Below, piece after piece: positions 1 to 64,000 of a DNA stretch of 64,000 nucleotides. Positions within the stretch are counted from its first letter, which is position 1, and each line of letters starts with the position of its first letter. The stretch is from Jannaschia seosinensis (GTDB taxonomy: Bacteria > Pseudomonadota > Alphaproteobacteria > Rhodobacterales > Rhodobacteraceae). The DNA lies in NCBI RefSeq assembly GCF_001408515.1, contig NZ_CYPR01000253.1, forward strand, positions 1 through 64,000. The letters are read 5' to 3'. The translations under genes and the position numbers were made by a program. The notes beneath the pieces are model-generated. The model was not told the origin of the DNA. It saw nothing but the letters and a program-made list of their open reading frames with translations, and ran no database searches.

Positions 1-383
1 GAGCCTGCCGATGCGCACCGATGTGACGCCGGGCCAGACCTCGGACGACAGAGGCTTCGACCTCGTCATGGACGATGCCTTGCCCGCGCCGGGCGAACTG
101 CTTGCCGACAAGGGCTACGACGCGGACCGCATCCGCGACTGGGCCGAGGCCGAGGCCGAGGCCGGCGATCCCCGTCATCCCCATGCGCCGCAACCGCAAG
201 GCCCGCGCGGGCGTGGACAAGACCCTCTACGCGCTGCGCAACCCGGTCGAGCGCTGCGTCAGGCGGCTCAAGAACAGCCGCCGCGTCGCCACCCGCTACG
301 ACAAGACCGTCGAAAGCTTCCTCGGCTTCGTCGACGTCGCCTGCATCCGCCTCTGGACACAACGTTCTGTCAACAGGACCTAA
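1..383 (+). pseudogene. IS5-family transposase, C-terminal part, frameshifted and cut by window edge
   Basis: Remnant of a DDE transposase that looks like the IS5 family (IS427-type). Up to about base 166 the second reading frame gives a block ending in LADKGYDADRIRDW, typical of the region around the second catalytic aspartate. The rest of the protein (RRNRKAR, then NPVERCVRRLKNSRR, to the TAA at 381-383) continues in the third frame. The switch follows a tandem GCCGAG repeat and is best explained by one extra G near base 167. The 5' part lies outside the window, so length and left end cannot be judged. A programmed frameshift is possible in this group but would normally lie nearer the middle of the gene. 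I read this as decay. Confidence 0.75.
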
Positions 384-525
384 GCGCGCGAGAGGCAACC
401 TTTCGGAAAGCGCGGCGTCCATGATCAGCCCGGCACGCGCGTCCGCGCAGTCCTCAGGCTCTTCGCATTCGCGGGCAGCGATATCTTGCTCCTGCGCGGC
501 GGCTTCTGGCGAAACATCCGCCTAT

Positions 526-547
526 GGCGGTGTCAGCAAACCGTGTT
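526..547. repeat. Left terminal inverted repeat of the IS1595-family element
   Basis: A 22-base sequence starting GGCGGTGTCAGCAAACC whose exact reverse complement occurs at 1585-1606. The TGA stop codon of the transposase (533-535, minus strand) lies inside this repeat, so the coding region runs to the very tip of the element. Confidence 0.9.
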
Positions 548-1516
548 GGCGCGGGGGCCTGATGCGAGGAGCAGCCTGAGGACGTCAAGGTAATCCCGCT
601 GGCCGTTGTCCCGGGCGGCGTGCCAGCGGCCGTAGGCGGCGAGGTTCTTTGAGAAGGGGCCACAGAAGGGCTTCATGAAGGTGCGGAATCGGCCGATGAG
701 GGCAATCACGGTATTGATGTGATGGCTGCGCGGGGTGCGTTTCTAGCGCCGGCCGGCGTTGAGCGCAAAGTGCGGGATGCGCTCGTCCCTTGCGATCCGC
801 GCGTAGGTCGCCAGGCCGTCGGTGCAGAGGACCGCGTCCCGCGCCATCACTGGCAGAAGGGCACCGGAGATCGCCCGCTGGCCCGCGTCGGTGATCGCTT
901 CGAAGACCCGGTGGCCGCCGTGATCGGTCGCCGCGAGGAGCTTCTTCTCCCAGACCCTCCAGCCGCCTGGAGGTGTCGTGGCCGGATCGCGCCGGTGCCG
1001 GACCCACTCCCGCGACGCCTTTCGGCTCTCGCGCTGGTGCGCTTCGTCGGCCTCGACGATACCGGCGAGGGTGCCGTCGGGCTCCGGCGCCAAGGCGCCG
1101 ATGATCGTCATCCGCCAGCGCCAGATGCTGTGGCGCGACGTGTCCAGGACCTCGGCCCCGCGGCGGCAGGACATCGGCTGCGGCGCCTCGATCATGTCGC
1201 GCGCCAGTGCAACCACGAGGTCGGGGCGGTGCACCCGGGCGAGCGGCGTGTCGCTGCGACCGGACCAGGTCGCCCCGCAGCCCGAGCAGTTCCATCGCTG
1301 CGCGCCTGTCCGGGTTCGGCCCCAACGGATGCGCTCGTCGCCGCCGCAGCGCGGGCACGAGCTCGCCGGACCACCCGCCTCGGCACGGGCATCAATCTCC
1401 AGGACGGCCTCGGCCCGCTTGCGCGCCTCGGCAACAATCCCCTCGACTTGGCGCAGCTCCTGCGGTGTCAGGCGGGCAAGCATGCGGCTGAACTCGGCCG
1501 GATCGAAGTGGGACAT
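533..1516 (-). pseudogene. IS1595-family transposase, interrupted by an in-frame amber codon
   Basis: Full-length reading would be about 327 residues, the usual size for this group. The N-terminus carries a C-x2-C...C-x2-C zinc ribbon (SCPRCGG, then CSGCG). The middle carries the DDE domain with IVEADEAHQ (first acidic residue) and LCTDGLATY (second). An in-frame TAG (743-745 on the plus strand, complementary) follows NAGRR. The same frame then continues without interruption through KRTPRSHHINTVIALIGRF to TGA at 533-535. The conserved late part is therefore intact but cut off, and a single substitution (for example TCG or CAG to TAG) explains the lesion. The upstream stretch 1517-1584 is AT-richer and presumably holds the element's promoter. 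Confidence 0.85.
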
Positions 1517-1584
1517 GGCGGGTCTCCTGAGGTCTCGGGACCTCGGACTCTATCCTGCTGCCGCATAAGAACAAAGACGGAACA

Positions 1585-1606
1585 AACACGGTTTGCTGAC
1601 ACCGCC
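1585..1606. repeat. Right terminal inverted repeat of the IS1595-family element
   Basis: Exact reverse complement of 526-547 (reads AACACGGTTTGCTGACACC and onward). It lies about 70 bases upstream of the transposase start at 1516. Confidence 0.9.
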
Positions 1607-2009
1607 GAGAAGTGTATCAGCGCTCTGCCACAAGAAGACAGACTTGCATTAACAAATCCTTCTTTGCGCTTAATCCTCAACTGAACCTCTGGTGTTCCTC
1701 CGCTTGAGTATTCGAACCCACCGCGGCCTTCCAGTAGAATAAGCGGCTTCGGGGCTCGGCCTAAGCTGCAATCCCTCCGGCCTCCTCGTCCTCGATGATC
1801 AGGAAAACAAGACCCGGACCTCAAATCGTTTTTTGACCTTGTAGAAACATGAAGAGTCAGGTTCGCTCAATGAGCGCGTCTGATCCGGCGTACTATGACA
1901 CCCTGAGGATCTTCTTCTGGAACGTATCGAGCATTGATGAGTTGGCCGTGTCGACGGCGCCAGACGAGGGTAGTGGCGCCGTCATGAGTGGTCGCGACCC
2001 CCGCCAAAC
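1607..2009. other. Gene-free stretch between the IS1595 element and the dehydrogenase operon
   Basis: About 400 bases with lower GC than the surroundings. The short open frames (for example a 61-codon one from 1849) have no recognisable family pattern and no convincing ribosome-binding site. The stretch probably contains the promoter of the downstream oxidoreductase pair and possibly debris of an older gene. No tRNA, terminator or attachment site could be supported here. Confidence 0.5.
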
Positions 2010-2020
2010 AAGGAGAAACG

Positions 2021-3037
2021 ATGTTCGAAGATAGCTTGGCCGCCGCCCGACCCGATCCCGTCGCGGCGCATGTTCAGGCGGTGCGAGTCGTGGCGCCCGG
2101 GCGGGTGGAGACGGTCGAGACCCCCCTGCCCCAACCGGATGCCGGTCAGATCCGCATCCGGATCGAAGGCTGCGGCGTCTGCGCCTCAAATCTCGAGCCT
2201 TGGTCCGGGCCCGAATGGCAGTCATTCCCGATGGAGCCGGGTGCCATGGGCCACGAGGCTTGGGGCGTCGTCGAAGAAATGGGTGCAGGGGTTACAGGTC
2301 TGCGCGAGGGGCAGCGGGTCGCCTTTGCCGGCAGCCACGGCTATGCCAGCCACGAGGTCATCTCAGCCGACGGCGCACTGCCCTTGCCCGATGCACTGGC
2401 AGGTCGGCCCGTGCCGGCGGAGCCGCTGGGCTGCGCGATGAACATCTTTTGCCGCGCCCAGATCGCTTCCGGGCAGACGGTCGCGATTATTGGCATCGGG
2501 TTCATCGGCGCGGCGCTGACCGCGCTTGCGGCGCAGGCTGGCGCACGCGTCATCGCCATATCGCGACGCGAAAGCTCATTGGAACTTGCCCGCACCATGG
2601 GGGCAGCCGAGACGATCCCGATGCAGGACCACTGGGAGATCATGCGCGAAGTCGGGCGGATGACCGGCGACCGGCTGGCGGACGTGGTAATCGAGGCGGT
2701 GGGCCAGCAATGGCCGCTCGATCTTGCGGGCGAGTTGGTGCGTGAAGGCGGGCGGCTGGTGATAGCCGGATACCACCAGGACGGCCCGCGCCAGGTCAAC
2801 ATGCAGATGTGGAACTGGAAGGGGATCGACATCGTGAGTGCGCACGAACGGGACGCCGAGGTGCAATTGCACGGAATGCGCGAGGGCATTGCCGCGGCGG
2901 CCGAAGGTCGGCTTGATCTGGATGCTCTCGTCACCCATCGCTATCCGCTGTCGCAACTGGACCGGGCGCTCGACGCGACCCGCGACAAAACGGAGGGTTT
3001 CGTGAAGGCTTGGGTCTCACCGGAGGCCTTGGCATGA
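2021..3037 (+). CDS. Zinc-type MDR alcohol dehydrogenase-like oxidoreductase
   Basis: A 338-residue member of the medium-chain dehydrogenase/reductase superfamily, expected to oxidise or reduce an alcohol or sugar substrate with NAD(P). The N-terminal GroES-like domain has the catalytic-zinc ligands (EGCGVCAS with Cys54, and the GHE pair near residues 78-79). It lacks the four-cysteine structural-zinc lobe found in classical alcohol dehydrogenases. The Rossmann half follows with IIGIGFIGAA around residues 155-165. The start at 2021 is preceded by AAGGAG at 2010-2015; an upstream in-frame ATG at 1988 has no such site. The gene overlaps the next one by ATGA, so the two are translationally coupled. 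The pair sits between insertion sequences, and the substrate cannot be read from the sequence. Confidence 0.85.
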   Translation: MFEDSLAAARPDPVAAHVQAVRVVAPGRVETVETPLPQPDAGQIRIRIEGCGVCASNLEPWSGPEWQSFPMEPGAMGHEAWGVVEEMGAGVTGLREGQRVAFAGSHGYASHEVISADGALPLPDALAGRPVPAEPLGCAMNIFCRAQIASGQTVAIIGIGFIGAALTALAAQAGARVIAISRRESSLELARTMGAAETIPMQDHWEIMREVGRMTGDRLADVVIEAVGQQWPLDLAGELVREGGRLVIAGYHQDGPRQVNMQMWNWKGIDIVSAHERDAEVQLHGMREGIAAAAEGRLDLDALVTHRYPLSQLDRALDATRDKTEGFVKAWVSPEALA

Positions 3038-4080
3038 CCGATACCACGATCCTGACCGTCGGCACCGATACCGTCACGACACGCCGCCCCCGCCTCGCGT
3101 TTCTCGGGCTTGGCTGGATCGGCCGGCACCGGATGGAGGCGATTGCCGCCGAAAATGCCGCCGAAATCGTTGCCATCTCCGACCCCTCACCTGAAGCGAT
3201 CGAGGCGGCGGCGGGTCTCGCGCCCCACGCGGCACGTTGTGGCAATCTTGAGGAGCTGCTCTCGCTGCGCCCCGACGGAATCGTCATCGCGACGCCGTCC
3301 GCGCTTCATGCCGAACAAACGATTGCCGCTCTTGAGGCCGGGGTCGCCGTGTTCTGCCAGAAGCCGCTCGGGCGCACCGAGAGCGAAGCCCGCGCCTGCA
3401 TCGGTGCCGCCCGCCACGCCGATCGGCTTCTGGATGTCGATCTAAGCTACCGGCACGCCGCCGCTTTCCTTGCGCTGCGCGATGCGGTCGCGGCGGGAGA
3501 ATTGGGGCCGGTCCATGCGCTCGACCTGACATTCCACAATGCCTATGGACCTGATAAGCCATGGTTCCGCGATCGCGCGCTCTCGGGCGGCGGCTGTCTC
3601 ATCGACCTTGGCGCGCACCTGATCGATATGGCGACTTGGGCGCTGGGGGCACGCAATCTGCGCTGCACTTCGGCCCATCTCTACGCCGGTGGTCAGCGTC
3701 TGCGCGGCGAGACCGTCTTTCAAGCGGTCGAGGATTATGCGGCAGCCACCCTGGAGACGCCTGAGGGCGGGGTAATCCGCATCGCCTGCTCGTGGAACCT
3801 GCCTGCGGGCTGCGATGCTGTGATCGGCGTCGACGCCTTCGGCACGCAGGGCGGGTTCTCGGTGCGAAACGAGAACGGCAGCTTCTACGACTTCTCTGCC
3901 CATCGCCATCACGGCACGCAGAGCGAGCAACGCATTGCCCCACCCGACCCATGGGGCGGACGCGCCGCCGCCGACTGGGCGCGGCGATTGGCCGAAAACC
4001 TCGGCTTCGACCCTGCCTGTGAGAGTTTGGGTGAACTTGCCGCCGCCATCGACGCCATTTACGCACGCGCCGCAGCCTGA
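3034..4080 (+). CDS. Gfo/Idh/MocA-family oxidoreductase
   Basis: A 348-residue NAD(P)-dependent oxidoreductase of the glucose-fructose oxidoreductase / inositol dehydrogenase type. An N-terminal Rossmann fold starts with FLGLGWIGRHR at about residues 22-32. The usual E-K-P catalytic signature appears as CQKPLG, so the glutamate is replaced by glutamine while the lysine is kept. A C-terminal alpha/beta domain contains GGGCLIDLGAHLIDM, typical of the family. The ATG at 3034 overlaps the stop of the preceding dehydrogenase. The two enzymes probably act in sequence on one polyol or sugar. The cargo is flanked by IS1595- and IS3-type elements, which suggests horizontal acquisition or relocation. 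Confidence 0.88.
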   Translation: MTDTTILTVGTDTVTTRRPRLAFLGLGWIGRHRMEAIAAENAAEIVAISDPSPEAIEAAAGLAPHAARCGNLEELLSLRPDGIVIATPSALHAEQTIAALEAGVAVFCQKPLGRTESEARACIGAARHADRLLDVDLSYRHAAAFLALRDAVAAGELGPVHALDLTFHNAYGPDKPWFRDRALSGGGCLIDLGAHLIDMATWALGARNLRCTSAHLYAGGQRLRGETVFQAVEDYAAATLETPEGGVIRIACSWNLPAGCDAVIGVDAFGTQGGFSVRNENGSFYDFSAHRHHGTQSEQRIAPPDPWGGRAAADWARRLAENLGFDPACESLGELAAAIDAIYARAAA

Positions 4081-4105
4081 GGTCGGACAACGGCGACCTA
4101 GACGG

Positions 4106-4134
4106 TTGACCTGAGACCCGTATCTTCCTCCAGT
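4106..4134. repeat. Left imperfect terminal inverted repeat of the IS3-family element
   Basis: It matches the inward-reading sequence from 5328 at most positions (TTGACC-GAG-CCCG-TCCTCC-G pattern). The tip may be the TGA at 4107, as is usual for IS3 ends. Confidence 0.65.
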
Positions 4135-4170
4135 TTGAGGTAGAATCCGCTCCAATTGAGGAGACGGACG

Positions 4171-4437
4171 ATGAAGCGATCGAGGTTCAGCGAGGAGCAG
4201 ATCATCGGGATGCTGAAGGAGCAGGAGGCCGGGATGTCTACGGCCGCTGTCTGCCGGAAGCACGGGGTCAGCTCAGCGACGTTCTACAAATACAAGGCGA
4301 AGTATGGCGGGCTGGAGGTCTCGGATGCGCGACGGCTGAGGGCGCTTGAGGACGAGAATGGCAAGCTCAAGAAGCTCTTGGCCGAGGCGATGCTCGACAA
4401 TGCCATCCTGAAGGATGTTGCGGCAAAAAAACGGTAA
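4171..4437 (+). CDS. IS3-family transposase OrfA (helix-turn-helix protein)
   Basis: An 88-residue OrfA. The N-terminal half ([13 protein letters not shown] ... [16 protein letters not shown]) is the HTH DNA-binding domain that recognises the element ends. The C-terminal part ([20 protein letters not shown]) is the leucine-zipper/coiled-coil segment. The start at 4171 follows GAGGAG at 4158-4163. The 3' end contains seven A residues (4425-4431) directly before the TAA, a standard site for -1 ribosomal frameshifting into orfB to make the OrfAB transposase. The orfA gene itself appears intact. Confidence 0.92.
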
Positions 4438-4445
4438 CGCCCGGT

Positions 4446-5334
4446 GTGAAGCGGGAGGCGGTGGCGCATGTCGTGGCGGTCCACGGCGTGAGCCAGCGCC
4501 GGGCGTGCCGGGCCCTGGCCGTGGATCGGTCAAGCGTGCGCTATCGCAGTGTCCGTCCCGACGATGCCGAGGCGCGGGCGGCGATGAAGGCCGTCGCGGC
4601 CGAGCGGCGGCGCTTCGGCTACCGGCGCATCCACGTCATTCTCGAGCGACAGGGGATCGTGATGAACCTCAAGAAGCTGAGGCGGCTCTACCGCGAGGAG
4701 AAGCTCCAGGTGCGCCGCAGAGGCGGTCGGAAGCGCGCCCTCGGCACACGACGACCGATGCTACTGCCGGATGCGCCCAACATCCGCTGGAACCTCGACT
4801 TCGTAAGCGACGCGCTCACCGACGGACGCCGGTTCCGGGTGCTGGCCGTGGTCGACGACTACACCGGGAATGCCTCGCGCTGGTGGCCGACACGTCGCTG
4901 TCCGGCCACCGCGTCGCCCGAGAACTCGACGCCGTGATCGCCCGGCGGGGGCGCCCGGCCATGGTGGTCAGCGACAACGGCACGGAGCTGACCTCGATGG
5001 CGATCCTATCGTGGCGCCAGCGGACCGGCGTCGAATGGCACTACATCGCGCCGGGCAAGCCGATGCAAAACGGCTTCGTCGAGAGTTTCAACGGGCGGTT
5101 CCGGGACGAACTGTTGAACGAAACCTGTTCACGACGCTCGACGAGGCGCGGCAGAAGATCCAGGACTGGCAGCACGACTACAACCACCGCCGCCCGCATT
5201 CCGGCCTCGGGAACATCCCGCCGGTCGAGTTCATGGCAAAGAAGGGGCTGGAAATCCGTGCGGCGCAGCCCCAAAAATCAACCCGTGGATTCTCCGAATG
5301 GCCGGAGGAGAGTCGGGGCTCCGGTCAAGTCTGA
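4446..5334 (+). pseudogene. IS3-family transposase OrfB, two frameshifts
   Basis: This encodes the DDE integrase-like domain of the IS3 transposase. The reading frame is broken twice. Near 4866, ...VDDYT should continue as RECLALV, but one C is missing from what is normally ACCCGG. Near 5125, ...LLNET should continue as LFTTLDEAR, but one C is missing from ACCCTG. When both are repaired the protein runs through DFVSDAL (first D), [11 protein letters not shown] (second D), [18 protein letters not shown] (catalytic E) and [10 protein letters not shown]. The stop at 5332-5334 lies just beyond the terminal repeat, so the last residues come from flanking DNA. Both lesions are single-C losses, which could also be base-calling errors. 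Confidence 0.85.
5300..5328. repeat. Right imperfect terminal inverted repeat of the IS3-family element
   Basis: Read from 5328 inward it gives TTGACCGGAGCCCCGACTCT, matching the left end with a few mismatches. It lies within the last codons of the broken orfB. Confidence 0.65.
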
Positions 5335-5549
5335 TCGAGCAGTTCCGGGAGCCGAACGAACGTCTGCTCGAGATGCTGACGCCGCGCGATCAGGAACCCA
5401 TGCGATCGGATGCACGCTGGTGGTCGGCGGAGGCCTATGCCGGGCGTAAGGTGGAAGACTGGCGTCCGCAGCCGCCCAATCCGGAGGAGTTGGATGCCTT
5501 GGCTGTGCGCCTCGTCGAGCTTGCCTTTGCGCAGGGGCGCCGCCCTTAG
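5329..5549 (+). pseudogene. Truncated gene fragment at the right edge of the IS3 element (C-terminal remnant)
   Basis: An open frame of about 73 codons starts immediately at the IS boundary and ends at TAG 5547-5549. It reads [20 protein letters not shown], then [19 protein letters not shown], ending LVELAFAQGRRP. The first part weakly resembles the C-terminal end of sulfotransferase-type enzymes (F-x-x-P-N-E-R-L-x-x-L-L), but the match is too short for a firm call. Only the 3' part of a gene seems to remain, the 5' part having been lost at the IS insertion. Its stop overlaps that of the convergent DUF6151 gene. Confidence 0.5.
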
Positions 5550-6127
5550 CGGCCGAGGGCCATGAGTGCGGCTGCCCGTTCTTCACGGGTGAGGATGCGG
5601 GGTTCCACAACCGGGGCTCCTGCCTTGTCGAAGAATGGCGTGTCGCGCCACTCTCCGGAAAGATTTTTGGCCAGTATCCGTGATGCAATTCGCGCAACCA
5701 TGCGCGCGGCTCCCTTGTGGCGGTGCTTGCCGTCGCGGCTCGGCAGGAAACCTTCGGCCGTGACCTTGCCGATCGACACGGAATCGTCGAGGCGATCGGT
5801 GTTGACCCCCACATGAGCCAGCCGTGCCTTGAGCGGTGTGAAGAAAAGCGGCGTGTCGCAACATGTCGCATACCAGCGCAAGGCGCCGCGGGAGGTGTGG
5901 CGGAGGACCCGAAGCTTCTCTCCCCCCTGCGATATGTGGATGCGGTCCTGCGTCGTCTGCAGGATGCCGACCCTCTGCGGATCGGCCTGTCCTAGATGTG
6001 TGTAGGCGGAGCGGCAATCGTCGCAATGGCAGACGATATGCGTGTAGGCGGCGGGCGAGACGTCGGTGATCCTGCTCCGCAATGTACCGCAGGCGCAGGA
6101 GAAGCCGAGCGTTCCGTCCTCCTCCAT
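5546..6127 (-). CDS. DUF6151 family protein (GFA-like zinc-binding fold)
   Basis: A 193-residue protein related to the glutathione-dependent formaldehyde-activating (GFA/CENP-V) fold. Near the N-terminus it has the paired cysteines CACG (about residues 11-14) and CHCDDCR (about 33-39), which would bind zinc, and a later CCDTPLF. A TGATG junction couples its start to the end of phaZ, so it is the second gene of a phaZ operon. The family has no proven function that I know of. The coupling suggests a role near PHB breakdown, but this is inference from position only. Confidence 0.8.
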   Translation of the reverse strand: MEEDGTLGFSCACGTLRSRITDVSPAAYTHIVCHCDDCRSAYTHLGQADPQRVGILQTTQDRIHISQGGEKLRVLRHTSRGALRWYATCCDTPLFFTPLKARLAHVGVNTDRLDDSVSIGKVTAEGFLPSRDGKHRHKGAARMVARIASRILAKNLSGEWRDTPFFDKAGAPVVEPRILTREERAAALMALGR

Positions 6128-7452
6128 CAGACGGGAACCGAATCCGGCCCTTCCGCAGGAGCTGAGCGCTCCGCCTCGCGCGCGGGTGCATCGGCGGGCG
6201 CGATCTTCTTCGAGGCGGGCATATCGGAATTCGCATCGATGAAATCGAGAACGAGAGGCCGGATATTGCGCCGCCAGGAGCCCCCGGCAAAGATGCCGTA
6301 ATGGCCCGCGTCCGGCTCGAGGTGGCTGGCCTTCTTCTCATCGGGCAGGCCGGTCAGCAGGTCCAGCGCCGCGACGCACTGGCCGGGCGCGGAGATATCG
6401 TCCTTGCCGCCCTCGACCGTCTTGATGGCGACCTTCGTGATCTTGCCGATATCGACCGGCTTGCCTTCCACGGTGAAGCGGTTCTGCGCGATCTCCAGCC
6501 CTTTGAAGATACGCTCTACGGTCGAGAGGTAGAATTCGGCCGTCATGTCCATCACGGCGAGGTATTCATCGTAAAAGCGGTTGTGCCGGTCATGGTCGGA
6601 TGCCTCTCCACCCGCGACGGCGAAGATCTGGTCGCGGAATGCGCGCGCATGAGTCTCGGCGTTCATCGAGATGAAGGACGACAGCTGCAGCAGCCCGGGA
6701 TAGACCATCCGGCCGACGCCCGCATATTTGGAGCCGACCCGCTGGATCATCGCCTGTTCGAGTTGCCCCATCGTGACCCGGCGGCCGAAATCGGTGACGT
6801 CAGTGGCGGCGGCGTCCGGGTCGATCGGTCCGCCGATCAGGGTGAGCGTCCGCGGCTGCGCGTCGGGATCCCGCTCGGCCAGAAGCGCAGTCGCCGCGAG
6901 CGCCAAGGGCGCCGGCTGACAGACGGCGATGACGTTCAGGTCGGAGCCGAGATGCTTCATGAACTCCGCGAGGTAGAGGGTGTAATCCTCCACATCGAAT
7001 TTTCCGGCGGAGACGGGGATGTCGCGGGCATTGTGCCAATCCGTGATCCAGACATCGGCATCGGGCAGAAGGGACACGACGGTCGAGCGCAGCAAGGTGG
7101 CGTAGTGCCCCGACATGGGCGCCACCAGAAGGATGCGCCGGGCCTTCGGTTCGCGCCCGTTGACGTGGAACCGGAGGAGATCGCCGAACGGACGCTCGAG
7201 AACCTTTTCCACCAGCACGGATTGGTCATGTCCGTCGGCGGCGGCGATCGGCGGGATGTTCCAGTCAGGCTTGGCGACCATGCGGTTGAAGGCGCGCTCC
7301 GTCACCTCGCCCCAGGCGGCGAGCATTTGGAACCCGGGGTTCAGCGACAGAGCGGTCGCCGGATAACTACCCATCGTGCGCGCAGTCGCGCCGAGCCACG
7401 CATTTGTGTTGCGGGCGGTTTCCATCAGATCATAAGCGGCCATGAAACGCAT
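6127..7452 (-). CDS. phaZ: Intracellular polyhydroxyalkanoate depolymerase
   Basis: A 441-residue intracellular depolymerase that degrades stored PHB granules to 3-hydroxybutyrate units. The protein shows an alpha/beta-hydrolase fold with the nucleophile elbow VCQP (Cys178) in place of the extracellular enzymes' serine box, as is known for intracellular PhaZ. The N-terminus MRFMAAYDLMETARNTN is the family's usual start. A strong GGAGGAGG ribosome-binding site precedes the ATG at 7452, so the longer frame back to 7536 is not used. A conserved HYGIFAGGSWR near the C-terminus carries the catalytic histidine candidate. It is divergent from phaC and translationally coupled to the downstream DUF6151 gene. 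Confidence 0.95.
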   Translation of the reverse strand: MRFMAAYDLMETARNTNAWLGATARTMGSYPATALSLNPGFQMLAAWGEVTERAFNRMVAKPDWNIPPIAAADGHDQSVLVEKVLERPFGDLLRFHVNGREPKARRILLVAPMSGHYATLLRSTVVSLLPDADVWITDWHNARDIPVSAGKFDVEDYTLYLAEFMKHLGSDLNVIAVCQPAPLALAATALLAERDPDAQPRTLTLIGGPIDPDAAATDVTDFGRRVTMGQLEQAMIQRVGSKYAGVGRMVYPGLLQLSSFISMNAETHARAFRDQIFAVAGGEASDHDRHNRFYDEYLAVMDMTAEFYLSTVERIFKGLEIAQNRFTVEGKPVDIGKITKVAIKTVEGGKDDISAPGQCVAALDLLTGLPDEKKASHLEPDAGHYGIFAGGSWRRNIRPLVLDFIDANSDMPASKKIAPADAPAREAERSAPAEGPDSVPV

Positions 7453-7571
7453 GTCGCGGTCCTCCTCCGGGCGGATACGGGTGGCATCGTTGCGCCGGGA
7501 TGTTACGGTTTCCCTAAGAGCAACGTTCGAGATCACTTAGCAGTTGCAGCATGGCAGCGGGAAGGCAAGCG
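7453..7571. promoter_or_regulatory. Divergent phaZ/phaC promoter region
   Basis: A 119-bp space between the starts of phaZ and phaC that must hold both promoters. It contains CAGC-ATG-GCAG at 7547-7557, one base off the CTGC-N3-GCAG pattern known for Paracoccus PhaR, and a nearby GCAGTTGCAG. These are weaker than the sites in front of phaP, phaR and ppdK, so PhaR control of phaC/phaZ here is only possible. Confidence 0.45.
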
Positions 7572-9407
7572 ATGAGCGGAGGAGATCACGTGGGCGAGAG
7601 CGGTCGTGACGGAGATGACACGGGTGGCGTGGACGGGGCCGAGGCGCTGGCGCGGCTGAACGCGAACCTCGCGAAGATGGACGAGCTGACGAAGCGGCTG
7701 GTGGCGGCGCTGGCGGCGCGGCGCGCGTCCGATCCGGGCCTGCAGGGGCCGGGGCCGGAGCTTTATGCCAAGGCGATGGCCGCCTATTGGGTCGAGATGG
7801 CGAACAATCCCGGTAAGCTGATCGAGCGTCAGGTCAGCTACTGGGGCCATGCCGTGCGCCACGCGATGGAGGCGCAGCAGGCGCTCGCAACCGGGCGGCC
7901 GGCGCCGCGGGGCGAGGGGACGCAGGATGACAAACGGTTCTCCAATCCGCTCTGGGACGAGCATCCGTATTACAACTTCCTCAAGCAGCAATATCAGATC
8001 AGCGCCGCCGCGATTCGCGAGCAGGTGCAGGATCTCGACGGGCTGAATGAAGATGATCGCAAACGTGTCGCGTTTTTCAGCCAGCAGATCGTGGATCTGT
8101 TCAGTCCCACCAACTTCCTCGCCACAAATCCCGAGGCGATGCAGAAGGCGGTGGAGACGGAGGGCGAAAGCCTTGTGCGGGGGCTGGAGAACCTCGTTCG
8201 CGACATCGAGGCGAATCACGGCGACTGGCTGGTGACTCTGGCCGATCCCGACGCGTTCCAGGTGGGCGGCAACATCGCCACTACGCCGGGAAGCGTCGTC
8301 TACCGCAATCGGATGTTCGAACTGATCCAATATGCACCGACCACCGAAAAGGTGCGGCAGGTTCCGATCGTGCTGTTTCCGCCTTGGATCAACAAGTTCT
8401 ACATCCTCGACCTCAAGCCGCAGAACAGCCTCGTGAAGTGGATCGTCGACCAGGGATACACCCTCTTCGTCGTCTCTTGGGTGAACCCGGATGCCTCCTA
8501 CGCGGATGTCACGCTGGGCGACTACGTGGAGCACGGTTTCATCGAGGCGATGCGCGTGGCCAAGGAGATCACCGGACAGAAGCAGGTCAACACCATCGGC
8601 TACTGCATCGCCGGGACGACCCTGTCGGCAACGCTCGCGCTGTTGAGCCGGCGGGGCGACGACACGGTGCGTTCGGCCACGTTCTTCACGATGCTCGCGG
8701 ATTTTTCGGATCCGGGCGAGATGGGCGTCTTTCTTGACGAGGACTTCGTGAGCGGGATTGAGCGGGAAGCGGCCGTGAAGGGCTATCTCGACAAGTTCTT
8801 CATGGGGCGGACCTTCACCTATCTGCGCTCCCGCGATCTGGTCTACGGGCCCGCGATCAAATCCTACATGCTGGGCGAGGCGCCGCCGGCGTTCGATCTG
8901 CTCTACTGGAACGGCGACGGGACCAACCTGCCGGGCCCGATGGTGACGGAATATCTGCGGCGGCTCTGCATTGAGAACCGGTTGGCGGAAGGCGGCTTCG
9001 ACCTGTTGGGGGAGGAGGGGCTGACGCTGGACGACGTCAAGGTGCCGCTGACCTCCATCGCCTGCGAGACCGATCATATCGCGAACTGGCCCGGCGCGTG
9101 GCGCAGCGTGGCGCGGATGGGCAGCAAGGAGAAGACGTTCATCCTGTCGCAATCGGGGCATATCGCTGGCATCGTGAATCCGCCGACCAAGAAGAAATAC
9201 GGCCATTATGTGAATGAGTTGGGTCAGGAGAGCCCCGAGGATTGGTTCGCACAGGCCGAGTTTCACGAAGGCTCGTGGTGGGGGCGCTGGGAGGAGTGGC
9301 TGCGGTCCCGATCCGGTCGTCTGGTCAAGGCGCGGGAACCGGACGAGGGCAAATTCCCGGAGATCGAGCCAGCCCCCGGGCATTACGTGCTACCCGCCGC
9401 GGAATAG
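7572..9407 (+). CDS. phaC: Class I poly(3-hydroxyalkanoate) synthase
   Basis: A 611-residue class I PHA synthase that polymerises (R)-3-hydroxyacyl-CoA into granules. The lipase-like box GYCIAG places the catalytic cysteine at about Cys345. The conserved histidine lies in SQSGHIAGI near the C-terminus, and an Asp in CETDHIANWPG completes the triad region. The long N-terminal segment of about 100 residues with PELYAKAMAAYW is typical of class I enzymes. I prefer the ATG at 7572, which follows GGAAGG, over the in-frame ATG at 7551. The gene is divergent from phaZ and upstream of phaP and phaR, the usual Rhodobacteraceae order. A 616-codon frame on the opposite strand is a GC-driven shadow. Confidence 0.96.
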   Translation: MSGGDHVGESGRDGDDTGGVDGAEALARLNANLAKMDELTKRLVAALAARRASDPGLQGPGPELYAKAMAAYWVEMANNPGKLIERQVSYWGHAVRHAMEAQQALATGRPAPRGEGTQDDKRFSNPLWDEHPYYNFLKQQYQISAAAIREQVQDLDGLNEDDRKRVAFFSQQIVDLFSPTNFLATNPEAMQKAVETEGESLVRGLENLVRDIEANHGDWLVTLADPDAFQVGGNIATTPGSVVYRNRMFELIQYAPTTEKVRQVPIVLFPPWINKFYILDLKPQNSLVKWIVDQGYTLFVVSWVNPDASYADVTLGDYVEHGFIEAMRVAKEITGQKQVNTIGYCIAGTTLSATLALLSRRGDDTVRSATFFTMLADFSDPGEMGVFLDEDFVSGIEREAAVKGYLDKFFMGRTFTYLRSRDLVYGPAIKSYMLGEAPPAFDLLYWNGDGTNLPGPMVTEYLRRLCIENRLAEGGFDLLGEEGLTLDDVKVPLTSIACETDHIANWPGAWRSVARMGSKEKTFILSQSGHIAGIVNPPTKKKYGHYVNELGQESPEDWFAQAEFHEGSWWGRWEEWLRSRSGRLVKAREPDEGKFPEIEPAPGHYVLPAAE

Positions 9408-9430
9408 AGATGCCGTAGGGGAAAGTTTTT

Positions 9431-9447
9431 TTGCTGCGCTGCAGCAT
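9431..9447. promoter_or_regulatory. Putative PhaR operator upstream of phaP
   Basis: TTGCTGC-GCT-GCAGCAT contains an exact CTGC-N3-GCAG core at 9434-9444, the pattern reported for PhaR binding in Paracoccus denitrificans. It lies about 105 bases upstream of the phaP start and near the likely promoter. Sites of the same form precede phaR and ppdK. Confidence 0.75.
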
Positions 9448-9551
9448 TGGTCTTGCAATGCCGCGGTGCAGAAAGTATATCCCGGTCATCCGCTGACGAG
9501 GGCCACGCAAGGGCCGCAGCAGCGAACTGAAAAGCCAGCGAGGATCTGAAA

Positions 9552-9998
9552 ATGATGACCAAGACGCCCGATTTCACCAAATACATGACCGACATGATGG
9601 GTTCGTTCCCCGTCGACACCACCGCGATGCAGGACGCGTTCAAGACGCAAGCTGCCTTCGCCGAGAAGATGTCGAAGGTCGCGCTGACCGCCGCCGAGCA
9701 GTCCGCCGAAGTGTCGCACAAGTGGACCCGCGAGACGCTCGCCAAGATGGGGCCGATGGCTTCTGTCAAGGACGAGCCCGCCGACTACGCCAAGTCGATG
9801 ACCGATTTTGCCTCCGCCTCCGCCGAGGTTGCGTCCGAGAACATGGCCGCCTTCGCCGAGATCGCGAAGAAGGTTCAGATGGACACGGTCGAGCTGATGA
9901 TGGCGGCCGGCAAGGAAGCGCAGGAAGATGCGACCAACGCCATGAAGAAGGTCTCCACCGACGCGACGACCGCGACCAAGAAGACCGCCGCGAAGTGA
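9552..9998 (+). CDS. phaP: Phasin (PHB granule-associated protein)
   Basis: A 148-residue phasin of the Phasin_2 type. It coats PHB granules, limiting their coalescence and affecting PHB turnover. It is helical throughout, rich in Ala, Lys, Met and Glu with no cysteines, and ends in an Ala/Lys/Thr-rich tail (TTATKKTAAK) like other roseobacter phasins. The ATG at 9552 follows GAGGA at a spacing of 8; the adjacent ATG at 9555 is an alternative. It is preceded by a PhaR-type operator and followed by a strong intrinsic terminator, so it is probably a single-gene transcript repressed by PhaR until granules form. Confidence 0.93.
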   Translation: MMTKTPDFTKYMTDMMGSFPVDTTAMQDAFKTQAAFAEKMSKVALTAAEQSAEVSHKWTRETLAKMGPMASVKDEPADYAKSMTDFASASAEVASENMAAFAEIAKKVQMDTVELMMAAGKEAQEDATNAMKKVSTDATTATKKTAAK

Positions 9999-10022
9999 GA
10001 CCTTCGAACGGCTGAACGGATC

Positions 10023-10046
10023 GGGCGCCCCTGTGGGCGCCCTTTT
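10023..10046 (+). terminator. Rho-independent terminator of phaP
   Basis: Perfect 8-bp stem GGGCGCCC (10023-10030) paired with 10035-10042, CTGT loop, then four T residues. It lies 25 bases after the phaP stop. Confidence 0.9.
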
Positions 10047-10076
10047 CGTTTGCGCTTTCTCGCCCGAACGTTACCC

Positions 10077-10093
10077 TTGCTGCGGTGCAACAT
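10077..10093. promoter_or_regulatory. Putative PhaR operator upstream of phaR (autoregulation)
   Basis: TTGCTGC-GGT-GCAACAT matches the phaP and ppdK operators with one G-to-A change in the right half. It directly abuts the GGGGAGG ribosome-binding site of phaR, so a bound repressor would sit just upstream of the coding region. Autoregulation of phaR is established in Paracoccus; here it is inferred. Confidence 0.65.
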
Positions 10094-10108
10094 GGGGAGG
10101 ACCGGGCG

Positions 10109-10693
10109 ATGGCGGACGATACGAAACCGCTTCTGATCAAGCGTTACGCAAGCCGCAGGCTCTACAACACCGAGACGAGCGATTACGTCACCCTCGACGA
10201 TATCGCGGGCTTCATCCGCGCAGGCCGCGAGGTCAAGATCGTCGATCTGAAATCCGGCGACGACCTGACGCGCAGCTACCTTCTGCAGATCATCGCGGAG
10301 CATGAAACGAAGGGAGAGTCGGTCTTGCCTCTCGGCGTGCTGACCGACCTCGTGCGCTCCTATACGGGGGCCGCGCAATCGGTCGTTCCGGATTTCCTCG
10401 CCTCCAGCTTCGAGATGCTGCGGTCCGGTCAGTCGCAGATGATCGAGAACATGAACTCGATGAACCCGATGGCTCAGATGCCCGGCTTCAAGGCGATGCG
10501 TGAGCAGCAGGCAGCGTTCTTCAAGGCGATGACGAGCGGGGTCGGCGGCGCCGGACCCGCATGGCCCAGTGGTCCGGCGCCGGAGGAGATGGAGGACGAG
10601 CCCGCTGCGGCCGCGCAATCGCGCGAGGAACTCGATGCGATCCGCAAGCAACTTGCCGAAATGCAGGCGATGCTTGCCAAGATGAATAAGTAG
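10109..10693 (+). CDS. phaR: Polyhydroxyalkanoate synthesis repressor PhaR
   Basis: A 194-residue PHB-sensing DNA-binding repressor. The N-terminal PHA-accumulation DNA-binding domain covers about residues 6-66 (LLIKRYASRRLYNTETSDYV, then VKIVDLKSGDDLTR). It is followed by a PHB_acc segment (LGVLTDLVRSYTG, then FEMLRSGQSQMIENM) and a C-terminal Glu/Gln/Met-rich coiled-coil-like tail. In the Paracoccus system PhaR leaves its operators when it binds nascent PHB, which derepresses phaP and phaR. The start at 10109 follows GGGGAGG; the frame extends upstream to 10085, but that part overlaps the operator. Operators are visible before phaP, phaR and ppdK. Confidence 0.95.
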   Translation: MADDTKPLLIKRYASRRLYNTETSDYVTLDDIAGFIRAGREVKIVDLKSGDDLTRSYLLQIIAEHETKGESVLPLGVLTDLVRSYTGAAQSVVPDFLASSFEMLRSGQSQMIENMNSMNPMAQMPGFKAMREQQAAFFKAMTSGVGGAGPAWPSGPAPEEMEDEPAAAAQSREELDAIRKQLAEMQAMLAKMNK

Positions 10694-10716
10694 GCTCCGT
10701 CAGGGCGGGGCGCTAG

Positions 10717-11922
10717 TCACTCCGCCGGTACATATCGCTGAAGCAAAAGCCGCACATTTCCGGTCGTGCTCCCTTCCTCGATCGTCCGGACGGCGAGAAC
10801 GTAGCTGCCGGCCAGAAGCCGGGAGGCGAGGAAACTGTCGAGGCCGGTCGGACCGTCATCGTTCTCGCCGATCCGCCGGCCGACCCGGTCAAACAGGACG
10901 ATCATCGGATCAACGCCATCGCCGATCGCTTCGGTCACAACCAGCCCGCCTTCAGGCAGATCGAAACGGACCCAGGAGGCGACAATCGAGGTGGAAACGT
11001 CGTGCAGGACCGACGTGTCGAGCGTACCGAGCTCCGTGACCTCGACATCGTCGGACGCCGTCGGGGAAAACTCGGCCTGACCGATCCGGCGCAGGCGAAA
11101 GGCCGTCGGATCAAACTGCTCCACAGTGACGTTGATTGTATTGTCCCCGCCGTCGAGATCCTCGACCGCAACACAATATTCGCCCGCCGCAAGCGGATCG
11201 GATAGGTCGATCCGGCTGTTCAGACCGTCATGATCGTCATTCTCGGCAATTATGGCACCCGCCGAATCGAGCACGCGGATCAGCGGGTCGCCACCGATGC
11301 TGGTCGCGGTAATCGACAGCGGCATCGCCTCATCGAGGTTGAAGCCGTAGGCGGGAGACTCCGCAGCGGTCGCAACTGCCCCAACGCCGTCCAAAGGGTC
11401 GAGCATCGCCATGTTCCCGATAAAGCAAGCTGCATCGGGCGCGCCACCTTGCGAAGGAACGCCATCGTTTACCTCCGCGATGTCCTCCGGCGCCTGTTCC
11501 GTGCGACCGATGAAGACGGAGACGTCGGTGACGCCGCTCTCATAGCTGCGAGCGGCGAGGCAGTAGGCGCCGGGATCGAGCGTCACCTCAAGACGGCTCG
11601 CCAATCCGTTGCCGCCGTCATCGTCGGTGGCGATCTCCGATCCGGCCGCGTCGAAGACCGAGATGTAGGGGTCGCCGGAACGCAACGCCGCCACATCGAC
11701 CCGCAGATCCGTCGTCTGCGAGATGGAGAAGAGGCGCACCAGATGGCCGGCGATCGGCACCTGGCCCTCCATCTCGAACGGACTTCCGGCAACGCTGACA
11801 TCCGAGCCTGCCTCGTCGCCACCGACCCATTCCCCAACGAGGCTGATCCCGCCGCAGATCGGCGCCTGTGCCGATGCGGGCGTGGCGAGCGCGAGCGCGG
11901 CTGCGGTGAGCAGGAATTTCAT
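10717..11922 (-). CDS. Secreted protein with three pre-peptidase C-terminal (PPC)-like repeats
   Basis: A 401-residue exported protein of unknown role. The ATG at 11922 (preceded by GAGAGG) starts a clear Sec signal peptide, MKFLLTAAALALATPASAQA. The frame extends 135 codons further upstream but without protein-like sequence. The mature part contains three related modules, each with an acidic turn and a closing 'AGxYxLA' strand: DDDGGNGLASRLE with DPGAYCLAARSY, ENDDHDGLNSRID with AAGEYCVAVEDL, and ENDDGPTGLDSFL with LAGSYVLAVRTI. These are typical of PPC/CUB-like jelly-roll domains found on exported proteases, but no catalytic domain is present. It could be a binding or adhesion protein. It is convergent with phaR. 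Confidence 0.75.
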   Translation of the reverse strand: MKFLLTAAALALATPASAQAPICGGISLVGEWVGGDEAGSDVSVAGSPFEMEGQVPIAGHLVRLFSISQTTDLRVDVAALRSGDPYISVFDAAGSEIATDDDGGNGLASRLEVTLDPGAYCLAARSYESGVTDVSVFIGRTEQAPEDIAEVNDGVPSQGGAPDAACFIGNMAMLDPLDGVGAVATAAESPAYGFNLDEAMPLSITATSIGGDPLIRVLDSAGAIIAENDDHDGLNSRIDLSDPLAAGEYCVAVEDLDGGDNTINVTVEQFDPTAFRLRRIGQAEFSPTASDDVEVTELGTLDTSVLHDVSTSIVASWVRFDLPEGGLVVTEAIGDGVDPMIVLFDRVGRRIGENDDGPTGLDSFLASRLLAGSYVLAVRTIEEGSTTGNVRLLLQRYVPAE

Positions 11923-12544
11923 GGGGACCTCTCGTGTCGGACCGGAAGACGGTAGGCGGAGGATGCTGTTCGGGCAAGGCAACCGCCCCTTGTGGGTCTG
12001 AGTATCCTTTGCGGTGCGGTCGAAGCGCATCTGTCTTCGCCAAAGGCGATGATGCGGCGGCCGCCCACTAAGCGCGTTGGTTCTCGGAAAAGCATGATGG
12101 AACGCGACGATCTCCAGTGTCCGTGTTCCTGAGGAAAACAACGCCGCGCATCTCCGCCGTCCTGTACGCGTTATGCTGAAGCCAGTGAGTTCCATCAGCG
12201 GACCTGCGCGTTGCCAACAGAACTTTACCGCTGTTCCGCACTTGGCTTTTTGTGAACATATGCGCGGGGTCAGAGCTGCGGTTCGGTGCGCTGTTCTGTT
12301 GTCCAGATCGGCTTCCCACCAGGGCACCGAGGCTCCACCCGCTTGCGACCGTTTGGAGCGGCCTTATCAGGAAGGTGCGCGGTCGCCGAAGGCGCTGGGG
12401 GAGTCGGTTGCTGTCGGTGCTTCCACCTACCTATGCGATGCGAAAGCAGTATGGAAGTTCGTCACTCTGGATTTGCCGAAGCCGAAGGCCATCTCGCCGG
12501 CGGCGCTCGATCCAGTGGCGGCCAAGCAACTTCTGAGGGGACGC
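11923..12544. other. Gene-free stretch upstream of the PPC-repeat protein
   Basis: About 620 bases without a supported gene. Open frames on both strands are GC-type shadows without family features or ribosome-binding sites. The part nearest 11922 presumably carries the promoter of the secreted protein, and 12060-12300 has lower GC than average. I see no RNA gene, repeat or insertion-sequence end here. Confidence 0.5.
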
Positions 12545-12982
12545 TCATCGCTCGATCGGGATCGTGACGGGGCCGTCATTGACCAAATGGATCGCCATGT
12601 CGGCACCAAAGTGTCCGGTCTCGACGGCAATGGCGGTGGCGCGCAGGGCCGTGACGAAGTGTTCGTAGAGCCGCTCGCCAATCTCGGGCGCGGCCGCGGC
12701 GGAGAACCCCGGTCGGTTGCCGCGCGACGTGTCGGCGGCGAGCGTGAACTGGCTCACCACAAGCGCTGCGCCTCCGACATCCAGGAGCGAGCGGTTCATC
12801 CGTCCCTGATCGTCCCGGAAGATGCGCAACTTTACGATGCGGCCGGCCAAGGCCTCGGCGTTTCCCTCCGTGTCCCCCCGCATGGCACAGACGAGGATCA
12901 GCAGGCCCGGCCCGCAGCGCCCAACCACCGCGCCCTCGACTTCCACGCGGGCTTCGGTCACGCGTTGCAGGACCGCCTTCAC
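12545..12982 (-). CDS. dtd: D-aminoacyl-tRNA deacylase
   Basis: A 145-residue Dtd, which hydrolyses D-amino acids (and glycine mischarged on tRNA-Ala) from tRNA. The family motifs are all present: [17 protein letters not shown] (with the active-site threonine) and the C-terminal [10 protein letters not shown], which contains the cis-Gly-Pro element. It starts at GTG 12982, which overlaps the TGA of the upstream PfkB kinase as GTGA, giving translational coupling. The open frame continues upstream into the kinase, but that part is not Dtd-like. The length matches the family. Confidence 0.95.
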
Positions 12983-13860
12983 AGCTCGTGCGCCCAAGGC
13001 GGGTTCGCGCCTGCGCGCCCGACCGTGACGGCCGCCGCGGTCACACCCAGTTCCAGCGCCGCGCGAAGGATATCGGGCGCGGGGGCGTCCTTCGTAAGTG
13101 CGCCTGCACGGGACAAGCCAGCCAGAAGTCCCGCATTGAACGTGTCGCCCGCGCCCACCGTGTCGACGACCTCCACCGCTCGGGCCGGGACATGCACCTC
13201 CGCGCTCCGGGTAATGGCACGTACACCCGCCGCCCCCTCTGTCAGGCACAGCATCTTCGCACCCTTCGCGAGCAGATCGTCAGGCTTCAGCCCAAGCCAC
13301 TCCAGATCCTCGTCCGACAGCTTCACGATATCCGCCACCGCAAGCAGCCTGTCGAGCCGGGCGCGGAAAGCGTCCGCGTCGCGGATGAAGCCGGGGCGGA
13401 TATTCGGGTCGATCATCAGCGGCAGGTGCGCGTTCGCAAGCGCCAGCGCGGCATAGGCCTCCGCGCAAGGTTCGACGGCCAGAGAGATGCCGCCCACGAA
13501 CAGCGCCGTGACCCCCTCCATCGACGGCGCGTCTTGCGGCGACAGCATGCGGCCCGCGGTCCCCTCGTCATAGAACGCGTATGTTGCCTGCCCCTCGACC
13601 AGCGTTACGAAGGCCAGCGTCGTCGGCCGGTCCGAGACAGCGGCCCGGCAGGCGACATTGGATGCGGCCAAGCCATCGGACAGCATCTTGCCGAACAGGT
13701 CCGAGGACAGGCCGGTATGCAGCGCGACCGGCGCGCCGAGCCGACCGAGAGCGATGGCGGTGTTGTAGACCGCGCCCCCCGTCGCGGGCAGAAAGGCCGG
13801 CCCCTCGGGCGTGACCCGCGGCAGCATGTCGATCAGGGCCTCGCCCGCGCAAAGGATCAT
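12979..13860 (-). CDS. PfkB-family sugar kinase (fructokinase-like)
   Basis: A 293-residue ribokinase/PfkB-type kinase that phosphorylates a sugar, most likely fructose. The N-terminal GEALIDMLP and [15 protein letters not shown] are the substrate-side PfkB signature. [18 protein letters not shown] near residues 240-258 is the C-terminal signature with the catalytic Asp and anion hole. [10 protein letters not shown] and the fructokinase-like length support fructokinase, but adenosine or ketogluconate kinases share the fold. Its stop overlaps the dtd start, and the two genes form a small operon. Confidence 0.88.
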
Positions 13861-13922
13861 GTCGATCTCCAGCAGTTCGCCTCATGCCGGACTAGCCTCC
13901 GGGCCCCCCAACCCGCAAGCGT

Positions 13923-15053
13923 TCAGCGTCCTGCCGCCGCGACGAACCCGACGATGGCGGCCACGATCAGCGCGGCGAATACCGCGGCGGCGATCTTCCA
14001 CTTCGACCAAGGCCGCTCACCCTGTACGCGCCCCGTCTGGCCGTTGACGACGAAGCGGTAGGATTGTCCCCGGTACCGGTAGGCGGCGATCCAGACGGGC
14101 AGCAGGACATGCTTGAAGGTCACATCCGATATTCGTGTGTCCAGCCGGTGGATCCGCTGCCGGTCGCCCCCGATATTCATGCGCACGTCGCGCGCGATGA
14201 CCGCATCCATCCGCGCCCGCGCCTCGGTCAGCCCGTCTTCCAGCCCGACCTGATACGCCTCGGCCCGAAAGCCCGCGAGGTATTGCGGCGCGTAGGGCGC
14301 GAGCGCGGCCATGTCCCACGGCTCCAGCGCGTCGGTATGCGTCTTGGGCAGCGAGCGGGAGGCAAGGACCGTCACGTCGTCGAAAAAGCGCCGCACGCGC
14401 CCGCGCCGTGGGGACCAACGGATCTTCGGCACCTGAACCGTTTGGCGCTTGCCGTCGCGGACGATGGTGCGGGTTTCGAAATAGGTGTCGCCGCGCTCGC
14501 CGGCATAATCCGTTTCGGTCTTCGCATCGAACGTCCAGAACGGCACGTAAATACCCGTCAGCTTGCGACCCTTCTTGGCATAATCCTGCAGCCCGTTCGG
14601 GGCGAACCACAGACGGCCCAGCCAGTCGTTCATCGCGTCGTGCGCCTGTATCTCCTCGAGCACGAAGGGGACGAGGGCCGCCGGCTTGATGTGACGATTC
14701 ATGCCGGTCCCGGTCACGACCGGCGTGGCGCAGAATGGGCATTCGGCAGCGTGAATGTCGGGATCGAACTCGACCTGTGCGCCGCAATTGGGGCAGTCGA
14801 GGACGCGGGTCTCCTCCTGCTCCGCACCGCGTCCGGCGGCATCGAGGCCCTCCGCAATGGCGATTTCGCGAATGGTGCCGGCGGTCGAGGACAATCGTTC
14901 GGTGTTGCCGCAATGGTCGCAAATCATCCGGTCGTCACCGGGGTCGAAGCGCATGTCGCCGCCACAGGCGTCGCAGGGAAAGCGGTGCTCCTGCGTCTTC
15001 GGAATGCTCTCGGGGCGCTTTGGCTCGGCGCGGCGAATGGTGGGGACCTTCAT
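13923..15053 (-). CDS. Zinc-ribbon protein with C-terminal membrane anchor
   Basis: A 376-residue protein, often labelled 'primosomal protein N'-superfamily' in related genomes but lacking any helicase motif. Two zinc ribbons are visible: CDACGGDMRFDPGDDRMICDH with the following CG (about residues 27-49), and CPNCGA with CPFCATP (about 85-110). The middle is mixed alpha/beta (YVPFWTFDAKTETDY), and a single hydrophobic helix (IAAAVFAALIVAAIVGFVAA) ends the protein, suggesting a tail-anchored topology. It lies downstream of the SPFH-GYF gene, separated by a palindromic repeat. Similar pairs occur beside TelA/SPFH genes in other bacteria. Function unknown. Confidence 0.78.
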   Translation of the reverse strand: MKVPTIRRAEPKRPESIPKTQEHRFPCDACGGDMRFDPGDDRMICDHCGNTERLSSTAGTIREIAIAEGLDAAGRGAEQEETRVLDCPNCGAQVEFDPDIHAAECPFCATPVVTGTGMNRHIKPAALVPFVLEEIQAHDAMNDWLGRLWFAPNGLQDYAKKGRKLTGIYVPFWTFDAKTETDYAGERGDTYFETRTIVRDGKRQTVQVPKIRWSPRRGRVRRFFDDVTVLASRSLPKTHTDALEPWDMAALAPYAPQYLAGFRAEAYQVGLEDGLTEARARMDAVIARDVRMNIGGDRQRIHRLDTRISDVTFKHVLLPVWIAAYRYRGQSYRFVVNGQTGRVQGERPWSKWKIAAAVFAALIVAAIVGFVAAAGR

Positions 15054-15099
15054 GCGAATCTCCGCAGGACATGTGGCGCCGTTATCCGCAAGGATCCGG

Positions 15100-15155
15100 G
15101 CGAGGGGCTAGCCCCTCGCGCTCCCCAAGGTATTTCGGGCCAGAGGACGGCACGT
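15100..15155. repeat. REP-like intergenic palindrome
   Basis: 15100-15119 is a perfect 20-bp palindrome, GCGAGGGGCT/AGCCCCTCGC, followed by CTCCCCAAGGTATTTCGGGCC. This resembles the short intergenic repeat with a GGGGC...GCCCC hairpin and a 'GGTATTT' tail that I recall as common in Rhodobacteraceae genomes. Only one copy is in this window. It separates the SPFH-GYF gene from the zinc-ribbon gene. It lacks a T-run, so it is not a classical terminator. Confidence 0.5.
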
Positions 15156-15163
15156 ACGCATCG

Positions 15164-16267
15164 TCACACGCCCGGCGGCGGCGGCGGCGGCATGACAGTG
15201 AAGAGTTGCGCCAGTTCGGCGACATCCTCCGCCTTTTGCCAGCCGTCCTGGCCTTGCGTCCAGACAAAGGTCTCGCGCTTGATTTCGCCTTCGGCAACCA
15301 TCCGGCCGAGCCGCGCCTTGGAGAACGGACCTCTGGTCTGTCCGCCCTCAGCCACGTGCCAGACATGCTCGACAGGTGGCGGGGGCGGGGCGGCCGCGGC
15401 GGGTCTCTGGCCCCACGGACCGGCCTGCGCCATCGAGTTCGCCATTCCCATGCCCATACCCATGCCGAGACCCGCGCCCATGCCCGAATTCGGCGTCGTG
15501 GCGGCGTTCTGCATCGCCTCGGCCGTCGCGTATTGCTGGTATTTCGACAGATCGCCCAGCACGCCCATGGAGGTGCGCTTGTCCAGCGCCTCCTCCACCG
15601 CAGGCGGCAGCGAGATGTTCTCCACGTAGAGTTCAGGGACCGCGATCCCGTATTCGGCGGTCGTCGCCGTGATCTGCTCCGCCACGATCCGGCCCAGCTC
15701 GTCGGTGTTCGCCGCCATGTCGAGGACGGGGATGCGGCTGCTCGCCAAGGCGCGGGAGGCCGACTGGACGATGATGTTGCGCAGCTGGAACTGGATCTCG
15801 TCCTGCGTGAATTCGCCGTCCGTGCCGACGATCTCGGTCAGGAACAGGCCCGGATCGGCCACCTTGATCGCGTAGGTTCCGAAAGCCCGCAGCCGCACCG
15901 GCCCGAATTCCGGATCGCGCAGCGTGACGGGATTCTTGGTGCCCCATTTGAGGTCGGTGAAGCGGCGCGTGGCGACGAAGTAGATCTCGGATTTGAACGG
16001 CGAGCGGAAGCCATGGTCCCAATGCTGCAGCGTTGTCATGATCGGCATGTTGTTGGTCTCGAGCATATAGAGACCCGGCATGAACACGTCCGCGATCTGG
16101 CCCTCGTGCACGAACACCGCCGCCTGTCCCTCGCGCACCGTCAGCTTGGCACCGTATTTGATCTCGTGTCCGTAACGTTCGAACCGGTTGACCAGGGTGT
16201 CGCGTGTGTCGTCCGTCCATTCGATGACGTCGATGAACTGTCCCTTGAGAAAATCCATGAAGGGCAT
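15164..16267 (-). CDS. SPFH-domain protein with C-terminal GYF_2 domain
   Basis: A 367-residue protein of the bacterial SPFH/'virion core-like' group (YdjI type). The SPFH domain covers about residues 30-230 (GQAAVFVHEGQIADVFMPG, then ALDKRTSMGVLGDLSKYQQY). A Gly/Met-rich linker (GMGAGLGMGMGMGMAN) and a proline run follow. The last 75 residues form a GYF_2 domain (HVAEGGQTRGPFSKARLGRM, then WTQGQDGWQKA), which usually binds proline-rich partners. There is no transmembrane helix, so it probably associates peripherally with the membrane. An ATG nine bases downstream (16258) is an alternative start. It is the fifth gene of the TelA/XpaC run and is followed by the zinc-ribbon protein. Confidence 0.85.
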   Translation of the reverse strand: MPFMDFLKGQFIDVIEWTDDTRDTLVNRFERYGHEIKYGAKLTVREGQAAVFVHEGQIADVFMPGLYMLETNNMPIMTTLQHWDHGFRSPFKSEIYFVATRRFTDLKWGTKNPVTLRDPEFGPVRLRAFGTYAIKVADPGLFLTEIVGTDGEFTQDEIQFQLRNIIVQSASRALASSRIPVLDMAANTDELGRIVAEQITATTAEYGIAVPELYVENISLPPAVEEALDKRTSMGVLGDLSKYQQYATAEAMQNAATTPNSGMGAGLGMGMGMGMANSMAQAGPWGQRPAAAAPPPPPVEHVWHVAEGGQTRGPFSKARLGRMVAEGEIKRETFVWTQGQDGWQKAEDVAELAQLFTVMPPPPPPGV

Positions 16268-16310
16268 TGGCGGTCTCCGGCTCAGCAGGGGGAAGGGGAA
16301 CGGCGACGCA

Positions 16311-17267
16311 TCACACGGGGCCCGGTTCGCCCACCAGTTCTCGGGCGATCTGGCGGACGATGGGGCGCGCTTCCTCCGCGGTCATGCCGACGCGCAGGCG
16401 CTCGTCGTAGAGAATGCGCAGAAGAAGTTCATCGTGATAGGTCAGCAGCGCGAATTCCTCGTCGTCGTTGAAGATCGAGGGACGCACGGCCGGGCTGTCA
16501 TTTGGAAGGCCGAGGCCTTGGGCGATCTCCTCGTGATAGCAGGCCAGCCGGAAGAGGTCGGGATGTTCCGCACGCACGAAGGCGATGGCGGAGACGTAGC
16601 TGTCGGGTGCGTCCGTCGAAGACGAGGCATAGACCGCGCAATAGATGGAGCGGTCGAGTCTTGTGATTTCATGCACGGTGGCGCGGGTCAGGCCGGGTTC
16701 GGCGGCGCTGATCCGGGGGCCGAGGTCACGCTGCTCGTCGGTATTTCCGACGAAGAGGTGAAAGTTGCCGCGCGATCCGACGACGCTGATCGGGTGCCCG
16801 CTGATCCGGCTCAGGCGGGCGACATATTGCTCAATGCGGGTGCGGTCGGCGGCTTGTATGGCTGGATCGACGGACTTGCCGAAATGGATCTGGAGGCGAA
16901 CGGGACGCTCCCACCGGCGCAGCTCGGCCTGGTTCTGGCGCGCAACGTAGCGGCCGTCGACCTGCATGTATTCGGAGAACAGCGCGATCCGCTCAAAATT
17001 GCGCGCCAGCGTTGTCGCATCGACCCGCGCATCCGCACCGCCACCATCGCGGCGCATGTACCCCCGAGCCAGCAGATCGGTTTGACGGCGCTCATAGAAC
17101 GCCTTGGCCGAATGGCTTTCCAACGACGGCTTTTCCGGGGCCGGGGGGCGAACCGGACGGGGCGCCGGCGTGGGGGCCGGCACGATCGGCGACGGCGCCG
17201 CGCAGGCGGTCACCCCCGCCAAGGCGGTCGCGGCCAGAAGGCTGCGGAGGGGGCGGCCAGTTTTCAT
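16311..17267 (-). CDS. DUF2927 family lipoprotein
   Basis: A 318-residue predicted lipoprotein. The signal peptide ends in the lipobox LAGVTAC (Cys22), followed by a proline-rich stretch (about residues 24-50) that probably spans the periplasm. The C-terminal part matches the DUF2927 pattern: a central CAVYASSS segment, then CYHEEIAQGLGLPNDSP and FALLTYHDELLLRILYD. The H-E-E-x-x-Q arrangement recalls zincin-type metal sites, but I would not assign peptidase activity. The ATG at 17267 overlaps the telA stop by ATGA, so it is translated with telA. Confidence 0.85.
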   Translation of the reverse strand: MKTGRPLRSLLAATALAGVTACAAPSPIVPAPTPAPRPVRPPAPEKPSLESHSAKAFYERRQTDLLARGYMRRDGGGADARVDATTLARNFERIALFSEYMQVDGRYVARQNQAELRRWERPVRLQIHFGKSVDPAIQAADRTRIEQYVARLSRISGHPISVVGSRGNFHLFVGNTDEQRDLGPRISAAEPGLTRATVHEITRLDRSIYCAVYASSSTDAPDSYVSAIAFVRAEHPDLFRLACYHEEIAQGLGLPNDSPAVRPSIFNDDEEFALLTYHDELLLRILYDERLRVGMTAEEARPIVRQIARELVGEPGPV

Positions 17268-18460
17268 CGCGGCCCCGGCACCGCGGTCCCGGCCGTATCG
17301 CCCGTCCCGGTGCCCCGGGCGCGGGCGGAGGACAACGTCTCGCGCAGTTCCTTTTCCATCCCCTCAAGCTCTTTCTCGGCCTCGACACGGCGCGCCTTGC
17401 CTTCGTCGGCGATCTGCAGGCTCTCGTTGATGGTGGCAATCAGATCCTCGTTGGCCTGCTTGACGGCTGCCACATCGAACACGCCGCGTTCCATCTCGGA
17501 CCGTACGACCGCGTTCGCATCGCGCAGGTTCTTGGCATTCGCCGTCAGAAGCTCGTTCGTCAGGTCGTTGGCGTCACGCACCGCCTCGGCGGCCTCGCGG
17601 GAACGCTGGATCGTGACCGCCTGGGCAAGCTGCGTTTCCCACAGCGGCACCGTATTCACGAGGGTCGAGTTGATCTTGGTCACGAGGCTCTTGTCGTTTT
17701 CCTGCACCAGCCGGATCGAGGGCAGGGACTGCATCGTCACCTGCCGTGTCAGCTTCAGGTCGTGGACCCGCCGCTCCAGATCGTCGCGGGCTGCCCGCAG
17801 GTCGCGAAGCTCCTGTGCGCCGACCATCTTGTCGTCCTCGGGCAGGGCAGCCAGCTCCGCCTCCTTGGCGGGGACCGCCGTGGCGTCGAGATCCGCCAGC
17901 TTCGCCTCGCCCGCCGCGATGTAGAGGCCCAGCTCCTCATAGAAGTCGAGCGTCCGGTCGTAGAGCAGGTCAAGCGCCTTGATGTCCTTCAGAAGCCCGT
18001 GCTCATGGCGCAGGAGATCCTCCGTCACGCGGTCGATCTGGCCCTGAACGTCCTCGAACCGGGAGACGAACTTGGCGAAGGGGGCCGCGCGGCCGCTCAA
18101 CTTCTCCCACCAGGACCGCTTGCGCCGCACGTCCAGTTCGCTGACGGAGAAGCCGCGGATCGTGGACACCATGGAGCGCAGGGAATCGCCGGCCGGGCCC
18201 ACATCCTTGTTCTTCACGTCGGCCAGCATCGACTGGCTGATCTGCTGCAACTCCGCCTGTGCGGTCGAGCCGAACGAGATGATCGACTGCGTATTGCTCA
18301 TGTCGAGCTCTTCCATCCGGCGGCGGATACCGGCGGCAACGGGTTCCGGCGCCTGATCCAGTGCAACGACCTCCGTCCCAGGCTCGCGCAGCGGAGCGGC
18401 GGTAATCTCGCTGACCTGAGCCGAATCCTCGGCGGCCTTGGTGCGGGTTGCGGTGTCCAT
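17264..18460 (-). CDS. telA: TelA-family 'toxic anion resistance' protein
   Basis: A 398-residue cytoplasmic, mainly alpha-helical protein of the TelA family. The family was named for tellurite resistance, but its biochemical role is unresolved and more often linked to envelope stress. Features include FGSTAQAELQQISQSML near residue 65, followed by long coiled-coil-prone segments (LERRVHDLKLTRQVTMQS, ESLQIADEGKARR). QLAQAVTIQRSREAAEAV and NSTLVNTVPLWETQ are characteristic of the family. There is no transmembrane segment. It is three bases downstream of XpaC and overlaps the DUF2927 gene, so all three are one transcript. Tellurite resistance itself is not implied by the sequence. Confidence 0.9.
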   Translation of the reverse strand: MDTATRTKAAEDSAQVSEITAAPLREPGTEVVALDQAPEPVAAGIRRRMEELDMSNTQSIISFGSTAQAELQQISQSMLADVKNKDVGPAGDSLRSMVSTIRGFSVSELDVRRKRSWWEKLSGRAAPFAKFVSRFEDVQGQIDRVTEDLLRHEHGLLKDIKALDLLYDRTLDFYEELGLYIAAGEAKLADLDATAVPAKEAELAALPEDDKMVGAQELRDLRAARDDLERRVHDLKLTRQVTMQSLPSIRLVQENDKSLVTKINSTLVNTVPLWETQLAQAVTIQRSREAAEAVRDANDLTNELLTANAKNLRDANAVVRSEMERGVFDVAAVKQANEDLIATINESLQIADEGKARRVEAEKELEGMEKELRETLSSARARGTGTGDTAGTAVPGPR

Positions 18461-18463
18461 CTC

Positions 18464-19348
18464 TCAGTCTCCCGTTGTCAGGCCGTCGGCCTTCAGGCGG
18501 TCCCGCAGGACCTCGATCTCTACGTCCAGATCGGTGCGGTCCGACAGGAGGAGCGTCTCCCGCTTGGCCTCCATCGCGCGGTCCAGATCGTCGAGCAGCG
18601 CAAAGTAATCGGTCCGCGCCACCGGATCGCGGGTCGCCGCGTAGAGGTTGGCGAATTTTGCCGTCGCGTCACGCGCGCCCATCAGATACACGCCCAGATA
18701 GCGCCGCGCGGCGGTCAGATCGCGCGGATCGTCCTCCACCGTGCGGAACATGGCGCGCGCGGTCGCGGCGACCCGGTCGACCCGCGCCTCGGCCTCCCGG
18801 TCGCGGGCGTGCTTCACCGCTTCGCGCATCGCCTCCAGGTGCTTTTCGGCCTCGGCGATCGTCCGCGCCACCCGTTCGGTCTGAAAGGCGTCGACGCCCT
18901 CCATGCCCTTGTCGCGCATCGGATCGGTGCCAAAGGCCACGACATGCAGCACCCCCGCAACCAACCCGTAGACCGCCGCCGGCAAAAGCCCGGACAATCC
19001 CGTTGCCGCGGCAAGCGTCACCCCGAGGCCCACAGCCACCGCGCCCAGTATCTTGCGGGGCAGGGCGGGTCGCCGGGCGACGCGCCGTTCCGCCCAAGCC
19101 GCCTCGGCCTTAAGGCCCTCGCGCGTCAGGACGCCGCTGCCGAAGATCGCGGCCCCGGCCAGCAGGTTTCCGGCCAGTCCGACCGGCCCGCCCTGCGTGA
19201 ACGCGAAGATCACCGGAACCAGCGCCAGCGCCATCAGGATCGCCGTTCGCGCGCGGCCCTTTAGCGGCCGCGCGAGCGGCGCTGGCTTCGTGCGCGCCGC
19301 CTCCGTCGCGCCACCGGGGCTGAACTGACCTCCAAAACGACGGGCCAA
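18464..19348 (-). CDS. XpaC-like membrane protein (5-bromo-4-chloroindolyl phosphate hydrolysis family)
   Basis: A 294-residue membrane protein of the XpaC family, almost always found beside telA. The N-terminal half has hydrophobic segments (AILMALALVPVIFAFT, AGNLLAGAAIFGSGVL, ILGAVAVGLGVTLAAATGL, AAVYGLVAGVLHVVAFG). The C-terminal half is soluble and helical (AEKHLEAMREAVKHARDR, then LDVEIEVLRDRLKADGL). The frame begins with TTG at 19348, three bases after the stop of a small upstream open frame, so it is probably translated by coupling. The family name records an old phosphatase phenotype, and no catalytic site is visible. Its partner is likely TelA. Confidence 0.82.
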   Translation of the reverse strand: MARRFGGQFSPGGATEAARTKPAPLARPLKGRARTAILMALALVPVIFAFTQGGPVGLAGNLLAGAAIFGSGVLTREGLKAEAAWAERRVARRPALPRKILGAVAVGLGVTLAAATGLSGLLPAAVYGLVAGVLHVVAFGTDPMRDKGMEGVDAFQTERVARTIAEAEKHLEAMREAVKHARDREAEARVDRVAATARAMFRTVEDDPRDLTAARRYLGVYLMGARDATAKFANLYAATRDPVARTDYFALLDDLDRAMEAKRETLLLSDRTDLDVEIEVLRDRLKADGLTTGD

Positions 19349-19351
19349 GAC

Positions 19352-19456
19352 CTACAATCCCCCGCCGCTGAGCACACCCGTTCCCGCCAGTGCAACCAGC
19401 ACGGCGAGCGCGACGAACGCGGTTCTCTGCAACCCTTCGGAGCCCATGCGAGCCAT
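19352..19456 (-). CDS. Small single-pass membrane peptide (34 residues)
   Basis: A 34-codon frame reading MARMGSEGLQRTAFVALAVL, then a hydrophobic run and GTGVLSGGGL. It consists of a short polar N-terminus plus one transmembrane helix. GAGGGA and GGGAG lie just upstream; the second ATG at 19447 has the better spacing to GGGAG and may be the real start. It ends three bases before the TTG start of the XpaC gene, which suggests coupling. This supports it as a real gene despite its size. No family is recognised. Confidence 0.5.
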   Translation of the reverse strand: MARMGSEGLQRTAFVALAVLVALAGTGVLSGGGL

Positions 19457-19642
19457 CTCCCGTTGATCCCTCGTTAGATAGGGCACTCGCCCACCCGGTT
19501 GAACCCCGCCCGTTCCCGCGCCGCCCTTAGTTTTAGCGCGTCGCAACCCCGAAACCATGCCCGCTCGCCGCGGCGGCGGAAACGACCGGGCGTCGAAATC
19601 GCCCACATCTTGACCAGACGAAGCCGAGGGGCTACCGCAGGC

Positions 19643-19699
19643 TGCGAGGGGATTTGAACCAGCTTGCGGCCCTCGTGAAACAATCCGCTAAGAGGTCTG
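19643..19699 (+). ncRNA. SAM-II riboswitch (metA-type) upstream of metZ
   Basis: The stretch matches the SAM-II aptamer in order and spacing. P1 is CGAGGG (19645-19650) paired with CCCTCG (19670-19675). The loop is GATTTGAACC followed by AGCTTGCGG. After P1 comes the A-rich GTGAAACAAT, then CGCTAAGAGGTC, which can form the pseudoknot by pairing its GGT with the loop's ACC. SAM-II elements control methionine-synthesis genes in alphaproteobacteria by shutting off expression when SAM is abundant. The next gene is metZ, 57 bases downstream, and the biology fits. The segment also resembles a tRNA T-loop on the minus strand, which is coincidental. Confidence 0.87.
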
Positions 19700-19755
19700 G
19701 CGCTCGCGCCCCTTCCTCCGAATATGCTGCGACCAGGTCCCGAAGGAGGCCCGCC

Positions 19756-20949
19756 ATGAAGGACGAACACGCCCGTCGTCGCGCATCTCGCACGCTCGCG
19801 GTCCATGCCGGCACGCGCCGGTCGCAATACGGCGAAGTCAGCGAGGCGATGTTCCTCACGCAGGGCTTTGTCTACGACAGCGCCGAAGCCGCCGAAGCCC
19901 GGTTCCTCAAAGCTTCGCGCGACGAGTTCATCTATGCCCGCTATGGCAATCCGACCGTCGCGATGTTCGAGGACCGGATCGCCGCGCTGGAGGGGACGGA
20001 GGACGCCTTCGCGACCGCGTCCGGCATGGCGGCGGTCAACGGTGCGCTCATGTCGATGCTGCGCGCGGGTGATCACGTCGTCGCTGGGCGGGCCTTGTTC
20101 GGCTCCTGCCTCTATATTCTCGAAGAGATCCTGCCGCGCTTCGGGGTGGAGGTCACGTTGATCGACGGAACCGACCTCGCCGCGTGGGAGAACGCGATCC
20201 GGCCGGACACGAAAGCCGTGTTCTTCGAAAGCGTCTCCAATCCCGCGCTGGACGTGATCGACATCGCGGCCGTCGCGGAACTGGCCCATGCCGTCGGCGC
20301 GACCGTGATCGTCGATAACGTCTTCGCGACGCCGACCTATTCGCGCGCCGTCGAACTGGGGGCGGATGTCGTGGTCTATTCGACGACGAAGCATGTCGAC
20401 GGGCAGGGGCGCTGCCTCGGCGGCGTAATCTGCGGCACGACGGAATTCATTCGCGGTACGGCCGAGCCCTACCTCAAGCATACCGGCGGATCGATGAGCC
20501 CGTTCAACGCCTGGGTCATGCTCAAGGGGCTGGAGCATATGGGGCTGCGCGTCCGTGCGCAGGCCGAGACGGCGGAGCACATAGCCCTTGCGCTGGAGGG
20601 CCATCCGAAGCTGGCCCGCGTGCTCCATCCGCATCTCCCCTCCCACCCACAGCACGCCTTGGCCCGCGCGCAGATGGAGAAGGGCGGCACGGTCATCGCC
20701 ATCGATCTTGCCGGCGGAAAGGACGCGGCATTCCGGTTCCTCAACGCGCTGGAGATCGTCATCATCTCCAATAACCTCGGTGATGCGAAGTCCATCGCGA
20801 CCCATCCGGCGACCACCACGCATCAACGCCTGCCGGATGAGCAGAAGGAGATGCTCGGGATCACGCCCGGTCTCATCCGCCTGTCGCTGGGGCTGGAGGA
20901 TCCCGAAGATCTGCTCGCCGATGTGATGGCGGCACTCGACGCCGCCTGA
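19756..20949 (+). CDS. metZ: O-succinylhomoserine (O-acetylhomoserine) sulfhydrylase
   Basis: A 397-residue PLP-dependent enzyme of the Cys/Met metabolism family that makes homocysteine directly from an activated homoserine and sulfide. YARYGNPTVAMFEDRIAALE (about residues 60-79) and VDNVFATPTYSRA lie in the PLP-binding core. YSTTKHVDGQGR carries the Schiff-base lysine (Lys212). GGSMSPFNAWVMLKGLEHM and the late ISNNLGDAKSIATHPATTTH are typical of MetZ. The ATG at 19756 follows AAGGAGG (19743-19749). An in-frame TTG at 19654 lies inside the riboswitch and is not a start. It is controlled by the SAM-II riboswitch just upstream. Confidence 0.95.
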   Translation: MKDEHARRRASRTLAVHAGTRRSQYGEVSEAMFLTQGFVYDSAEAAEARFLKASRDEFIYARYGNPTVAMFEDRIAALEGTEDAFATASGMAAVNGALMSMLRAGDHVVAGRALFGSCLYILEEILPRFGVEVTLIDGTDLAAWENAIRPDTKAVFFESVSNPALDVIDIAAVAELAHAVGATVIVDNVFATPTYSRAVELGADVVVYSTTKHVDGQGRCLGGVICGTTEFIRGTAEPYLKHTGGSMSPFNAWVMLKGLEHMGLRVRAQAETAEHIALALEGHPKLARVLHPHLPSHPQHALARAQMEKGGTVIAIDLAGGKDAAFRFLNALEIVIISNNLGDAKSIATHPATTTHQRLPDEQKEMLGITPGLIRLSLGLEDPEDLLADVMAALDAA

Positions 20950-21150
20950 GGTCCCGGCGGTGCCCTTGGCCTTGCGGGTGCGACCACGCTTCCGCACGGG
21001 GCCTGCGCATCCGCGCACGCCTCTTCGGCTGGTCATTCGTGCGAAATTCATGAGGCTGCAATGTCGCAGGTGTTTCACGGAAACGAGTTGGCATTCCGCA
21101 GCGGAAGCCCCAAGTCTAGGAACGTGAGCGCGAACCGAGGGGAGCACGAC

Positions 21151-22191
<1,041 letters not shown>

Positions 22192-22366
22192 CGCATTCCC
22201 TTCGTTGTCGTTCTTTGCCCCAACAGTGCATTCGTCGATCCGTTCATCCCGAAGGATGCCTGATGGCGGGCCGCTCCGTCTTCCTACCTGATCACTCCCG
22301 GCGCCTCTGCCGTCCGCAGGTATCCGTCGCGGCGCAAAGGCGTGCGGCCCTTGCCGAGCCTGCCGC

Positions 22367-23596
22367 ATGATCCCCTCCTGGGCGGAGCTTGTCCGCACGT
22401 TCGGCCGCATCGGATTGCTCAGTTTCGGCGGTCCCGCGGCACAGATCGCCCTGATGCACCGCGAACTGGTCGAGCAGCGAGACTGGCTTGACGAGGCGAC
22501 GTTTCTGCGCGGTCTCGGCTTCTGCACATTGCTCCCCGGGCCCGAGGCGATGCAACTCGCGACCTTTGCCGGCTGGCGCCTGCGGGGCATGGGTGGCGGG
22601 CTTCTGGCGGGGCTGCTCTTCGTGTTGCCGGGCGCGGCGGTGATGATCGCGCTCGCCGCGCTCTATCTCGCCTATGGGCGCGTGCCCTCGGTCGAAGCGG
22701 CCTTTCTCGGGATCAAGGCGGCTGCTCTCGCCATTGTCGCGGGGGCGCTGTGGAAGCTGCGGGCCAAGGCACTGCGTGGGCCGCTGGCCGTGGCGGTGGC
22801 CATTGCCGCCTTCGTGGGGCTCTTCCTGCTGGGCCTGCCGTTCTGGGCGGTCCTTCTCGCGGCACTCCTCCTCGGCTTCGCCCTGCCCGAAGGGGAAACG
22901 GAACCCGCGGCAAAAGCGCCACCCGTCCGCACGTGGCGCATTGTTGCCACCTGGCTCGCGATCTGGTGGGCGCCGCTCCTCCTCCTGCTCCTGATCGCTC
23001 CGGAATCCGTCCCCGCACGGGCGGGGCTGTTCTTCTCCTGGCTCGCAACCGTAAGCTTCGGCGGCGCCTATGCCGTCCTCGCCGCCCTCGCGCAGACTGC
23101 CGTCGAGACGCATGGCTGGCTCACACCGGAGCAGATGGTCGACGGGTTGGGCCTTGCGGAAACCACGCCCGGGCCCCTGATCCTCGTGACGGTCTTCACC
23201 GGGTGGCTCGGCGGGGCGCAGGTCGGCCTCGGCACGGCGATCGTGACCGCTCTCGTCACGATCTGGGCGACCTTCGCGCCGTGCTTTTTGTGGATCTTCG
23301 CGGGCGCCCCCCATCTCGAGCGCCTGACGGCCCAGCCGCGCCTGCGCGGCGCGCTGTCGATGGTGTCGGCCGCCGTGGCGGGCGTGATCGCAAACCTGTC
23401 GCTGTGGTTCGCGGTCCACGTCCTGTTCGCCGAGGTCCGCCCCGGAACGCCGCCGGTTCCCGCCCTGTCGAGTTTCGTGCCCGAGGCGCTCGCGCTGGCG
23501 GTCTTTGCGCTCTTCTGGCTTCTCCTGCTCAGGCGCGGGGTGGTTGAGACGCTCGCCCTCGCCGCGATGGCCGGAACGGCGCTGCAGGCGTTCTAG
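22367..23596 (+). CDS. chrA: Chromate transporter (CHR family)
   Basis: A 409-residue two-domain CHR protein that exports chromate. The duplicated signature is clear: [20 protein letters not shown] in the N-half and [19 protein letters not shown] in the C-half. Each is followed by the G-L-G-x-x-x-x-x-P-G-P motif ([14 protein letters not shown] and [13 protein letters not shown]). About ten hydrophobic helices are visible. The ATG at 22367 overlaps the stop of a 35-codon upstream frame that I do not call. Its stop overlaps that of convergent glmM (CTAG). No regulator is adjacent. Confidence 0.92.
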
Positions 23597-24939
23597 CCGG
23601 CCGCGCGCACGGCTCCGGCCACATCCTCAACCACACGGTCGAGAAGGCTGGCATCTTCGCATTCCGCCATGACGCGGATAAGCGGCTCCGTTCCTGAGGC
23701 CCGGATCAGAAGTCGACCGCAGCCGACCAGCTCCGCCTCAGCCGCGGCAATCGCCGAAACCACCGGCGCGGCGCTCAGGGGCGTGCTGCCGGCGGCGTAG
23801 CGTACGTTGTCGAGCCGCTGCGGCACCCGTTCGAAGCTTTGCATCAGGTCGGCGGCCGGCTTGCCCGTCCGCACCATCTCGGCCAGGAACTGCAGCCCCG
23901 CGATCAGGCCGTCGCCGGTCGTGGCGTAATCGGTCATGACGATATGGCCCGACTGCTCTCCGCCGAGGTTGAAGTTCCCCGCGCGCATCGCCTCGACCAC
24001 ATAACGATCGCCGACGCGCGTGCGCTGCAGCGTCAGACCCCGCCCGATCAGGAACCGCTCCAGCCCGAGGTTCGACATCACCGTCGCCACGAGGGTGCCG
24101 CCGCGCAAGCGCCCCTCCTCGGCCCAGCGCGCAGCGAAGAGCGCCATGAGTTGATCGCCATCGGCCACGCGGCCTTCGGCGTCGAGGATCATTACCCGGT
24201 CGGCATCGCCGTCGAGAGCGATGCCCACATCCGCCCCATGCGCCACGACCGCCTCGGCGCAGGTTTCCGTATGAGTCGATCCGCAGGCCTCGTTGATATT
24301 GCGCCCGTTGGGCGAGATGCCGACAGGGATCACCGTCGCGCCGAGTTCTGCTAACACGTCCGGAGCAGCGCGATAGGCCGCGCCATTCGCACAATCGATC
24401 ACGACCTTGAGCCCCTCCAGGGTCATCCCCGAAGGAATTGTCGTCTTGGCGTATTCGACATAGCGGCCGCGCCCATCGTCGATCCGCTTGGCGCGGCCGA
24501 TGTTCCGCGCATCGGCGGGCGCAACGCCCTCGGCGACCAATCGCTCGATCTCCGCCTCGACCTCGTCGCTGAGCTTGAAGCCGTCGGGCCCGAAGAACTT
24601 GATGCCGTTATCGTCGACCGGATTGTGGCTGGCCGAAATCATCACCCCCAGATCCGCCCGCATCGAACGTGCCAGCAGCCCGACCGCCGGAGTCGGAACT
24701 GGTCCCAGAAGCAGCACGTTCATCCCCGTCGATGTCAGCCCGGCCGTCAGCGCATTCTCGAGCATGTAGCCGGACAGGCGTGTGTCCTTGCCGATCACGA
24801 CACGGTGCGCCGCATGGCCCATATCGCTTTCGCGGCGAAAGAACCGACCGGCCGCGGCCCCGAGCCGCAACGCGATTTCCGCCGTCATGTTTCCTGAATT
24901 GGCGCGTCCGCGCACGCCGTCAGTTCCAAACAGGCCCAT
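23593..24939 (-). CDS. glmM: Phosphoglucosamine mutase
   Basis: A 448-residue GlmM converting glucosamine-6-phosphate to glucosamine-1-phosphate for peptidoglycan and LPS precursors. It starts [11 protein letters not shown] as usual. The catalytic phosphoserine lies in [20 protein letters not shown] (Ser104). The metal-binding loop is [10 protein letters not shown], the sugar-binding loop GGEQSGHIV, and the phosphate-binding loop [12 protein letters not shown] near the C-terminus. The start overlaps the end of folP by 20 bases, so the two genes are co-transcribed. The folB-folP-glmM order is familiar from Rhodobacteraceae. Confidence 0.96.
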
Positions 24940-25912
24940 CTAAATCTCCAATCTGCCGCCAGAGGGCCAGCCCCTGCGCGATCTCCGCCACGTCATGGAC
25001 GCGGTGCATCTGCACGCCTTGTGCCACGGCCGCGAGGGTGATCGCCAGAGTGCCCGGCATCCGCTGATCGGCGCGCGGCGCATGGCCGATACGCCCAATG
25101 AAGCCCTTCCGAGAAACTCCCAGCAAGAGCGGCACGCCAAGACCGTGGAACAGGGCGATCCTGCGGATCAGCGCGAGGTTGTGCGCCTCCGTCTTGCCGA
25201 AGCCGATACCGGGATCGACAACGATCCGGGCACGGGGGATCCCGGCCGCTTCCGCGGCGGCAATCCGCGAGGCCAGCGCATCGAAGATATCGAACACGAC
25301 GTCGTCGTAGCGCGGGTCGTCCTGCATCGTCTCGGGCGTCGCCACGCTGTGCATTAGGCACAGTGCCGCGTCCGAAGCGGCAATCGTGGCGGCCATGTCC
25401 GGGTCGAAGGTCAGGCCCGAGACATCGTTGATCATCGCGGCCCCGGCCTCTACGGAAACCCGCGCAACCGCCGCCTTGCGGGTGTCGACGGAAATCGCCC
25501 GATGGGTGAGCGTAGCGAGGGCCGGGCGGATGCGTGCGATTTCCTCGTCAGCCGGAACTTCGCTTGCGCCCGGTCGCGTGCTCTCGCCGCCGATGTCGAT
25601 GATGTCGGCCGCTTCCATGGACTCGGCCTTGGTGCGCACCGCGGCCGGGTCGAAGTATCGGCCGCCGTCTGAAAAGCTGTCGGGCGTGACGTTGAGGACA
25701 CCCATCACGCTGGGCCTCGTCATCGGGATGCCGACGACCGGTCCACGTGTTTCGACAAGGGGGGCGAGGTCCGCGTCGGACAGGTCATGAACAGGCACGA
25801 TCTTGGACGGCCGATTACGCCTGAGGATTATCACCCGGTCGAACCGGACCCATCCCCCGGCAAGACATGGGCCGTCGGCATGCGGGCCGGTAAGCGGTAG
25901 AAGGTACTGCAT
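24920..25912 (-). CDS. folP: Dihydropteroate synthase
   Basis: A 330-residue DHPS joining 4-aminobenzoate to the pterin pyrophosphate in folate synthesis. The TIM-barrel motifs are in order: [53 protein letters not shown] and [10 protein letters not shown]. About 60 residues precede the catalytic core, a common extension in this family of bacteria. The ATG at 25912 shares one base with the folB stop (TGATG). The 3' end overlaps glmM by 20 bases. Confidence 0.95.
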
Positions 25913-26847
25913 CAGATGTCGGAAAGGCGCGCGGCGTGGCGCTCCGGTACTTTGTCGGAGGAAGCCTGATGCGGCGTGACGAGTTCGACCGCGCGAAACG
26001 TCTCCGCAAACCAGCGCGCTATGATCAGGGGCGCGGTCCCCGCAGGGCCGTCCGTCGCATCGAGCACGATCCGCGACGGGGCCCACACGGTCAGCCCGCC
26101 GCGCCGCATCGACCAGTCGAGTTCGGTTCGGCTGTCGACGACGATGCAACGCGCATCCCGAGCGGCCAGCCGCCAAGCCGCCTGTTCGAGCGCCAGCAAA
26201 TCGATGCGACGCTGGGCGAGGGGGTGCGCAGCCTGCGGCGCGTCGAAATCCGGCGTGGCGATCAGAACCGCCGGCTCCGCACGCGACGCAAGCCTGTCGA
26301 GCAGGGCGCCGAGATCGGGATCCTCCTGCGCCCCGGGCGGCAGGAGGACGACAAGCGGCTGCGGCGCGTCATCGGACGTCGGCGGCGATGTCGCGATGCG
26401 GGATCGCACGATCTCCACCCCGAGTATATGCGGCCCGCGATCCAGCTTTTCAATCCGCACGAACACCCGCGCGGCGCGTTCATTTCTCAGGATGCGCGCG
26501 GCAATGCGCTCTGCCAGCGTCTCGAGCAGATTGATACGCTCGGCCGCAAGTTCCACCTCGATCGCGTCGGTGAGGGTGTCGTAGCTCAGGATATCGTCCA
26601 CGTCGTCCATTGCGGCGCCGGCCTCGTCGGGCGATACTTCCGCCACGATGTCAAAGCGAATGCGCTGCGTCACACCCCGCTCGGCCTGAAACGCCCCGAT
26701 TTCGACTTCCCGAACGTGTTCACGCAACGATATGCGGTCGAGGGGCAGGCCGGACGCTCGAGCGCGATCCAGCGGTGCCGCGAAGGCGAGGCGCAGGGCC
26801 TCCTGATCGGGACTCGTCGAATCCGTTGCGGCATGTTTCGGCAGCAT
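25912..26847 (-). CDS. folB: Dihydroneopterin aldolase with a C-terminal extension
   Basis: A 311-residue protein, about 2.5 times the usual FolB length. Residues 35-155 form the aldolase domain (GAFQAERGVTQRIRFDI, ILSYDTLTDAIE, LLETLAERIAARIL). These supply the pterin-binding glutamate and tunnelling-fold strands. Residues 160-311 are a separate segment (PLVVLLPPGAQEDP, then LLALEQAAWRLAAR, ending with a Trp/Arg-rich part) that I do not recognise. It is coupled to folP, so the aldolase function in folate synthesis is well supported, while the extension's role is open. Confidence 0.87.
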   Translation of the reverse strand: MLPKHAATDSTSPDQEALRLAFAAPLDRARASGLPLDRISLREHVREVEIGAFQAERGVTQRIRFDIVAEVSPDEAGAAMDDVDDILSYDTLTDAIEVELAAERINLLETLAERIAARILRNERAARVFVRIEKLDRGPHILGVEIVRSRIATSPPTSDDAPQPLVVLLPPGAQEDPDLGALLDRLASRAEPAVLIATPDFDAPQAAHPLAQRRIDLLALEQAAWRLAARDARCIVVDSRTELDWSMRRGGLTVWAPSRIVLDATDGPAGTAPLIIARWFAETFRAVELVTPHQASSDKVPERHAARLSDI

Positions 26848-26919
26848 GGCGGACCTCCGGGTGATCGCTCGACTTCAGTAAGACCACGCAGCCGCGATAA
26901 CCGAAAGCCCCGCTTTGGA

Positions 26920-27591
26920 TCAGGCGCCGGGGATCTGCCGGTAGAAGATATGCTGCCCGACCTTGGCCGTCTGGGGGTAGACCTTCGCCCAGTAGGGATT
27001 GACGTAGTCGGCATGGTAATGCGTCGCACGCTTGGTGAGGATGCGCGGCGCCCCCTGCATCAACCGACGCGCGACACCGGCCGCCCGATCCCAGGCATCG
27101 GGTTCCGTCACCGCTTCCGGTTCTCCATCACACGTGTAGCTGAACTGGCAGGCATGAAGCTTTCCCGTCCCCTGATTGACGACTTCGCAGACCGTGGTGG
27201 GATAATTCTCGGCGTCGACGCGGTTCAAAATGACCTCGGCTACGGCGACCTGTCCGTCGAGCGGCTCACCCCGTGCCTCGAAATAAACCGCTTCCGTAAG
27301 GCATTCGAATTCCGCATCATCGATCGGACCGGTGCGGACGGATCGTGCATCGTCGTTGCGAACCATGGCGCCTTGGTCGAGTTTGCGCTTTCTCGGCCCA
27401 AGCGGCAGCCCCTGATCGGCCAGAGGGCGCGCGGAGGCAAGGATCGGTCTGTTGGCGTCGCCGCCGGCACGCTGCGTGAAAAGGCTTGTGCGGGGGCCGG
27501 AAATTCCGGCAGCGAGCGACTGGGACCAAGCGGCGCCGGAAAGCGTGAGCATGACCGCCGCAAGACAAGCGGCGAGACGGAATATCGACAT
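26920..27591 (-). CDS. SleB-type cell wall hydrolase, secreted
   Basis: A 223-residue exported protein with a signal peptide ([23 protein letters not shown]) and a C-terminal Hydrolase_2/SleB domain. The domain starts at about residue 93 with [19 protein letters not shown], where the Glu of ARGE is the catalytic candidate of these lytic transglycosylase-like enzymes. It continues with [18 protein letters not shown] and [14 protein letters not shown]. In non-sporulating alphaproteobacteria such proteins remodel peptidoglycan. A GGTTAACC sequence lies about 30 bases upstream of the start. Confidence 0.88.
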
Positions 27592-27641
27592 CGAAACCTC
27601 GTGGGACGTTCGTCCGCCCTCCGGTTAACCCGGAGACGTTG

Positions 27642-27749
27642 ATGGAGCGTGAAGAGGGCGTGTTCTATATTGCGCGCCTCATGCAGACCCGCGCCGAGGA
27701 TGGCAACCACACGCTTACCGAGTTGCGCGGCCGCATCCGTCGAATCTGA
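27642..27749 (+). CDS. Possible small protein (35 residues)
   Basis: A short frame, MEREEGVFYIARLMQTRAED, then GNHTLTELRGRIRRI, starting at an ATG with GGAGA five bases upstream. It is divergent from the SleB hydrolase and has balanced, protein-like composition. No family is recognised and it could be chance. Confidence 0.35.
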   Translation: MEREEGVFYIARLMQTRAEDGNHTLTELRGRIRRI

Positions 27750-27795
27750 GGTAGTTTCGGCAGAAGCCTGCCAAGGAGTGCCGGTCAGGTCAGCG

Positions 27796-30339
27796 TCAAT
27801 CCGCCGGTCCGGCCGGATCGCGTGCGCCGAGGATGGTTGCCTGCGCTGCCGCGAGCTTGGCCACCGGAACCCGGAAGGGTGAACAACTCACATAGTCGAA
27901 CCCGGCAAGACGGCAGAAGGCGATCGATTCGGGGCTTCCCCCATGTTCGCCACACAGCGCAACCGTAAGGCCCTCGCGCGCCTTGCGCCCGCGCGACGCG
28001 CCAAGCAACAGAAGCTCCCCGACGCCGTCCACGTCGAGCGTGGTAAACGGGTCCTCGGGATAGACGCCTTCGTTGACATAGGCCGACATGAACCGCCCCG
28101 CATCGTCGCGCGACAGGCCGTAGGTCATTTGCGTAAGGTCGTTGGTGCCGAAGCTGAGGAAATCCGCCGTCTCGGCAATTTCGCCGGCGCGAAGAGCGGC
28201 GCGCGGGGTCTCGACCATCACGCCGACGCGGAACTCGAACGCCATTCCCGTCTCTTGGCGGACGGCGGCGGCCACGGCATCGATCCGCCGTCGGACCAAC
28301 TCGACCTCGCGCCGGGCGGTAACGAGCGGGATCATGATTTCCGGAGCGATTTCCGCGCCCGTCCGAAGCGCCGCGACGGTCGCCTCGAAAATGGCGCGCG
28401 CCTGCATCTCGTAGATCTCGGGCACCGCAATCCCGAGGCGCACGCCGCGCATGCCCAGCATGGGATTATATTCCTGCATCGAGGCGATCCGGGATTTTAC
28501 TTCGGAAACCGGCCGGTCAAGCGCCTCGGCCAAGGCATGGATCCCCTCGCTCTCTGCCGGCAGGAACTCGTGCAGAGGGGGGTCGAGGAGGCGGATACAG
28601 ACCGGCAGGCCCGACATCAGCTTGAACAATTCCGTGAAATCCGCCCGCTGCATCGGCAGCAGGCGCTCCAGCGCCGCCGCCCGATCCTCGGAGCCTTCGG
28701 CAAAGATCATCTCCCGCATGACGGTCAGGCGGCTTGCGTCGAAAAACATGTGCTCCGTCCGGCACAAGCCGATCCCGTCGACGCCGAACGTCCGGGCGAG
28801 CGTGGCATCGGCCACCGTGTCGGCATTGGCCCGCACGCCGATGTCGCGCACCGCGTCGGACCAGCTCATCAGATCGGCGAAGGCGTCGTCGAGCATGGGC
28901 TCCTGCGTGGGGACGACCCCAGCCAGAACCTCGCCGGACGAGCCATCGATCGTGATCTCGTCGCCTTCCTTGAGCACCGTTCCGTCGGCCAATGTCAGGC
29001 GACGCTTGGCGGCATCGATCCGAAGACCCGTCGCGCCCGTCACGCAAGGCAGGCCGAGCCCGCGCGCGATGACGGCGGCATGGCTGGTGGAACCGCCCCG
29101 CTCCGTCAGGACACCGTCAGCCGCATGCATCCCGCGCACATCGTCGGGTGCGGTCTCGCGGCGGACGAGGATGCAGGGTTCGTCCCGCGATAGGGCGGCC
29201 TGCGCGGCGGCGCTGTCGAAGACGATGCGCCCGGCAGCAGCACCGGGCGAGGCGGCGACGCCACGGGAGAGGACTTGGCGCTCCGATCCGGGGTCGAGCT
29301 GTCGGTGCAACAGGCGGCCCAGCGTCCCTGGCGCAATACGGAGCAGCGCATCGGAGCGCCGGATGATCCCGTCCCGTGCGAGCGCCGTGGCGATTGCGAC
29401 AGAGGCGCGGGGCTCGCGCGGGCAGCGTACGGCGTCGAGCACGAAGAGACGGCCTTGGTCGATCGTGAACTCGATCGACATTTCCTCCCGCAGGCGCCGA
29501 CGGCAGAGCGCGCCGGCCTCCAGAAGCTCCGCATAAATCTCCGGCAGCCGATCCTCGAGGGAGGGGCCGCGGGCGTCGTGCCGCAGGTATAGCGCGGTGG
29601 CGCGGTCGCCCACCATGTCGCGGCCTCTGGCCTGACCGGTGTAACGGCCGGTAACCTGCGGCTCTCCGGTCAGCGGGCTGACGAACTGGACGACACCGAC
29701 GCCGGACTGGCCCGGCCCCATCCCGTGCGCCATCCGCTGCACCACAAGGCCAAGCCCGGCATCCGCCGGCGCGCCTTGCGCCTGCCGCAACAGGCGGGCC
29801 GATGTGCCCTCCCAAGCGCGGGCCATCGATCGCAGAACGCCGCCAAGTTGTTCCGTCAGGGATTGCGGGAAGGGCGCGTCGCACTCCGCTTCGTATATCT
29901 CCAGCGATTCGGCGGGACCGGCGGCGCCGACGAACGGTTCCTCATCAAGGCGCATGACCTCGGTGGCATAGGCGCAAATGAACCGGCTGTAGGCTTCATC
30001 GGCTGCGCACTGCCCCAACGTGTTCGACAGCCGGTCATGCGCATCGCTGTTCATGCCGATGTTGAGAACGGCGCCGGGCCCGCCCCAATCGGATGTCTGC
30101 GACGACGAGCGAACCGACAGCAGTCGCGGTGTGCCATCGAAAAGCCCGATCAGCGTGTCGAGATCGGGCATCGTGCCTTCGGCGATCTTGCGCACCGTGG
30201 CAAAGGGAATGGCGACCGTCTGCGGCACGGGCAGGTCCATCCGCACGAGCCGCTGCAGGCATTTCGCACGATTTCCGTGCTGATCGACCGAGATATCAGC
30301 CGTCGGGGTGACTTCCACGAAACCGGGTGTGTCGAGCAT
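27796..30339 (-). CDS. ppdK: Pyruvate, phosphate dikinase-like enzyme
   Basis: An 847-residue PPDK-type enzyme interconverting pyruvate, ATP and phosphate with phosphoenolpyruvate, AMP and pyrophosphate. The N-terminal ATP-grasp part spans about residues 15-310. Its usual glycine-rich K-G-A-N-L start is diverged to QHGNRAKCL. The swivelling domain carries the phospho-histidine in ERGGSTSHAAVIARGLGLPC (His420), with the regulatory Thr two residues before. The PEP/pyruvate domain has GLCRTEHMFF, MLGMRGVRLG, SFGTNDLTQM and the catalytic ALCGEHGGSP. I chose the ATG at 30339 (GAGGA seven bases upstream). The earlier ATG at 30369 overlaps the PhaR-type palindrome. The divergent N-terminus and slightly short length make paralogous function possible. 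Confidence 0.88.
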   Translation of the reverse strand: MLDTPGFVEVTPTADISVDQHGNRAKCLQRLVRMDLPVPQTVAIPFATVRKIAEGTMPDLDTLIGLFDGTPRLLSVRSSSQTSDWGGPGAVLNIGMNSDAHDRLSNTLGQCAADEAYSRFICAYATEVMRLDEEPFVGAAGPAESLEIYEAECDAPFPQSLTEQLGGVLRSMARAWEGTSARLLRQAQGAPADAGLGLVVQRMAHGMGPGQSGVGVVQFVSPLTGEPQVTGRYTGQARGRDMVGDRATALYLRHDARGPSLEDRLPEIYAELLEAGALCRRRLREEMSIEFTIDQGRLFVLDAVRCPREPRASVAIATALARDGIIRRSDALLRIAPGTLGRLLHRQLDPGSERQVLSRGVAASPGAAAGRIVFDSAAAQAALSRDEPCILVRRETAPDDVRGMHAADGVLTERGGSTSHAAVIARGLGLPCVTGATGLRIDAAKRRLTLADGTVLKEGDEITIDGSSGEVLAGVVPTQEPMLDDAFADLMSWSDAVRDIGVRANADTVADATLARTFGVDGIGLCRTEHMFFDASRLTVMREMIFAEGSEDRAAALERLLPMQRADFTELFKLMSGLPVCIRLLDPPLHEFLPAESEGIHALAEALDRPVSEVKSRIASMQEYNPMLGMRGVRLGIAVPEIYEMQARAIFEATVAALRTGAEIAPEIMIPLVTARREVELVRRRIDAVAAAVRQETGMAFEFRVGVMVETPRAALRAGEIAETADFLSFGTNDLTQMTYGLSRDDAGRFMSAYVNEGVYPEDPFTTLDVDGVGELLLLGASRGRKAREGLTVALCGEHGGSPESIAFCRLAGFDYVSCSPFRVPVAKLAAAQATILGARDPAGPAD

Positions 30340-30368
30340 GATGATGTCCTCGCACGTGCGGCATGCCA

Positions 30369-30385
30369 TTGCTGCGGCGCAGCAA
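30369..30385. promoter_or_regulatory. Putative PhaR operator upstream of ppdK
   Basis: TTGCTGC-GGC-GCAGCAA is a perfect 17-base hyphenated palindrome containing the CTGC-N3-GCAG PhaR core. It is a better match than the sites at phaP and phaR. It lies 30-46 bases upstream of the ppdK start on the same template, a position suited to repression. Confidence 0.7.
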
Positions 30386-30492
30386 CAAGCACGCCGTCAC
30401 GTTACGTAGCGCGCGAGCATGGGTAAACCATTAATGACGAAACGCGTATTCGGGCATCATAAAGCGCGATATTCTCCGCCTCGACCTGTCCC

Positions 30493-32580
30493 CTATGCAC
30501 TGATCTGCGACAAATCTCCCAGCTTCTCGCATGTGCGCACGATCTCCGAGAGCATGTTGAGCCGATTGCGCCGCAGAATCGCGTTTTCCGCATTGACCTG
30601 AACGGCCTCGAAAAACGCGTCGATGGGCGTGCGCAGACCCGCCAGCGCGGACATCGCGGCGGGATATTCCTCGCTCGCCAGCGCCGCGTCGATCCGGGGA
30701 CGGGCGGTTTCGATGGCATCGAACAGCGCACGCTCCTCGTCGGTTTCGGCCAGCTTGCGCTCGGCACCGTAGCTGTATTCCACCCCATCCGCTTCCTCGG
30801 CCTGCGTCAGGATGTTCTTCGCACGCCGATACCCCTGGATCAGGTTCTCGCCATCGCCGGTCTTCACCACGTCGTTCAGAGCCCGCGCCCGGGCGACGAG
30901 GTCGGTCAGGTCGTCGGTCCGGTCCCCGGTCAGGCAGGCATCGATTACGTCGTGCCGGATACCTTCGTCGCGAAGGTGAACCTTCAGGCGGTCGTGGATG
31001 AAGGAAAGGAGATCTTCATGGCTCTGCTTGAAGCCGCTTTTGTTCAAAAAGCCTGTCAGCATGACACCGGCAGGTTCCATCAGCTTCATGAGCGACGCTT
31101 TGATCTTGTTATCCAGAACCACCCGAATGACCCCCAGCGCCGCCCGCCGCAGCGCATAAGGATCTTTGCTCCCCGTCGGCTTCTCGTCGATCGCCCAGAA
31201 GCCCACCAGCGTATCGAGCTTGTCCGCCATCGCTACCGCCACGCTGACCGGCGCGGTCGGGACTTCGTCGGACGGACCCAGCGGCGCGTAATGCGCGGAC
31301 GCCGCCGCCGCGACCTCTGCCGGCTCACCCGCCGCCTCGGCGTAGTAGCGGCCCATCACGCCCTGCAGCTCGGGAAACTCATAGACCATCTCGGAGGCCA
31401 GATCGGCCTTCGCCAGACGCGCCGCGCGTTCCGCCAGATCCGGGTCCGCGCCGACTGCGGGGGCAATGTCCCGCGCCAGTGCCGCGATCCGCTCGATCCG
31501 GTCCCGCTGTGAGCCCAACTTCGCGTGGAAGGTGACGTTCGACAGCGCGTCGAGCCAGTGGTCCATCCCCGCCTTGGCCACGCGCAGATCGTTCTCCCAG
31601 AAGAACTTCGCGTCGGCCAGACGGGCCGACAGGACGCGCCCGTTTCCGGCGAGGATCGTGGCGCCGTGATCGGCGGTCTCGCGATTGGCGACGGTCACGA
31701 AATGGGTGATGCGGCCGGATTTATCACGCGCGGAAAAGAACTTCTGATGTTCCCGCATCGACGTCTGCAGTACCTCGGGCGGCAGGTCGAGATACTCCTC
31801 CGCGATCCGCCCCATCAGCACGACCGGCCATTCCACAAGCCCCGCCACCTCGGCAAGAAGCCCCTCATCCGGCACGATCTCGAGGCCCGCTGCAAATCCC
31901 TGATTGGCCGCGTCCTGCCGGATCGCCTCGGCACGCTCCTCGGACGCCAGAATAACTTTTGCGCGTTTCAGCTTCGCCTCGTAATCGTCGAAGGACGTCA
32001 CGCGGATCCGGCCGGGCGACATGAATCGGTGGCCTTCGGTGGTGTCGCAGGCCGCGATACCATCGACCGTCAGCGGCACGATCTCGGCCCCATCCTCACG
32101 CACGAGGATGCACAGGATGCTGCGCAGCGGACGGACCCAGCGCAGAGACCCATCCCCCCAGCGCATCGATTTGGGCCAAGGGAATTCGCGGATCGTCCGC
32201 TCCAGAACCTCGGCCACGATCTGCGGCGCCGGACGGCCCGGATGGGTGATCCGCGCCAACAGGAACGTCCCCTTCTTCTCCTCGACCTGCCCTAGCTGTT
32301 CCAGCGTCAGCCCCGTCGAGCGCAGGAAGCCTTCGACCGCTTTCTGCGGAGCATCGACGCGCGGGCCACGGCGCTCCTCCGTGGTGGTCGGGCTTTCGTC
32401 GGTCAGCCCCTCCAGCGCCAAAGTCAGGCGGCGCGGCGTGCAGTGGGCGATGGCGCCGGAATAGGTCAGCCCGGCCTCGACCAGGCCGTCGGTGACGAGC
32501 CGCTTCAGATCGTCGGCCGCACGCCGCTGCATACGCGCGGGGATTTCCTCGGAGAAGAGTTCGATCAGCAGGTCGGACAT
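30493..32580 (-). CDS. glyS: Glycyl-tRNA synthetase beta subunit
   Basis: A 695-residue beta subunit of the heterotetrameric glycyl-tRNA synthetase. It carries tRNA-binding and HD-like domains. Family signatures include LLIELFSEEIPARMQRRAAD at the start, RGPRVDAPQKAVEGFLRSTG, FPWPKSMRWGDGSLRWVRPL, REHQKFFSARD, and the C-terminal anticodon-binding helices (ILTQAEEADGVEY, then LRTPIDAFFEAVQVNAEN). Its ATG follows the stop of the DUF6446 gene with no gap (TGA-ATG), so translation is coupled. Confidence 0.96.
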   Translation of the reverse strand: MSDLLIELFSEEIPARMQRRAADDLKRLVTDGLVEAGLTYSGAIAHCTPRRLTLALEGLTDESPTTTEERRGPRVDAPQKAVEGFLRSTGLTLEQLGQVEEKKGTFLLARITHPGRPAPQIVAEVLERTIREFPWPKSMRWGDGSLRWVRPLRSILCILVREDGAEIVPLTVDGIAACDTTEGHRFMSPGRIRVTSFDDYEAKLKRAKVILASEERAEAIRQDAANQGFAAGLEIVPDEGLLAEVAGLVEWPVVLMGRIAEEYLDLPPEVLQTSMREHQKFFSARDKSGRITHFVTVANRETADHGATILAGNGRVLSARLADAKFFWENDLRVAKAGMDHWLDALSNVTFHAKLGSQRDRIERIAALARDIAPAVGADPDLAERAARLAKADLASEMVYEFPELQGVMGRYYAEAAGEPAEVAAAASAHYAPLGPSDEVPTAPVSVAVAMADKLDTLVGFWAIDEKPTGSKDPYALRRAALGVIRVVLDNKIKASLMKLMEPAGVMLTGFLNKSGFKQSHEDLLSFIHDRLKVHLRDEGIRHDVIDACLTGDRTDDLTDLVARARALNDVVKTGDGENLIQGYRRAKNILTQAEEADGVEYSYGAERKLAETDEERALFDAIETARPRIDAALASEEYPAAMSALAGLRTPIDAFFEAVQVNAENAILRRNRLNMLSEIVRTCEKLGDLSQISA

Positions 32581-33144
32581 TCAGATTTGTCCCTCGATCA
32601 GGGGTTCATAGGTGTCGCGGTCGGGACAGGTGTCACCCACGGGCGTGCCGTCATAGGCGCGCGCGCCACAATCGTTGAGCTGGTGCCACGCCCAGCCGCG
32701 CCCGTCGGCGGTCAGCGCCACGATTCGGTCGACGCCGTAGCCGGCATTCGGATAGGCGGTCAACGCACGCGCCTCACCCGAAGCGAGCAGCTCGCCGATA
32801 CGATCCGCGTCGAAGCAGCCGAACCAGCCCGGCGCGATGGTCGGGGCGGCATCGAGCCGCGTCTCGACCGGAATTTCGGTGCCCAGCGCCGCGACGTCCA
32901 GTTCGTGCCGGAAACAGGCGCGAAACCCGAGCGGCGAGGAACTGGACGCGATCGCCTCGACCTCGCGGGCGGGCAGGGTGGTCAGCGATCCGTCCGGCGC
33001 GGCCAGCGTCAGGGTCACAGGCCCGTCGACCGGCGCGTAATAGCCGCGCGTTTGTGCATACCACAGGCCGCCGCCCATCAGGATCGCGGTGACGAGGATC
33101 AGGATCACGGCGATCCGGCCGCCCCTGTTGCGCCCCTTCGTCAC
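32581..33144 (-). CDS. DUF6446 family membrane-anchored protein
   Basis: A 187-residue protein with one N-terminal transmembrane helix ([20 protein letters not shown]) and an exported domain. Its paired cysteines ([37 protein letters not shown]) probably form disulfides. It starts at GTG 33144, which overlaps the glyQ stop (GTGA), and ends flush with glyS. The gene is thus inserted between the two synthetase subunit genes with full translational coupling. The arrangement is familiar from Rhodobacteraceae, but no function is known to me. Confidence 0.82.
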
Positions 33145-34091
33145 GCGGCCCCCTCCGACCAGCCGCCGGGCGGCGTGCGCACGAACGCATCGGCGCAGGC
33201 CTTCGCGAGCGTCCGAACCCGGCCGATATAGGCTTGCCGCTCGGTGACGGAAATCACCCCGCGAGCGTCGAGAAGGTTGAAGATGTGGCTGGCCTTGATG
33301 CACTGATCGTAGGCCGGCTGGGCCATGACGATACGGCGGCCGGTCTTGGGGTCGATCTCGGGCTGTGACAGAATGGCGTGGCAATGCGCCTCCGCCTCCT
33401 GGAAATGGCGGCTCAGGACCTCCGTGTCGGCCACATCGAAGTTCCAGCGGGCATATTGCGCCTCCGCCTCCCGGAACACGTCGCCATAGGTCAGCGGGAT
33501 CGGCGCATCAGGCGCGTTGAACGGCATCTCGTTGCCGTCGTCGCAACCAAGGACATACATCGCCAGCCGCTCCAGCCCATAGGTCAGCTCTCCCGAGACG
33601 GGATGACAATCGTGGCCGCCGACCTGCTGGAAATAGGTGAACTGGCTGACCTCCATCCCGTCGCACCAGACCTCCCAGCCCAGACCCCACGCGCCGAGCG
33701 TCGGGCTCTCCCAATCGTCCTCGACGAAGCGGATGTCGTGAAGGTCCATGTCGATGCCGATCGCCGCGAGCGAGCCGAGATACAGCTCCTGAAGGTCGGG
33801 CGGCGACGGTTTGATGATCACCTGATACTGGTAGTAATGCTGCCAACGGTTCGGGCTGTCGCCATAGCGGCCATCGGTGGGCCGGCGGGACGGCTGGACA
33901 TAGGCGGCCGACCACGGAACGGGGCCCAGCGCGCGCAACGTCGTGGCCGGATGGAACGTGCCGGCGCCGACCTCCATGTCGTACGGTTGCAGCATCGCGC
34001 AGCCTTGCGCGGCCCAATACGCCTGAAGCCGCAGGATGACCTCCTGAAAGCTGCGCGGCGCATCCGCACGCGGATTATCCTGTCTGTTCAT
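33141..34091 (-). CDS. glyQ: Glycyl-tRNA synthetase alpha subunit
   Basis: A 316-residue catalytic alpha subunit. The class II core is plain: [61 protein letters not shown] (motif 2 region), [20 protein letters not shown] and [13 protein letters not shown] (motif 3 region). The ATG at 34091 follows GAGGGAGA; a further in-frame start at 34148 lacks family sequence. It is the first gene of glyQ-DUF6446-glyS and is divergent from the protease-like gene at 34247. Confidence 0.96.
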
Positions 34092-34246
34092 CCGGGTCTC
34101 CCTCGCGCGGTCGGCACCGCGTCTATGCGGCAACAGATAGGCCGTCAACGCGCCCGCCGCGGCGGCTTTGCCCGATCGGGGCTCTTTCCTTGACCCGTGG
34201 TATGGGAAAGGAGGGCTCGGTCCTTCGAATCTTCCCGGGTTTCATC

Positions 34247-35941
34247 ATGCGTCTGTCCCTGTTTCTGCCGGTATGCCTCCTGATGCTGATCGTCGCGCTG
34301 GCGGGGCCGGGGCGCGCGCAACAGAACGTCTACGTCCAGATCGAGGCGCATCCGGACCGCGCCACCGCAGAAGAGCGTGCGGAGCGCTATGACAACCGTG
34401 TGGATCCGGTCAACGGCTTCACCCTCGGCGCCGGGTGGTATGCCATCGCCCTCGGCCCCTACGAGGTGGAGCAGGCGCGGGCGGAGCTGCAACGGCTGAC
34501 CGCCGAGGGCCTGATCCCGGGCGACAGCTACCTGACCGAAGGCGACACCTACCGCGAGCGGTTCTGGCCCACCGGCGCGCGATCGGAGGGAGAGACGGCC
34601 ACCGACGATCCGGCCGCCCAGCCGGAGGAAACCCGGGAGGAGGCGCTGCGTTCGGAACGGTCGCTGACGCGTGCGGACCGGATGGACATCCAGCGCGCCC
34701 TGCAATGGTTCGGCCATTACGAAGGTGCCATCGACGGCGTCTTCGGCAGTGGAACCCGCGACGCCATGGCCGGGTGGCAGCGCCGGATCGGCGCGGCGCC
34801 GAGCGGTATCCTGACGACGCGGCAGCGTGCGAAGCTTCTGTCCGACCGGGCGGAGGCGCAGGCGGCGCTGGGCCTGCGGCCGATCACGGTGGGCGAGGCG
34901 GGGATCGCGCTGACGGCGCCGATGGGACTGGTCGCGTTCGACCGGATCGAGGCTCCGTTCGTCCACTACGCGCCGGCAGACGGCAGCGGTATCCGCCTGT
35001 CTTTGATCTCCCAGGCCGGGGATGCGCGGAAACTGGCGGGCCTCTACGAGGTGCTGCAGACGCTCGAAGCGATCCCACCCGAAGGCGACCGTGCGCGGGA
35101 GCGGGACACGTTCCGCATCACCGGCCTCGCCCCCGACCGCACGACGCAGGCCTTCGCCCGCCTGACGGATGGGCATATCGTCGGCTACATCCTCAGCTGG
35201 CCGGAGCGGCAGGACCCGCTCGCCTCCGCCGCTCTGGCAGAGATGGAGCGTACCTTGGCCTCGGTCGGTGCGCCGCTGCCGTCGGATGCCGGGCTCGATC
35301 CTGCCGAACAGAGCGTCGACATGGTTTCCGGGCTGGAGGTTCGCAAACCACAACGCTCCGGGTCGGGCTTCTACGCCGATGCCGCGGGTGCGGTGGTGAC
35401 GGCGTCGGCGAATGTCGCCGGCTGCGGGCGGATCACCATCGACGGCCGTCACGATGCAAGCGTTACGGCCGAGGCGGACGGCATCGCAATCTTGCGGCCG
35501 GGCGCGGCGCTGGCTCCGTCGCAGGTCGCCGCGCTGGCCCCCGCCGTGCCGCGCCTGCGCAGCCGCCTCGCCGTCGGCGGCTTCCCCTACGGTGGCCTTC
35601 TGAGCGATGCGGCGTTGACCTTTGGGACGCTGGCGGATGTGCGCGGACTTCGCGACGAGGACGTGCTCCGTCTGCAGCTTTCCGCGCAGCCGGGCGATGT
35701 CGGCGGGCCCGTCCTCGACGATGCGGGGCGCGTGGTCGGAATGCTGCTGCCTGCGCAGAACGGGGATGACCGCATCCTGCCCGACGACGTCGCCTTTGCC
35801 GCCAAACCGGAGGATTTGCGCGCCGTTCTCGCGACCGCGGGCGTGGAGGAGACGGCTGCCGCAGGCGATGCCGCGCTCAGCCCTGAAGAGCTGGCGGCGC
35901 AGGCGGCGGCGATCACGGTTCTGATAGGCTGCTGGAACTAG
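34247..35941 (+). CDS. Secreted SPOR / peptidoglycan-binding protein with degenerate trypsin-like domain
   Basis: A 564-residue exported protein. The signal peptide (MRLSLFLPVCLLMLIVALAG) is followed by a SPOR-like repeat at about residues 26-100 and a PG_binding_1 domain at about 140-200 (DIQRALQWFGHYEGAIDGVFG). A middle domain follows, then a trypsin-like serine protease fold at about 370-545. All three expected catalytic positions look changed. The histidine motif reads TASANV (Asn389), the Asp before I-A-I-L is Gly412, and the serine motif reads GDVGGP (Val485). The fold-specific GFPYGGLLSD is kept. It is probably a peptidoglycan-bound scaffold or sensor rather than a protease. The start at 34247 is chosen because the signal peptide begins there. 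Confidence 0.85.
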   Translation: MRLSLFLPVCLLMLIVALAGPGRAQQNVYVQIEAHPDRATAEERAERYDNRVDPVNGFTLGAGWYAIALGPYEVEQARAELQRLTAEGLIPGDSYLTEGDTYRERFWPTGARSEGETATDDPAAQPEETREEALRSERSLTRADRMDIQRALQWFGHYEGAIDGVFGSGTRDAMAGWQRRIGAAPSGILTTRQRAKLLSDRAEAQAALGLRPITVGEAGIALTAPMGLVAFDRIEAPFVHYAPADGSGIRLSLISQAGDARKLAGLYEVLQTLEAIPPEGDRARERDTFRITGLAPDRTTQAFARLTDGHIVGYILSWPERQDPLASAALAEMERTLASVGAPLPSDAGLDPAEQSVDMVSGLEVRKPQRSGSGFYADAAGAVVTASANVAGCGRITIDGRHDASVTAEADGIAILRPGAALAPSQVAALAPAVPRLRSRLAVGGFPYGGLLSDAALTFGTLADVRGLRDEDVLRLQLSAQPGDVGGPVLDDAGRVVGMLLPAQNGDDRILPDDVAFAAKPEDLRAVLATAGVEETAAAGDAALSPEELAAQAAAITVLIGCWN

Positions 35942-35944
35942 CCG

Positions 35945-37393
35945 TCAGATCTGCCAGAACCGCCGGGTGAACAGGACATAGACCGCCATCAGCTCCAGCC
36001 GCCCGATCAGCATCGCCGCCGCCAGAAGCCACTTGGCCGTGGCGTTGAGCCCCGCGAAGTTGCCCGACGGCCCGATCCGGTCGCCGAGACCCGGCCCGAT
36101 ATTGGCGATCGCCGTCGCCGCGCCCGAGACGGCGGTGACGAGGTCCAGCCCGGTCATCGCCAGAAGCACCGAAAAGATACCCAGCGTCACCACGAACAGA
36201 ACGAAGAACGCCATCACCGACGACATCACGTCGTCCGTCACGACCCGTCCCTGATAGCGGGGCCGGAACACACCGTGCGGCGAATGGATACGGCGTATCT
36301 GCGCCTTCATCGCCGTGAACAGAAGCTGGTACCGGAAGACCTTGACCGAACACGACGTCGAGCCTGAGCAGCCTCCGATCAGCCCGGTGAAAAAGAAGAT
36401 GGCGACGATGAAGCCGCCCCAAGCCATGTAGTCGACGCTGGCATACCCCGTCCCGGTCAGGATCGACGCGATGTTGAACAGCGCTTCCCGAATTGCGGGT
36501 TCCGGCGCGAAATCGTCGACGATCATCAGCGTCACCGCCACCGTCGCCACCAGCGTCGCGGCGATGCCGAAGAAGGCCCGCACCTGGCTGTCGGTGAACA
36601 GCGGCCGGGCCTCGCCGTTGACCAGCCGGATGTAGAGCACGAAGGGCAGGGCGGCGAGGCACATGAAGCACGTCGCGATATATTCGATCACCCCCTGATA
36701 GACCCCGAAGCTCGCGTCGTAATTCGCGAAACCGCCGGTGGACATCGTGGTCATCGCGTGAACGGTCGCGTCGAATGCTTCCATTCCGGCCGCGCTGTAG
36801 GCCAATCCGCAGGCGAAGGTCAGGCCGACATAGATGATCGAGATCTTCGACGCGATCTCCGCCGCCCGGGGCAGGACCTTGCCACCCACGTCGAACGCCT
36901 CGGACCGGAACATCTGCATGCCGCCCACGCGCAGTTCGGGCAGGAAGACCATCGCCATGACGATGACCCCGATCCCGCCGAACCATTGCAGCATCCCGCG
37001 CCACAGCAGGATCCCCTCGGGCAGGAAATCAAGCCCCGAGATGACGGTGGAGCCGGTCGTCGTCAGACCCGACATCGCCTCGAAGAAGGCGTCGGTATAG
37101 CTCAACTGCGTGGTGCCGAGCACGAAGGGCAGGGCCCCGAAAATCGGCAAGGCCAGCCAGACGCTGGTGGTCAGAAGGAACGTCTGCTGCAGGCTCAGCC
37201 GGTCGCGCACCCCGTTGGAGCAGGCGAGCGCGAGGCACATGCCGACCAGCCCCGTCAGCAGCCCGGTCTCGAGGAAAGTCGGCCATTCGCCGTTCCCCGC
37301 GATGATATCCGCCGCCAGCGGCAGGGCCATGGCCACGCCGAGCACGATCAGCAACAGGCCGATCACGTATCCGACGGGGCGCACGTCCAGCAT
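35945..37393 (-). CDS. trkH: TrkH-family potassium uptake membrane protein
   Basis: A 482-residue potassium channel subunit that imports K+ with the TrkA regulatory protein (not in this window). Selectivity-filter-type loops are recognisable: LTTTGSTVISGLD, MTTMSTGGFANYDAS, FTGLIGGCSGSTSCSVK, and AIANIGPGLGD. About ten transmembrane helices are visible. I favour the ATG at 37393 (MLDVRPVGYVIG) because homologues begin this way. An in-frame GTG at 37432 has a better-placed GAGG and lies just after the DMT-transporter stop, so a 13-residue longer product is possible. Confidence 0.92.
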   Translation of the reverse strand: MLDVRPVGYVIGLLLIVLGVAMALPLAADIIAGNGEWPTFLETGLLTGLVGMCLALACSNGVRDRLSLQQTFLLTTSVWLALPIFGALPFVLGTTQLSYTDAFFEAMSGLTTTGSTVISGLDFLPEGILLWRGMLQWFGGIGVIVMAMVFLPELRVGGMQMFRSEAFDVGGKVLPRAAEIASKISIIYVGLTFACGLAYSAAGMEAFDATVHAMTTMSTGGFANYDASFGVYQGVIEYIATCFMCLAALPFVLYIRLVNGEARPLFTDSQVRAFFGIAATLVATVAVTLMIVDDFAPEPAIREALFNIASILTGTGYASVDYMAWGGFIVAIFFFTGLIGGCSGSTSCSVKVFRYQLLFTAMKAQIRRIHSPHGVFRPRYQGRVVTDDVMSSVMAFFVLFVVTLGIFSVLLAMTGLDLVTAVSGAATAIANIGPGLGDRIGPSGNFAGLNATAKWLLAAAMLIGRLELMAVYVLFTRRFWQI

Positions 37394-37441
37394 CGCGCCG
37401 GTTTCGGCCGTGGCGCAGGCGGCGTCAAGCACCTGCGCGCC

Positions 37442-38356
37442 TCAGGCCCCGCGGCGCTCCGACTGCGACACCAGAAGGCCGCAGGCGATCAGCGCGAGCG
37501 CCGCATAGAAGCGTCCCGGCAGCGCCTCGCCCAGAACCAGCGCGCCGAAGGCCATGGACCAGACCGGCACCTGATAATTCACCAGCGTCATGAAGGACGG
37601 CCCGGCCGAGCGGATCACCTGCACCCGCAGGAGCGCCGCGAAGGCCGTCGGAAGAAGGCCGAGAAACACGATCGCGCCCATCACCCCCGGCGCAGCCGCT
37701 CCCGGCACCCCCTCGAATGCCAGCATGGCGGGCACGAGCACGACGGAGCCCACCCCGAGCGTCGCCGCCGACAGCCACATCCCGTCGATGGGCGGGCAGA
37801 GCCGCGTCAGGATCGAGCCGAGGGCGTAGCACACCGTCGCCCCGAGACAGGCAAGCCGCCCGAGCGCCACGAGGTCGCCCGAGCCGGCCGCTCCGATCCC
37901 CGGCCCGATCAGGACCATCGCCCCCGCAAGGCCCAGCGCGAACCCGCCGGCCCGCCGCCAGGTCAGCCGGTCGCCCGGCACGAACACATGCGCCAGCGGC
38001 AGCACGAAGAGCGGCAGCACCGCCATGCTGAGCCCGGCAAAGGCCGAGGGCACATATTGCTGTCCCCACGACAACAGCAGAAACGGCATGGCCGTCGTCA
38101 GGAGCCCGATCACGAGGACATAGCCGGCCAGCGCCGCGCTCATCGCCGGGAGCGGCCGCCGCATCGCCGCGACCAGCACCAGAAGCGCCACCGCCCCCAG
38201 CGCCGTCCGCGCCGCCGCCACCGTCACCGGCCCGTAGCCGCGCAGCGCGATCGCCACCACCATGAACGTTCCGCCCCAGATCAGGCCGAGCGCGACGATC
38301 GAGGCGTAGTTTCCCGAGGTGGGACGGGAAACGGGGGGCTGGAAGGTCGTGGCCAT
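37442..38356 (-). CDS. EamA/DMT-family transporter
   Basis: A 304-residue drug/metabolite transporter with ten hydrophobic helices arranged as two EamA repeats. The first contains IVALGLIWGGTFMVVAIAL and AARTALGAVALLVLV. The second has LGATVCYALGSILTRL and ALVLGEALPGRFYAALALI. Members export amino acids, nucleosides or metabolites, and the substrate cannot be predicted. The start at 38356 (MATTFQPP) is favoured over the frame start at 38404, which would add a polar tail over the ilvC terminator region. It is upstream of and close to trkH. Confidence 0.85.
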   Translation of the reverse strand: MATTFQPPVSRPTSGNYASIVALGLIWGGTFMVVAIALRGYGPVTVAAARTALGAVALLVLVAAMRRPLPAMSAALAGYVLVIGLLTTAMPFLLLSWGQQYVPSAFAGLSMAVLPLFVLPLAHVFVPGDRLTWRRAGGFALGLAGAMVLIGPGIGAAGSGDLVALGRLACLGATVCYALGSILTRLCPPIDGMWLSAATLGVGSVVLVPAMLAFEGVPGAAAPGVMGAIVFLGLLPTAFAALLRVQVIRSAGPSFMTLVNYQVPVWSMAFGALVLGEALPGRFYAALALIACGLLVSQSERRGA

Positions 38357-38379
38357 ACGGGCGCAGCTAGCGTGCGGCC

Positions 38380-38418
38380 ACGGGAACGGAAAGGGCGCGG
38401 CCATTCGCGGCCGCGCCC
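38380..38418 (-). terminator. Rho-independent terminator downstream of ilvC
   Basis: On the minus strand, GGGCGCGGCC (complement of 38409-38418) pairs with GGCCGCGCCC (complement of 38393-38402) around a six-base loop. It is followed by TTTCCGTT. It lies 50 bases after the ilvC stop and just upstream of the EamA transporter. Confidence 0.75.
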
Positions 38419-38467
38419 CCGTGTCGCAGATACCGGACCGGGTCCGGAGACGGTGTCGCCGACTGGC

Positions 38468-40553
<2,086 letters not shown>

Positions 40554-41767
40554 CCGGCGCGGCGCCGAGGCCCAGCCGCATCGCCGCACGTCGCAGCGGC
40601 GGAATGTCGTGCAACGCCGCGATGCCCGCCGCCCGCAGCGCCTGAATCGGGACGATCCCGGCAATCGACGTCCGGTTGAGCAGGTCAATCCCCGCCACCC
40701 GCATCGTCACGTCGCCACGCCGGGCCCGCGCATAACCATCCAGCATCTCGTCGCTGCCCAACGGATACCGCGCCGCCAGATCGCGCAACGCCGCGACATC
40801 CTTGAGCGACGTGTTCAGGCCCTGCGCCCCGATCGGCGGCATCCCATGCGCCGCCTCTCCGATCAATGCGAGCCTGCGCGCCGTGAAGCGCTCCGCCAGA
40901 ACCGACGTGATGGGCCAGGCCCCGCGCGGCGACACCACGTCCAATGGCCCCATCACGCCCGCGGATCTCTCGTTGGCCTCCTCCGCAAAGGCCGCATCGT
41001 CGAGCGCCATGCGCCGCGTCTGCTCCGCAGCCGTATCCATCCACACCACCGAGGATCGATGCTGTCCGTCCCGGTCGGGCAGGGGGACCAGCGTGAACGG
41101 CCCGCCCGTGCGGTGGATTTCGGTCGAGACATCGTCGTGCGGCATCTCATGCGCCACCGCGAACACGATCGCCGTCTGCCCGTAATCCGCCCGATGCACC
41201 CCGATCCCGGCCATTTCGCGCAGGGGGCTGTTCCGCCCGTCGCAGGCCACGACAAGCTTCGCCGCGAGCCGCTCGCCATCGTCCAGCGTCACCCGCGCGC
41301 CTGAGTCGCGCACGAACAGGCTGGCGACCGACGCGCCGAACTTCGTCTCGACCTCGGGCAAGGCCGCGACCCGCTCCAGCAGTGCGCGGCGCAACGCCCA
41401 GTTCGCGACGTTCCACCCGAACGGTGCGTCCGAGACGTCGCGCGCCTTGAAATCCCGCGTCAGGTGGCTTGTCCCGGAGGCTTCCACCATCCGCATCGTC
41501 CACAAGGCCGTCGCATCCGCCTCGATCGCCCCCCACGCCTCCGCCTGGACCAGAAGGTCCCGCGCCGGTTGCAGCAGGGCCGTCGTCCGGAGATCCGCCC
41601 CCGGCGCGTTCTCGCCCGTCACCGGCGTCACCGGATCCACGAGGATGACGCGGTGCCCGGCCGAACCAAAAGCGCAGGCGGCGGCGAGCCCCGCGGGGCC
41701 CGCGCCCGCGATCACGATGTCGGTCTTTATGGCGTCGGTCATGCCCCAGACCTAGGCCGAAGGCGCA

Positions 41768-42415
41768 TCACGATCCAGCCGTCCCGATGCCGCACAGGAA
41801 TTCGGTGAGGTCCGGCGCGTGGTGGTGAACATGCGCCCCCGGCGCCCGTCGTGGCGCGACATGAATCGTGGCGAGCCCCATGTCATGCGGGACCAACAGG
41901 TTACGTGGCGTGTCCTCGAACATCGCCGTCCGCTCCGGCCGCAGCCCGTCGGTCGCGAAAACCCGTTCATATGCCGCCCGCTCCGGCTTCGGGATGTGAC
42001 CGGCATGTTCGATGCCATGGATTTCGTCCCAAAGCCCTTCCAAACCGCGCGCCGCGAGCACCGCACGCGCATAAGGGGCCGTGCCGTTCGTATAGATGAC
42101 CTTGCGGCCCGGCAGCGCGGAAATCGCGGCGGCAAGGCCCGGATCCGGCGCAAGAACGGAGAAATCGACGTCGTGTACATCCGCGAGGAACGGTCCCGGA
42201 TCCTCGCCGTGTTCGCGCATCAGCCCCGCAAGGGTCGTCCCGTGATCGTGCCACCACCGCGCGCGCAACCGATCGGCCTCCTCGACCGACACATCGAGCT
42301 TGCGCACGATCCATTTGACCATCCGCGCCTCGATCTGCGGAAACAGGGGCGTCGTTGGCGGGTAAAGCGTCTCGTCCAGATCGAAGACCCAGGTTTCGAT
42401 GCGCGCGAAGGGCAT
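41768..42415 (-). CDS. HAD-family pyrimidine 5'-nucleotidase
   Basis: A 215-residue haloacid-dehalogenase-type phosphatase of the yeast SDT1/PHM8-like group. Motif I is FDLDETLYPP, which carries both catalytic aspartates of this subgroup. Motif II is IYTNGTAPYARAV, motif III includes HIPKPERAAYE, and motif IV is AMFEDTPRNL. The cap region (RARWWHDHGTTLAGLMREHG) is typical. The family dephosphorylates pyrimidine mononucleotides. I chose ATG 42415 because the catalytic core starts at once; the frame extends to 42598 without family features. Confidence 0.9.
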   Translation of the reverse strand: MPFARIETWVFDLDETLYPPTTPLFPQIEARMVKWIVRKLDVSVEEADRLRARWWHDHGTTLAGLMREHGEDPGPFLADVHDVDFSVLAPDPGLAAAISALPGRKVIYTNGTAPYARAVLAARGLEGLWDEIHGIEHAGHIPKPERAAYERVFATDGLRPERTAMFEDTPRNLLVPHDMGLATIHVAPRRAPGAHVHHHAPDLTEFLCGIGTAGS

Positions 42416-42640
42416 GGCGGTTCCGTCCAGTCGAAGCGTCGCCTGTGTCGCGATGCGGGGGCAGGGCGTCAAGCCGTGGCATTGGGCCCCGCAGCCCCTC
42501 ATGGCGACGGATCGGCCGCGACGAAATGAGGACGGCCGCACATTCTTGCCTGCGCCGTTCCCGACTGCGCCTGCTTGGCCGCGTGTTGAATGCAGCAACC
42601 GGGCTCGCTACCGTGCAATGTCGCCGCTAAAGGAGGATCG

Positions 42641-43267
42641 ATGGCCCAGAAGGACGCACATGCGCTGATCCTCGACGCGATCGACATGGGGGCCTTCCGG
42701 CCCGGTGACCGGCTGGTGGAAAGCGAACTGGCCGACCGCTTCGGCGTCTCGCGCACACCGGTTCGCGAGGCGTTGCAGCGGCTTGAGACGCAGGGCGTCC
42801 TGACGCGCGATGGCCGCTCCCTGATGGTGGCGGCGCTGGATCACGACCAGATGGCCGAACTCTATGCCGTCCGCACGGAACTCGAGGCTCTCGCGGCAAG
42901 GCTCGCCGCCCGGCATGCCGCGCGTGAGGAGATTTCGGTCCTGCGGCAGATGGTCGAGGAGGATCATGCCCTTCTGAGCGATGCCACCGCACTCGCCCGC
43001 GCGAACCGGCGCTTCCACGGCCAGATCCACCTCGCATCGCACAACCGCTATCTCGTGCAGCAACTCGGAATGGTGCGGCGATCCATGGCTCTCATGGCGA
43101 CGACCTCGCTTGCCGTGGCAGGGCGCGGCGCGGCAGCTCTCGAGGAGCATCGCGAGATCGTGGAGGCAATCGCGCGGCGCGACGGCGAAGCGGCGGCTGA
43201 TGCCCTGCGCGCTCATCTGAGCCTCGCCTTCGAGACCCGCCTGCGTGAGGAGGCGCGAAGCCTCTGA
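42641..43267 (+). CDS. GntR-family (FadR/FCD-type) transcriptional regulator
   Basis: A 208-residue GntR regulator. The winged helix is FRPGDRLVESELADRFGVSR, then TPVREALQRLETQGVL. The C-terminal helical FCD ligand-binding domain (YAVRTELEALAARLAA, then RRFHGQIHLASHNRYL, EEHREIVEAI) includes the usual Asp/His metal-binding positions. Such proteins respond to small organic acids. A perfect AAAGGAGG precedes the ATG at 42641. No adjacent catabolic operon indicates its target. Confidence 0.92.
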   Translation: MAQKDAHALILDAIDMGAFRPGDRLVESELADRFGVSRTPVREALQRLETQGVLTRDGRSLMVAALDHDQMAELYAVRTELEALAARLAARHAAREEISVLRQMVEEDHALLSDATALARANRRFHGQIHLASHNRYLVQQLGMVRRSMALMATTSLAVAGRGAAALEEHREIVEAIARRDGEAAADALRAHLSLAFETRLREEARSL

Positions 43268-43290
43268 TCCTCCGCCCCGTCGGGCAATCG

Positions 43291-45387
43291 TCAGGCAGGG
43301 TGCGAGGACCGCAGCGAGGGATTGTCGTCGGCCGCAGCCAGCAGCTTTTCCAGCGACGAAATTCCCGCCCCGTCCGTTCCACCGAACGCACCGTGCGTCG
43401 TCTTGTCCCAGTGAAACGGCCGCGCCACCAACTCCAGCAAGGCCTTCAGGACCGCGAGCGTGGCCAAGGGGAAGTAAAGCTCCAGCGTCGGGATCCAGCG
43501 CCGCAACCGCCGGTGGTGGGCCGCGGAGCATCCGATCGCCGTCACCGTCATCGAGATTGCGGTCGCGCTCAGGACAAGGACGCCCAGCCACATCGGTCCG
43601 CGACCCGGCAGCCAATCGAGAATCGGATGATGGATGCCGAACGGAATGATGGCCATCGACCACAGGACCGGGATGAGCAGCGGGCTCAGGACGGAGCCGA
43701 GGAAGAGGAGATGGAAGCCGAAGAACCGCCGCGTTCCCAGGTCGCGCCACAGCCGTATGGGCCTGCGGGAATGCACGGCCCACGTCATGATATAGCCCTT
43801 CACCCAGCGGGACCGCTGCTTGATCCACGCACCGGGGGACGCATTCGCCTCCTCCAGCGTCGTCGTCTCGATGATTTCGGTGCGGTAGCCGCGACGCGCA
43901 AGGCGCACGCCCAGATCGGCATCCTCGGTGACGTTGTGGGCGTCCCAGCCTCCGACCTCCTCCAGCGCTTCCCGCCGGAAAAACAGTGTCGTGCCACCCA
44001 AAGGCACGACCAGCCCGAGCCGCGCGATACCCGGCAGAACCAGCCGGAACCAGTTTGCGTATTCGATGGTGAAGCAGCGCGACATCCAGTTTCGCGTCGG
44101 GTTGTAGTAATCGAGCCGCCCCTGCAGGCAGACAACGTCCTCGGGGGCGGTCTGGAACCGGCGGGTCACCGCGAGGATCTGGTCGGGCGCGGGAGCGTCC
44201 TCGGCGTCGTAGATGCCCACAATCGCGCCGCGCGTGAAGTTCAACGCATAGTTCATCGCCCGTGGCTTCGTCCGGGGTTGCCCGTCAGGGACCGGAATCA
44301 CCCGCATCCAGCGCGGCAGTTCGGACGCGGCGAGCGCATCGAGCGTCTGCGTGTCGTCCTCCTCCACCACGAGACAGATATCGAGCAATTCGCGCGGGTA
44401 ATCGATGCGCGACAGCCGCTCGGTCAGCGGCCCGGCGATCTCCGGTTCGCGGTGGAGCGGGACGAGGATTGAAACACACGGAAGTTTTCTGTCGACTTCC
44501 TCGCTCGGGCGGCCCGAGCGGAATCCGTACGGTCTGCGCCGCATCGCAAGCGCCGCTGCGATGCGCAGACCGAGATTCGCTGCCATGACCAGCAGGCCGA
44601 CCGCCGTGGCCACGCGCAGCGTCGAGACTGGCCAGAGCAGCGCCGTCGCCGCGATGGCCATCACCAGTAGCGCCAGCGCCGCCGCCCCGGTGCGCGACCG
44701 CCACCTGCGACAGGAGATCGCGTCCGGCACCCGCGATTCGGCTTCGCGCGCGAGCGATTGGCCGTGGATTTCATGCAGACGCGCCTCGATCGCCGCATCC
44801 GTGACGACGGCGAACAACGCATCGCGGAATTCCGGCGGCAGCGTCTCGCGCAGGTCGTCGATCATCTCGGGCCGCGACGTCGCGATCAGCGGACGCCCCC
44901 CGACCCGCCGCCACGGCAATGCGCGATAGGTCATCGCCATCGAGACCGGCATGCGGCGCGCCATCGCGTCGTCGGTCGCCGATCCCCGCGGCGCCGGACC
45001 GGCCAGCCCCATGCCGCGCTGCTGCCCCAGCGCCTCGGCCAAGGTGCTCTCCGTCACCATGCCCCGCCGCACGAGGACATCGCCCAGACGCGCCGAAAGT
45101 CGCCGTTGCAGGACCAAGGCGCGGGCGAGGTCGGAAGCCGTTATCGCCCCCATCTCCAGCAGAACCTGACCGAGTTTCGGCCGGCGGACATAGGGCCTGC
45201 GACGGAAACCGGGCCCCGCCGGCACCTGTGCGGGGGCGGGCGCCGCCTCTGGGGCCTGCACAAGCCGTTTCGGCCGCTTGGGAAAGTCGAGAACGCGGGA
45301 CGGGTCCGCACGGTCCGGCAGAACCGGACGGCGGGGGCGGACGGGTTCGGCCGGCACGGCATTCGATCGGGAGGGAATAGAAGCCAT
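43291..45387 (-). CDS. NfrB-like family 2 glycosyltransferase with N-terminal MshEN-type domain
   Basis: A 698-residue membrane glycosyltransferase. Residues 70-126 form a tandem GspE-N/MshEN-like module (KLGQVLLEMGAITASDLARA and RLGDVLVRRGMVTESTLAEA), a fold known to bind cyclic di-GMP. Two transmembrane helices follow (about 235-280), then a GT2 domain from about 301. It has the D-x-D-type YDAED, the TEDAD acid motif and QRSRW (524-528), as in processive polysaccharide synthases, with several C-terminal helices. The architecture is that of NfrB, a c-di-GMP-controlled polysaccharide synthase in E. coli. No NfrA-like outer-membrane partner is adjacent. A CtrA-type site lies 46-60 bases upstream of the start. 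Confidence 0.87.
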   Translation of the reverse strand: MASIPSRSNAVPAEPVRPRRPVLPDRADPSRVLDFPKRPKRLVQAPEAAPAPAQVPAGPGFRRRPYVRRPKLGQVLLEMGAITASDLARALVLQRRLSARLGDVLVRRGMVTESTLAEALGQQRGMGLAGPAPRGSATDDAMARRMPVSMAMTYRALPWRRVGGRPLIATSRPEMIDDLRETLPPEFRDALFAVVTDAAIEARLHEIHGQSLAREAESRVPDAISCRRWRSRTGAAALALLVMAIAATALLWPVSTLRVATAVGLLVMAANLGLRIAAALAMRRRPYGFRSGRPSEEVDRKLPCVSILVPLHREPEIAGPLTERLSRIDYPRELLDICLVVEEDDTQTLDALAASELPRWMRVIPVPDGQPRTKPRAMNYALNFTRGAIVGIYDAEDAPAPDQILAVTRRFQTAPEDVVCLQGRLDYYNPTRNWMSRCFTIEYANWFRLVLPGIARLGLVVPLGGTTLFFRREALEEVGGWDAHNVTEDADLGVRLARRGYRTEIIETTTLEEANASPGAWIKQRSRWVKGYIMTWAVHSRRPIRLWRDLGTRRFFGFHLLFLGSVLSPLLIPVLWSMAIIPFGIHHPILDWLPGRGPMWLGVLVLSATAISMTVTAIGCSAAHHRRLRRWIPTLELYFPLATLAVLKALLELVARPFHWDKTTHGAFGGTDGAGISSLEKLLAAADDNPSLRSSHPA

Positions 45388-45432
45388 GGCCGTTCTCGCT
45401 TTGCGGACGGCCAGACGATTGCCTGACGTTTA

Positions 45433-45447
45433 TTAACAGAGGGTTAA
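45433..45447. promoter_or_regulatory. CtrA-type binding site (TTAA-N7-TTAA) upstream of the glycosyltransferase
   Basis: TTAA-CAGAGGG-TTAA is an exact full-length CtrA consensus with seven-base spacing. It lies 46-60 bases upstream of the glycosyltransferase start (45387, minus strand), where it could activate or repress the promoter. It also overlaps the TAA stop codon of carA. In GC-rich DNA a perfect 8-of-8 AT match outside coding sequence is unlikely by chance. Confidence 0.65.
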
Positions 45448-46592
45448 CGCCCTGACCGCTGCGCCATGGCTGTGGCAAATTCGTTAAAGAGATACGCGCT
45501 GTCCTGCGGTCCCGGGCTCGCCTCCGGATGGTACTGTACCGAAAAGACCGGCCGTCCCGAAAGGCGGATGCCGCAATTCGACCCGTCGAACAGCGAGACA
45601 TGCGTCTCCTCCACGCCGGCCGGCAATGTCTGCGCATCGACGGTGAACCCGTGGTTCATCGACGTGATCTCGACCTTGCCGTCGCGATGCCGCTTGACCG
45701 GATGATTCGCCCCGTGATGGCCGTGGTTCATCTTCACCGTCCGCGCACCCAGCGCCATGGCGAGCATCTGGTGCCCGAGGCAGATCCCGAAGACCGGCAG
45801 GCCCGAATCCACGACCTCCCGGATGGCGGGCACGGCATATTCGCCCGTTGCCGCCGGATCGCCCGGCCCGTTCGACAGGAACAGCCCGTCCGGGTTCAAC
45901 GCCAGCACGTCTTCCGCCGTCGCCGTGGCGGGCAAAACCGTCACGTCGCAGCCCGTCGAGGCGAGCGACCGCAGGATGTTGCGCTTGGCACCGTAATCGA
46001 TGGCGACGACCTTGTGACGCGACTCGCCAAGGATGCCGTACCCGGTAGGCCAGGCCCATTTCGTCTGATCCCAGCGATAGGACTGCGCGCATGTCACGTC
46101 GCGCGCGAGGTCCATGCCCGTCAGCCCGCGGAACGCACGTGCCTGCGCAACCAGCGCCTCGATGTCGAAATTCCCCTCCGGATCGTAGGACAACGCGACA
46201 TGCGGCGCCCCCTGCTGGCGGATCGCGCGCGTCAGGCGTCGCGTATCGACCCCGCCCATGCCGATCCGTCCGCGCGAGGCGAGCCACGTCTCCAGCGCCT
46301 GCGCCGCGCGCCAGTTCGACGGCTCCGTCGGGTCCCACTTCACGATCATGCCGGCGGCGACCGGATCGGCACTTTCGTCGTCGTCGGGGGTGACGCCGGT
46401 ATTGCCGATATGCGGGAAAGTGAAGGTGACGATCTGCGCCGCATAGGACGGATCGGTCATGATCTCCTGATACCCGGTCATCGCCGTGTTGAAGCACAGT
46501 TCCGCCACCGCGGTTCCGGTGGCGCCGAAGCCGCGGCCCATGAATATGGTCCCGTCGGCGAGGGCGAGGCAGGCGGTCGGTTTCACGGGCAT
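45444..46592 (-). CDS. carA: Carbamoyl-phosphate synthase small (glutaminase) subunit
   Basis: A 382-residue subunit that releases ammonia from glutamine for carbamoyl phosphate synthesis (arginine and pyrimidines). The N-terminal domain has FNTAMTGYQEIMTDPSYAAQ and GMGGVDTRRLTRAIRQQGA. The class I amidotransferase domain has FLSNGPGDP, the nucleophile GICLGHQMLA (Cys) and the late YHPEASPGPQD (His-x-Glu). The ATG at 46592 follows GGAGG, and the frame extends 12 codons further without need. carB is not adjacent, as is usual in this bacterial group. Confidence 0.96.
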   Translation of the reverse strand: MPVKPTACLALADGTIFMGRGFGATGTAVAELCFNTAMTGYQEIMTDPSYAAQIVTFTFPHIGNTGVTPDDDESADPVAAGMIVKWDPTEPSNWRAAQALETWLASRGRIGMGGVDTRRLTRAIRQQGAPHVALSYDPEGNFDIEALVAQARAFRGLTGMDLARDVTCAQSYRWDQTKWAWPTGYGILGESRHKVVAIDYGAKRNILRSLASTGCDVTVLPATATAEDVLALNPDGLFLSNGPGDPAATGEYAVPAIREVVDSGLPVFGICLGHQMLAMALGARTVKMNHGHHGANHPVKRHRDGKVEITSMNHGFTVDAQTLPAGVEETHVSLFDGSNCGIRLSGRPVFSVQYHPEASPGPQDSAYLFNEFATAMAQRSGR

Positions 46593-46769
46593 GGGGGCCT
46601 CCGGGCGCAGGGTTCGGGGCAAAGTCACGGGCTTCTAGGGAGGTGGCGCGGGCCCGTCAATGATCGACCCGCGCGGTTGGCCGCACGATCGGGCCGGTGC
46701 GGAACCGTTTGCCCGGCGGACGCGGTTGCCCTATAGCCCCCGCCTCAGGAAACGGACGGGACGGACCAG

Positions 46770-47222
46770 ATGGATCTGCGGGACCGATTGAGCACGCGCC
46801 TCAAGGAGGCGATGCGCGACAAGGACCAGAAGCGTGTCGGCACGCTGCGCCTCATCAACGCGGCGATCAAGGACCAGGATATCGCGCTGCGCACCGAGGG
46901 CCGCACCGTCGGCGACGCCGAGGCGGCCGCGATCATGGCGAAGATGGTCAAGCAGCGGCAGGAGAGCGCGCGCGCCTACGAGGAGGGCGGCCGGCTCGAA
47001 CTGGCGGAGGAGGAGATGGCGGAAATCGGCATCATCGAGGAATTCCTGCCCCGCAAGCTGTCGGACACGGAAGTCGACGCCGCCGTCGATGACGCCATCT
47101 CTCGAACGGGCGCGACCTCGGTGCGCGATATGGGCCGCGTGATGGGCGAGCTGAAGACGAAGTATCCCGGCCGGATCGACTTCGGCGCGGTCGGCCCGAT
47201 GGTGAAGGCCCGGCTCGCCTGA
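46770..47222 (+). CDS. GatB/YqeY domain-containing protein
   Basis: A 150-residue stand-alone YqeY protein. The fold equals the C-terminal tRNA-binding part of amidotransferase subunit GatB. Signatures are RVGTLRLINAAIKDQDI, MVKQRQESARAYEEGGRLEL, EIGIIEEFLPRKLSD and MGRVMGELKTKYPGRIDFG. It probably binds tRNA, but a defined role is lacking. It is divergent from carA, a neighbourhood common in alphaproteobacteria. Confidence 0.93.
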   Translation: MDLRDRLSTRLKEAMRDKDQKRVGTLRLINAAIKDQDIALRTEGRTVGDAEAAAIMAKMVKQRQESARAYEEGGRLELAEEEMAEIGIIEEFLPRKLSDTEVDAAVDDAISRTGATSVRDMGRVMGELKTKYPGRIDFGAVGPMVKARLA

Positions 47223-47315
47223 TCGCGCGCCCGTGACGCGCGTGCCCGCTGCGCTTTGGGTGCTTGAACGGGCGCGCAGGGGCGGGCATCTGTGTGTCTG
47301 GATGGAGGTGGGCGC

Positions 47316-48449
47316 ATGGCTCTGGCCGCACGGCAGCAAGTGACCTATTGGGGCGTGGCGGCGGCGCTGTTTCTCGTCGTGCTCTGGTATCTCGGCCACG
47401 TTCTGCTGCCGTTTCTCGTGGGCGGCGCGATCGCCTACATCCTCGATCCGCTCGCCGACCGGCTGGAGCGGATCGGCATGCCGCGCGTGGCCGCCACGGC
47501 GATCATCACGATCCTCGGGGTCGCGCTCCTGCTTCTGGCCATCGGGTTCCTGATCCCGATGCTGGTGAAGCAGATCAACGCGCTGGTGGCGGCGGCGCCG
47601 GATTACTTCTTCTCGCTGCGCAGCTGGCTTGTCGTGCGCTTTCCCGCCGCGGTCGGCGAGGGGGGCATCGTGCAGACCGGTCTCGCCGATCTGGGCGAGG
47701 CGATCCGCGCGCGGGGCGGGTCGCTCGCGCAAGGCCTCGTGGCGGGGGTGTTCGGCGTGGTCAACGCGCTAGTCTTCATCGTCGTGGTGCCGGTCGTGGC
47801 ATTCTACATGCTCCTTGGATGGGACCGGATGGTCGCACGCATCGACGACTTGCTGCCGCGCGACCATGCCGACACGATCCGCCGCCTCGCCTCCGAGATC
47901 GACACCACGCTGGCCAGCTTCGTGCGCGGGCAGCTGACGGTCTGTCTGATCCTCGGCACGTTCTACTCGGTCGGGCTGATGCTCGTGGGGCTTCAGTTCG
48001 GGCTCGTGGTCGGGGCGGTGGCCGGGCTCATCACTTTCATTCCCTATGTCGGCGCCCTGGTGGGCGGAACGCTCGCGATCGGGCTGTCGCTGTTCCAGTT
48101 CTGGGGTTCGGGGATCGAATCGACCGACTGGACCTCCATCGCCCTCGTCGCCGCGATCTTCGCGGCGGGGCAGTTTCTGGAGGGCAACGTGCTGACCCCC
48201 AAGCTCGTGGGCGACAGCGTCGGGCTCCATCCGGTCTGGCTTCTCTTCGCGCTCTCGGCATTCGGCACGATTTACGGCTTTCTGGGCATGCTCGTGGCCG
48301 TGCCCGTGGCCGCCGCCCTCGGCGTGGTCGCGCGGTTTCTCGTGGCGGAATACAAGGCGAGCCTGCTCTACAAGGGCACCGATCCGCCACCGGATGCGCG
48401 TCTGGGCGCCGAGCCGCTCACCGCGCCCACCGACGCCGCCGCCGAGTAG
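47316..48449 (+). CDS. AI-2E/PerM-family membrane transporter
   Basis: A 377-residue membrane protein of the PerM/AI-2E exporter family with about eight helices. The N-terminal pair (VAAALFLVVLWYLGHVLLPF, then GGAIAYILDPLADRLER) and the C-terminal block (GLITFIPYVGALVGG, FLEGNVLTPKLVGDSVGLHP) are characteristic. Substrates differ within the family, so autoinducer export should not be assumed. The ATG at 47316 follows GGAGG. It is three bases upstream of the Hda-like ATPase, and the pair is conserved in many alphaproteobacteria. Confidence 0.9.
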   Translation: MALAARQQVTYWGVAAALFLVVLWYLGHVLLPFLVGGAIAYILDPLADRLERIGMPRVAATAIITILGVALLLLAIGFLIPMLVKQINALVAAAPDYFFSLRSWLVVRFPAAVGEGGIVQTGLADLGEAIRARGGSLAQGLVAGVFGVVNALVFIVVVPVVAFYMLLGWDRMVARIDDLLPRDHADTIRRLASEIDTTLASFVRGQLTVCLILGTFYSVGLMLVGLQFGLVVGAVAGLITFIPYVGALVGGTLAIGLSLFQFWGSGIESTDWTSIALVAAIFAAGQFLEGNVLTPKLVGDSVGLHPVWLLFALSAFGTIYGFLGMLVAVPVAAALGVVARFLVAEYKASLLYKGTDPPPDARLGAEPLTAPTDAAAE

Positions 48450-48452
48450 CCG

Positions 48453-49106
48453 ATGCCGCAGCTTTCCATTTCCCTGCCCCGGCTCGATGCGAGGGGGCGC
48501 GAGGACTTCATGATCTCGGGCTCGAACGCGACGGCGGTCGGACTGCTCGACGCGTTTCCCGACTGGCCCGGCGGGCGCCTTGCGCTGGTCGGGCCGGAGG
48601 CGTCGGGCAAGTCGCATCTCACCGCCATGTGGGCGGGCGAGACGGGCGCGCGGGTCGTGGCCGCCCGCGACCTGCGCGCCGCCGACGCGCCCATGCTGGC
48701 CGAGGCACCGGTCGCGGTCGAGGATGTCGATGGCGGCACGCTCGACGAGGAGGCGCTGTTCCACCTGTGGAATGCCTGTGCGACGGCGGGGAACGGCCTG
48801 CTCCTCACGGGGCGGGCGGCGCCGTCGGACTGGCCGGTCCGGCTGCCCGACCTGCGCAGCCGTCTCTCGTCGCTGACGCCTGCGCGGATCGACGACCCGG
48901 ACGATGCGCTTCTGTCGGTCGTGCTGCTCAAGCTCTTCGCCGACCGGCAGCTTTCGGTGAAGCCGGCGCTGATCGGATACCTCCTGCCGCGAATGGAACG
49001 GAGCGCCGCCGCCGCCGCCGCTCTCGTCGCGCGGCTTGATGCGGAATCGCTTGCGCGCGGAGAGCCGATCGGCACGGCGCTGGCGCGCGATCTGCTGGAT
49101 GGCTGA
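48453..49106 (+). CDS. Hda-like DnaA-related ATPase domain protein
   Basis: A 217-residue protein with a DnaA-type AAA+ fold lacking the DNA-binding domain, similar to HdaA, which inactivates DnaA after replication starts. The Walker A is LVGPEASGKSHLTAMW, the Walker B-like strand is VAVEDVDGG, and sensor 1 is LLLTGRAAPSDW. RLPDLRSRLSS corresponds to the arginine-finger region. The N-terminal QLSISLPR resembles the clamp-binding motif of Hda (Q-x-x-L/S-x-L/F). It is coupled to the PerM-like gene and upstream of ppk1. Confidence 0.85.
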   Translation: MPQLSISLPRLDARGREDFMISGSNATAVGLLDAFPDWPGGRLALVGPEASGKSHLTAMWAGETGARVVAARDLRAADAPMLAEAPVAVEDVDGGTLDEEALFHLWNACATAGNGLLLTGRAAPSDWPVRLPDLRSRLSSLTPARIDDPDDALLSVVLLKLFADRQLSVKPALIGYLLPRMERSAAAAAALVARLDAESLARGEPIGTALARDLLDG

Positions 49107-49109
49107 CGC

Positions 49110-49127
49110 AATTACCCATGGGTAATT
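49110..49127. promoter_or_regulatory. Perfect 18-bp palindrome upstream of ppk1
   Basis: AATTACCC/AT/GGGTAATT is a perfect AT-flanked palindrome three bases after the Hda-like stop codon and 138 bases before ppk1. The half-site TTACCC recurs at 49167-49172. It has the form of an operator for a dimeric regulator; no T-run follows, so a terminator is unlikely. The regulator is unknown. Confidence 0.5.
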
Positions 49128-49265
49128 CTCACAACGCCCTGATTTCGTGGGATTCCATTTTGGGGGTTACCCGCATCATCCCTGCGGGGGGCGCTTCTGG
49201 ACACCTGCGCGCACTGCGCCTAGCGTGTCATCTCCCCGACACAGATGCCCGGTAGTCCGCCCGCC

Positions 49266-51464
49266 ATGACCGAACCCGTCCCCGCCGTCGACTTCCTGCA
49301 CGCCCCGCTGCCCGAGCCCGTCGCGCTCGACGAGGAGCGGATGTACAGTCCCAAGCGGTTCTTCAACCGGGAGCGGAGCTGGCTTTCCTTCAATTCGCGC
49401 GTGCTGGAGGAGGCGGAGAACCCGCGTGTGCCGCTGCTGGAGCGGCTGCGCTTCCTGTCGATCTCAGCAGCCAATCTCGATGAGTTCTATACCGTCCGTG
49501 TCGCCGGTCTGCGGGAGCTGGCGCGGGCGGGCCACCGGACGCCGGCCGCCGACGGTCGCACGCCCGCCGAACAGCTCGTGATGATCGACGCCGATTCCGG
49601 GCGCCTGCTGGAGCGGCAGCAATCGGTGTGGAAATCGCTCAAGCCCGAGATGGAGCGGCAGGGGATCTGCCTGCTCAGCCCCGGCGACCTGGACAAGCAG
49701 GAGCGTGCCGCCCTGGCGGAGCGGTTCCTCGCGGAAATCTTCCCCATCGTCTCGCCGCTGGCCATCGACCCCGCGCATCCGTTTCCGTTCCTGCCCAACG
49801 AGGGCTTTGCCCTGGCCGTGGAGCTGGAGCGTGCGACCGACCGCCGCACGCTGCGCGCGCTCCTGCCGATCCCCGCGCAGGTGCCGCGTTTCCTGCGGCT
49901 GGCCGACGAGGACGGCGAAGCCGGCAAGCGCATCCGCTTCCTGCCCCTCGAATCGCTGCTGCTGATGCAGATCGACGCGCTGTTTCCGGGCTACGCGCTC
50001 AAGGGCTCCTGCGCGTTCCGGGTCTTGCGCGACAGCGATCTGGAGGTCGAGGAGGAGGCCGAGGATCTCGTGCGGGAATTCGAGACCGCGCTGAAGCGTC
50101 GCCGGCGCGGCGAGATCATCCGCATGAAGATCACCGCCAATGCCCCCGCCGGCCTGCGCCGCATCATCATCGAGGAGATCGGCGTCGACGAGAACGAGGT
50201 GATCGAGGTGGACGGCCTCGTGGGGCTTGCCTCGCTCAAGGAACTGGTCACCGACGACCGCAAGGATCTCCTGTGGTCGGCCTTCACGCCGCGCATCCCC
50301 GAGCGTGTGCAGGACCACGGAGGCGACATGTTCGCCGCCATCCGCCAGAAAGACATGCTGCTGCATCACCCCTACGAGACGTTCGACATGGTGATCCGCT
50401 TCCTGCAGCAGGCCGCCAACGATCCCAACGTCCTCGCCATCAAGCAGACGCTCTACCGCACGTCCGAGAACTCCCCCATCGTCTCCGCGCTCTGCGAGGC
50501 GGCCGAGGCGGGCAAGCAGGTGACCGCGCTGGTGGAGCTGAAGGCCCGGTTCGACGAGGCCGCCAATATCCGCCAGTCGCGCAGGCTGGAGCGCGCGGGC
50601 GCGCATGTGGTCTACGGCTTCACCCGGCTCAAGACCCACGCCAAGATCTCCACCGTCGTGCGGCGCGAGGGCGAGAAGCTGGTGACCTATACCCATTTCG
50701 GCACCGGCAATTACCACCCGATCACGGCGCGCATCTACACCGACCTGTCGCTGTTCACCTGCAACGCGGCGCTCGGGCAGGATGCGACCAAGGTGTTCAA
50801 CTACATCTCCGGCTATGCGCCGCCCGCCGATCTGCGCGAGCTGGTCATCTCGCCGTCTCAGATGAAGGACCACCTTCTCGCCTCCATCGCGGCCGAGGTG
50901 GCGCATGCCAAAGCAGGGCGCCCGGCGGTGATCTGGGCCAAGGTCAATTCCCTGATCGAGCCCGACATGATCGACGCGCTCTATGCGGCCAGTCAGGCGG
51001 GCGTGCACATCGACCTGATCGTGCGTGGCATCTGCGGCCTGCGGCCCGGGGTGAGGGGGCTGTCGGAGACGATCCGGGTAAAATCGGTCGTCGGCCGCTT
51101 TCTCGAACATTCGCGCATCGTCTGCTTCGGCAACGGCGCGGGCCTGCCGTCGAAGAAGTCGCGCGTCTACATATCCTCGGCCGACTGGATGGGCCGGAAC
51201 CTCAATCGCCGGGTCGAGACGCTGGTCGAATGCACCAACCCGACGGTGAAGGCGCAGATCGTCAGCCAGATCATGGCCGCCAATTTCGCCGACGTGGCGC
51301 AAAGCTGGATCCTCGGGCCCGAGGGCGAATGGACGCGTCCGGATTTCACCGCGCTGGAAAATCCGTTTTCCTGCCATCGCTTCTTCATGGAGAATCCGTC
51401 GCTGTCGGGGCGGGGCACGGCGGGGGCGAAGGACGTGCCCGAGCTGACCCACTCGGCGGAGTGA
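49266..51464 (+). CDS. ppk1: Polyphosphate kinase 1
   Basis: A 732-residue PPK1 that reversibly polymerises the terminal phosphate of ATP into polyphosphate. The four-domain order is visible: an N-terminal helical domain (RFFNRERSWLSFNSRVLEEA), a head domain, and two phospholipase D-like catalytic domains. TRLKTHAKIS carries the autophosphorylated histidine (about His458), followed by YTHFGTGNYHP. VDGLVGLASLKEL and YISSADWMGRNLNRRVE are also typical. I chose ATG 49266 (MTEPVPAVDF), seven codons inside the open frame. Followed by ppx, so synthesis and degradation genes are adjacent. Confidence 0.96.
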   Translation: MTEPVPAVDFLHAPLPEPVALDEERMYSPKRFFNRERSWLSFNSRVLEEAENPRVPLLERLRFLSISAANLDEFYTVRVAGLRELARAGHRTPAADGRTPAEQLVMIDADSGRLLERQQSVWKSLKPEMERQGICLLSPGDLDKQERAALAERFLAEIFPIVSPLAIDPAHPFPFLPNEGFALAVELERATDRRTLRALLPIPAQVPRFLRLADEDGEAGKRIRFLPLESLLLMQIDALFPGYALKGSCAFRVLRDSDLEVEEEAEDLVREFETALKRRRRGEIIRMKITANAPAGLRRIIIEEIGVDENEVIEVDGLVGLASLKELVTDDRKDLLWSAFTPRIPERVQDHGGDMFAAIRQKDMLLHHPYETFDMVIRFLQQAANDPNVLAIKQTLYRTSENSPIVSALCEAAEAGKQVTALVELKARFDEAANIRQSRRLERAGAHVVYGFTRLKTHAKISTVVRREGEKLVTYTHFGTGNYHPITARIYTDLSLFTCNAALGQDATKVFNYISGYAPPADLRELVISPSQMKDHLLASIAAEVAHAKAGRPAVIWAKVNSLIEPDMIDALYAASQAGVHIDLIVRGICGLRPGVRGLSETIRVKSVVGRFLEHSRIVCFGNGAGLPSKKSRVYISSADWMGRNLNRRVETLVECTNPTVKAQIVSQIMAANFADVAQSWILGPEGEWTRPDFTALENPFSCHRFFMENPSLSGRGTAGAKDVPELTHSAE

Positions 51465-51564
51465 GGGCGGCCCCATACGCCGCAACGGACCTTGCGCCGG
51501 GTGATTGACCCTCCGCGCGCCCCCGTGCCAGACCTCGACACAATGGGCCGGGGAGAAACCAAGC

Positions 51565-53115
51565 ATGATCAGTGATGTCGCCGCCGAGCCGGACGATTAC
51601 GGACCATTCGGCGCACCGCTTTTCGACGGGCCGGAGGCGCGGGCGCTCCGGCGGGTGGGGGTGATCGACGTGGGGTCGAACTCCGTCCGTCTGGTGGTCT
51701 TCGACGGGGCGGCGCGGTCGCCCGCCTATTTCTACAACGAGAAAATCCTCTGCGGTCTCGGCGCGGGCATGGCCGAAAGCGGCCTGCTCAACCCGAAGGG
51801 ACGGGGTCGCGCCATGGCGGCTTTGCGCCGGTTCGCGATCCTCGCGCGGGGGATGGAGGTGAATTCCCTCACCGCCGTCGCCACCGCCGCCGTGCGCGAG
51901 GCCGAGGATGGCCCCGCCTTCGAGGCGGAGGTCGAGGCGGAGACGGGGTTGAAGCTGTGGGTCATCGACGGCACGGAGGAGGCGCGCCTTTCGGGGCAGG
52001 GCGTGCTTCTGGGCTGGCCCGAGGCCGACGGATTGATGTGCGACATCGGCGGCTCGTCCATGGAACTGGCGGAGCTGTCCGGGGGAAAGGTCGGCGCGAC
52101 CGTTTCGGGCAAGCTCGGCCCGCTGAAGTTGCAGGGGAGCGGGGGCAAGGGCGCGCGCCGCAAGGAAATCGACGCGGGCGTGGCCGAAATGGCCCGGGCG
52201 CTCGGCCGCGACCGCTACGATCAGCTCTACCTCGTCGGCGGATCCTGGCGGGCGATTGCGCGGGTGGACATGGAGCGGCGGGGCTATCCGCTCCACGTGC
52301 TGCACGAATACACGATGACGCCCAAGGATTTGCGCGCGACCATCGATTACATCGCGGAATCCGACCTCAACGAACTCGGGGCGCGGTCGGGGACGAGTGC
52401 CGCGCGCATGTCATTGGTGCCGATCGCATCGGAGGTTCTGGCGCGTGTGGTCAAGACATTTCGCCCGAAGGAGATCGCGGTTTCCTCCTACGGCATCCGC
52501 GAGGGCCTGCTCTACGAGCGGATGCCCGATGTGCTGCGTGCGCGCGATCCTCTGGTCGAAAGCGCCCGCGCGTCGGAGGCCGCCTCGGCCCGCCTGCCGG
52601 GCTTCGGGCGAGTACTCTACAAGTTCGTGCAGCCGCTCTTCTCGCGCGCGACCGACCGGCGGCGGCGTCTGATCCGGGCGTGTTGCCTGCTGCACGACGT
52701 GTCGTGGCGCGCGCATCCCGATTACCGCGCGGAAATCTGCTTCGATAACGCGACGCGGGCCAATCTGGGCGGGTTGACCCATTCGGAGCGTGTGTTTCTC
52801 GGCCTCGCGCTCTTGCACCGCTACAAGAACAAGCGCGAGGGCACGCCGTTCGAGGCCCTGGCCCCGCTCCTGTCGGACGGCGACACCGCCGAGGCGGAGG
52901 TGGTCGGAAAGGCGATGCGTCTGGGTGCGATGTTCTCGGCGCAGGATCCGGCGCTGATGGGGTCGCTGAAGCTGTATCCGAAGAAGGGCTTGCTGGAACT
53001 GACGCTGGCGGCGGGCGATGGCGAGGCGCTTTATGGCGAGGTGGCCGAGGCGCGGTTCCGCTCGCTTGCCCAGAGTCTCGGGGCGCAGCCGACGGTGCGG
53101 ATCAAGCGCAAGTAG
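51565..53115 (+). CDS. ppx: Ppx/GppA-family exopolyphosphatase
   Basis: A 516-residue member of the ASKHA phosphatase family that removes phosphate from polyphosphate ends or hydrolyses pppGpp. It has the first phosphate-binding loop VIDVGSNSVRLVVFDG (about residues 34-49), the second CDIGGSSMELAEL, and a C-terminal HD-like helical domain (ACCLLHDVSWRAHPDYR, then ERVFLGLALLHRYKN). The ATG at 51565 follows GGGGAGAAA. It lies about 100 bases after ppk1, and the two probably form a polyphosphate-turnover unit. Confidence 0.93.
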   Translation: MISDVAAEPDDYGPFGAPLFDGPEARALRRVGVIDVGSNSVRLVVFDGAARSPAYFYNEKILCGLGAGMAESGLLNPKGRGRAMAALRRFAILARGMEVNSLTAVATAAVREAEDGPAFEAEVEAETGLKLWVIDGTEEARLSGQGVLLGWPEADGLMCDIGGSSMELAELSGGKVGATVSGKLGPLKLQGSGGKGARRKEIDAGVAEMARALGRDRYDQLYLVGGSWRAIARVDMERRGYPLHVLHEYTMTPKDLRATIDYIAESDLNELGARSGTSAARMSLVPIASEVLARVVKTFRPKEIAVSSYGIREGLLYERMPDVLRARDPLVESARASEAASARLPGFGRVLYKFVQPLFSRATDRRRRLIRACCLLHDVSWRAHPDYRAEICFDNATRANLGGLTHSERVFLGLALLHRYKNKREGTPFEALAPLLSDGDTAEAEVVGKAMRLGAMFSAQDPALMGSLKLYPKKGLLELTLAAGDGEALYGEVAEARFRSLAQSLGAQPTVRIKRK

Positions 53116-53205
53116 CGGTGCGGGCGATCACGCACGGCTTGTCCCCGACCGAGGTGCATGCAAAGCACACATTCCATGACCCCCCGTGATGCGTGAGATG
53201 ATCCG

Positions 53206-54564
53206 ATGCGCCTGACCCGCTACTTCCTGCCCGTCCTCAAGGAGACACCGGCCGACGCGCAGATCCCGAGCCATCGGCTGATGCTGCGCGCCGGGATGAT
53301 CCGGCAATCCGCGGCGGGGATCTATTCGTGGCTGCCATTCGGCTACCGCGTGTTGCAGCGCATCGAGCGGATCGTCCACGAGGAGCAGCAGCGCGCGGGC
53401 CACATCCCGATGCTGATGCCGACGCTGCAATCGGCGGATCTGTGGAAGCAGTCGGGCCGCTACGACGCCTACGGTCCCGAGATGCTGCGCATCACCGACC
53501 GGCACGACCGGGAGATGCTCTACGGCCCGACGAACGAGGAGATGATCACCGACATCGTCGCGAACTACGTCACCTCCTACAAGGCGCTGCCGCTGACGCT
53601 CTACCACATCCAGTGGAAGTTCCGCGACGAGGTCCGCCCGCGCTTCGGCGTGATGCGCGGGCGCGAATTCCTGATGAAGGACGGCTACAATTTCGACCTG
53701 ACGAAGGAGGCGGCGCTGCACGCCTACAATCGCCACCTCGTCAGCTACCTGCGCACCTATGAGCGGATGGGCCTTCAGGCGATCCCCATGCGCGCGGATA
53801 GCGGACCGATCGGCGGCGATTACACGCACGAATTCCTCGTGCTGGCCGAAACCGGCGAGAGCGAGGTTTTCTACGACTCCGAGATTACCGACCTGCGCTT
53901 CGGCGACCGCGCCATCGATTACGACAACGAGGCGCAGTGTCAGGCCGTGCTTTCGGAATTCACCTCGCGCTATGCCCGCACCGACGAAACCCACGACGAG
54001 GCGGCCTTCGACGAGGTGCCCGAGGCGCGCCGCCGCACGGCCCGCGGCATTGAAGTGGGGCAGATCTTCTATTTCGGCACCGACTACTCCGAAAAGCTCG
54101 GCGCCTTCGTGCAGAACGAGGCGGGCGCGCGGGTGCCGCTTCACATGGGCTCCCACGGGATCGGAGTCTCGCGGCTTCTGGGCGCGATCATCGAGGCGAG
54201 CCATGACGACAAGGGCATCATCTGGCCCGAGGGCGTCGCGCCGTTCGAGGTGGGCCTCGTCAACCTGCGCCAGGGGGATGCCTCCACCGATTCCGCCTGT
54301 GAGGGGATCCTGCGCGAGCTTGAGGCCAAGGGCCTGTCGGTCCTTTATGACGACCGCGACGAGCGGGCGGGCGGCAAGTTCGCCACAATGGACCTGATCG
54401 GCTTGCCGTGGCGGATCACGGTGGGGCCGCGCGGTCTGGCAAACGGCATGGTGGAGCTGACCTCCCGCCGCACCGGCGAGAGCGAAGAGATGACTCCGGA
54501 ATGGGCGATCAAGCGGCTGTCCGAGATCTACGCCCCGCATCACGCCGCCGCGCTGGCGATCTGA
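53206..54564 (+). CDS. proS: Prolyl-tRNA synthetase (short, alphaproteobacterial type)
   Basis: A 452-residue class II ProRS. It lacks the editing insertion (INS) domain of the longer bacterial enzyme, as is usual in alphaproteobacteria and mitochondria. Motif 1 region is [20 protein letters not shown]. Motif 2 is [20 protein letters not shown], with the preceding [10 protein letters not shown]. Motif 3 is [20 protein letters not shown]. The C-terminal anticodon-binding domain includes [19 protein letters not shown]. It is followed after three bases by the lolC gene. Confidence 0.96.
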
Positions 54565-54567
54565 GCG

Positions 54568-55836
54568 ATGTTCCAACGCTTCGAGTGGATGATCGCGTGG
54601 CGCTACCTGCGGGCACGCCGCTCGGAGGGGGGGATCAGCGTGATGACGTGGATCAGCCTGCTGGGCATCGCGCTGGCGGTCTTCGCGCTGATCGCGACGC
54701 TCGCCGTGCGGTCGGGCTTCCGGTACGAATTCGTGGACACGATCGTCGGTGCGAACCCGCATCTGACGGTCTACAGCTACGGCGAAACGCTCCCCGACGG
54801 GCGTCAGACCGGCACGATCGCCGATTACGCCGCGATGACGGAGCGTCTGGCCGCGGTGGAGAACGTGACCCATGCCGCGCCGGTCGTCGTGGGTCAGGTG
54901 ATGGCCACCGCCAATGGCCGCAATGCCGGGCTCGAGGTCATCGGCATCCGCCCCGAGGACCTTGCCGCGATCCCGCGCATCGCCACGCCCGAGAATGCCG
55001 AAGGGTCCCTCGACGCGTTCGAGGGTGGCATCGCGCTGGGCTGGCACGCGGCGCGCGATCTGGGGGTCGGGGCGGGCGATACCGTGCGGCTGATCTCGCC
55101 CGACGGGGTGCGGACGGCCTTTGGCACCTCACCCCGCATCAAGGCCTATCCGGTCACTTACGTGTTTCAGGTCGGCCGCTACGATATCGACAAGATCCGC
55201 GCCTACATGCCGCTGGCGGAAGCGCAAAGCTACTTCAACCGCCCCGAAGTGGCCGACGCGATCCACGTCACTATCGCCGACCCCGAGGCCACCGACGCGG
55301 CCGCCGGACCGCTTATGCAGGCCGCCGGGCCGGACGCCTATCTCTGGACCTGGCAGCAGAGCGCGGGCGGCTTCCTGCGCGCGCTCGAGATGGAGGACAA
55401 CATCATGTTCGTCATCCTCTCGATCCTCGTCCTGATCGCCACGCTCAACATCACGAGCGGATTGGTGATGCTGGTCAAGAACAAGGGCCGCGATATCGGC
55501 ATCCTGCGGACGATGGGCCTGTCGGAGGGGACGATCCTGCGGGTCTTCTTCCTGTGCGGCGCGTCGATCGGCGTGGTCGGAACGGCCATCGGCGTGGTGC
55601 TTGGGTGCCTCTTCGCGATCTATATCGACCCGATCTTCTCCTTCGTGAACTATGTCGCGGGCGGCGGTGTGTGGGATCCGTCGATTCGCTACATCTCCGC
55701 CCTGCCTGCGCGGCTGGAAGTCGGTGACGTGGTGTCGGCCGTGGCGCTGTCGCTTGCACTGTCCTTCGCGGTCACGATCTTTCCGGCGCGGCGCGCGGCC
55801 CGGATGAACCCGGTCGAGGCGTTGCGCTATGAGTGA
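54568..55836 (+). CDS. lolC: Lipoprotein-releasing ABC transporter permease (LolC/LolE family)
   Basis: A 422-residue inner-membrane permease of the Lol system, which detaches lipoproteins for transport to the outer membrane. One N-terminal helix ([20 protein letters not shown]) is followed by a periplasmic MacB_PCD-like domain of about 200 residues. Three FtsX-type helices end the protein ([60 protein letters not shown]), closing with [12 protein letters not shown] single permease gene followed by lolD suggests a LolF-like homodimer, as in many alphaproteobacteria. It overlaps lolD by eight bases. Confidence 0.93.
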
Positions 55837-56503
55837 GATGCTGCGCCTCGACGGGATCGAGAAGGGCTACCACCTCGGACAGCCGGGCGAGATTCGCGTG
55901 CTCAACGGCGCGGATCTGACGCTGTCCGCCGGCGAGATCTGCGCGCTCGTGGCGCCGTCGGGGGCGGGCAAGTCGACGCTCCTGCACATTGCGGGCCTGC
56001 TGGACACGCCCGATGCGGGAACTGTCACCTTGGACGGCGACGACCTGACGGGGCAGGGCGACCGCGCCCGGACCCGCGCGAGGCGGCAGCGGATCGGCTT
56101 CGTCTATCAATTCCACCACCTGTTGCCGGAATTCACCGCCGCCGAGAACATCGTTTTGCCGCAGCTTGCCAACGGCATCGCCCAAGGCGACGCGCGGGCG
56201 CGGGCGGAGATGCTGCTGGATCGCGTGGGGCTGACGCACCGCGCCGATCACCGCCCGGCCGAGATGTCGGGGGGCGAGCAGCAGCGCACGGCGTTCTGTC
56301 GCGCGCTGGCCAATGGGCCTCGGCTTCTGCTGGCGGATGAGCCGACGGGCAACCTCGATCCGGGCACCTCCGACACGGTATTCGGCGCGCTGGTCGGGCT
56401 GGTGCGGGAGACGGGGATGGCCGCCCTGATCGCGACGCACAACCTGGAACTGGCTGCGCGGATGGACCGCGTCGTGCGGCTTGAGGGCGGCGTGCTGGTC
56501 TAG
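55829..56503 (+). CDS. lolD: Lipoprotein-releasing ABC transporter ATP-binding protein
   Basis: A 224-residue ATPase powering lipoprotein release. Walker A is [19 protein letters not shown], the Q-loop region [20 protein letters not shown] contains the LolD-typical 'FQ/YQ-x-H-x-L-L-P-E-F' stretch, the signature is [16 protein letters not shown], and Walker B is [12 protein letters not shown]. The His switch is IATHNLELA. It starts within the end of lolC and ends with a TAG that overlaps the stop of the convergent hydrolase. Confidence 0.96.
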
Positions 56504-57450
56504 CCGGCGAAGGCCGCGATGCGGTCGAAGGCGCGACGCCGCATCTCCGGATCTCCCATCAGGACCTCGTGACGCGCGCCGGGCACGATTTCCAGCGTGC
56601 TTTGCGGCCACGACGCCATCCGCACATGGATCGCGTCGGGGTCGACGATGTCCTCGTCGTCGCCAAGGAATGTCAGGCAGGGCAGGTCCGGCGCCGCCTC
56701 GCGCGCGCTGCGGTGCATCTCCCGGAACGCCGCCAGAACCCAGGCCAGCGACGGCCCCCCGAGCGCAAGCTGCGGATGTACCGTGATCTGCCGCTTCATC
56801 CACGCGAACATCTTCGGATCGGTCGTCAGCAGGTTGCCTTCGAACGGCGCGGCGGCCGGGTCGGCGACCTTGCCCGAGCGCGGTGCCGCTGATTCTCCCA
56901 GCCCGATTGCCGAGGCCGCCGCGCTTACCGTCCAGCCCAGAAACCGTCTGTGCGGTGCCAGCGGCAGGCCCCACATCGGTGCGGAAAACACCGCGCGGGA
57001 GAACAGGTTCGGGCGCCGCTTGAGCGTTCGGAACCCGATCATTCCGCCCATCGAATGGCCCAGCAGGATCCAGGGGCGCGGCATGTCCTCAGCCTCGCAA
57101 AGCTCGACAAAAGCGTCAACGTCGCGCTGGAAGTCCCGGAAATTGTTGACGTGGCCGACGCGCGGATCGCGCTCCGGCCGAGGCGACAGGCCTTGCCCGC
57201 GCCAATCCACCGCGGCCGAGGCGAAGCCGCGATCCGCCAGCTCCCGCGCGGCGTCGGAATATTTTTCCACGTATTCCGTCCGCCCCTGCATCAGCAGGAC
57301 GGTCCCGCACGCATCCGCACGGGGCCACAGCACGGCGCGCAGGCGCATGCCGTCGGAGGCGCGGATCCAGACGGCCTTCTCTCCGGGCGGGCCGGCCGCG
57401 ACCTCCGCATGATAGGGCGCGGCCTCGTGCGTGATGTCGAGATCCTTCAG
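56500..57450 (-). CDS. Alpha/beta-fold hydrolase (lysophospholipase/monoacylglycerol lipase type)
   Basis: A hydrolase of about 316 residues. The oxyanion strand region is [20 protein letters not shown] and [12 protein letters not shown]. The nucleophile elbow is [12 protein letters not shown] (Ser), the acid lies in [10 protein letters not shown], and the histidine is in GARHEVLMG. Substrates are probably lipids or esters. No ATG, GTG or TTG lies near the expected N-terminus. The best start is CTG at 57450, which overlaps the SCP2 stop as CTGA, so translation is probably coupled. A long in-frame run upstream overlaps the SCP2 gene and is a shadow. Confidence 0.82.
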
Positions 57451-57731
57451 GACAGCGCCGCGCCCAGCTTCATCGCGGTGCCCATGTCGCCGTCGACCTT
57501 CAGCTTGCCCGACATGAAGGCCGCCGTCGGGTTCACGTCGCCCTCGAGGATGCCGCGGAACGTGTCCGCGTCGGCGGTCATCGTGCATTCCGTCTCCTCG
57601 TCCCCCTCGCGGACGCCGGCTTCGTCGACGATGATCGTTCCCTCGTTCTCGATCACGAACTTGACGCTGCCGTCGAAGGTGCCCACCTTCTGCGAAAGCT
57701 GCGTGACGGCCTCTTTGGTGATGTCGCTCAT
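57447..57731 (-). CDS. SCP2 sterol-binding domain protein
   Basis: A 94-residue stand-alone SCP2-type lipid-binding protein. Typical features are GSVKFVIENEGTIIVDEAG, ECTMTADADTFRGILEGDVN, and AAFMSGKLKVDGDMGTAMKL near the end. These proteins bind fatty acids or acyl-CoA in a hydrophobic tunnel. The ATG at 57731 follows GAGGA. It overlaps the hydrolase gene, which suggests that the hydrolase and this carrier act on the same lipid-like molecules. Confidence 0.92.
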   Translation of the reverse strand: MSDITKEAVTQLSQKVGTFDGSVKFVIENEGTIIVDEAGVREGDEETECTMTADADTFRGILEGDVNPTAAFMSGKLKVDGDMGTAMKLGAALS

Positions 57732-57782
57732 GGAAATCCTCGCTATCTGATCGCCGCAACGGCGAATGGGGGTACGGACAGG

Positions 57783-58394
57783 ATGGTTGACCTTCGCGTC
57801 ACGCTCAAGGCCCTGATCTTCGCGATGGCCTGCGGTTACGCCACGTCCCCTGCCGCGCAGATGCCGCTGCCGGAGGAGGGACCGGTGGTCGCGCCCGACG
57901 TGCTGGAGCGGGATGCGGATGCGTTGCTCAATCGTCTCGGCACGCTGACCTCCGAGGCCGACGCCGCCGAGGCCGACCGCCTCGCGCAGGAGATCCAGGA
58001 GCGCTGGACCCATTCCGGCAGTGCCACGATCGATCTCCTCCTGCGGCGCGGGCAGGAGGCCATCGGCGAGGGCGACTATGCCCGCGCCATCGCGCATCTC
58101 ACCGCGCTGACCGACCATGCGCCGCGCTTTGCCGAGGGCTGGAACCAGCGCGCGACCGCGTTCTTCATGGATGACCGCTACGGTGAGGCGCTGTCGGATA
58201 TCGAGCAGGTCCTGATCCTTGAGCCGCGCCATTTCGGGGCGCTCGCGGGTCTGGGGATCATCATGGAAAGCCTGGGCGAGACGGAGGCCGCGTTGCGGGC
58301 CTTCCGCGCGGCCAGCGACGTCTATCCGGTCGAGGAGAACGTGGGCGCGGCCCTTGAGCGGCTGGAACAGAGCACCGGCGAACGGGACATCTGA
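57783..58394 (+). CDS. Secreted TPR-repeat protein
   Basis: A 203-residue protein with an N-terminal signal peptide (LKALIFAMACGYATSPAAQ) and at least two tetratricopeptide repeats in the C-terminal half (GDYARAIAHLTALTDHAPRF and DRYGEALSDIEQVLILEPRH, then GETEAALRAFRAASDVYP). It probably acts as a periplasmic protein-protein adaptor. It ends one base before the SUV3-like helicase start, so the two share a transcript although they act in different compartments. It is divergent from the SCP2 gene. Confidence 0.87.
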   Translation: MVDLRVTLKALIFAMACGYATSPAAQMPLPEEGPVVAPDVLERDADALLNRLGTLTSEADAAEADRLAQEIQERWTHSGSATIDLLLRRGQEAIGEGDYARAIAHLTALTDHAPRFAEGWNQRATAFFMDDRYGEALSDIEQVLILEPRHFGALAGLGIIMESLGETEAALRAFRAASDVYPVEENVGAALERLEQSTGERDI

Positions 58395-61274
58395 ATGACC
58401 GGTGAACCCGGCCGGATCACGGCGGTCCTCGGACCGACCAATACCGGCAAGACGCATTACGCCATCGAGCGGATGCTGGCGCATCGCACCGGCATCATCG
58501 GCCTGCCGCTGCGCCTTCTGGCGCGGGAGGTGTATGACAGGATCGTCGCCCTGCGCGGGCCGGCCGCATGCGCGCTGGTCACCGGGGAGGAGCGGATCGT
58601 CGGCGCCCGCGCGACCTGGTGGGTCTGCACCGTCGAGGCAATGCCGCAGGGGATGGGCACGGATTTCGTGGCCATCGACGAGATCCAGCTTTGTGCCGAT
58701 CCGGATCGCGGGCACGTCTTCACCGACCGTCTTCTCAACATGCGCGGCCTGCACGAGACGCTGTTCATGGGCTCCGACACGATGCGCCCCGCGATTGCGC
58801 ATCTTGTCCCGCGGGCGCAGTTCGCCCGGCGGGAGCGGTTCTCGGACCTCACCTATACCGGGCCCAAGAAGATCAGCCGCATGCCCGGCCGCACCGCCAT
58901 CGTCGGCTTCAGCGTCGAGAACGTCTACACGATCGCGGAGCTTCTGCGCCGCCAGAAAGGGGGCGCCGCCGTGGTCATGGGCGCGCTGAGCCCGCGCACC
59001 CGCAACGCTCAGGTCGAGATGTACCAGAACGGCGATGTCGATTACCTCGTGGCGACCGACGCGATCGGGATGGGACTCAACCTCGACATCAAGCACGTCG
59101 CGTTTTCCGCCACCGCCAAGTTCGACGGCCGCCGCATCCGTCCCCTCATGCCGCACGAACTGGCGCAGATCGCGGGGCGGGCGGGGCGCTACATGCAGCC
59201 CGGCACGTTCGGCGTCACCGGCGAGGCGTCGCCGCTCGACGAGGATATTGTCGACGCGATCCAGAACCACCGCTTCAAGCCGATCGACCGGCTTTCCTGG
59301 CGCAACGACCGGCTCGATTTCGGCACGCCGGATGCACTGATCGCCTCGCTCGAGGCGCCGTCGCCGGAGCGGAGCCTGACCCGCGGGCGCGAGGCCGACG
59401 ATCTCTCCGCGCTCAAGACGCTGAACGCGCTGGAGGCCGTCGCCGTCCGCCTGCGCGATGCCCGCGACACGCGGCTTTTGTGGGACGTCTGCCGCATTCC
59501 CGACTTCCAGGGCATCTCCCACGCGGAGCATGCGAACCTGCTTCAGCGGATTTTCGCCTTCCTGCACGATGACGGTCGGGTCGATACGGATTGGTTCGCG
59601 CGGCAGGTCAAACGCATCGACAAGACGCACGGAGACATCGACGCGTTGTCGAAACGGCTGGCCTATATCCGCACCTGGACCTATGTGGCGCAGCGCAAGG
59701 GGTGGGTGGACGACGCGGCCCATTGGCGCGAAGCCACTCGCGCGGTAGAAGATCGCCTGTCGGATGCGCTGCATCAGGCATTGACGAACAGGTTCGTGGA
59801 CCGGCGGACGAGCGTGCTGCTGCGGCGGCTGAAGATGAAGGAGGGCCTCTTGGCCGAGATCGACGACAAGGGACAGGTTCGCGTCGAGGGCGAGGTCCTC
59901 GGCCGGCTCGAAGGCTTCCGCTTTCACCAGACGGGGACGACGTCCCCCGACGAGGCGAAGACGGTGCGGCAGGCGGCGACACAGGCGTTGCGCCCCGAGT
60001 TCCACCTGCGCGCCGACCGCTTCTACAACGCACCCGATACCGAGATGGACTTCACGGAGCAGGGTGGCCTGATGTGGGGCGATCAGGCCGTCGGCAAGCT
60101 GGTCAAGGGCTCCGAGCCGTTGAAGCCCGCCGTGGAGCCGTTCGTGGACGAGGATGCCGGCCCCGAGGTTCAGCAGAAGGTGGCCCGCCGCCTGCAGCAT
60201 TTCGTGGATCGCAAGGTCAACGCCGCCTTCGAGCCGCTGCTCGGCATGGCGAAGGACGAGGCGTTGACCGGCCTCGCGCGCGGTTTCGCGTTCCGGTTGA
60301 TGGAGAGTTTCGGCATCCTGCCGCGTGGCGACGTCGCGCAGGAAGTGCGCGATCTCGATCAGGATGCACGCGGACAGCTGCGGCGCCATGGCGTCCGGTT
60401 CGGGCAGTTCACGATCTTTCAGCCGCTCCTGCTCAAGCCCGCGCCGACGCGCCTGCGTCTGGTGCTCTGGGCGCTCGATCGGGGTCTGGACGAATTTCCG
60501 GAGGCGCCGCCGCCCGGCCTCGTCACCTTGCCCGCCACCGAGATGCCGGCGGGCTACTACGCGATGGCGGGTTACCGCGCCGCGGGCGCGCGCGCGATCC
60601 GTATCGACATGCTGGAGCGGCTTGCCGACCTGCTGCGCCCCGCCGATAGCCGTGCAGGGTTCGAGGCGACGCCGGACATGCTGTCGATCACGGGCATGAC
60701 GCTCGAACAGTTCGCCGATCTGATGGGTGGCCTCGGCTACAATGCCGAGCGGGCCGAGCGGCCGAAAGTCCGTGCCGCCGAGCCGCCGAAGAAGGCGCTG
60801 CCCGCCGCGCCCGAGGAAGCGCCGACCGACATGGCGGCCGATGCGGCGCCGTCCGAGCCTGCGGAGACGCCGAGCGAAACACACGATGCGCCGGGCGAGG
60901 AGAAGCTCGCGGATCGGTCCGGCACCGAGGCTCCGGCCGGCTCCGCCGAGGAGATCGCAGCCTCCGCCGCCGATGCCGCGCGTGAGGTGGAGGCAGAAGC
61001 GCCGCCCGCCGCGCCTGAGGGAGAGCCGGAAACGGAGGCGTTCTACACCTTCACCTGGGCCCCCAAGCGCCAGAGCCGCGGTCCGCGCCGTGAGGGCGGT
61101 GAGCGTCAGGGCAATCGCCCGCCGCGCAAGGGCAAGCCGAAAGGCAAAGCGGCAGGCAAGCCGGATGGCGGCAAGCCCCGCGGCGGCCAGACCTTCGAGG
61201 CGAAGCCGAAGCGGGGGACAAAGATCGATCCCGACAATCCGTTTGCCGCGCTTGCCGCGCTCAAGGACAAGTGA
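58395..61274 (+). CDS. SUV3-like DExH-box RNA helicase with low-complexity C-terminal tail
   Basis: A 959-residue SF2 helicase resembling the mitochondrial degradosome helicase SUV3. Motif I is LGPTNTGKTHYAIERML near residue 10. Motif II is VAIDEIQLCADPDRGH (DEIQ). Motif Ia and the MGSDTMRP segment follow, and motifs V-VI are ATDAIGMGLNLDI and QIAGRAGRYMQPGTFG. A SUV3-type C-terminal domain follows to about residue 780. The last 180 residues are Ala/Pro/Glu-rich, then Lys/Arg/Gly-rich (RKGKPKGKAAGKPDGGKPRG), and probably bind RNA. It likely unwinds structured RNA for exonucleases. It overlaps the S4 protein gene as GTGA. Confidence 0.92.
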   Translation: MTGEPGRITAVLGPTNTGKTHYAIERMLAHRTGIIGLPLRLLAREVYDRIVALRGPAACALVTGEERIVGARATWWVCTVEAMPQGMGTDFVAIDEIQLCADPDRGHVFTDRLLNMRGLHETLFMGSDTMRPAIAHLVPRAQFARRERFSDLTYTGPKKISRMPGRTAIVGFSVENVYTIAELLRRQKGGAAVVMGALSPRTRNAQVEMYQNGDVDYLVATDAIGMGLNLDIKHVAFSATAKFDGRRIRPLMPHELAQIAGRAGRYMQPGTFGVTGEASPLDEDIVDAIQNHRFKPIDRLSWRNDRLDFGTPDALIASLEAPSPERSLTRGREADDLSALKTLNALEAVAVRLRDARDTRLLWDVCRIPDFQGISHAEHANLLQRIFAFLHDDGRVDTDWFARQVKRIDKTHGDIDALSKRLAYIRTWTYVAQRKGWVDDAAHWREATRAVEDRLSDALHQALTNRFVDRRTSVLLRRLKMKEGLLAEIDDKGQVRVEGEVLGRLEGFRFHQTGTTSPDEAKTVRQAATQALRPEFHLRADRFYNAPDTEMDFTEQGGLMWGDQAVGKLVKGSEPLKPAVEPFVDEDAGPEVQQKVARRLQHFVDRKVNAAFEPLLGMAKDEALTGLARGFAFRLMESFGILPRGDVAQEVRDLDQDARGQLRRHGVRFGQFTIFQPLLLKPAPTRLRLVLWALDRGLDEFPEAPPPGLVTLPATEMPAGYYAMAGYRAAGARAIRIDMLERLADLLRPADSRAGFEATPDMLSITGMTLEQFADLMGGLGYNAERAERPKVRAAEPPKKALPAAPEEAPTDMAADAAPSEPAETPSETHDAPGEEKLADRSGTEAPAGSAEEIAASAADAAREVEAEAPPAAPEGEPETEAFYTFTWAPKRQSRGPRREGGERQGNRPPRKGKPKGKAAGKPDGGKPRGGQTFEAKPKRGTKIDPDNPFAALAALKDK

Positions 61275-61627
61275 GCGAGCCCGATAGCGGACCTGCCCGA
61301 CAGCGGCTCGACAAGTGGCTATGGCATGCGCGTTTCTTCAAGACGCGCACGCTTGCCGCGAAGGTTGTGACCGAGGGACGCGTGCGCTTGGGTGGCGAGA
61401 AGGTCGTCAAACCGGCGCAACCCGTGGGTGCCGGCGACGTTCTGACCTTTCCCGCAGGCGAGCGCGTCCGCGTGGTCGAGATCAAGGCCATCCTCGACCG
61501 GCGGGGCCCCGCATCCGAGGCGCAGGCCGCGTATGACGACCATTCGCCCGCGCCCGTTCCCCGGGTCGGGCCGCGACCGACGGGGCGGGATCGCCGGCGT
61601 CTGGATGCGGCCCGCGACGACAGTTGA
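61271..61627 (+). CDS. S4-domain RNA-binding protein (Hsp15-like)
   Basis: A 118-residue protein with an N-terminal S4 domain (RLDKWLWHARFFKTRTLAAK, then VRLGGEKVVKPAQPVGAGD) and a basic C-terminus ending in GRDRRRLDAARDDS. Hsp15 proteins bind the 50S subunit carrying a stalled nascent chain and help recycle it. The GTG start at 61271 overlaps the stop of the helicase, so translation is coupled. Confidence 0.9.
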   Translation: MSEPDSGPARQRLDKWLWHARFFKTRTLAAKVVTEGRVRLGGEKVVKPAQPVGAGDVLTFPAGERVRVVEIKAILDRRGPASEAQAAYDDHSPAPVPRVGPRPTGRDRRRLDAARDDS

Positions 61628-61788
61628 CTTGTGTGCTGCTGCTTCCGGTGTCGGTGATCTTGCCACGTGCCGCCTTCGGGGAACGCTTCTGTGGCAGGTC
61701 TGCCGCAGCGTAAGACATCTCCCCGCGCCTTGAACCGTCGGGGCGGGAGGGATAAGTCGCCTCCGACTCGACCGAAGGGACGTGCCTT

Positions 61789-62124
61789 GTGACCTATATC
61801 GTCAACGACGCCTGCATCGCCTGCAAATATACCGACTGCGTCGAGGTCTGCCCCGTGGATTGCTTCTACGAGGGTGAGAACATGCTCGTCATCCATCCCG
61901 ACGAGTGCATCGATTGCGGCGTCTGCGAGCCGGAATGCCCCGCCGACGCGATTCGCCCCGACACCGAGCCGGATACGGAGCAGTGGGTGGAGTTCAACCG
62001 CAAGTATTCCGAGATCTGGCCGGTGATCGTCACCAAGAAGGATCCCCTCCCCAATGCGGAGGAGATGGACGGAAAGCCCGGGAAGATGGACCTTTTCTCC
62101 GAGGCGCCGGGCGAGGGCGGCTGA
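61789..62124 (+). CDS. fdxA: Ferredoxin FdxA (7Fe type)
   Basis: A 111-residue [3Fe-4S][4Fe-4S] ferredoxin. [18 protein letters not shown] (starting at residue 9) supplies the ligands of the first cluster region, and [12 protein letters not shown] supplies the second. The C-terminal helix ([15 protein letters not shown]) is typical of the Azotobacter-type seven-iron ferredoxins. The start is GTG at 61789. It is followed by a terminator and carD, a neighbourhood widely conserved in alphaproteobacteria. Confidence 0.95.
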
Positions 62125-62157
62125 GCGCGGCCACACCTTGATGGGTCAGCCTTGATG

Positions 62158-62180
62158 ACGCTTCCGCCGGGGGCGTTTTT
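62158..62180 (+). terminator. Putative rho-independent terminator of fdxA
   Basis: ACGCTTC (62158-62164) can pair with GGGGCGT (62170-62176) using two G-T pairs, with a five-base loop and five T residues (62176-62180). It lies 34 bases after the fdxA stop. Confidence 0.65.
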
Positions 62181-62350
62181 GTGATATATGTCTTCGATAG
62201 CCCGGCATTTTGCCGCGTCATCCCCGCCGTGTGCCGACCCCTTCGGCCCGGATCCCAAGCGTAAGGACGCCCGACCCCGGATGCGCCGGAGCCGGACGTT
62301 CCCGTCGGCCGTGCGCACCGTCCGACGCGCAGAGAAACAAGAGGATTTTC

Positions 62351-62854
62351 ATGTCCAAGAAGCCTGAGTTCCGCCCGAATGACTTCGTGGTTTATCCCGC
62401 CCATGGCGTCGGCCAGATCGTTTCCATCGAGCAACAGGAGGTCGCGGGCCTCCAGCTGGAGCTCTTCGTCATCGCCTTTGCCAAGGACAAGATGACGCTG
62501 CGCGTGCCGACTAACAAGGCGACCGATGTGGGCATGCGTTCGCTCAGCTCGCCCGAGATCGTCACCAAGGCCATGGCCACGCTCAAGGGCAAGGCCCGGG
62601 TCAAGCGGGCCATGTGGTCCCGCCGGGCGCAGGAATACGAAGCCAAGATCAATTCCGGCGATCTGATCGCGATTGCCGAAGTGGTGCGCGATCTGCACCG
62701 CAACGATGAGCAGCGCGAGCAATCCTATTCGGAGCGGCAGCTTTACGAGGCCGCGCTGGATCGCCTGACGCGGGAATTGGCTGCGGTTAACGACATTGAT
62801 GAAGACGGCGCGCTGAAGGCTGTCGACGAGATCCTGATGTCGCGCGCGGCCTGA
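62351..62854 (+). CDS. carD: CarD-family transcriptional regulator
   Basis: A 167-residue CarD protein. The N-terminal RNA-polymerase-interacting domain (FRPNDFVVYPAHGVGQIVSI, then FAKDKMTLRVPTNKATDVG) resembles that of Mfd. The helical C-terminal domain (AMWSRRAQEYEAKINSGDL, ERQLYEAALDRLTRELA) contacts the promoter. CarD stabilises open complexes at many promoters. It starts at ATG 62351; the frame extends upstream to 62210 through the leader. A strong bidirectional terminator follows. Confidence 0.95.
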   Translation: MSKKPEFRPNDFVVYPAHGVGQIVSIEQQEVAGLQLELFVIAFAKDKMTLRVPTNKATDVGMRSLSSPEIVTKAMATLKGKARVKRAMWSRRAQEYEAKINSGDLIAIAEVVRDLHRNDEQREQSYSERQLYEAALDRLTRELAAVNDIDEDGALKAVDEILMSRAA

Positions 62855-62874
62855 CGGTTTGACCGTTTTACTGC

Positions 62875-62900
62875 GAAAGGCGCCCGTCGGGGCGCCTTTC
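62875..62900. terminator. Bidirectional rho-independent terminator between carD and the zincin gene
   Basis: An 11-bp perfect stem, GAAAGGCGCCC (62875-62885) paired with GGGCGCCTTTC (62890-62900), and a four-base loop. The TTTC arm continues into TTCG. The A-rich left arm gives a T-run on the other strand, so it can serve both convergent genes. Confidence 0.88.
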
Positions 62901-62924
62901 TTCGTTTCAGGGGCGGGCCGGTAA

Positions 62925-63317
62925 CTACTCCCACCACGGGTCGATCCGCGCGATTTCCTCGTCGGACCATCCGAAATGATGTGCAAATTCGTGGACCATC
63001 ACATGCGTCACGAGGTCGGCCAAGGTCACGTTGTCGCGCGTTGCCAATTCGTCCAGGATCGGCTGGCGGAACAACGTGACGGTCGAGGGAGGATCGGGCC
63101 AATCCGCTGACCGTTCCGTCAGCGGCACACCTTCGTAGAGCCCGGTCAGATCGTGAGCGTCGGGGATATCCATCTCGTCCAGAAGCTCCGGCGACGGCCA
63201 ATCCTCCACCACGAGGCGTACTTCGCGCGCGAGCCCCGCGAACGGCGCCGGCAGCGTGTCGCGCGCCGCTTCGGCCAAGCGTGCGATTTCGTCGATGTCG
63301 GGCGCCGTGTCGGTCAT
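62925..63317 (-). CDS. Zincin-like metallopeptidase family protein
   Basis: A 130-residue protein of the Zincin_1 (DUF1025) family. It shows MVHEFAHHFGWSDEEIARID near the C-terminus, a HExxH-type zinc motif followed by the family's G-W-S-D-E-E segment. TLFRQPILDEL and DLTGLYEGVPLTERS are also typical. Peptidase activity is expected from the motif but, as far as I know, not proven for the family. The ATG at 63317 overlaps the upstream VOC gene stop (ATGA). Confidence 0.92.
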   Translation of the reverse strand: MTDTAPDIDEIARLAEAARDTLPAPFAGLAREVRLVVEDWPSPELLDEMDIPDAHDLTGLYEGVPLTERSADWPDPPSTVTLFRQPILDELATRDNVTLADLVTHVMVHEFAHHFGWSDEEIARIDPWWE

Positions 63318-63916
63318 GCGATCTCGCGCACGCCGTTTGGGTTTTCCAGCGTCGCGGTGATCCTGCGTGGACCTTCGGCAAGCACGATGCGCGGATCGTC
63401 CGTCAGGCTCGCCACGATCGGCGCGAGCGCGGGCGCCCCGGGATGCGACAGTTCGAGCCGGGTCAACCGCAGGCCCACATCCGTGAATGTGGGCGGCGGC
63501 GTGTCCCACTGCATCAAGGCCGGAAAACAGCCGTCGAACGGCAGAACCCCGTCCTCCGGCACCGCCATGCGCCAGCGATACGGCCCCCGCTCCACTGCGA
63601 CCGGTCGGCCCGCTTCGGGCAGACGCGTGCACAGTCCGTCGAGATCGTCCGTCCGCAGGATCCAGTTGCCGATGCGCGGCGGCCCCACGCGGCGGTCGAG
63701 GTCGAACCAGCGCGGCCGGTCCGGCGGCGGCGCGTCGGGATTGACGGCGATGACCTCCATGTATTCGCCGTCACCCAAGCCGCTCAGGCGGTTATGGGTG
63801 CCCATGAGCGCGTGTTCGCCACCCGAATCCATTTCGTGCCCGAGGTGACGGCGGACATGCGCGACACCCGCATCGAGCGTTGCGGCGGCGACGGCGAAGT
63901 GGTCAAAGACTTGCAT
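63314..63916 (-). CDS. VOC-superfamily (glyoxalase-like) protein
   Basis: A 200-residue protein with a Glyoxalase_3-like fold. It starts MQVFDHFAVAAATLDAGVAH at 63916. The first beta-alpha-beta-beta-beta unit has HEMDSGGEHALMGTHNRLSG and GDGEYMEVIAVNPDAP, and a second unit follows (LDRRVGPPRIGNWILRTDDL). The His and Glu positions of metal-binding VOC enzymes are present (DHFAVA, YMEVI). The substrate is unknown. A TTG at 63997 would lengthen the product without family support. It is coupled to the zincin gene. Confidence 0.88.
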   Translation of the reverse strand: MQVFDHFAVAAATLDAGVAHVRRHLGHEMDSGGEHALMGTHNRLSGLGDGEYMEVIAVNPDAPPPDRPRWFDLDRRVGPPRIGNWILRTDDLDGLCTRLPEAGRPVAVERGPYRWRMAVPEDGVLPFDGCFPALMQWDTPPPTFTDVGLRLTRLELSHPGAPALAPIVASLTDDPRIVLAEGPRRITATLENPNGVREIA

Positions 63917-64000
63917 GGGCGGAGAGGCTAGTCTCACAGCGCTGAAGGCGCAATCGCGTCTCGCCTGCCATGCGGCGCGCGACGGCGTCGGGCTCAAGGC

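Follow-up and report, generated by a model that had tools for sequence, protein, structure and literature searches.

A putative PhaR operator before the pyruvate phosphate dikinase gene ppdK of Jannaschia seosinensis and its conservation in the Rhodobacteraceae

INTRODUCTION

The closest described system is that of Sinorhizobium meliloti, in which PhaR (AniA) binds and represses the ppdK promoter, as documented by an efficient gel shift and a phaR-dependent reporter (PMC12542648, mSystems 2025). Titration by PHB is part of the direct repression of ppdK published there, and the same account places Pyc in the PhaR-repressed module 1. The principle of coupling PhaR to ppdK is already known from this 2025 study. 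As cited in it, PhaR controls phasin genes in Rhodobacter sphaeroides, at CTGC-N3-GCAG, and in Paracoccus denitrificans; the targets named there for these two species are the phasin genes, not ppdK. For Bradyrhizobium diazoefficiens, a PhaR consensus TGCRNYGCASMA has been described (PMC6201568), with some binding at pckA and pdhA and with ppc and ppsA transcripts increased in the mutant (PMC6201568, PMC10888616); as is proposed for the case reported here, PhaR touches the PEP-pyruvate node. A term search of the main texts of these last two papers returned neither ppdK nor dikinase. Among the matches listed for PhaR with PPDK or ppdK, only the S. meliloti paper concerns the link, and we found no report of it for the Rhodobacteraceae among the matches listed, which covered titles and the starts of abstracts, with subscription papers mostly outside.

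RESULTS AND DISCUSSION

A perfect palindrome precedes ppdK

The window, a stretch of 64,000 nucleotides of the Jannaschia seosinensis genome, contains ppdK on the minus strand (positions 27796 to 30339), encoding a pyruvate phosphate dikinase of 847 residues. Upstream of it, at 30369 to 30385, lies the putative PhaR-type operator TTGCTGCGGCGCAGCAA, TTGCTGC-GGC-GCAGCAA, a perfect dyad whose centre, GGC/GCC, fits R-N-Y. The best start codon of ppdK is the ATG at 30339-30337, which is preceded by a Shine-Dalgarno-like GAGGA read from the minus strand at 30351-30347 and which places the palindrome 30 to 46 nt upstream. An alternative in-frame ATG at 30369 could lengthen the open reading frame and would overlap the palindrome; the downstream ATG is preferred because the ppdK match starts there throughout the 20 genomes of the genus. 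Next upstream, also on the minus strand, is glyS (30493 to 32580, TIGR00211), 153 nt before ppdK.

The palindrome and its spacing are as the earlier note had described them, and the near-copies that it named are real: one at 9431 to 9447 before phaP, with one mismatch, and one at 10077 to 10093 before phaR, with two. It noticed no further intergenic copy in the 64 kb and so overlooked ATGCCGCGGTGCAGAAA at 9458 to 9474, which forms a tandem pair with the first phaP site and has three mismatches to the perfect 17-mer. At up to three mismatches the window holds 12 matches, against 3.10 in shuffled sequence (standard deviation, 1.85; largest, 8; 100 shuffles). The whole-genome scan that the note had proposed found the perfect 17-mer once in 3.83 Mb, before ppdK. 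Only two places genome-wide differ from it by a single mismatch, the phaP site at 9431 and a site on contig 78, the centre of which, AGA, does not fit R-N-Y. A degenerate motif, WTKCYGCRNYGCRGMAW, searched with at most one mismatch, occurs at 35 places in the genome versus 9 for the reversed control; six of the 35 match it exactly, namely, phaP twice, ppdK, and three others.

The pha locus, about 20 kb from the ppdK palindrome, comprises a phaZ-like PHB depolymerase gene (6127 to 7536, minus strand; PHB_depo_C) and, on the plus strand, the PHB synthase gene phaC (7551 to 9407; PhaC_N), the phasin gene phaP (9552 to 9998; Phasin_2), and phaR, encoding the PHA synthesis repressor (10109 to 10693; TIGR01848 at 149.9 bits, cutoff 109.45, with PHB_acc_N and PHB_acc). 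It is the one TIGR01848 match above the cutoff in the genome. The established PhaR targets of this genome carry the same motif as ppdK, phaP twice (TTGCTGCGCTGCAGCAT at 9431 to 9447 and ATGCCGCGGTGCAGAAA) and phaR once (TTGCTGCGGTGCAACAT at 10077 to 10093).

A matrix built from phaP and phaR promoters recovers the ppdK site

For scoring, we built a 17-position matrix from 74 sites in phaP and phaR promoters; ppdK sites were kept out of the training set in order to avoid circularity. The input consisted of 30 phaR loci of relatives, fetched by their PhaR domain (locus L161 yielded no site), and the three sites of the window's own pha locus. Sites were chosen by agreement with TTGCTGC-N3-GCAGCAA at 11 or more of the 14 positions, a pattern that leaves the centre free; the centre nevertheless emerged as R-N-Y unprompted, R making up 98% of its first position once the matrix was symmetrised. 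The consensus sequences published for S. meliloti (PMC12542648) and for B. diazoefficiens (PMC6201568) have an R-N-Y centre as well. A phaP-region site of at least 8 bits was present in 28 of the 30 training loci, and a phaR-proximal one was present in 21.

In the window, exactly four sites exceed 20 bits: those at 9431 (26.2 bits), 30369 (24.7 bits), 10077 (22.5 bits), and 9458 (20.9 bits). The next best reaches 10.4 bits. The ppdK site, the only one of the four outside the training set, scores 24.7 of 27.8 possible bits and combines the CTGC-N3-GCAG palindrome with a YGC-RNY-GCR core. It shares this core with the S. meliloti operator (ATTTGGTGCACTGCAACAAAA), along with the regulator family and the target reaction, and the B. 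diazoefficiens consensus TGCRNYGCASMA likewise fits TGCGGCGCAGCA. The core motif is also that of the PhaR sites of R. sphaeroides and P. denitrificans cited in PMC12542648; in the window it occurs twice before phaP and once before phaR. The published S. meliloti operator, in contrast, lies 184 nt before the ATG and has AT-rich arms, whereas that of the window lies 30 to 46 nt before it and has CTGC arms; in most relatives of the window, again unlike S. meliloti, CTGC arms surround the start codon.

The site is conserved before ppdK in the family and in the genus

Eighty ppdK loci were assigned to the Rhodobacteraceae by name or by closeness to the query; dropping L114, which has no upstream DNA, and adding the window left 80 upstream regions. 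Sites of at least 8, 10, and 16 bits were present in 69, 66, and 58 of them, respectively. Controls of equal size, 1,016 stretches cut from the ppdK coding sequences and flanks of these loci, gave counts of 29, 19, and 2 (best control, 22.6 bits), and 400 shuffles gave 3, 0, and 0. Within the window's genus, a site of 9.7 to 25.0 bits precedes ppdK in 20 of 20 genomes, a set that overlaps the 80 regions, as L037 and L038 share the sites of G349 and G347. It lies 29 to 42 nt before the ATG in 19 of these genomes and 56 nt before it in G355. The intergenic region is otherwise divergent in the genus, apart from two conserved islands, the palindrome and, about 4 nt downstream, a TATGCTGC block. 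The alignment of upstream regions across relatives, which the earlier note had suggested as a check, hence found the palindrome conserved, at 10 bits or more in 66 of 80 regions of the family and in every genome of the genus.

Three Paracoccus ppdK regions (L097, L110, and L111) contain no PhaR site, though PhaR is present, and Paracoccus may be a genus without the PhaR-ppdK link. Nor was there enrichment before the canonical ppdK genes of other alphaproteobacterial families: with a matrix made from S. meliloti sites, 2 of 28 regions reached 8 bits, compared to 26 of 389 controls (best 30 loci from 114 genomes, selected irrespective of PhaR presence, less two at contig edges). Class-wide conservation before canonical ppdK was thus not found among these best-scoring loci, which suggests that the link is lineage specific and may have arisen more than once.

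The position of the putative operator relative to the presumed promoter and the start codon

Among 107 ppdK loci examined, 81 have a nearby site, and in 65 of these an in-frame start-type codon of ppdK forms the palindrome's centre. The sequences listed for such loci mostly read ribosome site, TGCCGCA, RTG, and CAG, the centre being mostly GTG or ATG. Because the centre coincides with the start codon so often, part of the conservation could be translational, and the block might even be nothing but a translation initiation element, composed of a Shine-Dalgarno sequence, a fixed spacer, an RTG start, and a Met-Gln N terminus, with no transcriptional role. Spacers between ribosome site and start codon, however, are normally not fixed in sequence. 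Moreover, in the window's genus the motif lies upstream, apart from the start codon; genome G052, which has no PhaR, retains a GTG-CAA-CAG (Met-Gln-Gln) start where no palindrome is present; and the sequence of the block is that of the phaP and phaR sites. On these grounds, we judge it very unlikely that translation is the sole cause of the conservation.

An TATNCTGC block, presumed to be a -10 element with a CTGC half-site, is found no more than 90 nt from the start of the match in 46 of 79 family loci versus 0.8% of shuffles, in 14 of 20 upstream regions of the genus versus 0% of shuffles, and in 3 of 29 pyc regions. The palindrome stands upstream of this block in the window's genus and downstream of it in most of the family, which we read as a move of the operator between the two. 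The window's counterpart of the relatives' TATGCTGC block, according to the genus alignment, is CATGCCGC on the minus strand at 30358 to 30365, a putative promoter element assigned by eye; its -10 block (CATGCC) is weak, and a sigma-70 promoter scan of 30300 to 30560 returned no match. With this assignment, the operator of the genus would overlap the -35/spacer region of the ppdK promoter, and in most of the family it would cover the ribosome-site spacer and the start codon, just downstream of the promoter.

Alternatively, the palindrome could be an RNA hairpin in the 5' leader, acting as an attenuator or stability element. The window's leader does fold with an energy of -31 kcal/mol (z = -2.33), which 4 of 200 shuffles equalled or bettered, and in some members of the genus the dyad changes on both sides. 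Yet stem pairs are often mismatched: outside the genus, 39 of 61 family sites have G-A at pair 3-15 and 43 have C-A at pair 5-13; within the genus, pair 4-14 is C-A in 6 of 20 members, and the palindrome folds on itself in 3 of 20 leaders, as judged by eye with an assumed transcript start. In addition, phaP bears the same motif in its promoter region, and no terminator-like site was found at 30300 to 30560. We therefore rejected the hairpin, which mismatched stem positions in most family sites make hardly credible.

No nearby site in seven genomes without PhaR and PHB synthase

A search for PhaR, entered with 50 of the 80 ppdK loci, detected it in 48 of the 49 genomes covered; across the family, it was detected in 289 of 296 genomes. 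One of the carriers, a metagenome-assembled genome labelled Exiguobacterium profundum SSD5 (L082), has a Rhodobacteraceae-type ppdK as well as PhaR and looks like a mislabelled Rhodobacteraceae genome. Seven of eight PhaR-free genomes also lack the PHB synthase; the eighth, G155, a draft in 590 contigs with PhaC at a contig edge and a ppdK site of 22.2 bits, was set aside. Between -120 and +40 of the ppdK match or estimated start, 0 of the 7 PHB-free genomes had a site scoring 8 bits or more, versus 51 of 69 PhaR-positive genomes (Fisher P = 2.2e-4, kinship ignored). The 69 include the window, and 20 of them were chosen by hand, in most cases because the PhaR score was divergent or the genome small. 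The 18 PhaR-positive genomes in which no nearby site was found include the three Paracoccus genomes and the Rubellimicrobium examined.

Within Planktomarina, L105 has PhaR and the site, and its sister L107 has neither. In the PHB-free genome G132, a 9.8-bit match occurs 180 nt upstream and lacks the full GC core. A quick FastTree tree of ppdK, in which some long branches are doubtful, requires seven changes to explain the losses, six of them on well-supported branches. Kinship-aware independent pairs gave no discordant pair, and with too few pairs for significance the median P was 0.25.

This distribution also bears on whether a different regulator that recognises CTGC-N3-GCAG might control ppdK, phaP, and phaR together. 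Other regulators do act on the PEP-pyruvate node in alphaproteobacteria, and PhaR as the binder of the window's palindrome is a prediction. Against another regulator, the nearby site is missing from all seven genomes without PhaR and PhaC, and the PhaR sites described for R. sphaeroides, S. meliloti (PMC12542648), and B. diazoefficiens (PMC6201568) show the same pattern. We consider another regulator highly improbable.

PhaR as a probable link between stored carbon and the PEP-pyruvate node

It is very probable, in our estimation, that the palindrome is an operator of PhaR, the PHB-binding repressor, and that ppdK is repressed until PHB titrates PhaR away. The motif is the same as at phaP and phaR, it is conserved, and it is missing near ppdK in the seven genomes without PhaR and PHB synthase; for Jannaschia seosinensis, binding of PhaR, repression, and release by PHB at ppdK are what we infer from these comparisons. 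In the proposed sequence of events, PhaR would sit on the operator and block ppdK transcription when there is no PHB. Once PHB accumulates, PhaR would move to the granules, relieving repression of the phasin gene at the same time, and its departure would derepress ppdK; pyruvate would then be converted to PEP while acetyl-CoA is already being stored. The coupling of storage-polymer status to pyruvate/PEP interconversion, as the earlier note had proposed it, is supported by the 66 of 80 family regions, the 20 of 20 genus members, the 0 of 7 genomes free of PhaR and PhaC, and the published S. meliloti precedent (PMC12542648).

If the reading is correct, the control of central metabolism by PHB sensing that was demonstrated in one rhizobium would extend to the Rhodobacteraceae, and ppdK, probably with pyc, would be derepressed in phaR mutants and by PHB. 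The comparison suggests that stored carbon controls central metabolism in many members of the family, and relatives predicted to have or to lack the link can be named, Paracoccus being one without it. It also offers a case in which an operator seemingly changes position while the link between regulator and target is kept. As far as the literature searches show, four points are new: conservation across the family, an apparent loss with PHB, the shift in operator position, and pyc as a probable second target. The interpretation is well supported by comparison, and the position of the operator is unusual and changing.

A broader proposal is that PhaR came to control the conversion of pyruvate to PEP on more than one occasion in the Alphaproteobacteria: at a canonical ppdK in rhizobia, and in Rhodobacteraceae at a divergent ppdK, with an operator that is usually at the start codon but moved into the promoter in the window's genus and with pyc added. 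In that case, the sensor of the storage polymer would have become a master switch of the PEP-pyruvate-oxaloacetate node repeatedly, to be abandoned with the loss of PHB. To this proposal we would assign about an even chance.

Other candidate targets

Upstream of pyc in the same genome, by 36 nt, lies a PhaR-type site, TTGCCGCGTCGCAGCAC, of 14.4 bits (G000:C23:32433-32449; L121:1001-1017). In 30 hand-picked genomes, one of which (G021) was dropped for lack of a close match, sites of at least 8 bits occur in 13 of 29 pyc regions within 100 nt and in 15 of 29 within 330 nt, compared to 0 of 29 coding controls; none was found before pyc in the three PHB-free genomes. We regard pyc as probably a second, weaker PhaR target.

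Three weaker candidates came from the genome scan. The gene typA/bipA has an exact match to the degenerate motif 38 nt upstream (19.4 bits; L167:1501-1517; G000:C173:16694-16710); typA of S. meliloti is affected by PhaR in the opposite direction, as part of the activated module 4 (PMC12542648). A second exact match immediately precedes the probable start of a TRAP transporter solute-binding protein gene of the DctP family (20.4 bits; L169:1501-1517; G000:C213:14933-14949). A PhaR-like site between the isocitrate lyase gene aceA and a divergent gene for an XRE/IrrE-type regulator (16.9 bits; L279:1001-1017; G000:C142:34559-34575) has the centre AGA, which is not R-N-Y; isocitrate lyase belongs to PhaR module 1 in the S. 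meliloti study (PMC12542648). Several further sites fall within genes, including one of 25.8 bits in an Lrp-type gene, and probably arise by chance.

The enzyme encoded by ppdK

The ppdK product scores 830.2 bits with TIGR01828, just below the cutoff of 843.45, and no other gene of the genome exceeds 88.1 bits. In its centre and C terminus, H420, R527, R583, E710, N733, D734, and C796 are invariant in 27 of 27 aligned sequences; judging by the motifs around them, we take these to be the textbook catalytic His and the PEP/pyruvate-site residues. The predicted structure (pLDDT, 87.0) matches the three-domain PPDK fold along its whole length, including the nucleotide-binding domain; its top 17 matches are all PPDK structures, and the leading one has a TM score of 0.83 over 885 columns. 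Fold and catalytic residues support the assignment as a genuine PPDK. Flux analysis of two roseobacters detected no pyruvate-to-PEP flux under the conditions described there (PMC2761930), a result that fits a repressed ppdK, though it is no test of repression. In Haloferax, a PEP-synthase-like protein is described to have become a repressor of phaR (PMC10948481).

Unlike the canonical S. meliloti ppdK, that of the window encodes a weakly recognised N-terminal domain, and PPDK_N of Pfam gave no match to it at an E value of 0.001. The nucleotide-binding domain has diverged, such that LLQCRNGKRT of the T. brucei enzyme reads VLDAVRCPRE.
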